Origin: Bacillota bacterium
GTDB lineage: Bacteria; Bacillota; UBA4882; UBA10575
Assembly (NCBI GenBank): GCA_012727425.1
Contig: JAAYHQ010000018.1
Span: forward strand, 1 to 49,602
Length of the DNA: 49,602 nucleotides
Reading direction: 5' to 3'
The translations under genes were made by a program, and so were the position numbers. Below, one piece after another: positions 1-49,602 of the stretch; positions within the stretch are counted from its first letter, which is position 1, and every line of letters begins with the position of its first letter. The notes beneath the pieces are model-generated. The model saw only the letters and a program-made list of their open reading frames with translations. It was not told the DNA's origin and ran no database searches.

Positions 1-2
1 TG

Positions 3-2159
3 TTCATGTGCGACGGACCCCATGGCTTACGCAAACAGGAAAACCACGGCGACCATATGGGTGTCCACGATTCCCGCCCGGCGACCTGTTTTCCTTCGGC
101 GGTAACGACCGCCTGCAGTTGGGATCCGGAGTTGCTTGGCCAGATTGGTGCCGCCATTGCCGCCGAAGCGGCGGACCAGGGCGTGGGGGTCTTTCTTGGC
201 CCCGGGGTAAACATTAAACGCAACCCCTTGTGTGGCCGGAATTTTGAGTATTTTTCGGAGGATCCCTATTTGGCCGGGAAATTGGCGGCTAGTTTTGTCA
301 AAAACGCGCAAAAAAACGGAATCGGTACGTGCCTTAAGCATTTTGCCTGTAACAATCAGGAGTACCGGCGCTTGAGTTCCGATTCCATCTTGGATGAGCG
401 GACATTACGGGAGATTTACCTGATGCCCTTCGAGATTGCGGTCCGCGAGGGGAAACCCAAGACGATCATGTGCGCTTACAACAAAATTAACGGTACCTAC
501 TGCAGTGACAACCGGGAACTTTTAACCGGTATTCTGCGGGAAGAATGGGGTTTTGAGGGGCTGGTGATGACCGACTGGGGTGCGATGCATGACCGGATTG
601 CGGGTTTTCGGGCCGGTTGCGACCTGAACATGCCCGGGGGCAGTAACTATATGGCCCAGGAGGTTCTGACGGCGGTGGCCCGGGGTGAACTCGAGGAAGC
701 GGAGATTGACCGCAGCGCCGAGCGGGTGAAAAAACTGGTGCGGGAAGCGGCGGAAGCGCTAAAAAACAAGGTGCCTTGTGACTATGATGTCCATCATGAA
801 CTGGCGCGGATTGCCGCGGAACAGAGTGCGGTTCTGCTGAAAAACAAGGACCGGATTTTGCCCCTGAAGGAAGGTCAAAAAATTGCCATCGTGGGCAATA
901 TGGTCAAGGATATGCGCTATCAGGGTGCGGGGTCCAGCCATATTAACCCGACCAAACTGGTTCAGCCGGTTGAAGTCCTGGGTGAGGGCGTCAGCGTGGA
1001 AGAGGCCGATGTGGCCGTTGTCTTGACCGGGCTCCCGCCGGAGTATGAAGGCGAAGGCTTTGACCGGGACCATATGGCGATGCCGGCGGACCAAGTGCAG
1101 CTCATTGAAGAGGTGGCGGTGAAGAACCCCAATACCGTAGTTGTTCTCTTTTGCGGGGCACCGGTGGAGGCCCCTTGGGCGGACAAGGTTAAGGCCATCT
1201 TATATATGGGGCTGCCGGGGCAGGCCGGTGCTGAAGCTTTGAAAAATCTGTTGTATGGTGTGGTCAACCCCAGTGGTAAGTTGGCGGAAACCTGGCCGCT
1301 TAAGTACGGCGATTGTCCGTCGGCTTCTTACTATCCCCAGCGGGATGCGCAGTACCGCGAAGGGATCTATGTAGGTTACCGTTACTACGATAAAGCCCGT
1401 GTTAACGTGCGTTGGCGGTTTGGGTTTGGCCTGAGCTATACAGAATTTGTCTACTCGGATCCGGTGATCGACGGAGAAACGGTTGCGGTTACCGTGACAA
1501 ATACCGGCTCCTGCGCAGGGGCGGAAGTCGTCCAGCTTTATGTGGCTCCGCCGCAAGACGGGATCCACCGTCCCCTGCGGGAACTGAAACGTTTTACCAA
1601 GGTTCATCTTCAACCGGGAGAAAAGAAAGAGGTCCGCTTTGAGTTGGACGAACGTTGTTTTGCCGTTTGGGACGCTGGTTGGAAGGTGCCGGCCGGCCGC
1701 TATACAATCTTGGTCGGGGGCCAACCGGACCAACTGCTGGTGGCGGGGGCGATTGAGAAAGCCGGCCAGACCGTCGCGGTCCCCCCTTGGCAACCGGGTT
1801 CTTGGTACGAAAAACCGGCGGGTGCCCCGTCCCTGGAACAATGGGAGCAAATGCTTGGCCGCAAGTATCAGCCTTATGTTCCGCAAAAAGGGCAATTTAC
1901 CATGAACGAAACCTTGTTGGACATGAAGGATCATTCCCTGGCCATGCGGGTTGTGTACTGGTTCCATAGAAGAGGTGCGGCCCGGAAGGCTGAGCCCGGT
2001 ACGGCGGTGTACCGGATGGTGGTCGAATCTTGTGGCCACACTCCCTTGCGGAGCATGCAAATCTTCGGCGGGGTAAAGGCAAACCGACTCCAAGGTTTGC
2101 TGGCCATGGCCAATGGCCGGTTTTTCCATGGGTTAAAGCTACTGTTGAAGAAGGACTGA
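3..2159 (+). CDS. Glycoside hydrolase family 3 beta-glycosidase, 5' end cut by window edge
   Basis: Hydrolyses beta-linked sugars from the non-reducing end with retention of configuration; the exact substrate (glucoside, xyloside) cannot be told. The frame is open to the first base, and the first visible residues (FMCDGPHGLRKQ) match the family motif SDGPHGLR that normally lies some tens of residues inside the protein, so the real start is upstream. Counting from the ATG at 6, the KHF substrate-binding motif is at residues 111-113 and the catalytic nucleophile is Asp190 in VMTDWGAM. The second alpha/beta domain follows, then a fibronectin-III-like domain (GAEVVQLYVAPP, LRELKRF, GRYTILVGG). 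About 120 further residues with no motif I know follow; a similar tail occurs, to my knowledge, in other clostridial GH3 proteins. No signal sequence can be judged because the N-terminus is missing. It is followed by an MFS pseudogene that may once have imported the released sugar. Confidence 0.93.
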   Translation, partial: FMCDGPHGLRKQENHGDHMGVHDSRPATCFPSAVTTACSWDPELLGQIGAAIAAEAADQGVGVFLGPGVNIKRNPLCGRNFEYFSEDPYLAGKLAASFVKNAQKNGIGTCLKHFACNNQEYRRLSSDSILDERTLREIYLMPFEIAVREGKPKTIMCAYNKINGTYCSDNRELLTGILREEWGFEGLVMTDWGAMHDRIAGFRAGCDLNMPGGSNYMAQEVLTAVARGELEEAEIDRSAERVKKLVREAAEALKNKVPCDYDVHHELARIAAEQSAVLLKNKDRILPLKEGQKIAIVGNMVKDMRYQGAGSSHINPTKLVQPVEVLGEGVSVEEADVAVVLTGLPPEYEGEGFDRDHMAMPADQVQLIEEVAVKNPNTVVVLFCGAPVEAPWADKVKAILYMGLPGQAGAEALKNLLYGVVNPSGKLAETWPLKYGDCPSASYYPQRDAQYREGIYVGYRYYDKARVNVRWRFGFGLSYTEFVYSDPVIDGETVAVTVTNTGSCAGAEVVQLYVAPPQDGIHRPLRELKRFTKVHLQPGEKKEVRFELDERCFAVWDAGWKVPAGRYTILVGGQPDQLLVAGAIEKAGQTVAVPPWQPGSWYEKPAGAPSLEQWEQMLGRKYQPYVPQKGQFTMNETLLDMKDHSLAMRVVYWFHRRGAARKAEPGTAVYRMVVESCGHTPLRSMQIFGGVKANRLQGLLAMANGRFFHGLKLLLKKD

Positions 2160-2257
2160 CCATTGTCTGGCCTGGTGTCCAGGTTCCGGCGAGTAAGGGT
2201 GAGGCGAAGGGGAAGGATGAGTATTTAAAGTGCAAAGAAAGGAGCAGATTTGCCGTA

Positions 2258-3129
2258 ATGACCGCACTTTTACTTGTGGTTATTTATCTTGCCTTTATCA
2301 GTCTGGGGTTGCCTGATGCCATTTTTGGTTCGGCTTGGCCTTCCATGTATGGCGAATTAGAAGTACCCGTTTCCTATGCCGGGATTATCACTATGATCAT
2401 TTCTTGTGGGACCATTGTTTCCAGTCTCTTTAGCTACCGGGTAATCCGATCCAGACGGTCTTGGTGGTCGGTCTTATCATCAGTTTGCCGTTGTGGCAAC
2501 GGACAGCGAAAAAACAGAGTTCGGCGGTGCAGGGGAGGAGCACCGTCGGTCTAAAAGAAGCACTCCGCCTGTCCGGCGTGAAGCCAATTCTGGCGGGCTT
2601 TTTCTGTTATTGTTCGTTGGAGGCGACGGCCGGCTTATGGGCCAGCAGTTATCTGGTTTTACAGCGGGGGATTGGCGCCGAAACAGCGGCTAAGTGGGCG
2701 GCCCTTTTCTATCTGGGCATCACCATCGGTCGCTTCCTGGCTGGTTTTATCACCGGAAAAGTCGGTGCGAAAAATATGGTCCGCGGGGGACAGGCTTTGG
2801 CCGGATTAGGGATTATCATTATTATGCTGCCCTTTGGAAACCACTGGCTCTTGCTGGGTTTGGTCCTGGTTGGGCTCGGTTGTGCCCCCATTTTCCCAAG
2901 CCTGTTACACCAAACACCGGTAAATTTTGGGGAAGATAAGTCCCAGGCGATTATGGGAATGCAGATGGCGGCGGCTTATTTAGGGACGACCTTTATGCCG
3001 CTCTTATTTGGTTTTGTTGGTGCAAAAGTAGGGATCGGACTTTATCCCCTGTTTTTAATGGCTTTTGTTGTTGTAATGTGGGGCATGGTGGAAAAAAGCA
3101 ACCGGATGAAAAACTGTACTGCTAGGTAA
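2258..3129 (+). pseudogene. MFS transporter pseudogene with internal out-of-frame deletion
   Basis: The ATG at 2258 follows an AAAGGAG site and opens the first two membrane helices of a major facilitator permease (AFISLGLPDAIFGSAWP, then a loop and a second helix ending SYRVIR). Near 2445-2455 the reading frame becomes meaningless (RRSWWSVLSS). The other forward frame picks up at the same place with QTVLVVGLIISLPLW, the end of about the sixth helix, and continues through the second half of the protein to the stop at 3127-3129. Helices three to six, about 110 residues, are absent and the two halves are out of frame. The C-terminal half is intact and well conserved (LGITIGRFLAGF, GCAPIFPSLLH), which suggests a recent lesion. 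The substrate was probably a sugar, judging only from the adjacent GH3 gene. A sequencing frameshift alone would not explain the missing helices. Confidence 0.8.
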
Positions 3130-3251
3130 GTATACTGTATACTGAATATAATAAGCAGGAGATAAGCGGGAACCGTCGAAAAATACATTGTTTATTGTGT
3201 CTATTGCGCAGGAGGCTGGCTCCACCGGAATTAGGCCTCAGGAGCGGTTTT

Positions 3252-3273
3252 GCAGGAATTAGTTCCTGCTTTT
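3252..3273 (+). terminator. Hairpin with T-run after the MFS remnant
   Basis: A 7-bp perfect stem (GCAGGAA / TTCCTGC) with a 4-nt loop is followed by TTTT. It lies between the MFS remnant and the TAXI-TRAP genes, about 120 nt past the MFS stop. It is short, so efficiency is uncertain. Confidence 0.45.
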
Positions 3274-3378
3274 ACTGTGCCCATTTTTTGCCCGGTACCA
3301 TTATTTGGGACGCGGATTGAATTTTTCCATTTAAGAGCAATCAGCGGTATTCATCAGTTTTTATAAGGAGGATTGTGT

Positions 3379-4329
3379 GTGAAAATGAAAAAACGCCTTT
3401 ATTTGCTTGTCTTAATGTTCGTGGTTGTTTCTTTACTGCTGGCCGGGTGCGGCAAAAAAACCACCCTTAAGATGGCGACCGGCGGCACAACCGGTACCTA
3501 TTACGCTTATTGCGGAACGGTTTCGCAAGTGCTCAGCCAGAAAATTGCCAACCTCACCTTTGATGTGCAGTCGACCGGGGCTTCGAAAGCCAACATTTAC
3601 CTGATTGCCGACAAGGAAGCCGATATTGCGATTGTGCAGAATGATGTCATGTACTATGCCTATAACGGTATCGACCTTTTTGCCGGAGAAAAGGTCACCG
3701 GGTTCTCGGCGATGGCTGGAGTTTATGCTGAGGTTTGCCAAATTGTTGCCAAGGACGGTATTAATTCGATCGAGGATCTCCGCGGCAAGCGGGTCTCCGT
3801 CGGCGACATCGGTTCCGGCGTTGAGTTTAACGCCCGGCAAATCCTTGAGGCCTACGGGATTACTTTTGATGATATTATCGTTAATAACCTCAGCTTTGGC
3901 GATAGCGCGGCAGCCTTTAAGGATGACAAGATTGATGCTTTTTTCTGCGTGGCAGGGGCGCCGACTACCGCAATTGTTGAGTTGTCAACCACTAACCAGA
4001 TTAAATTACTGGAAGTTGATGATGAACATGCTGCCAAGTTGATTGAGAAGTATCCGTTCTATACCACATACAATATCCCGGCGGGCACGTACAAGGGTGT
4101 GGAAAAGGATGCCCAGACGGTAGCGGTAGTGGCCAGTTTCATTGTGGCCGATCGTCTTGAGGAAGATTTGGTTTACAAGATGACGAAAGCCCTTTTTGAA
4201 AACAAAGACGAGATCGCCGCCGGACATCCGAAGGGTGCCGAACTGGATCCGGCCTACTCCATCTCCAGTATCTCCATCCCGCTGCATCCGGGGGCGGAGA
4301 AGTATTATAAAGAGGTGGGCGTTCTGTAG
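3379..4329 (+). CDS. TAXI-family TRAP transporter solute-binding lipoprotein
   Basis: Extracytoplasmic receptor of a tripartite ATP-independent periplasmic (TRAP) transporter of the TAXI class, which captures small organic anions or amino acids and hands them to the membrane permease. The GTG at 3379 sits 7 nt after AAGGAGG and is preferred over the upstream TTG (3373) and the later ATG (3385). The product is 316 residues, the usual TAXI length. It starts with a lysine-rich n-region, a hydrophobic stretch and a lipobox (LLLAGC), so it is lipid-anchored. The first strand carries the TAXI hallmark MATGGTTGTYYAYCG, followed by QSTGASKANIYLI and the DLRGKRVSVGDIGSGVE ligand-binding region. The DUF1850 gene and the fused permease follow, forming a complete system. 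The ligand cannot be predicted from sequence alone. Confidence 0.93.
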   Translation: MKMKKRLYLLVLMFVVVSLLLAGCGKKTTLKMATGGTTGTYYAYCGTVSQVLSQKIANLTFDVQSTGASKANIYLIADKEADIAIVQNDVMYYAYNGIDLFAGEKVTGFSAMAGVYAEVCQIVAKDGINSIEDLRGKRVSVGDIGSGVEFNARQILEAYGITFDDIIVNNLSFGDSAAAFKDDKIDAFFCVAGAPTTAIVELSTTNQIKLLEVDDEHAAKLIEKYPFYTTYNIPAGTYKGVEKDAQTVAVVASFIVADRLEEDLVYKMTKALFENKDEIAAGHPKGAELDPAYSISSISIPLHPGAEKYYKEVGVL

Positions 4330-4331
4330 TA

Positions 4332-4838
4332 ATGCCCGGGAAAAACTGGTTAACGGGGGCCGCGATCGTGGTCACAATCACGGCCTCTGTTTTTTTATGG
4401 TTTACCTGCTCCGTGCCCTGCCTGGTTTTGAAAAACGGTGACACCGGTAAGATAATCAGGGTTTTCCCTGTTCAGGAAGGGGACGAGTTTGCGGTCACCT
4501 TTGTCCATTCGGTGAATAAAAGCCCGGTGACCGAAGTTTACCGGATCACCCGGGACGGGATCTATGTGGTCCGTACCATTTACTATGCCTTTGGCGCGGG
4601 TGTCCTGTCCGAGCTGACCGACGGGCAAAGGTTGGCGTATGGGGCGGATGGTGGGATGATTGTTTCCGGTTTTAACCGGCGTCTGGATCCGCTTTCGTAT
4701 ATTGTGGGGACGGTCTCCGACCATACTCTGCAGATTGGTGGAGAGGTGATCAGCCTGCGCGAAATCTGTGGCCGTAACACAACGGTCCATTTTGTGCGGG
4801 GATGCCGCCTTTTCCCCTTCCGGTTCCGTACACCGTGA
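4332..4838 (+). CDS. DUF1850 protein of the TAXI-TRAP operon
   Basis: A 168-residue protein starting 2 nt after the TAXI receptor stop codon. One N-terminal hydrophobic segment (about residues 8-26) acts as a signal peptide or anchor. The remainder is beta-rich and carries the DUF1850 features VTFVHSVNKSPVTEVYRI and a later YGAG-like loop (YAFGAGVLSE). DUF1850 proteins are repeatedly found between TAXI receptors and fused TRAP permeases, so a role in assembly or substrate delivery at the outer face of the membrane is inferred; no activity is established that I know of. The C-terminus after TTVHFVRG is rich in Arg and Phe and ends abruptly, and may be slightly altered. A strong AAAGGAGGATGA site for the permease lies about 60 nt downstream, so all three genes probably form one transcript. 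Confidence 0.8.
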   Translation: MPGKNWLTGAAIVVTITASVFLWFTCSVPCLVLKNGDTGKIIRVFPVQEGDEFAVTFVHSVNKSPVTEVYRITRDGIYVVRTIYYAFGAGVLSELTDGQRLAYGADGGMIVSGFNRRLDPLSYIVGTVSDHTLQIGGEVISLREICGRNTTVHFVRGCRLFPFRFRTP

Positions 4839-4914
4839 AAATCAGGATTTAGGTGTTAAAATGTTTGGGCCTTGACTGATACGGGCGCGTAGGATTGAAA
4901 AAGGAGGATGATTC

Positions 4915-6873
4915 ATGTCTGAACTGAAGAATGCACCCCAAACCTTAAGTGACTACGTCGATCCCGCCGACCAAATAGATGTGGACGCGGTGATGGCCGA
5001 GTATGACCGGGAGGCAAACACTAGGCACTTTTCGGGTGTTCCCCGCTTGGCGGTCCGGTATATGCTGGCGGCCTTCTCCTTGTATGTCTTTTATATGAAC
5101 TTGATCAGCGTCTGGCCGGAGCAGATCCGGCGGGCGTCCTTCGTTGGGTTGATTGTGTTTATGGCCTTTACGCTTTACCCGGCGCGGAAACGCTCGGCCA
5201 AACGGGAAAACTATATTCCCTGGTATGACCTAATTCTGGGGATTGTTGGTGCGGCCTGTTATTTCTACTATGTGGTCAACTTTGCCGACCTGGCAGTGAA
5301 AGCAACCCGTATTACCCCTTTGGATACACTGGTTGGGGCGGTCGGGGTTCTGATTACGGCCGAGGTGTGCCGCCGGGTGGTCGGACTGCCGATCTTGGTG
5401 GTGGCCGGTGCTTTTGTGGGTTATGCCTTTTATGCCGGTTATTCCCTGAGACGGGTTGTCTATACGTTGTTTTATACCCTTGACGGGGTGATCGGAACAC
5501 CCATCGGTGTGTGTTCCACCTTTATCGTTTTGTTTATTATCCTTGCTTCTTTTTTGGAAAAAACCAACATTGGCTCCTTTTTTATTGATATTGCCAATTC
5601 GGTGGCCGGATGGGCAACGGGCGGGCCGGCCAAAGTTGCCGTCATCTCCAGTGCGCTGGAAGGGATGTACTCCGGAAGTTCGGTGGCTAACACCGTTGGT
5701 TCCGGGAGCGTAACGATTCCGATTATGAAAAAGACCGGTTATGATAAGGACTTTGCGGCGGCGGTGGAGGCGGCGGCGTCCACGGGGGGACAGATCATGC
5801 CGCCGATCATGGGTGCGGCGGCTTTCCTGATGGCCGAGATGACCGGGGTGCCCTATTCCAAGATCGTCGTATCGGCAATCTTTCCGGCGGTTCTTTACTT
5901 TGCCGGAATCTTTCTGATGGTGCATTTTGAGGCGAAGAAATTGGGTCTCAAAGGGATGCCCTGCGAAGCCATCCCCAGCTTTTTCCGGCTCTTCCTCACC
6001 AAAGGCTATTTGTTCCTGCCCATTGTGGTGTTGATCGTGACGATGTCGATTGGCTATACCCCGTCGCGGGCGGCTTGCCTGGCCATTTTGGCGGCGATCA
6101 TTGTCAGTATGTTCCGCCGGGAGACGCGGATGGAGCCCAAGACCTTCGTGACTGCCCTGGAGAATGGGGCGAAGAATACGATTGCGGTGGCGGCGGCCTG
6201 TTCGATCGCAGGGATTATTGTCGGCGTGGTTTCGCTGACCGGGATCGGACTCAAGCTGGCCGAAGGCTTACTCTTTCTCTCGGGGGGAATTGACATCATC
6301 GCCCTCTTCTTAACGATGATTGCCTGCTTAATTTTGGGGATGGGGGTACCGACAACCGCCAACTATGTCATCATGGCTACCATTACTGCCCCGATTATTT
6401 TGAAGTTAATCCCGGAGACGCCGGTGTTGGCCGCCCACTTCTTTGTGTTTTACTTTGGAGTGGTGGCCGATATTACACCACCGGTGGCGTTGGCCGCTTA
6501 TGCCGGGTCGGCAATCTCGGGCGGGAACCCGTTGCGGACCGGGGTTATCGCCACGAAACTAGCGATCGCCGCTTTCCTGGTGCCCTATATGATCGTTTTG
6601 AATCCGGCCATGTTACTGATTAATGCCACCTTTGGCCAGATTGTTCAGTTTACCATCACCGCGCTGGTTGGGATGTTTGCGATTGCGGGCGGTATGGAAG
6701 GCTATATGAAGACCACGCTCCCAACCTGGCAGCGTATTCTGGCAGTCGGTGGCGGCCTCCTGTTGATTCATCCGGATCTACTGACCGATCTGGTTGGCTT
6801 TGTGTTGATTTGCATCGTTGTTCTTTGGCATTATGGTTTTAAAGGATTTAAAGGCAAGTCACAAGTGGCTTGA
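4915..6873 (+). CDS. TRAP transporter permease, fused small and large subunits (TAXI class)
   Basis: Membrane component that moves the substrate inward using an ion gradient. The 652-residue protein has the fused 4TM/12TM architecture typical of TAXI systems. A hydrophilic N-terminus of about 45 residues is followed by four helices of the DctQ-like part (to about residue 140), then the DctM-like part with the conserved run GSGSVTIPIMKKTGYD, a glycine-rich GGQIMPPIMGAAAFLMAEM loop, and a second inverted-repeat loop LGMGVPTTANYVIMA. The ATG at 4915 follows AAAGGAGGATGATTC. The three-gene order receptor, DUF1850, permease is self-contained, and a strong terminator follows the stop at once. Substrate unknown; TAXI systems are poorly characterised compared with DctP-type ones. 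Confidence 0.93.
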   Translation: MSELKNAPQTLSDYVDPADQIDVDAVMAEYDREANTRHFSGVPRLAVRYMLAAFSLYVFYMNLISVWPEQIRRASFVGLIVFMAFTLYPARKRSAKRENYIPWYDLILGIVGAACYFYYVVNFADLAVKATRITPLDTLVGAVGVLITAEVCRRVVGLPILVVAGAFVGYAFYAGYSLRRVVYTLFYTLDGVIGTPIGVCSTFIVLFIILASFLEKTNIGSFFIDIANSVAGWATGGPAKVAVISSALEGMYSGSSVANTVGSGSVTIPIMKKTGYDKDFAAAVEAAASTGGQIMPPIMGAAAFLMAEMTGVPYSKIVVSAIFPAVLYFAGIFLMVHFEAKKLGLKGMPCEAIPSFFRLFLTKGYLFLPIVVLIVTMSIGYTPSRAACLAILAAIIVSMFRRETRMEPKTFVTALENGAKNTIAVAAACSIAGIIVGVVSLTGIGLKLAEGLLFLSGGIDIIALFLTMIACLILGMGVPTTANYVIMATITAPIILKLIPETPVLAAHFFVFYFGVVADITPPVALAAYAGSAISGGNPLRTGVIATKLAIAAFLVPYMIVLNPAMLLINATFGQIVQFTITALVGMFAIAGGMEGYMKTTLPTWQRILAVGGGLLLIHPDLLTDLVGFVLICIVVLWHYGFKGFKGKSQVA

Positions 6874-6878
6874 CGAGG

Positions 6879-6920
6879 AAAAAACCCCCTTTCACTGGCC
6901 AAAGTGAAAGGGGGTTTTTT
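6879..6920 (+). terminator. Strong intrinsic terminator after the TRAP operon
   Basis: A long perfect stem (AAAAACCCCCTTTCACT against AGTGAAAGGGGGTTTTT) with a loop of about 6 nt begins a few bases after the permease stop codon and ends in a T-run. The A-run on the 5' side makes it potentially bidirectional. Confidence 0.9.
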
Positions 6921-7042
6921 GCGAAGTTTTTATTGACAGCAGGAAAATTTCGCGGTACGCTCTCTTAAGATGCTTCTCCAGTCCCGGCAGAACGCTGCAG
7001 CACCGGACCGACTTTGATTCGGAGAAAAGGGAAGAGGTGACG

Positions 7043-7951
7043 ATGATGGTTTTTTCCTGGTACACAGCGGCGGTCATGACTATTTTTTTATGGGGAGTAG
7101 CCGACGTTTTTTATAAAAAAGGAACTTCATCCCGGGACAAACAGAGCCATTTACGGATTGTGGTCATGGTTGGGGCCGTGATGGGCCTCCAAGCCCTGTT
7201 TGAACTGCATAAACTGAACTGGCAGTTCGATCTGTACAATATCATAAGGTATCTCCCGGTTTCGTCTATGTATATTCTCTCCATGACCCTTGGTTACATT
7301 GGCCTTCGGTATTTGGAAGTCTCGATTAACTCCCCGGTCAGCAATACCTCCGGTGCGGTCGCGGGGATCCTGGCCTTTCTCGTGCTGGGAAAGACCATGA
7401 ACCGTTGGCAACTGCTGGCGGTATCGATGATCACGGTTGGACTGGTGGCTATTGGCATCACCGAGAGGGACCTGGCTGAAGCGGAACGGGAGCAAAAAAA
7501 GATCGTGGTGGACCCAAAGTACCGGTTGGGGCCTGTTGCCCTTGTTTTCCCCATTCTCTATGCGGTGATTGACGCGCTAGGGACTTTCCTGGACGATGTT
7601 TATCTTACCAAGTTGATGAGTCCCCAGGAAGCTTTGATCTCCTATGAGCTCACTTTTTTATTCTGTGCCATGGTCACCTTTGTTTATCTGGTGGGAGTTA
7701 AGAAGTGTGAATACCGTCTCCGGCAGGAAAAGGACCGGCTGCTGGCGGCGGTTTTCGAGACGGCCGGTCAGTACTTTTATGTTTTTGCCCTGGATACCAA
7801 CTCGGTGATTGTGGCGCCGATGATCGCAAGTTATAGCATTGTTTCGGTCTTGTTGGGCCGGATAATCCTGAAGGAACACTTGACTTTTAAACAGTATTTG
7901 TTTATTGCCCTGGTGATGGCGGGCATCTTTATCCTGGGCTTTTTTGAATAA
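7043..7951 (+). CDS. EamA/DMT-family transporter
   Basis: About 302 residues with ten predicted membrane helices in two EamA (drug/metabolite transporter) halves, residues about 5-135 and 165-300. Members export or import small metabolites such as amino acids, nucleosides or cofactors. The first half ends with the typical GAVAGILAFLVLGKTMNRWQ segment and the second with SYSIVSVLLGRIILKEHL, both showing the conserved pattern in the fourth helix of each half. A charged linker of about 25 residues (AEAEREQKKIVVD) joins them. ATG codons at 7043 and 7046 follow the site GGAAGAGGTGA; GTG 7037 overlaps that site and is unlikely. The gene stands alone between a terminator and the beta-barrel gene; substrate unknown. 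Confidence 0.85.
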   Translation: MMVFSWYTAAVMTIFLWGVADVFYKKGTSSRDKQSHLRIVVMVGAVMGLQALFELHKLNWQFDLYNIIRYLPVSSMYILSMTLGYIGLRYLEVSINSPVSNTSGAVAGILAFLVLGKTMNRWQLLAVSMITVGLVAIGITERDLAEAEREQKKIVVDPKYRLGPVALVFPILYAVIDALGTFLDDVYLTKLMSPQEALISYELTFLFCAMVTFVYLVGVKKCEYRLRQEKDRLLAAVFETAGQYFYVFALDTNSVIVAPMIASYSIVSVLLGRIILKEHLTFKQYLFIALVMAGIFILGFFE

Positions 7952-8130
7952 ACGGTCTCCGACCCCCACCCGGTATTATAAATTCACCTTACTGAACAGT
8001 TAATTTACCGGCTTGAATTTGTTAACTTCGTGAAATTGATGGAGCCGGTACGTCTCATTCTGTATTTAATAAATATTTATATAATAGAACAATTTTGCAA
8101 ATTTAACGGAATAAATAGACAAATATACCA

Positions 8131-8159
8131 TTGACAGTTAGGAAACTATTGGTTAAAAT
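8131..8159 (+). promoter_or_regulatory. Sigma-A type promoter for the beta-barrel gene
   Basis: TTGACA (8131-8136), a 17-nt spacer and TAAAAT (8154-8159) lie about 40 nt before the start codon in a very A+T-rich stretch. A TATAAT at 8166-8171 is a better hexamer but is 29 nt from the -35 box. Confidence 0.6.
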
Positions 8160-8198
8160 ATGTAGTATAATCTAAAAATATCCAGGAGGAGGATTAAA

Positions 8199-8699
8199 TT
8201 GAGAAAAACTTTCTTGGTCATCTTAATTTTGTCATTGTTGTTGTTGACCACAGCCATCTCCGCCTCGGCCGCGGGTTTTAATGTAACCATCTATAACAAT
8301 CGTGTCCCGGAATTTGCCATCGCATTTACCGATAATCTGGAAGGTGTCTTAGGAATCTTTTATACCGGAGAAAGTTATAAAGATTCTTATGGTTCGTTGA
8401 GTGGAAGCATAATGACACTATCTTTAGGCGGCCGTTATTATCTTAATAACGTGGGGAAAACATCGCCCTTTGTTTACGCCAGTTATGGTTTCCCAATGTA
8501 CTTCAGAGACTGGAAAAATCCATACAATAAATGCTATTATTTAGAAGGAGGCCTCGGTTTGGCCTATAACCTTGACGCAAATTGGGCAGTGGTGGGACGA
8601 ACTGGCTTAGGCAGAGATTTTTATCAAGAGAAAGAGACAAAAGATAGTAAAGCTTCTTGGGGTAATACTTATTCTATAGGATTAATGTATAGTTTTTAA
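8199..8699 (+). CDS. Secreted protein with features of an outer-membrane beta-barrel
   Basis: A 166-residue protein starting with TTG 8199, 6 nt after AGGAGGAGG. It has a clear signal peptide (MRKTFLVILIL, then LLLLTTAISASAAG with an AxA cleavage site). The mature part is about 140 residues of alternating hydrophobic/polar strands separated by short turns, rich in Gly, Tyr and Phe (LSLGGRYYL, FVYASYGFPMYF, YYLEGGLGLAYNL, YSIGLMYSF), and it ends in Phe. This pattern, especially the aromatic last residue, is the hallmark of eight-stranded outer-membrane beta-barrels recognised by the BAM machinery. In a Firmicute this would imply a diderm envelope. I cannot assign a named family. It could instead be a secreted beta-sandwich protein. 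Base composition is more A+T-rich than its neighbours, which may indicate transfer or high expression. Confidence 0.65.
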   Translation: MRKTFLVILILSLLLLTTAISASAAGFNVTIYNNRVPEFAIAFTDNLEGVLGIFYTGESYKDSYGSLSGSIMTLSLGGRYYLNNVGKTSPFVYASYGFPMYFRDWKNPYNKCYYLEGGLGLAYNLDANWAVVGRTGLGRDFYQEKETKDSKASWGNTYSIGLMYSF

Positions 8700-8744
8700 C
8701 CGTTGTGCGCTGATACTTGGCTTCACGCGTGGACAGGCACCCGA

Positions 8745-8773
8745 TTGACAAGATTTGTCGTTTGGGATATGAT
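8745..8773 (+). promoter_or_regulatory. Consensus promoter of the hydFGE operon
   Basis: TTGACA (8745-8750), exactly 17 nt, then TATGAT (8768-8773). Transcription would start near 8780 and give a leader of about 200 nt before hydF. Confidence 0.7.
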
Positions 8774-8898
8774 TAAGTTGGGTTGTTAAAACAACCAACA
8801 AAACTTGACCTCAACCGCTGGTCGGCGTGCGGGGGAAAGTTACATAAATCAACATTCTAACGCCAAGGGAGTCCGAGGCGGAAGAGAGGTGATTAATA

Positions 8899-8982
8899 AT
8901 GGATATCGATGCCCTTGATCAAGAATTCTCCGTATTCTTGATGGAGGGCTTTTCTTTTTGGGCGGGGGAGGTGAAGGCATGA
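8899..8982 (+). CDS. 27-residue leader ORF overlapping hydF
   Basis: ATG 8899 is placed about 6 nt after an excellent ribosome site (AGAGGTGAT, 8885-8893). The 27 codons run to TGA 8980-8982, which overlaps the hydF ATG (8979-8981) so the two are positioned for translational coupling. The peptide begins MDIDALDQEF and is rich in Phe, Asp and Glu; it resembles no family I know. The whole terminator-like hairpin at 8911-8949 lies inside this ORF, so ribosomes translating it would melt the hairpin. This suggests a regulatory leader peptide rather than a functional protein. It may also be chance, since it is short and no comparison is available. Confidence 0.45.
   Translation: MDIDALDQEFSVFLMEGFSFWAGEVKA
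8911..8959 (+). terminator. Terminator-like hairpin (candidate attenuator) just before hydF
   Basis: A 16-position stem, 14 of 16 exactly complementary (GCCCTTGATCAAGAAT against ATTCTTGATGGAGGGC, loop TCTCCGT), is followed by TTTTCTTTTT. It ends 19 nt before the hydF start, downstream of the promoter at 8745, so termination here would switch off the operon. An upstream CAAGGG (8864-8869) can pair with CCCTTG (8912-8917) in the left arm as an antiterminator. Confidence 0.65.
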
Positions 8983-10220
8983 ACGGCGTACCCCGGAGTG
9001 ACCGGCTGCATATTGCCCTTTTCGGCCGGCGGAATGTGGGGAAATCAAGCCTGATCAATGCGCTGACCGGTCAAGACGTGGCGGTGGTTTCGGCGGTGCC
9101 GGGCACGACCACCGACCCGGTCTATAAAAGTATGGAATTACTACCGCTTGGTCCGGTGGTCTTTATTGATACCCCCGGGCTTGATGACGACGGGGTCCTG
9201 GGCCGGTTGCGTATAGAAAAAGCCAAAGCGGTTTTGCGCAAAACCGACCTGGCCCTCGTGGTCATAACGCCCGCAAACCTCTGGGGTCCGTTGGAGGAAG
9301 AGTTGACAGCGGTCCTGGCGCAAAAAGAGATTCCTTATCTGATTGTCCTGAACAAAAGCGACCGTTTGGGCGGCAAGGATGAGCTGTCGGAGGAGCTGTG
9401 GAAAAACGGCGCCTTGTCCCGGGCCCCGCTGGTCAAAACCTCCGCTCTGACCGGAGCGGGGGTTGCCGACCTCCTGGCGGCTTTGGTCGAACACGGGAAA
9501 ACTGGAGTAAAGCAGCGATCGCTCCTTGACGGGCTGGTGAAAGCGGGCGATCTGGTCATGCTTGTCACCCCACTCGATCGGGCGGCGCCGAAAGGCCGTT
9601 TGATCCTCCCCCAGCAACAGGTGTTGCGGGCGATACTGGACCGGGGGGCGGTTGCCCTGGTGACGCAAGAGACCGAACTGGCGCGGGCGCTGGACCAACT
9701 TGCTTCCCCGCCGGCGCTGGTGATCACTGATTCCCGGGTCTTTGGGCAAGTTGCGGCGGTGCTTCCCAACGATGTCCCGTTGACTTCTTTTTCGATTATT
9801 TACGCCCGGTACAAGGGGAACTTAAGCCAATTTTACCAGGCGGTCCAAGCCATTCAAGATTTAAACGACGGCGACCGGGTGTTGGTGGCGGAGGGCTGTA
9901 CCCATCACCGGCAGGAGGATGATATTGGTACGGTTCAGATCCCCAAACTGCTCCGGGCCAGGACGGGCAGACAGTTAATTTTCGATCATGTTTCCGGTGA
10001 TTTTTTTAAAGAGGATCTTGCCCGGTATAAGATGATAATCCACTGCGGAGCCTGCATGCTAAACCAACGGGAGGTGGAATACCGGCAAGATTTTGCCGCC
10101 GACAAGGGTGTGCCCATGGTTAATTACGGGGTTCTTCTGGCCTATCTCCATGGGATTCTGGAGCGGGCGCTCATGCCCTTTGCCGTGGAATTGGGCATAA
10201 CAAAGGAGGTTGCACAATGA
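8979..10220 (+). CDS. hydF: [FeFe]-hydrogenase maturation GTPase HydF
   Basis: Scaffold and carrier on which the 2Fe subcluster of the [FeFe]-hydrogenase H-cluster is assembled before transfer to the apo-hydrogenase. The 413-residue protein has an N-terminal GTPase domain with P-loop GRRNVGKSS (residues 16-24), switch TTTDPV, G3 DTPG and G4 NKSD. A dimerisation domain follows, then a C-terminal cluster-binding domain. The [4Fe-4S] ligands are visible as Cys307 (in CTHH), Cys356 and Cys359 (HCGAC), the expected CxH...HCxxC pattern. ATG 8979 follows GGGGGAGGTGAAG and overlaps the stop of the leader ORF. hydG overlaps its stop by ATGA and hydE follows, so all three maturases form one operon. No hydrogenase structural gene is in the window. 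Confidence 0.97.
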   Translation: MNGVPRSDRLHIALFGRRNVGKSSLINALTGQDVAVVSAVPGTTTDPVYKSMELLPLGPVVFIDTPGLDDDGVLGRLRIEKAKAVLRKTDLALVVITPANLWGPLEEELTAVLAQKEIPYLIVLNKSDRLGGKDELSEELWKNGALSRAPLVKTSALTGAGVADLLAALVEHGKTGVKQRSLLDGLVKAGDLVMLVTPLDRAAPKGRLILPQQQVLRAILDRGAVALVTQETELARALDQLASPPALVITDSRVFGQVAAVLPNDVPLTSFSIIYARYKGNLSQFYQAVQAIQDLNDGDRVLVAEGCTHHRQEDDIGTVQIPKLLRARTGRQLIFDHVSGDFFKEDLARYKMIIHCGACMLNQREVEYRQDFAADKGVPMVNYGVLLAYLHGILERALMPFAVELGITKEVAQ

Positions 10221-11665
10221 ATTTTTACCATAAATACCAAGCGGAGTTTAAAGAGTATGATGCCATGGCCGAGGATTTTATTGATGACGACAAAATATGG
10301 GACCAGCTAAATAAGGCCGCCAACCCGTCTAAAGCGGTGGTCCGGAAGGTGTTGGCCAAGGCGGAAGGGAAGGTCCGCCTGGAACCGGAGGAGGTGGCGA
10401 TCCTCATCCAGAACCAGGATCCGGAGACCATCGATGAGATGTATGCTTTGGCCAATAGGATCAAAAGGGAAGTCTACGGCGACCGGATTGTTTTCTTCGC
10501 GCCGTTGTACATCAGTAATAAATGTGCCAATAACTGCCGCTATTGCGGGTTTCGCCGGGAAAACAAACTGGTGGAGCGGCGGACCTTGACGCTGGAAGAG
10601 ATCGCGGAAGAAGTTAAGACTATGATCAGTGAGGGGCAAAAACGGACTGTCCTGGTTTACGGGGAATCGCCCGAGACGGGCATTGATTTTATCTGCGACA
10701 GTATACGCCAGGTGTACAGGACGAAATGGGGGAACGGCGAAATCCGGCGGGCTAACATCAACTGTGCCCCGCTTTCCCGGGAGGAACTGGCCAAGTTAAA
10801 GGAGGTGGGGATCGGAACCTTCCAAGTTTTTCAGGAGACCTACCATCACCAGACTTACCGGGAGATGCACCCGGCGGGGACGATCAAGAGCCATTACCGC
10901 TGGCGGCTCTATGCGCAGGACCGGGCCTTGGATGTAGGCTTGGATGATGTGGCGATCGGGGTTTTGTTCGGCCTTTATGACTGGCGGTTTGAGGTGATGG
11001 GCCTCTTATACCACACCATCCACCTGGAAGAAAAGTACAATGGGGTTGGCCCCCACACCATCTCTTTTCCCCGGATTGAACCGGCCATCGGGACGCCCTT
11101 TGCCGCGCAGCCCAAGTACGCGGTCAGTGATGAGGAATTCAAAAAGATCGTGGCCATCTTGCGTCTGGCGGTCCCCTATGCCGGATTGATCCTGACCGCC
11201 CGGGAGAATCCGGAAGTGAGAAGGGAGGTTCTTCCCGTGGGGGTTACCCAGATTGACGCCGGGACCCGGATCGGGGTGGGCGGCTACCGGCAGGCGGCCG
11301 GGAATATGCTGCCGGATAAAGAACAGTTTCAGTTGGGTGACACCCGCAGTTTGGATCAGGTTATTTACGAAACCTGCCAGATGGGGAATATTCCTTCGTT
11401 TTGCACAGCTTGTTACCGGGCGGGGCGCACCGGGGAAGATTTTATGGCGGTGGCCAAGTCCAGTTTTGTGCATAACTTCTGCATGCCCAATGCGATTTTG
11501 ACCTTAAAGGAATACCTTCTGGATTTTGCGACGGAGGAAACCAAACAGGCTGGGGAAAAAGCGATCGCCCAATGTCTGGACCGGATGGCGGATGACAAAA
11601 TAAAAAACTTTCTCCGCCAGGCTTTGGCCCGGATGGAAGAAGGGGAAAGGGATATCCGGGTCTGA
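10217..11665 (+). CDS. hydG: [FeFe]-hydrogenase H-cluster radical SAM maturase HydG
   Basis: Radical S-adenosylmethionine tyrosine lyase that cleaves tyrosine into p-cresol and the CO and cyanide ligands of the H-cluster, delivered as an Fe(CO)2(CN) synthon. The protein is 482 residues, family length. The SAM-cluster motif CX3CX2C is at Cys103, Cys107 and Cys110 (CANNCRYC). The C-terminal auxiliary cluster motif CX2CX22C is complete at Cys396, Cys399 and Cys422 (CTACYRAGRTG ... HNFC), which separates HydG from ThiH. The start codon overlaps the hydF stop in an ATGA, giving translational coupling, and AAAGGAGG is found just upstream inside hydF. hydE starts some 20 nt after its stop. Confidence 0.97.
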   Translation: MNFYHKYQAEFKEYDAMAEDFIDDDKIWDQLNKAANPSKAVVRKVLAKAEGKVRLEPEEVAILIQNQDPETIDEMYALANRIKREVYGDRIVFFAPLYISNKCANNCRYCGFRRENKLVERRTLTLEEIAEEVKTMISEGQKRTVLVYGESPETGIDFICDSIRQVYRTKWGNGEIRRANINCAPLSREELAKLKEVGIGTFQVFQETYHHQTYREMHPAGTIKSHYRWRLYAQDRALDVGLDDVAIGVLFGLYDWRFEVMGLLYHTIHLEEKYNGVGPHTISFPRIEPAIGTPFAAQPKYAVSDEEFKKIVAILRLAVPYAGLILTARENPEVRREVLPVGVTQIDAGTRIGVGGYRQAAGNMLPDKEQFQLGDTRSLDQVIYETCQMGNIPSFCTACYRAGRTGEDFMAVAKSSFVHNFCMPNAILTLKEYLLDFATEETKQAGEKAIAQCLDRMADDKIKNFLRQALARMEEGERDIRV

Positions 11666-11685
11666 ACGGGAGGGGGATGGCGGTG

Positions 11686-12720
11686 ATGCAGACGATAACC
11701 GACTTGGTAGAAGTCCTCGAAAACAGGCAGACCTTGGATCAGGCCGGGTTAACCCGGCTTTTGACTACCCCCAAGGCGGAACCGCTTTATCAGGCGGCCG
11801 ACCGGGTCCGCAAAAGGACCGTTGGTGATGAAGTCCACCTCCGGGGGTTGATTGAATTCAGTAACTACTGCCGGCGGAACTGCCTTTACTGTGGATTGCG
11901 GGCGGGGAATAGCCGGCTCCACCGCTACCGGATGACACCGGCGGAGATCGTAGCCACGGCCCGTTTTGCCGTTGGCCTGGGAATGAAAACCATTGTCCTC
12001 CAGAGTGGGGAGGACTCGTCCTATACCGTTTCGGAACTCTGCGCGATAGTGCAGACGATTAAAAAGATGGGGGTGGCGGTTACCCTCAGTATTGGAGAAC
12101 GGTCAAGAAGTACCTACGCCGCGTTGAAAGAGGCCGGTGCTGACCGGTTTCTACTCCGGATCGAAACCACCAATGAACAGTTGTATGCGCGCATGCATCC
12201 GGGGATGAGCTACCAAAATCGGGTTCAGTGCCTCTACACTTTGAAGGAATTAGGGTATGAGACGGGGACGGGCTCCCTGGTGGGCCTCCCGGGGCAGACC
12301 CCGGCCATGCTTGCTGCCGACCTGGTCTTCTTTAAGGAGTTGGATGCGGATATGATCGGCCTGGGCCCGTTCATCCCCAGTCCGGGAACCCCGCTGGCGC
12401 AGGCGGCCGGGGGTGCGGTCGATCTAGTTCTGAAAATGATGGCCCTGACCCGGCTCCTCATGCCGGAGATCAACATGCCGGCCACAACCGCCCTGGGCGT
12501 CAAGGACCCGGCTGGTTACCAAAAAGGGTTAAGCTGTGGGGCCAATGTAGTTATGCCGAACATGGGGGAGCGTGACTACAAAAGACTGTATGCCCCATAT
12601 CCGGGGAAAGAGGGGTGGGCGTCAAACGCCGAAACTCAACTGGCCAAGATCAAAGCGGTCCTTCAGCAAATGGGCAGAACGGTAAGTCCGGGTTATGGTT
12701 TTCGGGTGCGGGGTGGGTAA
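11686..12720 (+). CDS. hydE: [FeFe]-hydrogenase H-cluster radical SAM maturase HydE
   Basis: Radical SAM enzyme that acts on the HydG-derived Fe(CO)2(CN)-cysteine synthon during building of the diiron subcluster of [FeFe]-hydrogenase. From ATG 11686 the product is 344 residues, normal for HydE. The SAM-cluster motif is Cys62, Cys66 and Cys69 (YCRRNCLYCGLR). Other conserved parts are the glycine-rich LQSGEDSSYT segment, the SAM-binding SIGERS and the GLVGLPGQT-like loop (GSLVGLPGQTPAML). ATG 11677 directly abuts the GGGAGGGGG ribosome site, so 11686, nine nt from it, is preferred. Last gene of hydFGE; no strong terminator is visible, only an A+T-rich inverted repeat near 12767-12797. Confidence 0.96.
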   Translation: MQTITDLVEVLENRQTLDQAGLTRLLTTPKAEPLYQAADRVRKRTVGDEVHLRGLIEFSNYCRRNCLYCGLRAGNSRLHRYRMTPAEIVATARFAVGLGMKTIVLQSGEDSSYTVSELCAIVQTIKKMGVAVTLSIGERSRSTYAALKEAGADRFLLRIETTNEQLYARMHPGMSYQNRVQCLYTLKELGYETGTGSLVGLPGQTPAMLAADLVFFKELDADMIGLGPFIPSPGTPLAQAAGGAVDLVLKMMALTRLLMPEINMPATTALGVKDPAGYQKGLSCGANVVMPNMGERDYKRLYAPYPGKEGWASNAETQLAKIKAVLQQMGRTVSPGYGFRVRGG

Positions 12721-12903
12721 GTTTATTAAACTGTAAAGGGAACTTGTGGAGGAATTCGCGCGCGCTTATCTAAATTATAAGTTTATTATAAGATAAAAAC
12801 CGTATCGCTTTGGGAGCCTGGCAAGAAGGGCTTAAGTTTGTATCCTTATATTCGGGAAAATTTCTAAGGACGAGACCATAAAAATAGAAGGAGAAATGCG
12901 CAA

Positions 12904-13779
12904 ATGTGGATTTTGTTTGCCTTTGGTTCGGCGGTTTTTGCCGGACTGACGGCGATCCTCTCGAAGATTGGGATTCGCAACACCGATTCGAACCTGGCCA
13001 CGGCCATCAGGACCGTTGTTGTCCTCTTTTTTTCCTGGCTGATGGTGTTTATCGTTGGTTCCCAACGGGCGCTGGCTGAGGTTAGCGGCCGGACGTTATT
13101 GTTCCTCATCTTATCTGGTCTGGCGACCGGCGCGTCCTGGCTTTGCTATTTTAAAGCTCTGCAGATCGGGGATGTGAACAAGGTAACCCCGATTGACAAA
13201 TCCAGTACGGTTTTGACGATGCTTTTGGCCTTTATCTTACTGGGTGAAGAGATCACGCTGCTCAAGGCCGGAGCGATGGTCTTAATTGGTGTGGGGACTT
13301 ATCTGATGGTTCACAAGAAAAAAGCGACCGCCCCTGAAACCACCGGTGTCGGCCCGCAAAGCAGCTTATGGCTGGTCTATGCTTTTGGGGCGGCCCTGTT
13401 CGCCAGTCTAACGGCGATCTTGGGGAAAGTGGGGATTGAGGGGATCGAGTCCAACTTGGGGACGGCGATCCGGACGATTGTCGTTTTAATCCTGGCCTGG
13501 ATCATTGTTTTTGCCACGAAGAAACAGAAAGCCATAAAGGACATTGACAAAAAGAGCTGGATCTTTCTGATCTTGTCCGGCTTTGCCACCGGCGGCTCCT
13601 GGTTATGTTATTACCGGGCCTTGCAGACTGGACCGGCCAGTGTGGTTGTGCCCATCGATAAACTGAGTATTGTCTTTACGATTGCCTTCTCCTATTTTTT
13701 CCTCAAAGAAAAACTGACCGTAAAGTCCACGGCCGGTTTGGTCCTTATTGTCGCGGGGACGCTGTCCTTGTTGCTTTAA
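12904..13779 (+). CDS. EamA-family transporter with two near-identical halves
   Basis: A 291-residue membrane protein made of two EamA domains, residues 1-140 and 158-291, joined by a basic linker (HKKKATAPETT). The halves are unusually alike: SGLATGASWLCYFKALQ against SGFATGGSWLCYYRALQ, AIRTVVVL against AIRTIVVL, AVFAGLTAILSKIGI against ALFASLTAILGKVGI. Each half has about five helices, so the second half should have the opposite topology, as in fused dual-topology transporters. Homologous single-domain EamA proteins of about 140 residues exist, and this looks like a recent in-frame duplication or fusion. The start follows AGAAGGAG. It follows hydE at 183 nt but is probably a separate transcript, closed by the terminator at 13821. 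Substrate unknown. Confidence 0.87.
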   Translation: MWILFAFGSAVFAGLTAILSKIGIRNTDSNLATAIRTVVVLFFSWLMVFIVGSQRALAEVSGRTLLFLILSGLATGASWLCYFKALQIGDVNKVTPIDKSSTVLTMLLAFILLGEEITLLKAGAMVLIGVGTYLMVHKKKATAPETTGVGPQSSLWLVYAFGAALFASLTAILGKVGIEGIESNLGTAIRTIVVLILAWIIVFATKKQKAIKDIDKKSWIFLILSGFATGGSWLCYYRALQTGPASVVVPIDKLSIVFTIAFSYFFLKEKLTVKSTAGLVLIVAGTLSLLL

Positions 13780-13820
13780 GGAGCGGAACCGGCGGATAAA
13801 AACGGGCCAAAAACAATGTT

Positions 13821-13856
13821 AATCCCCCTGGGGTCAAAACCAGGGGGATTTTGTTT
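13821..13856. terminator. Bidirectional terminator between the EamA and Spo0E genes
   Basis: A perfect 11-bp stem (AATCCCCCTGG / CCAGGGGGATT, loop GTCAAAA plus flanks) is followed on the plus strand by TTGTTT. The hairpin lies between convergent genes and may serve both. Confidence 0.8.
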
Positions 13857-14049
13857 AGTCCGTGTTTTGCTTCGGCTTTTGGTCCACCAGTTGCTGGTAT
13901 TTATTGATGAGCAAGTCCAGTTCAATGCTGAGCTTCAGAACTTCGGCGTCGGTGTAGCCCCGCGTATTCCAGGAGGTTTGGAGGAGGTGCCGGACGTGAT
14001 TAATCTCTTGCTTAAGCGCGTTTAGTTGTTTTCTTTTCTTGTCGACCAT
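13855..14049 (-). CDS. Spo0E-like aspartyl-phosphate phosphatase
   Basis: A 64-residue helical protein of the Spo0E family, which dephosphorylates response regulators (Spo0A~P in Bacillus) and so restrains entry into sporulation. The signature SxxLD is present as LSIELDLLINKYQ, preceded by a first helix (LNALKQEINHVRHLLQ) and a turn; the family fold is a two-helix hairpin of exactly this length. The ATG at 14049 is about 8 nt after AAGGA on the minus strand. It is transcribed towards the EamA gene and shares the intervening hairpin. The target regulator is not in the window. Presence of this gene supports a spore-forming Firmicute. Confidence 0.85.
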   Translation of the reverse strand: MVDKKRKQLNALKQEINHVRHLLQTSWNTRGYTDAEVLKLSIELDLLINKYQQLVDQKPKQNTD

Positions 14050-14118
14050 TGGTTAGTTCCTTTAGGGATGTATTATTAAACCAAACAAGGCTTGGGAAAA
14101 TAGTAAATACTGTAAACT

Positions 14119-14148
14119 TTGCGTGCACCTGCCGGATCATGGTATAAT
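14119..14148 (+). promoter_or_regulatory. Candidate promoter of the XRE regulator gene
   Basis: TTGCGT (14119-14124) with an 18-nt spacer to a perfect TATAAT (14143-14148). The hairpin leader at 14167 begins about 12 nt after the predicted transcription start. Confidence 0.5.
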
Positions 14149-14166
14149 ATTCTAAACAAGTTGAAA

Positions 14167-14257
14167 GGACGAAAACGCAGAATACGGCAGAAACGACTGG
14201 TGACGGTTGGCAGCCCGGCAGTCGTTTGCTTCCTTATGGTGTGGTGCGTTTTCGTCC
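14167..14257 (+). ncRNA. Nested-hairpin leader upstream of the XRE regulator
   Basis: A perfect 13-bp outer repeat (GGACGAAAACGCA at 14167-14179, TGCGTTTTCGTCC at 14245-14257) encloses an inner perfect 9-bp repeat (AAACGACTG at 14191-14199, CAGTCGTTT at 14219-14227). No T-run follows, so it is not a terminator. It would form at the very 5' end of the transcript, about 115 nt before the start codon. It could be an mRNA-stabilising structure, a processed small RNA or a protein-binding site. I recognise no riboswitch class in it. Confidence 0.5.
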
Positions 14258-14372
14258 AGCAGCTAGAGACAGGAAACCGGATTTAAGGTGATGTGGTTCA
14301 GTTTTGGATAAAATCTACCTTCAAGACCATTATATTTTCATTCTGCAAAAATGTCAAGGAGAAAATTTGCCT

Positions 14373-14861
14373 ATGAAAAACGAAATTGGCAAACGTATCC
14401 AGCAGTTCCGCGAAAAACTCGGTTTAAATCAGGGTGAATTTAGTAGAGAGATTAAGATTAGCCAAACGACAGTATCCCGCGTGGAGTCGGGCGAGAAAAA
14501 ACCTTCGCAGGCTTTTTTAAACGCGATGATGATTCGCTATGCGGTTAATCCGGACTGGGTTTTAACCGGGAAAGGAGAGATGTTTTCCCCGGTTGAGGAT
14601 TATATTACCAAGGGTATTGAGTTGTTTGGTGAAGAGGCGATGAGTGCGGGGCTGGCCAAAATACTGGACAATCCCCGGTTTGCCAAGTTTCGCTTGTTAC
14701 TGGAAGCCCGCGAGTTGGTGGCGGGTGATATCGACGATGAACTGGCAGCCTATTTGCAATACATCATAGAAAACTGGCGGGAAGGAGAGAGGAAGCAGCA
14801 TTGGGTGATGGGCCAGTTGGAGATGGCATTCCGGGAAGTGAAGGAGAAATATCAATTTTAA
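14373..14861 (+). CDS. XRE-family helix-turn-helix transcriptional regulator
   Basis: A 162-residue protein with an N-terminal Cro/C1-type DNA-binding domain (residues about 5-62): GKRIQQFREKLGLNQGEFS, then ISQTTVSRVESGEKKPS as recognition helix, and the turn NPDWVLTGKGEMF seen in phage-repressor-like and Firmicute XRE proteins. The C-terminal half (about 65-162) is helical and acidic with no peptidase motif, so it is not a LexA-type self-cleaving repressor. ATG 14373 lies 11 nt after AAGGAG; TTG 14367 is a possible alternative. It is preceded by a promoter and a long hairpin leader, so it is probably monocistronic and may regulate itself. Target genes are not evident. Confidence 0.85.
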   Translation: MKNEIGKRIQQFREKLGLNQGEFSREIKISQTTVSRVESGEKKPSQAFLNAMMIRYAVNPDWVLTGKGEMFSPVEDYITKGIELFGEEAMSAGLAKILDNPRFAKFRLLLEARELVAGDIDDELAAYLQYIIENWREGERKQHWVMGQLEMAFREVKEKYQF

Positions 14862-15065
14862 ACCAACCAAACGGAGTTTAATATTGCTTGGTTAATCCGG
14901 CCGGTTCTTCCCCTGGCAGTGAAGGTATGGGGTTGACTGGGCCTTTTGGAATCGAAGACGCAAGTTAAGAGTGGTTTATACAGGGCCCATGGCCGTGTAT
15001 TAGACGAATGATTGATAATCGGTAGTCATTGCACGATTATATGGTTCTGATTCTTCCTAAAATAA

Positions 15066-15383
15066 CGTTTTGAAGCGTTGATTCCAGCGGGCATCTTGGG
15101 ATTATATTCACTCTGGGAGGTAATTTTTGTCTTTGGCTGGCTGCAACTTCGCTTTGAAGAGGCATTCGGGATTATTCCAGCGGTTGTTTTGGCGGGGATA
15201 AGTTTTTGCCTATATCATGCCGGGTACGGGTGGTTTGCGCGGGCGCATCTAATGAGTTTATTTGTGATCGGCATTATGATGGCGATGGTTTTCAGAATGA
15301 CCAAAAACCTTCTGATCCTGTGGCCGTTTCTTTGGCCGGAATGTACCTTCATGAAAAGAATTATATCCATCCCCCGATTTTAG
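15066..15383 (+). pseudogene. CPBP-family intramembrane protease remnant
   Basis: About 105 codons matching only the C-terminal part of a CPBP (CAAX protease/bacteriocin-processing) membrane protein: LRFEEAFGIIPAVVLAG, FCLYHAGYGW, then FRMTKNLLILWPFLWP. An in-frame stop lies just before 15066, so the N-terminal membrane helices are gone. The catalytic EExxxR motif, expected at about SLWEEFFFRG, reads SLWEVIFVFG, so the second Glu and the Arg are lost. After WPFLWPE the sequence drifts from the family. No ribosome site precedes the nominal TTG at 15078. I read this as a decaying fragment, not an active protease. Confidence 0.6.
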
Positions 15384-15412
15384 TAGTCAGTAAATATTCT
15401 GTTCTTCTTCTC

Positions 15413-15640
15413 TTATTCATAAAAGGCCAAGGTTTTCTTGAGGCGTTCGCGAATTATTTCCCGAATATGGGGCGGGGTGATTACTTTGGCGTACATGCCG
15501 AAAGAGAGGATGAAGCCATATACCCACTCATCTTCGGGGTAGGAAAAACGAACCGTGAAGCTGCCGTCGGCGTTCGTGCCGAAGAGAGACGCTTCCGTTA
15601 AAGGCATGGCACAGCTTTGGCATATTTTCTGTCCGGTCAT
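15413..15640 (-). CDS. Chimeric small protein: half zinc ribbon joined to the C-terminus of a WYL regulator
   Basis: A 75-residue ORF with a perfect ribosome site (AAAGGAGGAT) before ATG 15640. Residues 1-27 (ICQSCAMPL ... LFGTNADGS) match the start of a small zinc-ribbon protein in which a second Cys pair should follow; it does not. From residue 28 the sequence switches to the C-terminal end of a WYL-domain transcriptional regulator (FTVRFSYPEDEWVYGF, ILSFGMYAKVITPPHIREEI-like helix). The helix-turn-helix and WYL core are missing. The simplest reading is a deletion that fused two adjacent genes in frame. The product may still be made, but neither parent function should survive: the zinc site has only two of its cysteines. 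Confidence 0.6.
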   Translation of the reverse strand: MTGQKICQSCAMPLTEASLFGTNADGSFTVRFSYPEDEWVYGFILSFGMYAKVITPPHIREIIRERLKKTLAFYE

Positions 15641-15755
15641 GGTTGATCCTCCTTTTTCTTTTCTTACCGGCATTATATAACCAATAACTTGACTACTGTC
15701 TGTCATAATTTTTTATTTTTTACCCAAATCGTTTACTATCATAAGGGGGGCCAAG

Positions 15756-16904
15756 ATGAAGCGGAAAATAGTCCTTCTTCTTGTCCTGATTTTGCTGGGT
15801 TGGCCGGGCATACCCGCCTTCTCCGGCGAAGCTGATGAAAGCGCTTGGGCGACAATTCGTATAACGGACCCCTCCGGACGGGTGTTTGTGGAGATCAGGC
15901 CGGAGATTGAACTGTTGGCCGGGGTTTTAAGTCAGACGTCTTGGATGGAGCGGGCCGGGCCTTCCGGTTCCGGGAACCGGTACTTCCGGGAGTTGAAGGC
16001 TTTTTTCACCCCCTATAAGGCTCATGAAGCCGTCGTCTTAGCGGAAAAACTTATGAAATTGGGCTTTACTTATGATGCCCCGCCCAATTTCATCCTTAGC
16101 TTGGGGCCGTTACCGGATATGGCACCGGTTAACGGTTATAGCCGGTATCTGCAGCGAAGAGCGGGGGGGAGAAGAAATTTGGAAAACTTCCGCCAAGCGT
16201 TGGTTGAACTGGCTATGGAGTCGGATTTCCTCCGTTTCTACCAGGCTCAGAAGTCGTATTTGGAGGAGTTGTTAATCTCAAGTACGGCGGGGTTTGACGG
16301 CTATAAGATCCTCGCCTGGCTCCAGGACTTTTTTGGGGCGGAGGGGGATGAATATCATCTGGTTTTGGCCCCGGCCTTCTTCCCCGCCGGCGGTTACGGG
16401 GCCACCATTGAAACCAAAGACGGCAAGGTCCTTGTTTATCAGGTGATCAGGGAATTTGGGCGCAGCGAAGAGGTTCCTGAATTTGGTAACGTTTACAACC
16501 TGGAAAGCTTGAGTTTACATGAATGGGGCCATTCCTTTGTCAACCCGGCTTTGGGAAAATACAACCGCCAGGTAAAAGCATTAAAGAGACTTTTTGTGCC
16601 GGTGAGGAAACCGATGGAACAAATGGCTTACGGCGATGTGGAGACCTTCTTCAACGAGCAAGTGTTAAGGGCCGCCGTGTTGCTGGGGACCAAGGATCTA
16701 TACGGGGAATCGGCATACGTGCACGGGCTTGAAGAGGAAAGGGAACTTGGCTTCTACTTGACCGACTTTACTGTGGAGCAGTTGGAATACTACCGGGCCA
16801 ACAGGGATAAATATCCGGATTTTGTCCAATTTGTCCCTTATCTGCTGGACCAGTACAAACAGCATCAAGAAGAACTACTCCGCTTGGTGGAGAAGGCCAA
16901 GTGA
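15756..16904 (+). CDS. Secreted DUF4932 protein with HEWGH metalloprotease motif
   Basis: A 382-residue exported protein. The signal peptide (MKRKIVLLLVLILLG, cleavage near AFSGEA) is followed by a region typical of DUF4932: an early SxRxYFRELKAFF-like stretch (NRYFRELKAFFTPYK) and a middle part with LAPAFFPAGGYGA. The zinc motif is His255-Glu256-x-x-His259 in SLHEWGHSFVNP, and Glu residues in the helix around DVETFFNEQVLRA are plausible third ligands. The layout (zincin-like, secreted, N-terminal prodomain-like half) suggests an extracellular metallopeptidase, but I know of no proven substrate for this family. The start is supported by AAGGGGGG before ATG 15756. Single gene, convergent with the alcohol dehydrogenase. 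Confidence 0.8.
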   Translation: MKRKIVLLLVLILLGWPGIPAFSGEADESAWATIRITDPSGRVFVEIRPEIELLAGVLSQTSWMERAGPSGSGNRYFRELKAFFTPYKAHEAVVLAEKLMKLGFTYDAPPNFILSLGPLPDMAPVNGYSRYLQRRAGGRRNLENFRQALVELAMESDFLRFYQAQKSYLEELLISSTAGFDGYKILAWLQDFFGAEGDEYHLVLAPAFFPAGGYGATIETKDGKVLVYQVIREFGRSEEVPEFGNVYNLESLSLHEWGHSFVNPALGKYNRQVKALKRLFVPVRKPMEQMAYGDVETFFNEQVLRAAVLLGTKDLYGESAYVHGLEEERELGFYLTDFTVEQLEYYRANRDKYPDFVQFVPYLLDQYKQHQEELLRLVEKAK

Positions 16905-16934
16905 GCTGAGTGCAGAGCGGTGCAATTTCAACCG

Positions 16935-18323
16935 TTAAAGGGGCGGTTTTGTCCAGGCTTTTTGGAGAGCCGCCCGGAGTTCGTCTCTGGTCGCCCGGCG
17001 TTTCGGGATGCCGAAGGAGGCGCCTAAGGCGTGCTCTTGCTCGGCAATCCAGTCCAGATCGGTGGGGTGCAGACCGGCTTGTTGTAGGGAAGGAGCCAGA
17101 TTAATCCGGGAAAACAAAGCAGAGACGGTTTGGTCCAACCAAGTTAAAAATCTACCGGGTTCTGAGTTGGCCGGAGCTTCTTCCTCGAAATGAAGGGTAA
17201 TTGTCTTGTCGCGAGTTGCCTTGGTGAGGGCTTCCGCCACACGGGCCAACCGCCGGGCGGTTACCGGATCATGCTCCGCTTGGGTGGTCAGTCCAGGGAC
17301 CAGCATGATCCCCACCATGTGGCCGTGGGCCAGACCATATTTCATGCAGAAATGGACCAAGGCATGGGGCAGGCCTAAACCCGCATGGGCGAAGGCGATC
17401 CCCATCAGAAGACTGCCCCAACTTAGGGCATCACGGATCTCCGGACGGACTGGCGGTTTGGGGTCATTTGCCACAAGTGTTCCCGTTCCGGCACTGTCCC
17501 GTTCTCTGTACGCACCCGCTTCTGGCGGGTTTTTTTGTTCTGGGCTTAACCCACGCATCCCCTGGACCAGGTTGAGAAAAGCGGCCAGGGCGAGGGCTTG
17601 TCCTTCCGGGGTCGCTTTTTCATGGGTGATGACCTCCAGTGCCTGTGCCACGGCATCGACCAGCGAAATGATGGTGTAAGTCAGGGGAAGGAAGTCGGTA
17701 AAGCTTGGGTCGGCAAAGATGATGGCGGGGGGAGGGATCTGTCGAATGCTCCGTTTTTCCTCGCCGAGCTCAATAACGGTATTGTTTGTACTCTCCGAAC
17801 CGGTCCCCGAGGTGGTTGGTACGGCAATCCATGGTAGAGCCAGATCGGGGTTGAGCTTCTTTTCCCCGGTTTGGAAAGGAGTGATCGCTGACCCGCCTTC
17901 CTGGCGGGCTAAACCAGCGATGGCCTTGCCGACATCAAGGGTCGTACCACCACCGATGACGATCAGATGATCGGCGCCGCTCTGCTCTAAAGCGGCGATC
18001 CCGCCCCGGATCGCCTGGTGGTCGGCATGGCCTTGTACTTGGTAAAGGCGGGTAACGGTTGCTGTTTGCGCGTGGCCGGAGAGGATCTCTTGAATCAACG
18101 GCGTTTTGGAGCTTGAGCGGCCGACGACAAAGAGCGCACGGGAAGCTAATTTTTCAATCGTCTTGGCCAGATGGTTCCGGCCCACGCCGCGCCCGAAAAA
18201 GATCTGCCGGGCGGCGTGGGGAAAGCAGGTCCGATCCAGGATGATTTGGGCTGAAGACGGATCAAGGGCACATAGGCCAGGGACATACCATAACCCATGT
18301 TGGTCCTGTTCGAGCTTTATCAT
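16935..18323 (-). CDS. Iron-containing alcohol dehydrogenase family protein
   Basis: NAD(P)-dependent dehydrogenase of the type III (iron-activated) family, acting on an alcohol or aldehyde that cannot be named from sequence. ATG 18323 lies a few nt after AGTAGGTGA; GTG 18332 overlaps that site. From this start the product is 462 residues against about 385 usual. The dinucleotide motif GGGTTLDVGKA is at 124-134 and the substrate/cofactor loop PTTSGTGSEST at 169-179. Metal-ligand candidates are Asp223, His320 and His333/His335. The position four after the Asp is Gln227 (DAVAQALE) where FucO-type enzymes have His. A Pro/Glu-rich insertion of about 35 residues (260-294) and a long C-terminal part account for the extra length. 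Monocistronic. Confidence 0.88.
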   Translation of the reverse strand: MIKLEQDQHGLWYVPGLCALDPSSAQIILDRTCFPHAARQIFFGRGVGRNHLAKTIEKLASRALFVVGRSSSKTPLIQEILSGHAQTATVTRLYQVQGHADHQAIRGGIAALEQSGADHLIVIGGGTTLDVGKAIAGLARQEGGSAITPFQTGEKKLNPDLALPWIAVPTTSGTGSESTNNTVIELGEEKRSIRQIPPPAIIFADPSFTDFLPLTYTIISLVDAVAQALEVITHEKATPEGQALALAAFLNLVQGMRGLSPEQKNPPEAGAYRERDSAGTGTLVANDPKPPVRPEIRDALSWGSLLMGIAFAHAGLGLPHALVHFCMKYGLAHGHMVGIMLVPGLTTQAEHDPVTARRLARVAEALTKATRDKTITLHFEEEAPANSEPGRFLTWLDQTVSALFSRINLAPSLQQAGLHPTDLDWIAEQEHALGASFGIPKRRATRDELRAALQKAWTKPPL

Positions 18324-18526
18324 TTTGTTCACCTACTAAACTCAGAATTTATTCCATCATACTACTAAAACGCCGGAGAAGGCAAGCGGGGAAGAAGAGT
18401 TGGGTGAAAAGGAAAAAACTAACTTATGAAGAATATTTATATTAAAATTAAATTAAAAAAGTTGGTGAAAAGTAGTGTCAAGAGAGAAGATTACCAACGT
18501 TCACGGAACAGCCGTATTGGCAGCGA

Positions 18527-18898
18527 ATGTTCACGCAATTGACGGCACAAAAACCACTCAACGAGCACAGGAGGAGTTTGCAGGCGGAGTTTAAACGCCT
18601 CCGGGCGGCCGAGGAGAAGGTGCCGGAGGAAGAAAAGATCCAGTTCTGGGTGGAACAGTTTCCTTTTACCATTGAATATCTTTGTTTACAGTTGGTCCAG
18701 ACCGGTGAGCAAGAGCTTCAGGAAGAAGCCCTCCGTTTTTACCTGAAATATGCGGAAACCATGCGTGGTCTTTCGGAGTTTCAGGCGGTCCATCTTCGTG
18801 TCTTTTTTCTCCAGTTGGTCCGTCTGTTGCCCGAAGCGGAGCAGGAAGTGTGGCTACACGGACTGGACCGGGTCTGGGAAGGCTTTTTCTTAGAATAA
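18527..18898 (+). CDS. Small helical protein of unknown function
   Basis: A 123-residue soluble protein, predicted almost wholly alpha-helical and acidic. Visible segments are a charged first helix (RRSLQAEFKRLRAAEEK), then QFWVEQFPFTIEYLCLQLV, EEALRFYLKYAETM, and a C-terminal LVRLLPEAEQEVWLHGL. No catalytic or binding motif is seen, and I do not recognise the family. The ATG has only a weak ribosome site; the frame is open upstream to 18476 but offers no better start. It lies just ahead of the ABC-F promoter and is transcribed in the same direction, with its stop 8 nt before the -35 box, so it is likely a separate unit. Confidence 0.6.
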   Translation: MFTQLTAQKPLNEHRRSLQAEFKRLRAAEEKVPEEEKIQFWVEQFPFTIEYLCLQLVQTGEQELQEEALRFYLKYAETMRGLSEFQAVHLRVFFLQLVRLLPEAEQEVWLHGLDRVWEGFFLE

Positions 18899-18905
18899 GG
18901 GGCGA

Positions 18906-18934
18906 TTGACATCGCGGGAAGGGCTCTATATAAT
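18906..18934 (+). promoter_or_regulatory. Perfect consensus promoter of the ABC-F attenuator leader
   Basis: TTGACA (18906-18911), exactly 17 nt, TATAAT (18929-18934). Both hexamers are perfect. Transcription would begin near 18941, about 307 nt upstream of the ABC-F start, so regulation is expected after initiation. Confidence 0.85.
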
Positions 18935-18940
18935 TAAATA

Positions 18941-19247
18941 TGATGATGTAGTAGAATACTTTGAGAAAGGGTAAGGGCTTAGTAGCTAATGTTCAACTAA
19001 TCCACTCTCATGAAAGTTTATAGAAGCTCGAAGTCATTACCGTTGGTGGTGGCTTCTTTAATCGTGTTTCTCTTATACTACGACGAGTGGATAGTGGATC
19101 ATAGCTGCTGAACGCCAAAGGAAAAAAAGGGGCATCCTTCTTTGTGTTGATTAGATCTTGGGATTTTTAAGCCCTTGGTTTTTAGGCACAGCCAGTTATC
19201 GGTAGGTAGATACCACTATCCTCTCCAAAGGTCAGGAGGGGTTTTTT
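18941..19247 (+). promoter_or_regulatory. Attenuator leader of the ABC-F gene with mutually exclusive pairings
   Basis: Three segments matter. A (19000-19007, ATCCACTC) pairs perfectly with B (19085-19092, GAGTGGAT). B extended (19085-19097, GAGTGGATAGTGG) pairs at 12 of 13 positions with C (19213-19225, CCACTATCCTCTC). C overlaps the left arm of the terminator (19220-19226). So A:B leaves the terminator free, while B:C destroys it. A micro-ORF (ATG 18989, codons Met-Phe-Asn, stop 18998-19000) ends on A, and a 33-residue ORF starts 3 nt after A. A ribosome paused at either site would cover A, free B, and favour the antiterminator. This matches the known logic of antibiotic-inducible ABC-F resistance genes; the details here are read from sequence only. 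Confidence 0.75.
19010..19111 (+). CDS. 33-residue candidate leader peptide of the ABC-F attenuator
   Basis: ATG 19010 to TGA 19109-19111. The peptide begins MKVYRSSKSLPLVVASLIVF and continues with a Leu/Tyr run and an acidic end (DEWIVDHSC), so it resembles a nascent-chain stalling peptide with a hydrophobic middle. Its 3' end covers pairing segment B, and its start is 3 nt after segment A. No good Shine-Dalgarno sequence precedes it, so initiation may be weak, or may depend on reinitiation after the Met-Phe-Asn micro-ORF that ends 9 nt upstream. Its existence as a protein is unproven. Confidence 0.45.
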   Translation: MKVYRSSKSLPLVVASLIVFLLYYDEWIVDHSC

Positions 19248-19253
19248 ATTTTA
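19220..19253 (+). terminator. Attenuator terminator whose 3' arm holds the ABC-F ribosome site
   Basis: Stem CCTCTCC (19220-19226) with GGAGGGG (19235-19241), loop AAAGGTCA, one G-T wobble, followed by TTTTTTATTTTA. The right arm AGGAGGGG is also the Shine-Dalgarno sequence of the ABC-F gene, so the same hairpin can stop transcription and hide the ribosome site. Confidence 0.8.
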
Positions 19254-20900
19254 CTGTTAGAGTGTGGAAAGATCAAAAAGTCTTTCGGCGACCGGTTGGT
19301 ACTTGACTTGGAGAGTTTGCAGATCTATTCTGGCGACCGGATTGGTGTGGTGGGGGCAAACGGAGCTGGGAAAACCACCCTGCTGAACATTTTGTGCCAA
19401 AGGCTAAAACCGGATACGGGGTGGGTTAAGCTTTATACCAATTGGGCCTACATCGCTCAGTTGGAACCGCCGGAGCAGAAAAGGATTAGCCCCGAGATGG
19501 CCGCCAAGTTCGGGGTGGCCATGGTTTGGGACGAAAAGATGAGCGGCGGGGAGAAAACCCGGTTTAAACTGGCGGCTAGTTTTGAGGCGGATTGTCCGTT
19601 GCTCTTTGCCGATGAGCCGACGAGCAATATCGACCTTGAAGGGATTGAGCTTTTGGAAAAGCGGCTGGCGGAGTACCAAGGGGCCTTTGTTATTGTCGCC
19701 CATGACCGGGGTTTTCTGGATCGACTTTGCAACAAAATTTTGGAGGTGGAGTACGGTAAAGTAAGGCTTTACTACGGCAATTATAGTGCCTATCGTGCGC
19801 AAAAAGCGGCGGAGAGAGCACGCGCCCAATTTGAATATGAGCGGTATATAGACGAGAAAAAGCGGCTTGAACGGGTAATCACTGAGCGCCGGCAAAAAGC
19901 CCGCGCGATCAAGAAAGCACCGAGCAGGATGGGCAATTCCGAGGCGCGCCTCCATAAGTTGGCCGGACAAAAGGCCAGGGCCTCCTTGGAGCGGGCCGCG
20001 AAAAATGTTGAGGCCCGTTTAAACCGCCTCACGGTGAAAGAGAAACCAAAAGAACAAGCCAGGATTAAGTTGGATGTTACTGCGACAAAGCCGATTCATA
20101 GTAAAGTTATTATTCAGGGTTATAACCTAAACAAAAGCTTTGGCGACCAGGTCATCTTGCAGGAGGCCGAATTTCAAATTGTGAATGGCGCCAAAGTTGC
20201 CTTAATTGGCCCCAATGGCTGTGGAAAAAGTACATTGCTCAAAATGATCATGCGCCAAGAGGTGGGGATTAAAATTGCCCCGGGCGCGGAGATCGGTTAC
20301 TTTAGCCAGGAGATGGATATTCTGGATGATGACGCCACCATTCTTGAGAATGTGCTGGCGGAGAGTGCCTATGATGAAACTTATGTGCGGACCTTCCTCG
20401 CCAGGCTGCTTTTTAAGGGAGAAGAAGTCTTCAAGCCCGTGCAGGTTTTAAGCGGCGGTGAACGGGTCAAGGTCGCTTTGGCCAAGATCCTTTTAAAAAA
20501 GGCGAATATGCTGATCTTGGATGAACCCACTAATTATCTGGACCTCAATGCGCTTGAAGTCCTGGAAGAAGCCCTGCAGAGTTGCAGTCAGACTTTGCTA
20601 TTTGTTACCCACGACCGCCGGTTGATCAGTGCAGTTGCCGATCGTATAATGACCATCGAAAAGCGAAAAATCAAAATGTTTGCCGGAAATTACCGGGAAT
20701 ATTTGGCCCAAAACGACTGTGGAGTAAACAAAGAATTAGAGGAGATTAAAAAACAAATTTTTGTCTTGGAAAATCGCTTATCAGAGTTGATTGGGCGTTT
20801 ATCGTCGCCGGCGAAGAACGATGATCCCGAGGCCCTTGATCAAGAATACCACGCGGTGCTGGCCGAATTGAAAAGACTAAAGGTAAAGCTGGGGTCGTAA
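19248..20900 (+). CDS. ABC-F ribosomal protection protein (antibiotic resistance type)
   Basis: Soluble twin-ATPase of the ABC-F family that binds the ribosomal E site and dislodges peptidyl-transferase-centre antibiotics (lincosamides, pleuromutilins, streptogramin A, phenicols in related Vga/Lsa/VmlR/CplR proteins). First ATPase: Walker A GANGAGKTTLL, signature MSGGEKTRF, Walker B LLFADEPTSN. Second: GPNGCGKSTLL, LSGGERVKVALAK, LILDEPTNYLD. Between them is the charged linker that reaches the drug site, with the resistance-type run RMGNSEARLHK. A C-terminal coiled coil follows. The frame contains LLLECGKIKKSFGDR upstream of the first ordinary start (TTG 19296); this matches family N-termini, and the codon in the right place, 6 nt after AGGAGGGG, is ATT 19248. 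An AUU start is therefore proposed, giving 550 residues. The drug spectrum cannot be read from sequence. Confidence 0.9.
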   Translation: MLLLECGKIKKSFGDRLVLDLESLQIYSGDRIGVVGANGAGKTTLLNILCQRLKPDTGWVKLYTNWAYIAQLEPPEQKRISPEMAAKFGVAMVWDEKMSGGEKTRFKLAASFEADCPLLFADEPTSNIDLEGIELLEKRLAEYQGAFVIVAHDRGFLDRLCNKILEVEYGKVRLYYGNYSAYRAQKAAERARAQFEYERYIDEKKRLERVITERRQKARAIKKAPSRMGNSEARLHKLAGQKARASLERAAKNVEARLNRLTVKEKPKEQARIKLDVTATKPIHSKVIIQGYNLNKSFGDQVILQEAEFQIVNGAKVALIGPNGCGKSTLLKMIMRQEVGIKIAPGAEIGYFSQEMDILDDDATILENVLAESAYDETYVRTFLARLLFKGEEVFKPVQVLSGGERVKVALAKILLKKANMLILDEPTNYLDLNALEVLEEALQSCSQTLLFVTHDRRLISAVADRIMTIEKRKIKMFAGNYREYLAQNDCGVNKELEEIKKQIFVLENRLSELIGRLSSPAKNDDPEALDQEYHAVLAELKRLKVKLGS

Positions 20901-21145
20901 ACCACACCATCAGACGTAGTGCTCGAAGTTCAAAACAGTCCATTATCAGCCCTTGAGTCTTCTTTCCTGCCATAAGTCTTTATCAATGTACCTATAACTA
21001 CCTGTGTAATCAGGTCTATGTTAAATAGAGATCACTGCAGCGGTTGTGTTATAATAAGGACAAATCTTAAATAATATGTGTCTATTTACAAGGCCGCTGT
21101 ACCGGCGACTACGGTGGCGGCAACGGCGGAATGGATGAGTGATTA

Positions 21146-22843
21146 ATGGATAAAAAACCGGCCAGCCTCTTTAAACAGCACTTAGAAGAACAGGCGCTGA
21201 AACGGATCATTCTTTTGGTGATCGTTGGATGTCTTTTGTTCTGTATCCCTATCTTCTGGTTGAACAATTTAGTTCAAAATCTTAGCATCGAAGAGCATCT
21301 TGATTTTTTAAATTGCCGCTTTGACCAGATCTACGCCGATGTCACTGCTTATCTGGAAAATCGCGAAAACCAAGAACTGTTTATGCGCCGGCTCACCGGT
21401 GTTTCGAACGGGAAAGAAGTGCAGTATTCGGTAAACAAGTATAACTACGCCAGTCCGGTACGGCTTCATATCATCTTAATGGACCGGCAACGGAAGATCA
21501 TCTATACCAGCTTTAGTGAAACAGCACTGAATTTACACCGTATTGAATTTAATAAAATCGTGGCCGACAACGCTTTAAAGGCGGAGGCGCCGATTTATAG
21601 TACGGTCTATTATTTTTCCGGAGACCGCTCCGAGTGTGTCTATGCTAAACCCCTTTACCAGAAGGGAGAGCTGATCGGGTTTGTCACGGTTTATTTGAAT
21701 GGGAACGACTGGGGAAGTCTTTTCTCCGAATATCAGTATGACTGCATTATTACCAACTTGGACGGGTCGATTATCTACTATACAAAAAACGTCTTCCTCC
21801 CCGAACGGAACACCAACAAATATAAGATGGACCCCGCGCGACGCTTCCTTACAGTCCAAGGTAACCGGTACCGACTTGGGACCCGTATCCTGGCCGATAA
21901 AGATGTCATTTTTTATTCTCTGGTTTACTCCCCGCGAAACTCCCTCTACATTATTATCGGTTTGCTCACCATTGTTCTGTTGGGTTACATTTGGCTGGCG
22001 ATGTTCAGGAAGTTGTCGCAGATGATGGCCGAAAAGAATGCACAATCCGTCGATGCGCTGGTGAGAGAGATCCGCATTCTCCGGTATGAGGACAATAAGC
22101 ATGTCATTCAGCTTCAGACCGGCGATGAGTTTGAAGAGATTGCGACCCAGATTAATAAAATGGTGAAAAGCATCAATGATCTGAACAAGCGGAATACCGA
22201 TCTGATTCAACTAAATAGCATGATTGAAATGCGCAATTTACAGATGCAGATCAATCCCCATTTCATTTACAATACGCTGGACAATATCAAGTACCTAATC
22301 CTTGAGGAACCGAGAAAAGCCATGTATCTGTTGGAAAGGTTTACCCACATTCTCCGCTACAGTATTAACAACACTAAAGAGGATGTGGCTCTGGCCGAGG
22401 ATATGGGCTATATTGAAGACTATCTCTTAATCCAAAAAACAAGATTCGGCGACCGGTTCAAGGTGAAGATCGAAATTGCCCCCGAGTGTCACCGGTGTAA
22501 AATCCCGAAACTTCTATTGCAGCCTTTGCTTGAAAACAGTATTAAGTACGGATTTCAAAAAAAAATGGAGCTCGCGATTGAAATTAAGGGTTGGCTTGCC
22601 GATGGATATCTGTATTTACAAGTGAAAGACGACGGTCCGGGGGTTGCTCCGGAAAAGTTGGCCGTTTTGCGCCGGATGATTGTTTCCGAAGAGATTAGGA
22701 CAGAACACAACGGTTTACAGAACATTTCCCGCCGGCTGATCTTGAAATATGGGGATGAGTGTGGACTTTTTCTCGATAGCGAAGAGGGGAAATCCTTTAC
22801 GGTGACGGCAAAGCTTCGGTGTGGGGGGAGAAAAGATGTATAG
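21146..22843 (+). CDS. YesM-type sensor histidine kinase
   Basis: Membrane sensor kinase of 565 residues. One helix (about 20-42) and another (about 270-292, LYIIIGLLTIVLLGYIWLAMF trimmed) flank an extracytoplasmic Cache-like sensing domain of about 225 residues rich in Tyr and Asn. A HAMP segment with EIATQINKMVKS follows. The kinase core is the LytS/YesM type (His_kinase plus HATPase): phospho-acceptor His372 in QINPHFIYNTLDN, N-box LLQPLLENSIKYGF, G-box DDGPGV and EHNGLQNISRRL. It overlaps the response-regulator gene by a few nt and lies upstream of an ABC importer, so it probably senses that importer's substrate. Its start follows a weak GGATGAGTGA site. Confidence 0.92.
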   Translation: MDKKPASLFKQHLEEQALKRIILLVIVGCLLFCIPIFWLNNLVQNLSIEEHLDFLNCRFDQIYADVTAYLENRENQELFMRRLTGVSNGKEVQYSVNKYNYASPVRLHIILMDRQRKIIYTSFSETALNLHRIEFNKIVADNALKAEAPIYSTVYYFSGDRSECVYAKPLYQKGELIGFVTVYLNGNDWGSLFSEYQYDCIITNLDGSIIYYTKNVFLPERNTNKYKMDPARRFLTVQGNRYRLGTRILADKDVIFYSLVYSPRNSLYIIIGLLTIVLLGYIWLAMFRKLSQMMAEKNAQSVDALVREIRILRYEDNKHVIQLQTGDEFEEIATQINKMVKSINDLNKRNTDLIQLNSMIEMRNLQMQINPHFIYNTLDNIKYLILEEPRKAMYLLERFTHILRYSINNTKEDVALAEDMGYIEDYLLIQKTRFGDRFKVKIEIAPECHRCKIPKLLLQPLLENSIKYGFQKKMELAIEIKGWLADGYLYLQVKDDGPGVAPEKLAVLRRMIVSEEIRTEHNGLQNISRRLILKYGDECGLFLDSEEGKSFTVTAKLRCGGRKDV

Positions 22844-23615
22844 GGTGGTGTTGGTAGAAGACGAGGATATTATCAGAAAAGGCATCCGCTATTCTGTGCC
22901 TTGGGAAGAGCATGGCTGTGTCGTGGTGGGGGAAGCCCGGAACGGGGTTGAGGGAAAGGAGCTAATTCAAACCCTGAATCCGGATATTGTCATTACCGAT
23001 ATCGAAATGCCGGTCATGAACGGGCTAGAGATGATCTTGGCCACAAAATGCCAGTATGATTACGTGGCCATCCTTTTAACCGGCTACCCCGAATTTGAAT
23101 ACGCGCGGGAAGCCATTCGCATCGGGGTCTCCGATTATATACTGAAACCGCTGAATCAGGAAGAAATCCTCGAGGCGCTGGACCGGGCGGCCCTGGAATG
23201 CAGAAACATCCGTCTCTTACGGCAAGAAAATCAAAACCGAGCCGAACTAAGGAATCTTTCACTCCTGAGCAATTTAAAACTGGAAGAACCGAAAGACCCT
23301 TTGGTGATGGCGATTTTAGCCTTTATCGCCGACCACTATAGCCAGAAAATTACCCTTGCGGATCTTGCTGAGCATGTTCATTATTCCGAACGTTATATCA
23401 ATCAACGGTTTCAAAAAGCGTTGGGCACTACGGTGATTGAATACCTGAACCGGTACCGCATCCAGAAGGCCCTCGCCCTTCTCCAAGAGGATGAACCGCC
23501 CATTTCCGAAATAGGGTTCTTATGTGGCATCGGTGATTATAAATATTTCAATTATGTGTTCAAAAAGTATGTGGGCTGTTCCCCCAAAGAATATAGGTCA
23601 CTAATAAGTCACTAG
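22836..23615 (+). CDS. YesN-type response regulator with AraC DNA-binding domain
   Basis: A 259-residue cytoplasmic regulator partnered with the preceding kinase. The receiver domain (residues 1-120) starts MYRVVLVEDEDIIRKG; the phosphorylated residue is Asp55 in DIVITDIEMPVMNG, and the switch residues include Thr in LLTGYPEF and Lys in YILKPL. The C-terminal 100 residues are a double helix-turn-helix AraC domain (ITLADLAEHVHYSERYINQ; FLCGIGDYKYFNYVFKKYVG; CSPKEYRS). The long middle domain of classical YesN proteins is absent. ATG 22836 follows GGGGGGAG and overlaps the kinase gene by 8 nt. A terminator follows at once, so kinase and regulator form a two-gene transcript, and the ABC genes next door are the likely target. 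Confidence 0.93.
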   Translation: MYRVVLVEDEDIIRKGIRYSVPWEEHGCVVVGEARNGVEGKELIQTLNPDIVITDIEMPVMNGLEMILATKCQYDYVAILLTGYPEFEYAREAIRIGVSDYILKPLNQEEILEALDRAALECRNIRLLRQENQNRAELRNLSLLSNLKLEEPKDPLVMAILAFIADHYSQKITLADLAEHVHYSERYINQRFQKALGTTVIEYLNRYRIQKALALLQEDEPPISEIGFLCGIGDYKYFNYVFKKYVGCSPKEYRSLISH

Positions 23616-23624
23616 GTGGTTGAG

Positions 23625-23656
23625 ATACCGAACAAAGTGTTCGGTATTTTTTCTTT
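23625..23656 (+). terminator. Terminator after the two-component genes
   Basis: Perfect 9-bp stem (ATACCGAAC / GTTCGGTAT) with a 5-nt loop, followed by TTTTTTCTTTC, directly after the response regulator stop. It separates the two-component pair from the ABC importer transcript. Confidence 0.85.
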
Positions 23657-23742
23657 CTGTTCCGTAAATTAGGTGTTAATAATAGATGAAATTTTGTAGA
23701 ATATGGACACCAGATACTAATTCGCACAAAGGAGGAAGCAAA

Positions 23743-24777
23743 ATGAAAAGGTCAAAGGTATGGGTTTTGGCGGCAGTGCTGATTGCCGTGGTTGTGCTCA
23801 TTGGGTTTAAAGTCTTTTCGCCCAGAGGAGATCAGACCGGCGGTGGGAAGCTGGTTGTCTATTCCCCGAACTCCGAGGGCTTGATGAATGCAACGATTCC
23901 CTTGTTTGAAGAAAAGTACGGCATTGATGTGGAGGTTATTCAGGCGGGGACCGGTGAACTGATCAAGCGCATCCGGTCCGAAAAGGACCGACCCTATGCC
24001 GACGTTTTGTTCGGTGGGTCCTGGTCGCTGGTCTATGACAACCGGGACCTCTGGGAACCTTATGTTTCGAAAAACGATGTCAATGTCCTGGAGCCTTACC
24101 GCAACAAAGTTGGGTTCATTACCAGTTATGTCTTGGATGGGAGTTGTTTGATCGTCAACACTGACCTGATCGGTGATATCAAGATCGAAGGATATGCCGA
24201 TCTCTTGAATCCGAAGCTGAAAGGGAAGATCGCCACGGCGGACCCCGCCAACTCTTCGTCCGCTTTCGCGCAGCTCACCAACATGCTTCTGGCGATGGGG
24301 GGCTATGAGAGCGAGGAGGCTTGGCAGTATGTGAGGGATCTGTTTGCGAATATCGATGGTAAGATCAGTGGTAGTTCCTCTGGGGTTTATAAGAGTGTGG
24401 CCGATGGGGAAAACGTGGTCGGTCTTTCCTATGAAGACCCCTGTGCCCAACTGGTTCGGGACGGCGCCCCCGTTAAAGTAATCTACCCCAAAGAAGGTAC
24501 GGTCTATCTTCCGGCGGCGTCCGCCATCGTCAAGGGAGCTAGAAACATGGAGAACGCAAAGCTCTTTATTGATTTCATCATCAGTGAGGAAGTACAGAAC
24601 ATTTATGGTACGACGCTAACCAACCGTCCGGTCCATAAAAACGCCAAGACAAGCGCTTTTATGATCCCCATGTCTGAGATCTATCTTATTGAAGAGGATA
24701 TCCCCTACGTGAGTACGCATAAACAGGAGATTGTCGACCGTTTCATGGAGATTTACACCAGCCTCCAGAGTAAATAG
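23743..24777 (+). CDS. ABC importer solute-binding protein (family 1, FbpA/AfuA-like)
   Basis: Extracytoplasmic binding protein of 344 residues for the ABC importer encoded just downstream. ATG 23743 follows AAAGGAGGAAGC. The N-terminus (KRSKVWVLAAVLIAVVVLIG) is a hydrophobic signal or anchor without a lipobox Cys, unusual for a monoderm Firmicute binding protein. The mature part shows the family-1 pattern of iron, thiamine, phosphonate and phosphoglycerate receptors: VVYSPNSEGLM, FEEKYGIDVEVIQAGTGEL, ADVLFGG, LLNPKLKGKIA and SGSSSGVYKSVADGE. The paired Tyr typical of ferric-binding FbpA is not evident, so an organic substrate is as likely as iron. A gap of 281 nt without recognisable signals separates it from the ATPase gene. 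Confidence 0.88.
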   Translation: MKRSKVWVLAAVLIAVVVLIGFKVFSPRGDQTGGGKLVVYSPNSEGLMNATIPLFEEKYGIDVEVIQAGTGELIKRIRSEKDRPYADVLFGGSWSLVYDNRDLWEPYVSKNDVNVLEPYRNKVGFITSYVLDGSCLIVNTDLIGDIKIEGYADLLNPKLKGKIATADPANSSSAFAQLTNMLLAMGGYESEEAWQYVRDLFANIDGKISGSSSGVYKSVADGENVVGLSYEDPCAQLVRDGAPVKVIYPKEGTVYLPAASAIVKGARNMENAKLFIDFIISEEVQNIYGTTLTNRPVHKNAKTSAFMIPMSEIYLIEEDIPYVSTHKQEIVDRFMEIYTSLQSK

Positions 24778-25058
24778 AAATAGCTGCGTCGGCCGGCGGC
24801 CGCGAAAAGCGCGCCAGTTGTTTAGTGCTTAGGGATGTTTAGCGGATATGATTACGAATCCTGGCGTGTACTAACGGTCGCTGCTGTGAACATCGACATT
24901 ATCAAACATCGCCCACCTGGCTTTGGGATTTATCATTTCTTCTGCACGGGAGTTGGCCAGTGTGGGCGCATGCCTTAAAATCGGTGCAGGGATTGATCAT
25001 AAAAGCACAGCTGGATGCGTCAACCGCGTCACAAAAAAGTGGGTTGTGGGGGTAGAAA
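24778..25058. other. Intergenic stretch inside the ABC importer cluster, no feature found
   Basis: About 280 nt between the binding-protein and ATPase genes. It contains a G+C-rich GGCCGGCGGCCG palindrome near 24790 but no T-run after it, no convincing promoter and no credible ORF. Confidence 0.5.
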
Positions 25059-26144
25059 ATGAGTAAGATCCTGATTCGCCACGCGGTAAAAAAATATGGG
25101 GACCACACGGTGATCCCCGACTTGAGTCTGGAGATAAAAGACGGCGAACTCTTTACGCTTTTGGGTCCTTCCGGGTGTGGAAAGACCACCCTTTTGCGCA
25201 TGATCGCCGGTTTCAATTCCATCGAGGGCGGTGATATTTACTTCAACGACATGCGCATCAACGATCTGGATCCGAGTAAGCGGAATATTGGCATGGTCTT
25301 CCAAAACTATGCCATCTTTCCTCATATGACGGTCTACGATAACGTTGCTTTTGGGCTCAAGAACCGCAAATTGGAACCAGAGCGGGTACAGGCGTTGACC
25401 AAACATTACCTGGAGCTGATGCAAATTTCGGAATACGCCGCCAGGATGCCCAACCAGCTTTCCGGTGGTCAGCAACAGCGGATCGCTTTGGCGCGCGCCC
25501 TTGTCATCTCACCGGACGTTTTACTGATGGACGAACCCCTTTCCAACCTCGACGCTAAGCTCCGCTTGGAGATGCGCAGTGTGATCCGGCGCATCCAAAA
25601 GGAGCTCGGTATTACCACCGTTTATGTGACCCATGATCAGGAAGAGGCCATGGCGATCAGCGATACCATTGCGGTGATGAAAGAGGGCGTGATCCAACAG
25701 GTGGGAACGGCGAAGGAAATTTACCAGCGGCCGAAAAATTTGTTTGTGGCTAGTTTTATCGGGCGGACGAATATATTACCGGCGCGTGTCGAACAGAACG
25801 CGCTGCTTTTCCCCGGCGGTTACCGGGTTGAGCTGGAGCAGCGGTTACCGGTGGAGAACCAGAAGGTGCAGTGTTCGGTCCGGCCTGAAGAATTTGTCAT
25901 TTGCCAGCATGGGGAGGAAGGGATTTTCGGGGTTGTCCGGGAATATGCCTATCTTGGCCCGAATACGCACTACACCGTAGAAACGATGGATGGCATCACG
26001 GTGGAGATTATTGAGGAATCATCACTGGAAGACGAACTTCAGCCCGGACAGAAGGTGCTGCTTCAGGTGAAAAAGGGAAAAATTAACATCTTTGACCAAA
26101 CCGGTTGCCGTAACCTGGTAAGGAGTGAAGCGCATGAAAGCTAA
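25059..26144 (+). CDS. ABC importer ATP-binding protein (FbpC/PotA-like)
   Basis: Cytoplasmic ATPase of 361 residues that powers the importer. Walker A GPSGCGKTTLLR, Q-loop in MVFQNYAIFPHMTVYDN, signature LSGGQQQRIALARAL, Walker B VLLMDEPLSNLDAKLR and the switch His in VTHDQEEAMAI are all intact. The C-terminal 110 residues are a TOBE regulatory domain (FIGRTNILPARV, CSVRPEEFVI), as in CUT1/iron/polyamine-type ATPases. The start is ATG 25059 behind a weak GTGGGGGTAG site. The stop overlaps the start of the permease gene, so these two are co-translated. Confidence 0.94.
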   Translation: MSKILIRHAVKKYGDHTVIPDLSLEIKDGELFTLLGPSGCGKTTLLRMIAGFNSIEGGDIYFNDMRINDLDPSKRNIGMVFQNYAIFPHMTVYDNVAFGLKNRKLEPERVQALTKHYLELMQISEYAARMPNQLSGGQQQRIALARALVISPDVLLMDEPLSNLDAKLRLEMRSVIRRIQKELGITTVYVTHDQEEAMAISDTIAVMKEGVIQQVGTAKEIYQRPKNLFVASFIGRTNILPARVEQNALLFPGGYRVELEQRLPVENQKVQCSVRPEEFVICQHGEEGIFGVVREYAYLGPNTHYTVETMDGITVEIIEESSLEDELQPGQKVLLQVKKGKINIFDQTGCRNLVRSEAHES

Positions 26145-27789
26145 CCGGAAATTTACCCTGGATATCTGGGGGATCATTACTCTGGGGGTCATCAGCGTTT
26201 ATCTACTGTTTTTGCTTTACCCCATGGCCCACCTGCTGCTCCAAGCAGTCTACGATCCGCAAACCAGACAGCTTTCCATGGCCAATTTCATCAAGTTCTT
26301 TTCCAAGAGCTATTACTTGAACACCTTGCTGAATAGTTTTAAGGTTTCTCTGATGACCACTTTTCTTTCCATCCTCCTCGGGACACCGCTGGCCTATCTT
26401 TTTTCCGCCTATCGGATCCGCGGGAAGTCAGTTTTGAATGTCCTTATTGTCATCGCGTCCATGTCCGCCCCGTTTATTGGTGCCTACTCCTGGATTTTGC
26501 TTCTGGGGCGCAGTGGGGTGATCACTGTCTTTTTCCGGAAACTCGGAATTAACCTGCCCGATATTTATGGTTTTGGCGGGATTGTGCTTGTCATGTCTTT
26601 GCAACTTTTTCCGCTGGTCTTTCTGTATGTGCGGGGCGCCTTGGCCAACATCGATAACTCCCTGCTGGAAGCAGCTAATAATCTGGGCTGTTCCGGACTG
26701 AAATGTTTTTTTAAAATAGTGGTTCCGCTGATCATGCCTACGCTGCTGGCCGCGGGTTTACTCGTTTTCATGCGGGCCTTTGCGGATTTTGGGACCCCGA
26801 TGTTGATAGGTGAGGGCTACCGCACCTTTCCAGTGGTTCTGTATACGGAGTTTGTTAATGAAGTAAAAGGGAACGACGGTTTTGCCGCCGCGATTGCGGT
26901 CCTTGCCATTATCATAACGACCATTGTTTTTCTGGTGCAAAAATATATCGCCAACAAACATTCCTTTGAAATAAGTGCCCTCCACCCCATGGTGGAGAAG
27001 GAACCAAAAAAGACTTGGAAAGTCTTCCTTCATTTCTATTCCTACCTGATTGTGGCCATCGCGATTCTACCGCAGGTCTACGTCACCTATACATCATTTA
27101 AAAACACTTCGGGGAAAATTTTTGTTCCCGGCTATTCTTTGCGCAGTTACGAAACGGCCTTCGCCAAACTGGGGGCGAGTATCCAGAATACCATTATCAT
27201 CCCCTTGCTGGCCCTGGTTATGGTCGTTCTCCTGGCGGTCCTCATTGCCTATCTCGCCGTACGGCGCCGGAATGCTCTGACCAACACCGTCGATCTGCTA
27301 TCGATGATTCCTTACATCGTGCCGGGCACGGTCCTAGGCATTGCCCTCTTAACGAGCTTTAACCAGAGACCGATAATGCTCAGCGGAACAATGCTGATTA
27401 TGGTGATCGCCCTGGTGATTCGCCGGCTGCCCTATACCATCCGTTCTTCGGTGGCGATTTTGCTGCAAATCCCGCTGAGCATTGAAGAAGCGGCGATTTC
27501 CTTGGGCGCTTCCAAGTTGAAAACCTTTTTTCAAGTGACCGTTCCGATGATGGCCGCCGGAATTATCTCCGGTGCGATCTTGAGCTGGATCACGATGATC
27601 AGTGAGCTTTCGACCGCTATCATCCTCTACACCGGCCGGACCAAAACATTGACGGTTGCCGTATTTACCGAAGTTTTACGGGGTAATTATGGTGTGGCGG
27701 CAGCGCTCTCCTCCATTCTGACGGTGCTCACCGTGCTTTCCTTGCTCGCCTTTAATAAAATAAACAAGGGCCGGGAAATCAGCTTGTAG
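26134..27789 (+). CDS. ABC importer permease, two fused permease domains (FbpB-like)
   Basis: Membrane channel of the importer, 551 residues with about twelve helices in two binding-protein-dependent transport domains. Each half carries an EAA-type coupling loop that contacts the ATPase: LLEAANNLGCSGLKCFFKIVVP (trimmed here to its core EAANNLGCSGLKCF) and EEAAISLGASKLKTFFQV. This fused arrangement is characteristic of FbpB and related ferric, thiamine or phosphonate permeases. ATG 26134 lies 8 nt after AAGGAG, within the end of the ATPase gene, and is preferred to GTG 26125. A strong terminator ends the cluster at 27836. Confidence 0.92.
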   Translation: MKANRKFTLDIWGIITLGVISVYLLFLLYPMAHLLLQAVYDPQTRQLSMANFIKFFSKSYYLNTLLNSFKVSLMTTFLSILLGTPLAYLFSAYRIRGKSVLNVLIVIASMSAPFIGAYSWILLLGRSGVITVFFRKLGINLPDIYGFGGIVLVMSLQLFPLVFLYVRGALANIDNSLLEAANNLGCSGLKCFFKIVVPLIMPTLLAAGLLVFMRAFADFGTPMLIGEGYRTFPVVLYTEFVNEVKGNDGFAAAIAVLAIIITTIVFLVQKYIANKHSFEISALHPMVEKEPKKTWKVFLHFYSYLIVAIAILPQVYVTYTSFKNTSGKIFVPGYSLRSYETAFAKLGASIQNTIIIPLLALVMVVLLAVLIAYLAVRRRNALTNTVDLLSMIPYIVPGTVLGIALLTSFNQRPIMLSGTMLIMVIALVIRRLPYTIRSSVAILLQIPLSIEEAAISLGASKLKTFFQVTVPMMAAGIISGAILSWITMISELSTAIILYTGRTKTLTVAVFTEVLRGNYGVAAALSSILTVLTVLSLLAFNKINKGREISL

Positions 27790-27835
27790 GAGAAGATCTG
27801 CCTTAGGAACGCACCAGTTCAATTCAGAAATATTA

Positions 27836-27866
27836 GAAACCACCCACCAAGCGGGTGGTTTCTTTG
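27836..27866. terminator. Terminator between the ABC importer and chemoreceptor genes
   Basis: Perfect 10-bp stem (GAAACCACCC / GGGTGGTTTC) with a 7-nt loop and TTT on the plus side. It lies between convergent genes and may work in both directions. Confidence 0.85.
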
Positions 27867-27893
27867 CTAAGGCAAACCTTTTGGCTTGTTTCG

Positions 27894-29157
27894 CTAAACT
27901 TGAAAACGGCTGACTTTTTCTTTCAGTTCCTCCGCTTTGTACTTCAGCGTCTGGCTGGTGGCGTTGATCTCTTCCACCATGGCGGCGTTCTGCTGTGTAA
28001 CTTCGTTCAGTTGGTTAATGGAAGATTGGATCTCTCTAGAGGCGAGGGTTTGTTTCCGGATGGAATTGGCCACTTCCAGAATTACAGCCGATGTTTTTTT
28101 AGCGTTTTCGACGATTTGCTGTAATGCTCTGACGGAATGCTCCATAAATTCATTACCAACCCCCACCCGGTTAACACTTTCGTTGATGAGACCTTCAATT
28201 TCTTTGGCGGCTTCGGCGGATTTTCCGGCCAAATTGCGGACCTCGGCGGCGACCACCGCAAAGCCCCGGCCATGCTCCCCGGCACGGGCGGCTTCCACCG
28301 CGGCATTTAAGGCCAGTAAGTTGGTTTGGAAAGCAATATCGTTAACCACCTGAATAATCTCGGCGATTTTACTGCTGCTGTCGGAGATTTTCTGCATGGC
28401 TGCGCGGGTTTGGGAGAGCGCTTTATCCCCTTCCGCCACCGCGTCTAAAGTAGTTTGGACTATTGTTTCTGCTTGTTCCGCATTTTCCAAGGCCGATGTG
28501 TTCGCCGTGTGGATCTCCCCAATGGTGGTGGTGATCTCTTCCAAAGTTGCGGCCTGTTCCTGTGTGCGCTGGGAGAGATCGTCATTGCCCCGGGCAATCT
28601 CTTCCGTACCGTTTTGCACCGATTCGGAAGCCGAAAGAATACTTTCGATAATCTCCTTAAGCTCAGCGATCATATGGTTAAAACTGCCGGAGAGCCGTCC
28701 AAGTTCATCCCGTCTATTAACCGCGGTTTGGACCCTCAGATTTCCCTGGGCGGACTGGAGAAAGCAGTTCTCAAGGGCCATGATGGGTTTGGTGATGCGG
28801 ACCGAGACGACGACACCGATTAAAGTAGCGGCTATGGCCACTAAGCAAGCGACCAGTGCGATGTATCCACCCATTTGGCGGACGGGGGCGGTGATATCCT
28901 TTACATCTCCGGTCACGACCAAAAGCCAATTCGTCTCCGGGATCAGTCCGTAGGAGGCAAGTTTAACCAGGCCTTGATACAGGTAGTCTTCCACTGCGGT
29001 CTGAACCTGTTCGCCTGCTTGGAGGCGGGTGATCACTTGGTTAATGGTCTCATTTTCTACCGGCTGGCCGATCTTGTCTGAATCCGGGTGGTAGAGCATA
29101 GTCCGGTTGGAATCGACCAAATAAGCGTAACTGGCCCCCGGGCTCGAGACAAAAAAA
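27894..29157 (-). pseudogene. Methyl-accepting chemotaxis protein lacking its N-terminus
   Basis: About 420 codons of a chemoreceptor. Present are the end of the extracytoplasmic dCache domain ([20 protein letters not shown]), one membrane helix ([20 protein letters not shown]), a HAMP domain ([13 protein letters not shown] onward), and the complete signalling hairpin with the conserved tip [21 protein letters not shown] (core [15 protein letters not shown]) and methylation helices. Missing are the start codon, the first membrane helix and about half of the sensor domain. In-frame sequence runs into a stop just beyond 29157, where the reading frame of a divergent ABC ATPase fragment begins. 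An internal TTG (29120) has no ribosome site. Without the first helix the ligand-binding part could not be exported, so I call it non-functional as a receptor. Confidence 0.8.
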
Positions 29158-29634
29158 CGGATCGCTTATTTATCGGAGGTAAACACCTTTTATAACTGGA
29201 TGACCGTTGACGGACTTCTTAAATTCGTAAAATCCTTCCATCCGGATTTGGATCTGGAAAAGGCGGCCGCGCTCAAGTCCTTTATGAATCTCAAGGGTGA
29301 GACCAAGATTGGGGCTTTGTCCAAGGGGCAGCAAGCCAGGCTTAAGTTAATCGTCGGTCTGGCGCGTCAGGCCGACTTTATGCTCCTGGATGAACCGTTG
29401 GCGGGAATCGATCCGCCCTCCCGGGCCAAGATTCTCCATGCTCTTGTCGGTGAATTCCGGCAGGAAGGACAGACGGTTGTTATTTCAACCCATGAAGTCA
29501 AGGAGGCCGAACCCATCTTTGATCATGTGGTCTTTTTGCACCAAGGCCGCGTTGTATTGGAAGGCGATGCCGAGACGCTGCGGGCGGAGACCGGCCGTTC
29601 GATGGAGGAACTCTTTGGGGAGGTGTCGGTATGA
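29149..29634 (+). pseudogene. ABC transporter ATPase lacking its N-terminal Walker A part
   Basis: C-terminal two thirds of an ABC ATPase of the YtrB/EcsA-like export group. In-frame sequence starts near 29149 ([13 protein letters not shown], the segment before the Q-loop region) and includes a helical domain (TVDGLLKFVKSFHPDLD), signature LSKGQQARLKL, Walker B FMLLDEPLAGID and switch ISTHEVKEAE. The first 60 or so residues, with the Walker A P-loop, are missing. An ATG at 29200 could start a peptide of 144 residues, but it could not bind ATP normally. Its stop overlaps the start of the permease gene (ATGA at 29631), preserving the original operon order. Confidence 0.8.
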
Positions 29635-30392
29635 AGTTGTTTTGTCGGTTATACCGGAAAGAGCTAAACGGGTCACGCCATATATTTCTAACCCTTCTCG
29701 GTCTCATTATGGGGATCGATGTCTTTCTAATCACCCGGATCAGTTCTTGGGGTTATTGGCGGGCTTTGCAGGTTACTTTTCTTCCCCACGCCTTTCTTGT
29801 TTTTTGGGCGCTGTTTCGAGCTTTTGCCATTACGCGGGAGGAATGGAAAGAAGGAACTGCCCCATTCCTTCGGTCTTTGCCGATTAGTGGTTGGGGGATC
29901 GTCGGGGCCAAACTGCTGGCGGTTTTCACGGAATGGTTCACCCTAAGCCTCGCCACGGTCACCTTTTCCGGGTTGTTCTATGCTGCCGCGCCGTTGTGGG
30001 GAGAAAACTGGCTGGGCCTGACGGATCTGCTTTTTTCCGGAAGAGCGGTTAGATTTATGGTTTTCTCTGGAATCAATCTTTCTCTGGGGATAATGCTTGG
30101 CGGGATTATATTCCAATTAGCCTATTTACTGGGCAGAACGGTTAACCGTTTTCATGGCCTGGTCAGCGTCGCCTCCACTGTCCTGTTGATTTATATTACG
30201 ACTAAAGGCAGTGAGTTTTTAAGCCAGTTGTTTTCGGATTTTTTGGGCATAACTTTGGAGAGCCGGGTGTTTTCACCGAACGAGGACTTGGTGCTGTCTT
30301 ATTCCCTGGTCAGTATGGTCGTTTTGCTTATTGAATTTGCCCTCTTGTTTTTTATAACGGGGTGGGTGATGGAGAAGAAGGCGGAATCTTGA
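29631..30392 (+). CDS. ABC-2 type transporter permease
   Basis: A 253-residue protein with about six helices, typical of the permease of small two-component ABC exporters: a short basic N-terminus (LYRKELNGSRH), then helices near 18-35, 50-68, 95-118, 140-165, 175-195 and 225-245. A hydrophilic loop (ITREEWKEGTAPFLRSLPIS) matches the conserved cytoplasmic coupling segment of ABC-2 permeases. It starts within the stop of the truncated ATPase, so its natural partner has lost its nucleotide-binding site. The gene itself is intact. Substrate unknown. Confidence 0.8.
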   Translation: MKLFCRLYRKELNGSRHIFLTLLGLIMGIDVFLITRISSWGYWRALQVTFLPHAFLVFWALFRAFAITREEWKEGTAPFLRSLPISGWGIVGAKLLAVFTEWFTLSLATVTFSGLFYAAAPLWGENWLGLTDLLFSGRAVRFMVFSGINLSLGIMLGGIIFQLAYLLGRTVNRFHGLVSVASTVLLIYITTKGSEFLSQLFSDFLGITLESRVFSPNEDLVLSYSLVSMVVLLIEFALLFFITGWVMEKKAES

Positions 30393-30471
30393 ATTAGTGG
30401 ATAATTTTGCTTTGGGCCTGGAGGTGGACGAACACCATATCTTTCGGTCTCGCCTATAATGACTATAAGGT

Positions 30472-31356
30472 ATGAGTGTGGAGGTGAGACCGATTAAGGA
30501 TCAGACTGCTTTTATTACCGAGTCGTTAAGGCAAAACCGGTTTTGGACGCAGATTATGTCGGAACATGCCCTCTTTATCCGTGAAGGCTTGCCCTGTACG
30601 GAAACGACGTTGATCGATGAAGCGCGGCAACTGGAGGGGATATTTGCCAATTTGAAAGCCCGTGCCGACCAGACCCCAAATGACCGGGCGGCGGTCTGCG
30701 CTTTAAATGAGGAAGTGATCAAGGCTTTAGACCGGATTATTGCCTTCAAAACCCATGTCTTAAAGCGCATGATCACCTGTCGTCTTGGAGGTTTTAACTT
30801 TCCGTTATTAATTGACCACATCCGCCGGGAGGCGATCCGTTTTCGGGTCAACTTACTGAAGCTGAACAATAACATCCAGACCCCGGTGGCCGAATTGGCG
30901 CTGGAAGAGGAGATCTTTTGGCTCAGGATCATGGGGGATCACGCCCGGTTTATTGCCCATTTGTTAGACCCTTCGGAACGGCCGTTGGTCCAAAGGGCAA
31001 CCCAATTCGGCAGGAATTTCGAAACCCTGCGTTTACAAGGGGAAGATTTACAATCAATGCTGGTTCCCAGGGATTATGAAAATCACCTCTTGCCGGCCGC
31101 GATGATGGGTGAGCCGTTACCTCCGGGCTTCGGTAACCTTAAGGGGCCGTTTGTCATTCCCAGACTGCAAAGGTTCAATGGGGAAGTAATCGAGGCCACC
31201 ATGGGGATTAGGGATTTCAAGGCGGTTGCCCTGCAGTTGGTTGAAACCTGCACCGTGCTTAGTGTTATTTCGCCCTTATTGGCCAGCCACGTCCTGCGGG
31301 AAGCGGAGATGGCCTTGGCGGATCTGGGAAGAATAGAACAGGAATTGAATAAATAA
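30472..31356 (+). CDS. DUF2935 domain protein
   Basis: A 294-residue cytoplasmic protein of the DUF2935 family, made of two similar helical-bundle halves. The first half has FWTQIMSEHALFIREGL and the second FWLRIMGDHARFIAHLL, both with the conserved His, and other His/Glu pairs occur in the helices FKTHVLKRM, DHIRREAIRF and SHVLREAEMAL. This spacing resembles ferritin-like metal-binding bundles, so a di-metal site is plausible. Family function is not established to my knowledge; it is common in Bacilli and Clostridia. A TATAAT (30451-30456) lies just upstream. The start at 30472 lacks an optimal ribosome site; internal GTG codons at 30478 and 30484 are alternatives. A strong hairpin follows the stop. 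Confidence 0.8.
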   Translation: MSVEVRPIKDQTAFITESLRQNRFWTQIMSEHALFIREGLPCTETTLIDEARQLEGIFANLKARADQTPNDRAAVCALNEEVIKALDRIIAFKTHVLKRMITCRLGGFNFPLLIDHIRREAIRFRVNLLKLNNNIQTPVAELALEEEIFWLRIMGDHARFIAHLLDPSERPLVQRATQFGRNFETLRLQGEDLQSMLVPRDYENHLLPAAMMGEPLPPGFGNLKGPFVIPRLQRFNGEVIEATMGIRDFKAVALQLVETCTVLSVISPLLASHVLREAEMALADLGRIEQELNK

Positions 31357-31363
31357 CAATACA

Positions 31364-31404
31364 GCATAAAAGCCCGGCTGGCGTGTCCAGTCGGGCCTTT
31401 ATGC
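31364..31404. terminator. Bidirectional terminator between DUF2935 and P-II-like genes
   Basis: An 18-bp stem with two mismatches (GCATAAAAGCCCGGCTGG against CCAGTCGGGCCTTTATGC) and a 5-nt loop between convergent genes. A- and T-rich flanks allow termination on both strands. Confidence 0.8.
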
Positions 31405-31411
31405 ATAGCTT

Positions 31412-32080
31412 TTAATACAAACCATAAGTCTGCTCCACATTGAGAATAAACATGATTCCCTTTCCGGGCTCCTCGATCTGTAGTTCTTCTCTGATTTTTG
31501 AGACGATGGCGTCAGTAATCTCGGCCCGGGCAAGTACCATTACGATTTCTTTCTCCGGTTCAATGGGCATCGCAAATAGCTTCTTTGTTTCGTGGATTCC
31601 TGAGCCGCGGGCATTGATGACGGTCGCCCCCCGCGCGCCGGCAAGTTTAGCCGCGTCAACGACTTCTTCCGCTTTACCGCGGTCCACAACCACAAATATC
31701 GCATTATACATCGGTTCAATCACACCTCTTCTTTCCTTTGGTTGATCCGGCGCTTCCGGATGATGGATGCCGACCTGGCCTTTGACCGGAATTGTAAAGG
31801 CGATTCCATGATGCGGTTTATATAAAGCCAACTGCTTGTTTAGTGCTTCCAGTGCCCGATCTGCTAAAGACGGCATCGTGATGCTCAACACTATTTCTTT
31901 ACGAATATCATTTAAATCCAATATTTCCAACAGATGGTTTTTAACGGTGCCTTTGCCTAAAAAAATGGTGCCCCCGGTGATCCCTTGTTGTTTGAGGACA
32001 TTCATTACTTTGTTGCTGACGCCGAAATTCACTACCGCGCAAAGCAATATCCATTCTTCGTTTCCGGAGTAATTATCCAT
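31412..32080 (-). CDS. Duplicated P-II-like regulatory protein, partner of DUF1538
   Basis: A 222-residue protein made of two ferredoxin-like halves related to GlnB/P-II. The N-half (residues about 8-100) begins WILLCAVVNFGVSNKVMNVL; the C-half (about 125-222) begins MYNAIFVVVDRGKAEEVVDA and has the better P-II features, GARGATVINARGSG as base of the T-loop and IVMVLARAEITDAIVSKI. P-II proteins bind ATP/ADP or related effectors and gate transporters. Here the gene overlaps the end of the DUF1538 membrane-protein gene by 8 nt, so regulation of that protein is the obvious inference. ATG 32080 follows AAGGTGG. It is the last gene of the two-gene operon, followed by a terminator. Confidence 0.85.
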   Translation of the reverse strand: MDNYSGNEEWILLCAVVNFGVSNKVMNVLKQQGITGGTIFLGKGTVKNHLLEILDLNDIRKEIVLSITMPSLADRALEALNKQLALYKPHHGIAFTIPVKGQVGIHHPEAPDQPKERRGVIEPMYNAIFVVVDRGKAEEVVDAAKLAGARGATVINARGSGIHETKKLFAMPIEPEKEIVMVLARAEITDAIVSKIREELQIEEPGKGIMFILNVEQTYGLY

Positions 32081-33560
32081 GCTCAACACCCACCTTTTGT
32101 GATTTAGTTTTGTAAATAAACCCTAATACCTGCAGGGCAATCAACGGAGTTAATGCAACCATCGCAATTACGCCAAAACCGTCAATTAAAACATTGGCGC
32201 TTTCCGTTGCTTCGGCGACGCCTTGCGCAAAGGCTAAAATAAAGGTGGCGGTCATCGGGCCGGAAGCAACACCCCCCGCATCAAAGGCGATCCCGATAAA
32301 TAAAGGCGGTACTACATAAGCGAGGCCGATGGCGATGATGTAACCCGGCAACAGAAAATGCCAGAGTTGGACCCCGGGGATGATTATTCTAACCATGGAA
32401 AAGGTGACGGCACAGCCCACACCCAATGAAAGGGCGAACAAGACGATCCGGCGCTTGACGTAGCCACTGGTGACGTTTTCGATCTGTGTCGTGAGAACAT
32501 AAACCGCCGGTTCGGCTAGGATAACGACTAAACCGAGGATAAAACCGATCAAGAACACGAGCCACGGTTGTTCTAGCAAAGCAAGGCGATAACCGACCAA
32601 ACTGCCGACATCCATAAAACCGGCATTTACTCCTGTTAAAAATAAGACCAAACCGATAAACGTATAGAGTAAACCCTTCATAATTTTCCTGAAAGCCCGC
32701 CGGGAAAGGTGAAAAGAGAGGACTTGAAAAAGCAAAAAGGTCAGTAATAAAGGGAGAAGGGCCAAGATTATATTCCTGGCGACGATGGGCAGTTGGTTTA
32801 GGAAAGGGACAAAAATAGAAAATGACTGAGCGATTTGCAATTCCAAGCTGCTGCTTAGTTCGCTGCCCCGGAAAAACAGACTCATGATCACTACCGCCAA
32901 GATGGCTCCGGAAGACGCCAATCCCACCAAGCCAAAGCTGTCTTCCTCCGATGCGGTGCCGTTCCTTTTTAAAGAAGAAACACCATAGGCGAGGGCGAGC
33001 ATAAACGGGACGGTTAGGGCACCAGTCGTGGCACCGGAAGCATCGAACGCAATGGCGATAAAGCCGGAGGAAGAGAAGATGCCTAAGAGCAGAATCAAAA
33101 GGTAGATCAGGGTCAGCATTTTATTTAATGGTTGGTTGTAAACAATACGAAAGAGTCCAAGGGTCATTAAGAGGGCGATACCTACCGAGACAACCACAAC
33201 GATACTTGCATGAGAAAGGCCGCCGAGCGTTACCGCTTGAACTTGACCGGCCAAGATGTGCAGATCGGGTTCGGCGATGGAGATAAAAAAACCTAAAAGC
33301 AAACCGGCGAGACCTACGGTCCAGACATTATTGCTTTGGGCGAGGGCATTACCCATCAGGTTCCCAATGGGGGTGATGCCGATGTCAACACCGAACAAGA
33401 AGATCGTCAGTCCGATGATGATGAAGAAAGCGCCGAGGAGAAACCGCACCAGCAAATAATGGTCAAGGGGGATAAAAGTAAAATTGAGCGCCAAGACAAT
33501 TGTTGTAACGGGTATTACCGCAAAAAGAACTTCTTTTAATTTTTGGAGAAGAACATTCAA
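32073..33560 (-). CDS. DUF1538 family membrane protein
   Basis: A 495-residue integral membrane protein with an internal duplication. Each half has a block like IAEPDLHILAGQVQAVT / LAEPAVYVLTTQIENVT and, later, IAFDASGATTGALTVPFML / IAFDAGGVASGPMTATFIL, plus FGVDIGITPIG / TGVNAGFMDVG. The symmetry and the acidic residues in membrane segments suggest a transporter or channel. TTG 33560 lies about 8 nt after AAAGGAAGTG; the in-frame extension to 33671 lacks a ribosome site and is hydrophilic, so it is not used. Co-encoded with the P-II-like protein. DUF1538 members are known next to P-II genes in other anaerobes; no substrate is established that I know of. Confidence 0.85.
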   Translation of the reverse strand: MNVLLQKLKEVLFAVIPVTTIVLALNFTFIPLDHYLLVRFLLGAFFIIIGLTIFLFGVDIGITPIGNLMGNALAQSNNVWTVGLAGLLLGFFISIAEPDLHILAGQVQAVTLGGLSHASIVVVVSVGIALLMTLGLFRIVYNQPLNKMLTLIYLLILLLGIFSSSGFIAIAFDASGATTGALTVPFMLALAYGVSSLKRNGTASEEDSFGLVGLASSGAILAVVIMSLFFRGSELSSSLELQIAQSFSIFVPFLNQLPIVARNIILALLPLLLTFLLFQVLSFHLSRRAFRKIMKGLLYTFIGLVLFLTGVNAGFMDVGSLVGYRLALLEQPWLVFLIGFILGLVVILAEPAVYVLTTQIENVTSGYVKRRIVLFALSLGVGCAVTFSMVRIIIPGVQLWHFLLPGYIIAIGLAYVVPPLFIGIAFDAGGVASGPMTATFILAFAQGVAEATESANVLIDGFGVIAMVALTPLIALQVLGFIYKTKSQKVGVEHG

Positions 33561-33792
33561 ATAGCCGTCACTTCCTTTCTCTATAAGGATGTCTGAGGAT
33601 AAAAAGTGAAGAAAAGCGTTTGGAGCGGATTTTCGCAAAAAAGGCATAAAGAATTGGGAAAATGGGGACAAGAGCGGTCATGTCTTTATTATAAAGGAAG
33701 AATCATGTTATTTACACCATTTATTTGCAGTTTTTTCTTAAATATGTTATGTAAAGCCGGAATACCATTATTCGCGCGCGATCAAGTATAAA

Positions 33793-33817
33793 AAAGACCT
33801 CAAAAATTGAGGTCTTT
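33793..33817 (-). terminator. Terminator after the radical SAM gene
   Basis: Perfect 11-bp stem (AAAGACCTCAA / TTGAGGTCTTT) with a 3-nt loop, followed on the minus strand by a T-run and ATAC. It lies 48 nt past the stop codon of the radical SAM gene. Confidence 0.8.
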
Positions 33818-33864
33818 CTGCTCTTTAATTACGGGGCCTTGTAGCTTTTCGCTTCTGGGCCTCT

Positions 33865-34884
33865 CTATGACCGGAAACACCGGGGGTCTTTCCCATAGAG
33901 TCCGTAGCCGGCGGCATAGGAGCGGGAACGGCAACCCCAGCATTGGCTCTTCAGGCCGCACTTTTGGCATCCGGCCGGTAAATTCGACTCAGTTTTTAGG
34001 TCCTGGAAAGTAAGATAGCCCCGGTGGGCGGCGACGATGTTTTGAAAGGAGTCTTCCTTCACGTTCAGGCCGGTTCTTTCTTCCCGGATCGTCGCGCATG
34101 GGGTCACAAACCCGTTATTTAGTACGGCGACGGTCGTGGCGCAATATTGTTTGTTGACACAGTTCATCGGCAGGTTACCGGCTTGAATCAGTTTACGGTA
34201 ATAGTTGTAGATTTTTTGGACATCTTCCGGTGGCGGAATAAACTTCAGTAATTCGGTTTGGCTATATCCGGGCCGTAAATAGGTGTGATAGACGTTGATC
34301 GAAGTCTGGATCCGGTACTCATGATAGAAAAATTCCATGGTGGCAATTAGATCATCAGCGGTCTGTAACCCGGTGAAGGTCACCGAGTTCAGGATCTGCG
34401 CGGGCGGGTAACCGATTTTGAGTAGGTGTTCAACCCCCTTAAGAATGACCTTAATATCATCCGCCCCCCGCCGGGGATGGAGGACTTCATATAATTTAGG
34501 GTCCAAAGTGGAGAGGTGAACGGAGATGTAGCCATCGGTACAGAGCGCGGCGGTTCTTTCTACGGTTTCCAGATCGGCAAAGGGTAGCCCGCCAGTCCAC
34601 ATGTTGTTTTTCAAACCTAAATTCTTTGCCTCTTCCATAAACCGGAAGATGTTTTTTCTTAATAAGGGTTCGCCGCCCAGCCATTCGATGGTGGAAAACC
34701 CCAATGCTTTTGCCTCCACCAAGACGGCGGAGATTATCTCGTCGGTTAATTCATTTTTAGTTTCCGCTACCGCATTCATATAACAATAAATACAGTCTTG
34801 ATAACATTTGTCGCCCACCTCCAACTGCAGGGCGTAAAAACCGTCGTGGTCATAATCGAACTGTAACTGTTCAAAGTCGAGCAT
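33865..34884 (-). CDS. Radical SAM/SPASM domain protein
   Basis: A 339-residue radical SAM enzyme. The SAM-cluster cysteines are Cys27, Cys31 and Cys34 (GDKCYQDCIYCYM), followed by the conserved EWLGGEPLLRK motif. The C-terminal 100 residues contain a SPASM-type auxiliary-cluster region: CATTVAVLNNGFVTPCATIRE, then CQKCGLKSQCWGCRSRSY. SPASM proteins modify peptides or proteins, or act in cofactor synthesis. No precursor peptide gene is recognised next to it, and the neighbouring polyamine operon has its own terminator, so the substrate is open. ATG 34884 follows AGAGGTGGTG. Single-gene transcript. Confidence 0.85.
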   Translation of the reverse strand: MLDFEQLQFDYDHDGFYALQLEVGDKCYQDCIYCYMNAVAETKNELTDEIISAVLVEAKALGFSTIEWLGGEPLLRKNIFRFMEEAKNLGLKNNMWTGGLPFADLETVERTAALCTDGYISVHLSTLDPKLYEVLHPRRGADDIKVILKGVEHLLKIGYPPAQILNSVTFTGLQTADDLIATMEFFYHEYRIQTSINVYHTYLRPGYSQTELLKFIPPPEDVQKIYNYYRKLIQAGNLPMNCVNKQYCATTVAVLNNGFVTPCATIREERTGLNVKEDSFQNIVAAHRGYLTFQDLKTESNLPAGCQKCGLKSQCWGCRSRSYAAGYGLYGKDPRCFRS

Positions 34885-35022
34885 GCCTTCACCACCTCTT
34901 GTGCAGTCCTTTGTGGCTGTGCCGTTAAACTAACTCCGATCATACCATTGGACGGGGTGTAAAGCAAGCTCCTCTGCCTTGGTGGGTAAAATGGACATGG
35001 AACAAAACGATTCCGCGGCATG

Positions 35023-35060
35023 TAATGAAAAACGGCTTTCTGAAAAGCCGTTTCATTATA
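35023..35060 (-). terminator. Terminator of the polyamine operon
   Basis: A stem of about 15 bp (TAATGAAA-ACGGCTTT with one bulged A, against AAAGCCGTTTCATTA) directly after the speB stop, followed on the minus strand by TTTTTC within the second arm. It ends the speD-speA-speE-speB transcript. Confidence 0.75.
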
Positions 35061-35070
35061 ACCCATATCC

Positions 35071-35925
35071 TTATATACTCACTGCGATGATCAGCTCGCG
35101 CAAAACTTTGGCGGCCACGGCAGTGGAGACACCGCTCTGGTCATAATGGGGAGCCAATTCAACCAGGTCCCCGCCGATGATGTTAAGGGCCGAAACGGTT
35201 TGGAGAGCGGAAACCAAGTCGTGGAAAGAAACCCCGCCCGCCTCCGGAGTACCGGTGCCCGGCAGGACGGAAGGATCAAGGACGTCCAGATCGATGGAGA
35301 GGTAGACCGGCCGCTGGCCAATGGCGTCAACGGCCGCCGCCAGACCGGTAAAGTCATGCATCTGTAAGACCGTATGTCCGGCTTTGGCCCAGTGAAACTC
35401 TTCCCTGGTTCCGCTGCGGATCCCAAATTGCCAGATCCGGCCGTCGCCCAATACCTCCCAGACCCGGCGCATCACCGTGGCATGGGAAAGGGGTTCATCC
35501 AGGTAGGTGGAGCGCAGGTCGGTGTGGGCGTCAAAATGGAGCACCACCAGATCGGTATATTGGTGTTTAGCTTCGATGATGGCGGGGAGCGAGATCAGGT
35601 GTTCGCCGCCGATCAGGATCAGCTTTTTTTTGTGTTGAAAAACACGGCGTGCCTCTTCTTGGACAAGCTGCAAAGTTTTTTCGGTGGCGCCGAAGGGCAG
35701 TTCCAGATCGCCCAGGTCACAGAGGGTGAAATCGGTTAAATCAGCGTCAAAGTAAGGGCTGTAGGTTTCAAGCCCGTCCGATTCCAGCCGGATCTGGGCC
35801 GGCGCAAAACGGGCACCCGGACGGAAGGAGACGGTTCCGTCGAAGGGGACCCCCAAAAGAACAAGGTTGGCGGCGGCAAAATCACGTCCGCAGCCGATGA
35901 AGACCGGACCGGTGGCATTAATCAT
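35071..35925 (-). CDS. speB: Agmatinase
   Basis: Hydrolyses agmatine to putrescine and urea with a dinuclear manganese centre; with arginine decarboxylase and spermidine synthase encoded upstream this completes spermidine synthesis from arginine. The product is 284 residues. All ureohydrolase metal ligands are present: His109 (GGEHL), Asp132, His134 and Asp136 (FDAHTDLR), Asp212 and Asp214 (SIDLDVLDPS). The family motif GTGTPEAGG is at the expected place. ATG 35925 overlaps the speE stop by 8 nt and follows AGGAG, so the two are translationally coupled; a longer N-terminus running to 35964 lies wholly inside speE and is less likely. Last gene of the operon. Confidence 0.94.
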   Translation of the reverse strand: MINATGPVFIGCGRDFAAANLVLLGVPFDGTVSFRPGARFAPAQIRLESDGLETYSPYFDADLTDFTLCDLGDLELPFGATEKTLQLVQEEARRVFQHKKKLILIGGEHLISLPAIIEAKHQYTDLVVLHFDAHTDLRSTYLDEPLSHATVMRRVWEVLGDGRIWQFGIRSGTREEFHWAKAGHTVLQMHDFTGLAAAVDAIGQRPVYLSIDLDVLDPSVLPGTGTPEAGGVSFHDLVSALQTVSALNIIGGDLVELAPHYDQSGVSTAVAAKVLRELIIAVSI

Positions 35926-36814
35926 CGGCGGCCAGCAACTCCTGGACGTAAGTGGGGAGGGCAAAGGCAGCCGTATGCAAGCCGGTATTATAATATCTGG
36001 TTTTCAGCTTAAATTGCTGCCACAATTCGGGTTTAAAATCGGCGACCGGATCGAGGGTCTTGGCGGCAAAACCGAACAGCCAATGACCGGAAGGGTAGGT
36101 TGGCATAAAAAACTGGTAAACCTTGGCGATGGGGAAGGTGGCTTTAATCTTTTGGTGGGCCCGCTTCATCTCCCGGGCATCCCGCGGGTAATAAGGGCTT
36201 TCGTGCTGGTTGATTAAGATCCCGTTTGGGGTCAGGGCCCGGTAACAGTTGCGGTAAAATTCCAGGGTGAACAGGCCTTCGCCCGGACCGATCGGATCGG
36301 TGGAGTCAACCAGGATCAAATCATAAGTCCCTTCCGGCGCGTTTTTAACGAACTCCACCCCGTCAACGAAATGCAGTTTAAGCCGGGGTTCGCTGTCGAA
36401 GACGGAGGCGGTTTGGGGTAAATACTGCTGGCAGAGGCGGACCACCCGCTCATCGATCTCGACCTGATCAATCTGCTGAACGGTTGGGTAGCGCGCCACT
36501 TCACGGGCGGTGCCGCCGTCGCCGCCGCCGATAATCAACACCTTCCGAATCCCGGGGTTGGTGGCAAAGGCGGGATGGCAGATCATTTCATGGTAGATGA
36601 ACTCATCTTTCTCCGTCATCATGATATACCCGTCAAGCGTAAAAAAAGTACCAAAGGTCGGATTCTTGAAGAAATCGATCCTTTGGAACTTGGTTTGTTC
36701 GGACCACAGGGGCTCCACTTTAATCGAAAAACGCACATCATCGGTATGATATTCCGAAAACCACAGATCAACCAATTGATTAACCCCCTCTTCAGGTTTT
36801 TCTGTTCTTACCAC
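35918..36814 (-). CDS. speE: Spermidine synthase
   Basis: Transfers the aminopropyl group of decarboxylated S-adenosylmethionine to putrescine, forming spermidine. 298 residues. Conserved parts are LDGYIMMTEKDEFIYHEMI near residues 60-78, the glycine-rich cofactor loop LIIGGGDGGTARE, the acidic VEIDERVV strand end, and the catalytic-site segment LVDSTDPIGPGEGLF. The GTG start at 36814 follows AGGG by about 7 nt and lies just after the stop of the decarboxylase gene. The N-terminal 20 residues (EKPEEGVNQLVDLWFSEYH) are typical for the Firmicute/Thermotoga type. Third gene in speD-speA-speE-speB. Confidence 0.95.
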   Translation of the reverse strand: MVRTEKPEEGVNQLVDLWFSEYHTDDVRFSIKVEPLWSEQTKFQRIDFFKNPTFGTFFTLDGYIMMTEKDEFIYHEMICHPAFATNPGIRKVLIIGGGDGGTAREVARYPTVQQIDQVEIDERVVRLCQQYLPQTASVFDSEPRLKLHFVDGVEFVKNAPEGTYDLILVDSTDPIGPGEGLFTLEFYRNCYRALTPNGILINQHESPYYPRDAREMKRAHQKIKATFPIAKVYQFFMPTYPSGHWLFGFAAKTLDPVADFKPELWQQFKLKTRYYNTGLHTAAFALPTYVQELLAADD

Positions 36815-36823
36815 CCAAAAACC

Positions 36824-38287
36824 CTATTCACCTAGGACTTTAATGAAGTCGGTGTTACCGTGGTCATTCATGATGATACAATTCTGTTTGCGGTAAAAAT
36901 TGTAATGGTCGATAATCTCCGCGGTGATCCGTTCACCCGGAATCACCAGGGGAATGCCGGGTGGATAAATCATGATCGATTCACCGCTGATTTCACCACA
37001 GGCTTCCGCGACGGGAACCTGTTTTTTGACACTGTAAAACGCATCGCGGGGGGCGACCACGGTTTGCGGCCGGGTAAAAAAGCCGCTCATCGGTGGGAGG
37101 TGGAAAGGCGGTTTTTGCCCATAATATTCCTGGCTCAACTTGCGGAAGGCGTTGACCAGTTGGGTCAGATTCTCCGCCGTATCGCCGGGGCCGGTGACCG
37201 CCAGTACCACATAGGTTTCGGCCAGTTCCAACTGGATATTGTACTTTTCTTTAAAGAGATCATAAACTTCGAAGCCGGTCAGCCCCAGCTCGTTCACCTT
37301 TACCACTAATTTGGTCTCGTCGTAATCGTAAATCTCTTTTCCGTTGACATAATCGTCGCGGGTGATGACCCTTAAACCCGGGATCTTATTAATCTCCGCT
37401 TTTGCCATTGCACTTAAAGCAAGGAGATTGCTCCAGATTTCCCGGCCGTTAAAGACCAAATGCTTCCGGGCCAGGTCGAGGCTGGCCAACAGTAAATAGG
37501 AAGCGCTTGTTGTTTGCATCAGATTAATAATGGTGCGAACTTTTTCTTTACTGATCAGCCCTTCGTTGAGGAGGATGGCGGAGGTCTGGGTTAAAGAGCC
37601 TCCGGTTTTGTGGAGGCTGACCGTGGACATGTCCGCACCCACCTGCATCGCCGCGTCCGGTAAATCCGGATGAAAAGGAAAATGGGAGCCATGGGCTTCA
37701 TCAACCAAGACCGGAATCCCGTGGCGGTGGGCCAGCCGTACAATGGCCTTGAGATCGGAGACGGTTCCAAAATAGGTGGGGTTGTTGAGAAAAATACCTT
37801 TCACACCGGGGTTCGCTTTGATTGCTTCTTTGACCGCAGTATAGGTTACCCCGTTGGTGATTCCATATTCAGGGTCAATCTCCGGGTCGATAAAGACCGG
37901 AAGGGCACCGCTCAGAATAACCCCATTGATCGCCGATTTATGCACATTCCGCGGCATGATGATCTTGTCCTTTGGCCCGCAGGCGGACATGATCATGGTG
38001 ATCACACCAAAGGTTGAACCGTTCACCAGCAGGAAAGCCTGGTCCGCGCCGTACGCATCGGCCATTAAGGCTTCGGCTTCTTTAATAATCCCCGTGGGGT
38101 TCGAAAGTACATCCAGATCTTTGGTGGAGTTGGCATCATATAAAACGATCTGTTCGCTGAAGGCTTCCGCCAGCGGCGAATCCGGATTTTTCTTGTGGCC
38201 GGGCACATCAAAGTGGACGATCTTGGCCTGGGTGTAGTTTTTAAGCCCTGTATAAATAGGTGTTACTGCGTGTTTGCTTAAATCCAT
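36824..38287 (-). CDS. speA: Arginine decarboxylase (PLP-dependent, aspartate-aminotransferase fold)
   Basis: Decarboxylates arginine to agmatine; lysine or ornithine cannot be excluded from sequence alone, but the agmatinase two genes on supports arginine. 487 residues, the short Firmicute type without the wing domain. From ATG 38287 the pyridoxal-phosphate residues are Asp197 and His199 (VDEAHGSHFPFHP) and Schiff-base Lys227 (SLHKTGGSLTQ). The N-terminal FDVPGHKKNPDSPL is the family signature, and the C-terminal domain has YPPGIPLVIPGE. A GGAGGC site lies 9 nt before the start. Sits between speD and speE with a gap of only about 20 nt on the speD side. Confidence 0.92.
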   Translation of the reverse strand: MDLSKHAVTPIYTGLKNYTQAKIVHFDVPGHKKNPDSPLAEAFSEQIVLYDANSTKDLDVLSNPTGIIKEAEALMADAYGADQAFLLVNGSTFGVITMIMSACGPKDKIIMPRNVHKSAINGVILSGALPVFIDPEIDPEYGITNGVTYTAVKEAIKANPGVKGIFLNNPTYFGTVSDLKAIVRLAHRHGIPVLVDEAHGSHFPFHPDLPDAAMQVGADMSTVSLHKTGGSLTQTSAILLNEGLISKEKVRTIINLMQTTSASYLLLASLDLARKHLVFNGREIWSNLLALSAMAKAEINKIPGLRVITRDDYVNGKEIYDYDETKLVVKVNELGLTGFEVYDLFKEKYNIQLELAETYVVLAVTGPGDTAENLTQLVNAFRKLSQEYYGQKPPFHLPPMSGFFTRPQTVVAPRDAFYSVKKQVPVAEACGEISGESIMIYPPGIPLVIPGERITAEIIDHYNFYRKQNCIIMNDHGNTDFIKVLGE

Positions 38288-38309
38288 CAAAAAAGCCTCC
38301 GCCCCACAC

Positions 38310-39098
38310 TTACGGAAGATTCATTCCGTGGAAGATCTCGTCCATCTCCTTCTGCAAGCGGCGGGTGATTTCCCGCGCTTCTCCCGGGTGAATATCTTTT
38401 TCGGAAAAACCGAAAAGATAGTTGTCCAGTTCAAAATGTTTAAGTTTACACTTGGTGTGGTAGATGTTCTCCTGGTAGATATTGACATCAATCATTTGGT
38501 ATTTGTCTAGAATACTCTGGTCAATATAGTCCTGGATCGATTTAAATTTGTGGTCATTAAAAATCTTTTGACCGGTAATATCCCGGGTAAAACCGCGTAC
38601 CCGGTAGTCGATGGTCATGATGTCCGTATCAAAACTATTGATCAGATAATTTAGGGCTTTGAGCGGAGAGATCTGGCCACAGGTTGAAACGTCTATATCA
38701 GCACGGAAGGTGCACACCCCGTCGTGCGGATGGTATTCCGGATAGGTATGGACCGAGATATGGCTCTTGTCGAGGTGGGCAAGGATGACTTCCGGCTCCA
38801 GGGAAGAGGCTTGATTCTGCTGAAGCATGTTACCATTATTTTCTTCGCAGACCAAAAGGGTAACGCTGGCGCCTTGGGGGTCATAATCTTGGTTGGCAAT
38901 GCTTAATATATTGGCGCCAATGATTTCGGTTACGTTCTTTAGAATCTGCGTTAATCTTTCGGCATTATAGTGTTCATCAATATAAGCGATATAGGCATTA
39001 CGGTCGGAAACGGTTTTGGTGTAACAGATATCATACATACTAAAAGCCAACGTTTTGGTGAGGTTGTTAAACCCGTGCAGTTTGAGTTTGTTTTTCAT
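38310..39098 (-). CDS. speD: S-adenosylmethionine decarboxylase proenzyme, class 1A
   Basis: Makes decarboxylated S-adenosylmethionine, the aminopropyl donor for SpeE. The proenzyme cleaves itself to give a pyruvoyl cofactor. 262 residues, the long E. coli type, not the 120-residue archaeal/Bacillus type. The cleavage site is Lys111-Ser112 in [16 protein letters not shown] and the proton-donor Cys140 lies in VSTCGQIS, the same numbering as in the E. coli enzyme. The start follows GGGGGGTAG. It is the first gene of the operon, behind a good minus-strand promoter at 39201-39230, with a leader of about 95 nt. Having the long type in a Firmicute is known but less usual. Confidence 0.95.
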
Positions 39099-39200
39099 TT
39101 ATCTACCCCCCAACATGTTATTAAGCCCCCGTTTATACCGGGTAATACCTTTAATGTAATGACCAAGGACGAAAAGGCCTTTGCGTTCATCATTCACCTG

Positions 39201-39230
39201 ATTATAGTTAAATTATTCAAGGTAAGTCAA
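39201..39230 (-). promoter_or_regulatory. Promoter of the polyamine operon
   Basis: On the minus strand TTGACT (39230-39225), an 18-nt spacer and TATAAT (39206-39201). The next gene in that direction is speD, about 100 nt on. The rest of 39231-39430 holds no recognisable feature. Confidence 0.65.
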
Positions 39231-39436
39231 GGGGTAACCGGCAAGAATTATTTGCCCACTTTGGCCGGGCTTGGGCTCCTTATTAGTTGGGGAGGTTCCC
39301 GTTTGTACCAATGCCCTTCGCCAACGTCTGTAAAAGCGACCGGTTTTACAAGACCGATTCTTCAATTATCATATTTTTACCCGGTTGTCAACTACAGTTT
39401 ATTAACAGATTCAGGCCCAGGCGAAAGGGAAGAAAA

Positions 39437-39470
39437 AAACCGCCGTTGTAAAAAAATCAAACGGCGGTTT
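39437..39470 (-). terminator. Terminator on the minus strand after a 41-codon gene
   Basis: Perfect 11-bp stem (AAACCGCCGTT / AACGGCGGTTT) with a 12-nt loop and a run of seven T on the minus strand. It is about 90 nt past the stop of the small minus-strand ORF, which it would terminate. Confidence 0.75.
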
Positions 39471-39561
39471 AACTGGGGGAATTAAGTAGAAATCAAAAAA
39501 GGCTCTGTGGTTTAAAGTTCGGTTTAAACTGGTTAAGGGTTTTAGGGTTTTTGCTTAGCAG

Positions 39562-39687
39562 TCATGATGCGTTTCGGGTTTGGTGACATGAACCGTACCC
39601 CGGGGATGTTCCGGCGGGGACGAACGGTTCCGGCCCATAATCCCTTAGCTCCGGATGATGGGGAAAAGAGGGGTACATGTTGTTCAT
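39562..39687 (-). CDS. 41-residue Pro/His-rich small protein
   Basis: ATG 39687 is about 10 nt after GGGGTGAG on the minus strand. The product starts MNNMYPSFPHHPELRDYGPE and continues PFVPAGTSPGYGSCHQTRNAS, rich in Pro, Gly, Tyr and His, with one Cys. It has no signal peptide or membrane segment. The composition recalls small spore-coat proteins, but there is no family match I can name. Support for a real gene comes from its surroundings: CATATAAT upstream (39724-39730 on the minus strand), a ribosome site, and a strong minus-strand terminator 90 nt beyond the stop. CATATAAT also resembles the -10 box used by sporulation sigma factors. Confidence 0.5.
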   Translation of the reverse strand: MNNMYPSFPHHPELRDYGPEPFVPAGTSPGYGSCHQTRNAS

Positions 39688-39737
39688 AGCGTGGCGCTCA
39701 CCCCGTTTTTACAGATGATGTTCATTATATGCGTTGT

Positions 39738-40014
39738 GGACAAGAAACGGTGTGAACCGGAGAAAAATTCGGCCAGTGTCAGGGTGTCTTGTTCCTGATT
39801 TCCTCTGTGGGCAACAAACGGAGCAGGGTAAATCCCGTCCTGGGCTCAGCCTCGCTGGACGTTAAGGTGTTACCTTGGGAGCACCATATTTTCTCCTAAC
39901 GTTAATAATATAAGCTAAATCATAAATCAATCTAAATCGCTTGTCGGGAAATGATTGCGGCGAAAGCCAACACCCCATGTACGTCAAGGAGTAAGACCGG
40001 ATCCTAGCCGGTGG
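39738..40014. other. Intergenic stretch without a recognised feature
   Basis: Between the 41-codon gene and the next plus-strand ORF. A short A+T-rich part (39890-39940) could hold a promoter for the plus-strand gene, but no pair of hexamers stands out. No credible ORF was found. Confidence 0.4.
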
Positions 40015-40458
40015 ATGGAAGGTTGTTGGGCAAGGTTTGTTGAAATACGGAAAGGTTGCGGGTATAACCTCCTGGGAGAAAGCGGAGAATATACTAAGGA
40101 AGCTGGCTTCCATGCCGTCTACATCCAAGAGCTAACCGGAGGGTTGAATTTGCAAGAAGGTTCTTTCGGGACTGACGGTCCTTTAATCATCGAGAACCGC
40201 CAATTTGTGGAGTATGAAGAAGAAGACATTCAACGCCTTAACGAGATCGAGGAGCGAAAATTTGTGGAAAATCCCCGGGTCCAGCAGGTCAAGAGGGCAG
40301 TCGAAGCTGAACTGGGCAGGGCCGGCCACTGGGAAAAGCACTGGTTGACGATTGATCCCAGTGGGCGGCGGGTGTACGCTCATATCTACTTTGGGGATGA
40401 CCGGGCCCTGGCGGTAACCGCCGATGGGGAGATTATTAAGGAAATAAGTTATCGTTGA
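40015..40458 (+). CDS. Hypothetical protein
   Basis: From ATG 40015 the product is 147 residues; the frame is open further upstream to a TTG at 39955 but that part (RRKPTPHVRQGVRPDPS) looks non-coding. The middle is acidic and helical (VEYEEEDIQRLNEIEERKF, then VKRAVEAEL). The C-terminal 40 residues look like a small beta domain (HWLTIDPSGRRVYAHIYF, ALAVTADGEIIKEISY). No signal peptide, membrane helix or catalytic motif is seen, and I do not recognise the family. The start is uncertain; the N-terminus has no good ribosome site and might be damaged. A strong terminator follows the stop. Confidence 0.5.
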   Translation: MEGCWARFVEIRKGCGYNLLGESGEYTKEAGFHAVYIQELTGGLNLQEGSFGTDGPLIIENRQFVEYEEEDIQRLNEIEERKFVENPRVQQVKRAVEAELGRAGHWEKHWLTIDPSGRRVYAHIYFGDDRALAVTADGEIIKEISYR

Positions 40459-40493
40459 CGCCACGAGCAGAGAAAGTAAAGCATACCGTCGAC

Positions 40494-40520
40494 AAAAAAG
40501 ACCCGCCGGGGTCTTTTTTT
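40494..40520 (+). terminator. Terminator upstream of copA
   Basis: Stem AAAAAGACCC / GGGTCTTTTT with a 5-nt CGCCG loop and a run of T, about 35 nt after the hypothetical gene. It insulates copA from upstream transcription. Confidence 0.85.
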
Positions 40521-40711
40521 ACATGCGTAACCGGATCGTAATGAAAAGTTATTGACAAATGGCAGAAAAAATCCGTGGTCTGGTGTATAATTAGGGCAAA
40601 TAAGGTAAGTAGAGAGACGGTAGAGCCGGCGAATTGAAAAGAGTAAAACCCGACGTTAAGTGTGGTCAAAAAGCGGATCGGCTTTTAGGACTGCGGAAAG
40701 GGTGGAATGAA

Positions 40712-43147
40712 GTGGACCAAAAAAAGACGCTAAAAATTACCGGCATGTCGTGTGCGTCCTGTGCGGCCAGGATTGAAAAGGTCCTGAATAAACAGGAAGG
40801 CGTAAAACGAGCGACGGTTAACTTTGCCTTAGAGCAGGCGACCATCGAATATGACGATCAGTTGGTGCGTGAACAACAACTTCATGAAATCATCCGGCGT
40901 TTAGGATTCAATGTCATTGGCGCGGAGCCCGCCGGGCGGGTGGTCCTCAATCTCCAAGGGATGACTTGCGCCGCTTGTGCCGCCCGGATCGAAAAAAAGC
41001 TGGCCCAACTGTCGGGGGTGCACAAGGCCGCGGTTAACCTGGCGACCGAGAAAGCGACGGTGGAATACGATGTTACCCGGGTTCAAGTGGCCGATCTGAT
41101 TAAAGCCGTGGAAGACCTTGGCTATCAAGCCGTACAGGCGGAAGCGGTTGGCCGGGACCGGGAAAAGGAAGCAAGAGAAAAAGAGCGCAACCGGCTTAGG
41201 AAGGAACTGACGATGGCGGTGATCCTTAGTTCACCGTTGCTCCTTGGGATGGTCGTCAGTTTGCTGGGCATCGATCTTCCGTTACTCCATAATGAGTACT
41301 TCCAGTTGATCATCGCGACGCCGGTCCAGTTCATAATTGGTTGGCGTTTCTATAAAAACGCTTATTATGCCTTGCGGGCCAAAAGTCCCAACATGGATGT
41401 GTTAATCGCGATGGGGACTACGGCGGCTTACTTTTTCAGCATCTATAATGGTTTTTTTGTCCCCGCCCAACCGGGGGTGATGAAGGATCTTTACTTCGAG
41501 TCTTCCGCCGTCATTATCACCTTGATCCTGCTCGGGAAATACCTAGAGGCCGTAGCCAAAGGGCGGACTTCCGAAGCCATCAAAAAACTCATGGGTTTAC
41601 AGGCGAAAACGGCCCGGGTGCTTAGGGACGGGCAGGAGGTGGATATCCCCATCTCTGAAGTGGCGGTGGGCGACATTATTGTGGTGCGGCCGGGGGAAAG
41701 GATTCCGGTGGACGGCCGGATCATCGAGGGGAACTCGGCCGTGGACGAGTCGATGTTAACCGGTGAAAGCCTGCCGGTGGAGAAAGAGGCCGGAGACCTG
41801 GTGGTGGGCGCGACAATCAATAAATTCGGCACCTTCAAGTTTGAGGCAACCAAGGTGGGGCGTGATACCGTTCTGGCGCAGATCATCCGGATGGTGGAGG
41901 AAGCCCAGGGCAGTAAGGCACCGATCCAAAAGATCGCCGACCAGGTCTCCGGGGTCTTTGTGCCGGTGGTGATCGGTATTGCGGTTCTCACCTTTATCCT
42001 GTGGGCCCTGGTGGTTGGTGATTTAACGATGGCCATCGTCAGTGCGGTCTCCGTGCTGGTGATTGCTTGCCCCTGTTCCCTTGGTCTGGCCACGCCGACA
42101 GCGATCATGGTTGGAACCGGGTTGGGGGCCGAAAACGGGATTTTAATCAAAGGCGGCGAATATCTGGAGAAGGCCTATAAACTCAACACGGTGGTCCTGG
42201 ACAAGACAGGAACAATTACGAAAGGCCAGCCGGAAGTGGCGGATCTCTTGTCCTTGGGTGTGCGCGATCAGAAGCAGATTTTACGGCTGGCGGCCATTGC
42301 GGAGAAAAACTCCGAGCACCCCCTTGGAGTCACGATCTACGAAAAAGGAAAGGCGGAGTACGGCCGTCTACCCGATCCGGACCAGTTTGCCGCCATCCCT
42401 GGCCACGGGATCCGGGCCGTTGTGGAGGGGCAGGAGATCTACATCGGGACCCGGAAGTTGATGGCGGACCACGGCATCGCCCTTGAGACCGCGGAAGCGG
42501 CCGTGGCGAGGCTGGAGGAAGAGGGGAAGACCGCGATGTTGATGGCCGTTGACCGGCGGATGGAAGCGATTATTGCCGTGGCCGATACATTGAAGGAAAA
42601 TTCCAAAGAAGCCATTGCCGAACTGCAGCAGATGGGGATTGCGGTATACATGATCACCGGGGACAACCGGAGAACCGCGGCCGCCATCGCCCGGCAGGTC
42701 GGGATCGACAATGTCCTTGCGGAGGTTCTTCCGGAGCATAAGGCAGCGGAAGTGGCGAAATTGAAAGCGCAAGGGGCGGTTGTGGCCATGGTCGGCGACG
42801 GGATCAACGATGCACCGGCGCTGGCGACGGCCGACATCGGAATGGCGATCGGGACCGGGACCGATGTGGCGATGGAAACCGCCGATATTACCTTGATGCG
42901 CGGTGATTTACGGGCGATTCCGGCGGCGATCCGTCTCTCCCGGCAGACGATGCGCAAGATCAAGCAGAATCTGTTCTGGGCCTTTATCTACAATACGCTG
43001 GGGATTCCCTTTGCTGCTTTCGGTTTGTTGAACCCGATCATCGCGGGAGCGGCCATGGCCTTCAGTTCGATTTCGGTGGTGACCAACTCTTTAAGCTTGA
43101 AGCGGTTTGACCCTTATAAAAAGGGCAACGCAAGTGGGGGTAATTAA
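40712..43147 (+). CDS. copA: Copper-translocating P-type ATPase
   Basis: P1B-1 ATPase that exports Cu(I) from the cytoplasm. From GTG 40712 (9 nt after GGAAAGGG) it has 811 residues; the in-frame extension to TTG 40634 has no family similarity. Two N-terminal heavy-metal domains carry Cys14/Cys17 (GMSCASC) and Cys86/Cys89 (GMTCAAC). Eight helices follow. The membrane metal site is Cys453-Pro-Cys455 ([14 protein letters not shown]), the actuator motif is LTGES, the phosphorylated residue is Asp497 (DKTGT), and the hinge is [10 protein letters not shown]. The nucleotide-domain His-Pro is present in SEHPLG. The last helix carries NTLGIPFAA and [15 protein letters not shown], typical of CopA. A Crp/Fnr regulator follows by about 70 nt; no copper-sensing CsoR or CopZ is in the window. 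Confidence 0.95.
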
Positions 43148-43214
43148 AACCGAGGGGGATAGCGCCCGCGTCCGGTGCCTTGTCGCGGTAGAGATGCTTG
43201 AAGGGGGGTTGGCC

Positions 43215-43904
43215 ATGGTGGACTGTTGCCGGCATGAACAGCATAGAAGTTGCATTGCAAGGGTGCCAATCTTCAGTAATTTAACCGGGGAAGAACAACA
43301 GGAGATTGCCGCCATCACAACGGCGAAAACTTTTAAAAAAGGGGATTTCGTCTATATGGCGGGTGATCAGGCGGGAAAACTTTATGTCTTGCATACCGGG
43401 CGGGTCAAGATCTACCGGCTCAATGCCAACGGGAAAGAGCAGGTCATCCGGGTGGTCGGCCCCGGTGAATTCATGGGCGAACTTTCACTCTTGAGTTCCA
43501 TGCCCTTGACCGACAATGGGGAAGCGTTGGAAGACTGTACCATGTGCCTGATTGAAGGGACCAAGTTAAAGGAACTGATGAAGAAATACCCCTCAATTGC
43601 CTTTAAGATCATGGAGGAAATGAGCCAACGCCTGGAAAGGGCGGAACAATTGATCGAAACCCTCAATCTCAATACGGTCGAACAGCGTTTGGCCCGTTCT
43701 TTATTGCAGATGGCCGCCGGGAAGAAGGAAGTACTCTTGGTGATGGCCAAGGGGGATTTCGCTTCACAACTTGGGATGAGCCAGGAAACCCTCAGTCGTA
43801 AACTGTCGGCCTTTCAAGAGCGCGGGTTGGTTGCCCTCAAAGGGCAGCGGGGCATTGAAATATTAGACCGGGAAGGGCTGGAGGCGATCGCCACCGGTGA
43901 ATAG
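43215..43904 (+). CDS. Crp/Fnr-family transcriptional regulator with N-terminal cysteines
   Basis: A 229-residue regulator. ATG 43215 lies 6 nt after AAGGGGGG. The N-terminus has a cluster of three cysteines and two histidines (MVDCCRHEQHRSCIARVPIF) before the cyclic-nucleotide-type beta-barrel (FKKGDFVYMAGDQAGKLYVL, GEFMGELSLLSS). A long dimer helix and a winged helix-turn-helix follow (GDFASQLGMSQETLSRKLSAF). The effector-pocket residues of cAMP-binding CRP are not conserved, so cAMP is unlikely. Cys/His clusters at this place in Crp/Fnr proteins often bind a metal, Fe-S cluster or haem, but none can be assigned. It probably shares the copA transcript and could respond to redox or metal state. 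Confidence 0.88.
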   Translation: MVDCCRHEQHRSCIARVPIFSNLTGEEQQEIAAITTAKTFKKGDFVYMAGDQAGKLYVLHTGRVKIYRLNANGKEQVIRVVGPGEFMGELSLLSSMPLTDNGEALEDCTMCLIEGTKLKELMKKYPSIAFKIMEEMSQRLERAEQLIETLNLNTVEQRLARSLLQMAAGKKEVLLVMAKGDFASQLGMSQETLSRKLSAFQERGLVALKGQRGIEILDREGLEAIATGE

Positions 43905-44055
43905 GGGTTGGAGCCTAGCTTATTACACAGTCACCGACGCTGGCTATTGCCCGCACAACAAAGTGGTGAATTTAAACGGCGCTTTGCGCTTTGCTTTTGC
44001 CGAAGATGACGGTATGGAATGGAAAGCAACCACGAATGGTCCTCATAGCTTTTAG
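43897..44055 (+). CDS. 52-residue small protein overlapping the Crp/Fnr gene
   Basis: GTG 43897 overlaps the last codons of the regulator (GTGAATAG), a coupled arrangement, and the frame runs to TAG 44053-44055. The product starts MNRGWSLAYYTVTDAGYCPH and goes on NKVVNLNGALRFAFAEDDG, then a short hydrophilic end (KATTNGPHSF). The codon use and the mix of residues look like a real protein. GGAGG lies about 12 nt upstream, rather far. I do not recognise it. The DUF134 gene starts 14 nt later, so translation through this ORF could also serve to carry ribosomes on. Confidence 0.4.
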   Translation: MNRGWSLAYYTVTDAGYCPHNKVVNLNGALRFAFAEDDGMEWKATTNGPHSF

Positions 44056-44069
44056 CGAGGTGAATCGTC

Positions 44070-44432
44070 GTGTCCAGACCACGAAAAAAAAGGAACGTCT
44101 GCGCTCTGCCAAAGCGGACCCGTTTTGGCCCGTTGGAAACCGGGGCGGAACCGGACGGTTATGTCAAGATGACCGTTGATGAATACGAAACAATTCGCCT
44201 GATCGACTTGGAACGGCTTACGCAGGAAGAGTGTGCCAAACAAATGAATGTTGCGCGGACGACCGTACAAGGAATTTACGCCGAGGCCCGGAAGAAACTG
44301 GCCGAATCCTTGGTCAACGGGAAGATGCTGTGGATCGAAGGCGGCGACTACCGGCTTTGCGATGGTTATGTTGAGTCTTGCCGGCGCTGCGGATGCCGCC
44401 GTCACCGGCGCGGGCAAAGGGGTGAGGACTAA
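44070..44432 (+). CDS. DUF134 family DNA-binding protein
   Basis: A 120-residue protein of the DUF134 family, present in many anaerobes and archaea and presumed to bind DNA. It opens with the signature RPRKKRNVCALPKRTRFGPL, followed by MTVDEYETIRLIDLERLTQEE and a sigma-factor-like helix-turn-helix (CAKQMNVARTTVQGIYAEARKK). The end has a Cys/Arg cluster (CRRCGCRRHRRGQ) that may bind metal. The GTG start follows GCGAGGTGAATC. Its stop overlaps the stop of the convergent pheA gene by 3 nt, with no terminator between. Confidence 0.87.
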   Translation: MSRPRKKRNVCALPKRTRFGPLETGAEPDGYVKMTVDEYETIRLIDLERLTQEECAKQMNVARTTVQGIYAEARKKLAESLVNGKMLWIEGGDYRLCDGYVESCRRCGCRRHRRGQRGED

Positions 44433-45295
44433 CCGGTCCCATTTTCTTCCTTTTGGCGGCGGGGGTAACTCCCGAGGACTTTTTTCCACCCGTTGGTCTG
44501 TCGCACCGTCTGCTCGATTTGGTGGAGGGCTTTTTTCAGTCCGGGTTCGGATTTATGCCCGACCATCTCGAAGAGCAGAACATACTCTTGCGGGCGCACC
44601 TTATACGGACGGGACTGCACAAAAGTCAAGTCGATCCCATTCTCTGCAAAGAAACCGGTAATCTCATGCAGTTGGCCCGGACGGTTCTCGCCGAAGCGGA
44701 CGGCCAGCAAGGTCCGGTCGTTGCCGGTCGGGGCATGATCGGTCAGCCCGCAAACGAAGAAGCGGGTTTCGTTATTGGGGTAATCAGCCAGGTTTTCATG
44801 GAGGATATGCAGACCGTATTCACGGGCGGTCCGGGGTGAGCACAAAGCGGCCACGTCCGGTTCTTCCGTTGCTTTGACGGCTGCTTCTGCTGTTGAAGCG
44901 ACTGGTACCGGTATAATGGAGGGGAAAAGTTTCTCCAGGTTTTGTGCGCACTGGTTGAGGGCGGAAGGATGCGAAAATATTTTTTTTACCTTTTTGGGAT
45001 GATCCATCCGGCCCGCCAGGACGTACTTGATGTTCACATGGACCTCATCATGGACCTTGATAAAATCATGGAACTCGATCAGGGCGTCAAAGGTAAGCCC
45101 AATAATCCCGTCGACCATATTCTCCGCGGGTAAGACGGCCCGGTCCGCTTGGTAAGATTCGACGGCTTGGAGGCAGTCGAAGATATTGGCGAACTTGATT
45201 TTTTCCGGGGCGACCCGGCCGGTGATCCGTTTTTGGTAATTGAGCGCGGCTTCTTCCGAAAAAGTTCCTTTCGGTCCCAAGGTTACGATCTGCAA
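44429..45295 (-). CDS. pheA: Prephenate dehydratase
   Basis: Converts prephenate to phenylpyruvate in phenylalanine synthesis. 288 residues: catalytic domain (1-185) with LGPKGTFSEEAA at the start, LPAENMVDGIIG, and the catalytic-region motif NNETRFFV; then a regulatory ACT domain (about 195-275, LAVRFGENRPGQLHEITGFF; ESRP-like segment is QSRPYKVRPQEY) that senses phenylalanine. There is no chorismate mutase domain, as usual in Firmicutes. The TTG start at 45295 is about 7 nt after AAGGGGG. Overlaps the convergent DUF134 gene at the 3' end. Single gene here, no other aromatic-pathway gene in the window. Confidence 0.94.
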   Translation of the reverse strand: MQIVTLGPKGTFSEEAALNYQKRITGRVAPEKIKFANIFDCLQAVESYQADRAVLPAENMVDGIIGLTFDALIEFHDFIKVHDEVHVNIKYVLAGRMDHPKKVKKIFSHPSALNQCAQNLEKLFPSIIPVPVASTAEAAVKATEEPDVAALCSPRTAREYGLHILHENLADYPNNETRFFVCGLTDHAPTGNDRTLLAVRFGENRPGQLHEITGFFAENGIDLTFVQSRPYKVRPQEYVLLFEMVGHKSEPGLKKALHQIEQTVRQTNGWKKVLGSYPRRQKEENGTG

Positions 45296-45347
45296 TTTTT
45301 TGCCCCCTTAAACCCGCTTTGCTGCCAGGGTGTGATGGTTTTTAGTA

Positions 45348-45376
45348 AATTTACCATATGCCGGTAGTTTTGGCAA
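45348..45376 (-). promoter_or_regulatory. Candidate promoter of pheA
   Basis: On the minus strand TTGCCA (45376-45371), a 17-nt spacer and TAAATT (45353-45348), about 50 nt before the pheA start. Hexamers match consensus only partly. Confidence 0.4.
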
Positions 45377-45479
45377 GGGGATAACTCAATCCTGTTGGAT
45401 TTCCGGTTGGGAGAAGGGAAAGGAGGGGATAAGGAGAAAAATAGAACAACGGAAGAAAATGGTTGGGGGGGTTATGGGG

Positions 45480-46205
45480 ATGAAATTCCGGCGGCACCAA
45501 AAACCACTCCTCACTGGTTTGCTCGTCCTTTTCCTGTTGAGTACGTTCGTTCATTCTCCGGTCTTTGGGGCCGGGCAAAAACCAGGCGGCTCTTTATTAC
45601 CGGAAGGTTTCGTTTACGTGGATGAAGTGATTCCCGATATCGTGCAAGAGCTCAGGTATTACGGGAGCAATAATTTTACCGGGCGGCCCGTGGCCGGCTA
45701 TAATGCGAACCGGGCAATTTTGACGGCGGCCGCCGCTAAAGCTCTGCAACGCGTGCAACAAGAACTGAAGCTTCAAGGCTTGGGGCTTAAGATTTTCGAC
45801 GCCTACCGGCCAGTGCGGGCGGTGAATGATTTTATCCGGTGGGCGGCGGATCCGCACGACCAGAAAATGAAGGCGCAGTACTATCCGGATATAGAGAAAA
45901 GTGAATTGTTCAAACGGGGTTACATCGCTACGCGCTCGGGCCATTCCCGGGGTAGCACGGTGGATCTGACCATTATCCGCCTTGATACAGGGGAAGAGTT
46001 GGATATGGGTAGTCCCTTTGATTTCTTTGGGCCGGTCTCCCGGCATAATAGTCCCCTGATCACTGCCGAGCAAGCCAAAAACCGGAAGCTGCTAAGGGAT
46101 CTGATGGTAAAACACGGTTTTGTCCCTTATAATGAAGAGTGGTGGCATTACCGCTTAAAAGACGAGCCTTACCCCGATACTTATTTTGATTTTATGGTTG
46201 AATAA
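45480..46205 (+). CDS. D-alanyl-D-alanine dipeptidase-like M15 peptidase (VanX/DdpX type)
   Basis: Exported zinc peptidase of 241 residues. A signal peptide (KFRRHQKPLLTGLLVLFLL, cleavage near VFGAG) precedes an M15D domain with RYYGSNNFTGRPVAGY, IFDAYRP, the zinc ligands His and Asp in SGHSRGSTVDLTI and the catalytic Glu and third ligand His in NEEWWHYRL. These match VanX, which cleaves D-Ala-D-Ala. Because this copy is secreted and there is no VanH/VanA beside it, a role in peptidoglycan turnover or D-Ala-D-Ala scavenging is more likely than vancomycin resistance. ATG codons at 45459, 45474 and 45480 are all possible; 45480 gives the best signal peptide. Confidence 0.88.
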   Translation: MKFRRHQKPLLTGLLVLFLLSTFVHSPVFGAGQKPGGSLLPEGFVYVDEVIPDIVQELRYYGSNNFTGRPVAGYNANRAILTAAAAKALQRVQQELKLQGLGLKIFDAYRPVRAVNDFIRWAADPHDQKMKAQYYPDIEKSELFKRGYIATRSGHSRGSTVDLTIIRLDTGEELDMGSPFDFFGPVSRHNSPLITAEQAKNRKLLRDLMVKHGFVPYNEEWWHYRLKDEPYPDTYFDFMVE

Positions 46206-46409
46206 TTAATGAGTAAGAACGGAACGGCTTATGATATGAGCAGTGTTGGCTATCCATGCTGGCCATTATTTTAATGTTTTGATAACCTGTGCCCAAACGG
46301 CGGGATTTTTCGCTCATTGTAACGCGCCGGCGTTCTGTTATATATTGATGTATAATTTAAATCTTTCAGCTTTAACAGTAGTGGTACCGAATTAGGAGGT
46401 GGACAGTGG

Positions 46410-46679
46410 TTGGAAACCAGAATTGCGGCGGTCAGCATTATCGTGGAAAACCAGGAAGTGGTGGAGAAGCTTAACAGTATTTTGCACGATTATAACCAAT
46501 ATATTATTGGGCGTTTGGGGTTACCTTACCGGCAGCGGGGGATCTTCATCATCTGTATTGTGCTGGACGCGCCGAACGATGTAATCAGCGCTTTATCGGG
46601 CAAACTGGGGATGTTGCCTAATGTGACGGCGAAGACGGTTTATTCAAAACCCTTTCCGGCGGAGGGAGGGGCCGGCTGA
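46410..46679 (+). CDS. TM1266-family putative iron-only hydrogenase system regulator
   Basis: An 89-residue ACT-fold protein of the TM1266/iron-only-hydrogenase-regulator family, related to the NikR C-terminal domain. Family features are TRIAAVSIIVENQE at the start, the central LHDYNQYIIGRLGLPYR and the later VLDAPNDVISALSGKLGMLP; family members are normally 80-90 residues. TTG 46410 lies 7 nt after GGAGGTGG. Such genes usually sit beside hydEFG or [FeFe]-hydrogenase genes; here it is 34 kb from hydFGE. A TATAAT (46351-46356) lies upstream and a terminator downstream, so it is transcribed alone. The regulatory role is assigned by association only, as the family lacks a DNA-binding domain. Confidence 0.87.
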   Translation: METRIAAVSIIVENQEVVEKLNSILHDYNQYIIGRLGLPYRQRGIFIICIVLDAPNDVISALSGKLGMLPNVTAKTVYSKPFPAEGGAG

Positions 46680-46753
46680 ACTGGTGAAGGCTTTCCAAAC
46701 TTCATAACGCCGCGGGTACAGGATCACGCCAGTTATGCTCTAGTTGCGAAAAA

Positions 46754-46795
46754 CCCGGGATAACCGTCCTGGTTGCCCCGGGCTTTTGGCTTTTT
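46754..46795 (+). terminator. Terminator after the hydrogenase-regulator gene
   Basis: Stem CCCGGG / CCCGGG extended by AACC / GGTT, followed by CTTTTGGCTTTTT. Located about 75 nt after the stop. Confidence 0.75.
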
Positions 46796-46820
46796 ATCAC
46801 GGCAATTAGCGGCAAATAAC

Positions 46821-46849
46821 TTTACTTTAGCGTGGAAATCTCCTACAAT
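46821..46849 (+). promoter_or_regulatory. Candidate promoter of the phosphate transporter genes
   Basis: TTTACT (46821-46826), 17 nt, TACAAT (46844-46849). It lies about 130 nt before the PiT start and just before two copies of TTTACGG(G)TGCAT (46864-46876 and 46900-46911), which may be a regulator-binding repeat. Confidence 0.45.
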
Positions 46850-46980
46850 TGAAAAGGCATGTCTTTACGGGTGCATCTTAACCAAAGCGACACTGCTTTT
46901 TTACGGTGCATTAGATAGAATTAACGTAGAAAGGGAAAAAGTATTTTTGCTGGAACCGGTAAAAGCAGAGGAGGGAAAGA

Positions 46981-48033
46981 ATGACCGTTTCACTGCTGGA
47001 ATTTCTCGAGCAACTGGTATCAGCTCCGGCGCTTTTGGTCACGTCCGTGTTAACCTTGGGGGTAATTCTGGTTAATGGTTGGACCGATGCCCCAAACGCA
47101 ATTGCGACCTGTATCTCGACCCGGGCAATGGGGCCACGGCCGGCGATCATCATGGCCGCTGTCTTTAATTTTTTAGGGGTCTTTGTGATGACCATGATCA
47201 ATGCCACCGTGGCGCAGACCATTTATAACATGGTTGATTTTGGGGGCAATTTTCACGAGGCCTTGGTCGCCCTCTGTGCGGCGATGGTGGCGATCGTGAT
47301 CTGGGCGACCGCCGCTTGGTGGTTTGGCATTCCGACCAGTGAGAGTCATGCCTTGATTGCTGGTATTTCGGGGGCCGCCATTGCCCTGCAAGGCGGTTTG
47401 GCCGGGATTAATCCCAGTGAATGGGTGAAAGTCCTGTACGGTTTGGTTCTTTCCACCGGGATGGGCTTTGGGCTGGGTTGGCTCATCGTGAAGCTGATTG
47501 AAAAGACCTGCGGCCGGATGGACCGCCACAAAACCTTTGGCTTTTTTAACAACGCCCAAATTACTGGAGCGGCTGGGATGGCCTTTATGCATGGCGCCCA
47601 GGACGGCCAGAAATTTATGGGCGTTTTTATGTTGGGGATCTTTTTGGCCCGTGGACAAGCTAATGTCACGGAGTTTCAGATTCCCGTCTGGCTGATGTTC
47701 CTGTGCTCGCTGGTTATGGGGCTGGGGACGTCCATCGGGGGTTTGCGGATCATAAAATCAGTTGGGATGGATATGGTAAAGCTGGAGAAGTACCAAGGGT
47801 TCTCCGCTGACCTGGCCGCGGTCCTTTCTTTGCTGGTGGCATCGCTGACCGGGATTCCGGTCAGCACGACCCATACCAAGACCACAGCGATTATGGGCGT
47901 CGGGGCCGCCAAACGGTTGTCTTCGGTAAATTGGGGAATTGTCAGGGAAATGGTCTCGGCATGGATTCTAACTTTTCCCGGTTGTGGTTTAATTGGTTTT
48001 TTGATGGCGAAATTATTTATGCGGATCTTTTAA
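46981..48033 (+). CDS. pit: PiT-family inorganic phosphate transporter
   Basis: Low-affinity, ion-coupled phosphate (or metal-phosphate) uptake permease of 350 residues with about ten helices. The two family signatures are seen as inverted repeats: NGWTDAPNAIATCISTRAM near the N-terminus and GAQDGQKFMGVFML in the second half, with PTSESHALIAGISGAA and PVSTTHTKTTAIMGVG as the partner loops. It ends with the helix GLIGFLMAKLF. The ATG follows GAGGAGGGAAAG. The DUF47 accessory gene follows at once, which is the usual pairing. Confidence 0.93.
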   Translation: MTVSLLEFLEQLVSAPALLVTSVLTLGVILVNGWTDAPNAIATCISTRAMGPRPAIIMAAVFNFLGVFVMTMINATVAQTIYNMVDFGGNFHEALVALCAAMVAIVIWATAAWWFGIPTSESHALIAGISGAAIALQGGLAGINPSEWVKVLYGLVLSTGMGFGLGWLIVKLIEKTCGRMDRHKTFGFFNNAQITGAAGMAFMHGAQDGQKFMGVFMLGIFLARGQANVTEFQIPVWLMFLCSLVMGLGTSIGGLRIIKSVGMDMVKLEKYQGFSADLAAVLSLLVASLTGIPVSTTHTKTTAIMGVGAAKRLSSVNWGIVREMVSAWILTFPGCGLIGFLMAKLFMRIF

Positions 48034-48081
48034 GGTTTACGAAAAAGGATATGGCACAGCTGCGAAAGGAGTAGATGATTG

Positions 48082-48705
48082 ATGGCCAGAAAAAAAGAGG
48101 ATTACTATTTTCGTACTTTTGTGGAATTGGTGCAGTATTCCTGTGATGCCGCTGTTCTTTTAAACGAAATCATTAATAACTTTAAAGTGGAAGAGCTGGA
48201 AGTGAAGATGAAAGAGATGCACGAGATCGAACATGCGGGGGACAAGGGCCGGCATGCTATGGTTAAGAAACTGGCCCGGGAGTTTATTACACCCATCGAA
48301 CGGGAGGACATCATCGCCCTGGCAGACGCGATCGATAATGTTACCGATACCATCGAGGACGTTTTGCTGCGCTTTTATATGTTCAATATTACCGCGATGC
48401 GTGAAGATGCGGTGAAAATGGCCGCGATTATTGTGCAGTGCTGTGAAGCACTGAAGGAAGCGGTGGCTGAATTTGCCAATTTCCGCAAATCCCAGACGCT
48501 CCACCAATTGATCGTTGAGATTAACCGTCTGGAAGAAGAAGGGGACGCGTTGTTTACCAAAGCTACCCGGGACCTTTTTGTGCACGAAAAAGATCCACTG
48601 CAGATCATTGCCTGGCAGGAAACCCTGGATTATATGGAAAAATGCTGTGATGCTTGTGAAGAGGTCTCGGAAGTAATCGAAAGCGTTATCATGAAGAATT
48701 CCTGA
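48082..48705 (+). CDS. DUF47 (PhoU-like) accessory protein of PiT
   Basis: A 207-residue, all-helical cytoplasmic protein of the DUF47/UPF0111 family, related to PhoU and thought to regulate the PiT permease it is paired with. Conserved parts are the metal-binding-type segments MKEMHEIEHAGDKGRHAMV and ITPIEREDIIALADAID, then DNVTDTIEDV, and a repeat of the pattern in the second half (EINRLEEEGDALFTKATRDLF). Start: ATG 48082 or TTG 48079, both behind AAAGGAG. Lies 48 nt after pit and is probably on the same transcript. Confidence 0.9.
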   Translation: MARKKEDYYFRTFVELVQYSCDAAVLLNEIINNFKVEELEVKMKEMHEIEHAGDKGRHAMVKKLAREFITPIEREDIIALADAIDNVTDTIEDVLLRFYMFNITAMREDAVKMAAIIVQCCEALKEAVAEFANFRKSQTLHQLIVEINRLEEEGDALFTKATRDLFVHEKDPLQIIAWQETLDYMEKCCDACEEVSEVIESVIMKNS

Positions 48706-48739
48706 ACCGGCATGGATAGCAAAAGGGGCAACCGGATAA

Positions 48740-49435
48740 TTGGTGGCGAAATTAAGGATTGACGATTTCGAAGTTGAAGTGCGTTGGAAGAAGGTCAAAC
48801 ATCTTTACCTCTCGGTACAACCGCCGGCCGGTCATGTCCGGATGACCGTTCCAACGGGGACGGAGCGGGAGACCATTCTTTTCTTTGTCCGTGCCAAGCG
48901 GGACTGGATCCGAAAACAACAAGCCAAGATGCGGGCCCGGTTAGTACAACCGGTCTTGGCCTATGTCAGTGGCGAGAGCCACTATTTTTTCGGTCGGCCT
49001 TATGTCCTGAACGTGATCGAAACCAGCAGCCGGCAACGGGTGGTGTTGAGCGCCGGACGCTTTATGAATCTATACGTCCGGCCCAATAGTACAACGGATG
49101 AGCGCCGGAAGATTCTAATAGCCTGGTACCGGCGGCAATTGAAAGCGGCAATCCCCGCGTATCTTGAAAAATGGGAGAAAGTGATTGGTGTATCGGTGCG
49201 GGAATGGAAAGTGCGGCAGATGAAAACAAAGTGGGGAAGCTGCAATATCCAGGCACGCCGAATCTGGCTCAACTTAGAACTGGCCAAGAAGAGCCCCCGC
49301 TGCCTTGAATATGTTATCGTCCACGAAATGATTCACCTGTTGGAACGGCACCACAACGCCCGTTTTTATCGTTATTTGACCGAGCATTTGCCGGACTGGA
49401 AGGCGATCAGGACGGAACTGAACAGCTTGGGTTAA
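48740..49435 (+). CDS. YgjP/SprT-like zinc metallopeptidase (DUF45)
   Basis: A 231-residue protein of the M48-like YgjP (DUF45) family. The N-terminal half is beta-rich with VRWKKVKHLYLSVQPPAGHV and the family motif VPTGTERE. The C-terminal half is the peptidase: KTKWGSCN before the active site, and zinc motif His195-Glu196-x-x-His199 (VIVHEMIHLLERHHN). Family members are presumed proteases of unknown target; E. coli YgjP is the model. It has no signal peptide. TTG 48740 or GTG 48743 is the start, with AGGGGC upstream. It follows the DUF47 gene by about 35 nt, so could be co-transcribed, but no functional link is known. Confidence 0.87.
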   Translation: MVAKLRIDDFEVEVRWKKVKHLYLSVQPPAGHVRMTVPTGTERETILFFVRAKRDWIRKQQAKMRARLVQPVLAYVSGESHYFFGRPYVLNVIETSSRQRVVLSAGRFMNLYVRPNSTTDERRKILIAWYRRQLKAAIPAYLEKWEKVIGVSVREWKVRQMKTKWGSCNIQARRIWLNLELAKKSPRCLEYVIVHEMIHLLERHHNARFYRYLTEHLPDWKAIRTELNSLG

Positions 49436-49489
49436 GCGGGTTGCGCAGCAAGTTGCCACATATGTTGTTTGAAACCGGTATGACTGGAG

Positions 49490-49520
49490 GCCGCTGCCTG
49501 TTGCAGGCGGCTTTTTGTTT
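49490..49520 (+). terminator. Terminator after the metallopeptidase gene
   Basis: Stem GCCGCTGC with GCAGGCGGC (one bulged G), loop of about 5 nt, followed by TTTTTGTTTTTTG. The remaining 80 nt to the window end hold nothing recognisable. Confidence 0.7.
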
Positions 49521-49602
49521 TTTGTTATGCGGTTGCATAGAGGCATTTTAGCCGAAGAGGGCTGCACGACAATTCATGACATTTTCTATAGAATAACTAC
49601 AA

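Follow-up and report, generated by a model that had tools for sequence, protein, structure and literature searches.

How is a resistance gene of the ABC-F type expressed when its leader ends in an intrinsic terminator, and where does its translation begin when no ATG, GTG or TTG codon is in place? These questions are raised by a 49,602-nucleotide stretch of a Bacillota genome (contig JAAYHQ010000018.1, hereafter the window), which contains an ARE-ABCF gene on the plus strand (19248–20900). By NCBIfam profiles the encoded protein is CplR-like: its best match is the CplR model NF043038 (614.8 bits, short of the curated cut-off of 780), and it passes the model for ribosomal protection ABC-F proteins (NF000355; 530.3 bits against a cut-off of 380). 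The closest solved structure is that of a lincosamide–streptogramin A resistance ABC-F (7nhl, 399 bits), and the Listeria lmo0919/vgaL protein is more distant (290 bits). Within the genus, all eight genomes searched contain the gene. On comparative grounds we consider it very probable (about 0.9) that the leader of this CplR-type gene combines ribosome-mediated attenuation of transcription with attenuation of translation, and that the gene starts with AUU. The evidence is computational and comparative throughout; at this level it establishes how the leader is built, that it is conserved with compensatory change, what switch is predicted from it and where the AUU is placed.

The leader is preceded by a sigma-70 type promoter (TTGACA-N17-TATAAT, 18906–18934; plus strand, as for all elements below) that matches the consensus at 12 of 12 positions. 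Directly 5' of the promoter lies a 123-residue open reading frame (18527–18898) without an NCBIfam match. Downstream, a ribosome-binding region (GAAAGGGTAAGGG, 18965–18977) serves a uORF that encodes Met-Phe-Asn (ATG TTC AAC TAA, 18989–19000) and ends on segment A (ATCCACTC, 19000–19007), the 5' arm of the anti-antiterminator. Segment A is the exact reverse complement of 19085–19092, which forms part of segment B (19085–19097). The alternative partner of B is segment C (19213–19225), to which it is complementary at 12 of 13 positions (duplex −21.4 kcal/mol). Segment C, in turn, overlaps the 5' arm of an intrinsic terminator (19220–19247) with a 7-bp stem (19220–19226/19235–19241) and a U6 tract (TTTTTT). 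The original prediction, made from the window alone, had named the perfect promoter, the micro-ORF ending on A, both pairings of B and the overlap of C with the left arm of the terminator, and all of these were found again.

Two features had escaped that prediction. The ABC-F gene has no ATG, GTG or TTG start in place, and its Shine–Dalgarno (SD) sequence (AGGAGG, 19234–19239) is located within the 3' arm of the terminator, an arrangement that recurs in relatives. Because the SD sequence is part of this arm, formation of the hairpin should prevent translation as well as transcription. The leader can also form an outer helix, P1, in which the ribosome-binding region of the uORF (5' arm, 18976–18988) pairs with a segment 3' of B (19102–19116; −17.8 kcal/mol). 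An inner hairpin, P2 (GAAGUCAUUACC/GGUGGUGGCUUC, 19030–19056), is present in the minimum free-energy fold, and similar AAGUCnn/nnGGCUU hairpins are visible in the leaders of relatives.

Could the hairpin instead be an ordinary terminator of the upstream gene, with complementarities that arose by chance and an ABC-F gene that is transcribed by other means? The number of terminator consensus sites in the region is indeed near the shuffle expectation (5 found, 3.7 expected). However, a perfect promoter separates the hairpin from the upstream gene. When we shuffled the upstream leader with preserved dinucleotide composition and the terminator held fixed, a 12/13 match to C occurred in one of 5000 shuffles, and jointly with an upstream segment A in none of 5000. 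The native leader also folds better than its shuffled versions by about three standard deviations (z = −2.96).

Comparison with relatives speaks to the same alternative. In 45 leaders we located, independently of each other, the site that pairs best with A (taken as the uORF stop plus 10 nucleotides) and the one that pairs best with C. As in the window, complementarity is kept and the two sites coincide in 44 of the 45 leaders; in one leader (L116) they are apart. A shared site is partly expected from composition, since A and C both resemble an anti-SD sequence: with shuffled middles, 13.2 coincidences are expected among 45 leaders, and the maximum in 200,000 simulations was 26. The coincidence persists in leaders with unrelated A, B and C segments, such as UAAUUCGGCA/GCCGGAUUAG (L118), UAAUCCUGCUGU/CCAGCGGGAUUGG (L131) and UAAUUAUCUCAUU/GAAUGAGAUAGUUAU (L114). 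As far as sequences can tell, this analysis shows that the predicted A/B/C switch has been conserved through wholesale sequence replacement, and it provides independent comparative support for the attenuator model. Such cross-family conservation with compensatory change contradicts chance complementarity, and we regard the ordinary-terminator explanation as extremely improbable.

With RNAalifold, the A:B helix emerged as the sole consensus structure of the 29 closer leaders, and its pairs, except for a variable end pair, are kept in nearly all of these sequences. In the same set, the GAAAGG..AAGG motif of the ribosome-binding region is almost invariant. RNAalifold did not recover P1 in these 29 leaders, probably because MAFFT misaligned the variable spacer. 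Therefore, we assessed P1 by permuting its arms among the 45 leaders. In this test, which ignores relatedness among leaders, cognate arms pair with a mean energy of −14.2 kcal/mol as compared to −10.2 kcal/mol for permuted arms, and none of 5000 permutations gave a value as low. Of 22 related leaders scanned for a promoter, most also have one with a 12/12 match, 43–65 nucleotides 5' of the uORF. A phylum-level search with the terminator pattern returned mostly chance sites, and those matches that come with a B site and are followed by the gene of a homologous protein all belong to CplR-type genes. The leader of L058 contains about 100 additional nucleotides between A and B, with A, B and C intact. 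Many leaders other than that of the window (L106, L107, L010, L016 and others) contain a conserved ATGCATTTTATTAA-like element just 5' of B, which is possibly a pause site.

Folding predictions, with and without A blocked, are consistent with a switch. In the free window leader, the A:B helix forms with a probability of 0.94, the terminator with 0.99 and B:C with 0.00. When a ribosome footprint covers the uORF and the 3' arm of the terminator is not yet made, nascent B:C pairing in the window rises from 0.00 to 0.90–0.92. The same footprint on the full-length leader affords B:C pairing with 0.76 and leaves the terminator at about 0.44–0.58. Since the full-length equilibrium fails to fully exclude the terminator, the switch would need co-transcriptional timing. 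Across the 45 leaders, blocking raises mean nascent B:C pairing from 0.08 to 0.77, with an increase of more than 0.3 in 40 of them. The predicted switch is weak or fails in L116, L068 and L127, and in L121 B:C already dominates in the free leader. Together with the consensus A:B helix and the shared B site, these folds strongly support the ribosome-mediated attenuation that had been proposed for this leader.

We envision the following mechanism. In the absence of drug, ribosomes would finish the three-codon uORF quickly and leave. A would then pair with B within the P1/A:B anti-antiterminator, and C would be free to form the hairpin that contains the SD sequence. RNA polymerase would halt in the U-tract, and the SD would be hidden in any read-through mRNA. 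A ribosome arrested by a drug at the uORF start would cover A and the 5' arm of P1. With A masked, B would pair with C, no hairpin would form, transcription would proceed and the SD would be exposed. Translation of the ABC-F protein would start at AUU 19248, and this weak start should cap or damp the output. That drug arrest leaves a ribosome on the uORF is inferred here, and by analogy with CplR the triggering drug is probably a pleuromutilin, a lincosamide or a streptogramin A.

The leader had been held to be unrecognizable, but it can be recognized as a CplR-type leader by comparison with that of Clostridioides difficile cplR, which was dissected by mutation in the presence of retapamulin and lincomycin (Obana et al. 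2023, PMC10201436). As reported there, cplR has a three-codon uORF, a 5' hairpin that sequesters the uORF, a terminator hairpin that hides the SD with termination at the start codon, and an antiterminator that forms upon ribosome stalling, which amounts to dual attenuation of transcription and translation; a U-tract mutant is still translationally regulated. By its structural features the leader in the window resembles this system: close to its 5' end it has a uORF of only three codons, preceded by an SD and sequestered by a 5' helix, a terminator with a stem that sequesters the ABC-F SD is located just before the start codon, and the anti-antiterminator and the antiterminator are mutually exclusive. 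This type of switch is already known from C. difficile, and our comparison extends it to other bacterial families. New here are the uORF peptide (MFN instead of MR[I/M]), the longer leader (about 300 instead of 212 nucleotides) and the AUU start; the string AUU is absent from PMC10201436, and the sections of it that were consulted mention no compensatory change of A, B and C across families. The MR[I/M] consensus does not fit the window and is found only in some clostridial relatives; it is the consensus of the clostridial members and is unnecessary for the mechanism.

More distant parallels exist. Bacillus subtilis vmlR also combines a tripeptide uORF (MIN) with anti-antiterminator, antiterminator and terminator, and adds sequestration of the SD (Takada et al. 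2022, PMC9226507). Unlike in the window, where the terminator itself contains the SD, this sequestration occurs in a separate hairpin (SL-4), and vmlR belongs to a different ABC-F subfamily (ARE2). The attenuator of Listeria monocytogenes lmo0919/vgaL likewise controls an ARE-ABCF gene, which is inducible by lincomycin, and in PMC10201436 its leader is aligned with cplR leaders with respect to the uORF and the anti-SD.

What does the uORF sense? In nearly all homologous leaders it comprises two to four codons with a stop that adjoins A. The encoded peptides vary freely (MFN, MFL, MFIR, MFIC, MFD, MRN, MKH, MRI, MRK, MKK, MK, MR), whereas position and length are fixed. This pattern favors an arrested initiating or early-elongating ribosome as the likely sensor, rather than a particular nascent peptide. 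Stalling dependent on the nascent peptide is the principle of leaders such as those of erm and msrD. Here, Met-Phe-Asn or the product of a 33-codon ORF that follows A (19010–19111, plus strand) could play this part. MFN does recur in several members of the window's family, the 33-codon ORF extends through into B, and according to PMC10201436 the MIN sequence of VmlR is reportedly crucial for induction by lincomycin. Given the variation of the peptide at fixed uORF length and position, we consider peptide-specific stalling improbable. The 33-codon ORF is present, as originally described, but is missing or unrelated in most relatives. We rejected it as a component of the switch, and from its distribution it is best read as incidental.

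A direct drug sensor in the RNA is a further alternative. A ligand-binding riboswitch would be consistent with a structured leader that contains conserved blocks, and Rfam, which returned no relevant family for the leader at gathering or permissive thresholds, neither supports nor excludes this idea. However, the conserved blocks are accounted for by the uORF, A, B, C and the SD, the start and the stop of the uORF are conserved beside A, and induction in C. difficile depends on the uORF start codon, as described in PMC10201436. We judge a riboswitch to be very improbable.

The second question concerns the start of the ABC-F protein. The earliest ATG, GTG or TTG in its frame is codon 17 (TTG 19296). 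We rejected this codon as start, because the protein would then lack its first 16 residues, and homologues conserve these. An upstream in-frame start was also rejected: among relatives, the spacing between C and the start is found in each of the three frames, and therefore no upstream start is conserved. In an alignment of 51 homologues at the start, AUU 19248 matches the clostridial AUG exactly, with a similar distance to the SD (8 nucleotides in the window). Since Leu codons 2–4 vary synonymously, coding should begin at the AUU. From this alignment, the ABC-F start appears to be AUU 19248–19250, which sits within the U-tract of the terminator. Among the 51 homologues, 20 start with AUU, 25 with AUG and 6 with UUG, the latter one codon downstream in three of six cases. 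The AUU starts (window; L055–L060, L062, L067, L101, L068, L106–L108, L122, L123, L125–L128) are distributed over the window's family f1 (10, with AUG in L064) and families f8 (4), f133 (4), f5 (1) and f150 (1). On a 49-protein tree this distribution requires at least four changes, at least two of which are forced by well-supported branches.

AUU starts have precedents. That of infC makes translation of IF3 sensitive to IF3, and that of pcnB is also weak and non-canonical. The start of the ABC-F gene is of the infC type in that AUU occupies the position of the homologues' AUG behind a strong, well-spaced SD, with no other in-frame start. The infC genes of the window's family (L135–L149) apparently start with ATT in most cases and with ATA in a few (L136, L137, L146), behind AGGAGGTGG and preceded by AGGAGG. 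They provide a positive control that cells of this family use such starts. In Streptomyces, an unusual GTC start renders sigR repressed by IF3 (PMC5472188). Like the window gene, infC, pcnB and sigR have weak non-canonical starts, but none of them is a resistance gene or an attenuator. We found no description of an AUU start on any resistance gene in the open-access literature searched.

By analogy with these genes, a weak IF3-sensitive AUU may add a third layer of control to an inducible resistance gene. It is conceivable, if rather unlikely, that the AUU is a conserved functional element in several Bacillota families, where IF3-sensitive initiation would keep read-through expression minimal and make output depend on how free 30S subunits and IF3 are balanced. 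If so, resistance output would be linked to a balance that translation inhibitors disturb. We hold it possible, at somewhat below even odds, that the same attenuator operates with AUU as a tolerated, near-neutral substitute for AUG in a U-rich tract that adds no regulation. With AUU, the T-rich stretch that belongs to the terminator becomes longer, UUG variants exist as well, and the start codon can switch between close genes: L128 (AUU) and L109/L130 (AUG) encode near-identical CplR proteins with end branches of about 0.03–0.04. On the other hand, within the window's family all 10 genes of genera g1, g3 and g4 whose start could be read retain AUU, as does a clade of 12 genes, and the codon stays while the adjacent Leu codons 2–4 vary synonymously. 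In Staphylococcus aureus reporters grown in poor medium, AUU and AUA starts yield about 10% of the output from AUG (PMC13009471), a reduction that a resistance gene would be expected to feel.

From the aligned starts, AUU-start resistance genes appear to occur in the window's family and, beyond it, in four or more further families of bacteria. Of the results described here, the start codon is that of most consequence, since gene callers limited to ATG, GTG and TTG will truncate or mis-start such genes. The near-identical genes with AUG and AUU constitute a natural pair for asking whether the start codon tunes inducible resistance.
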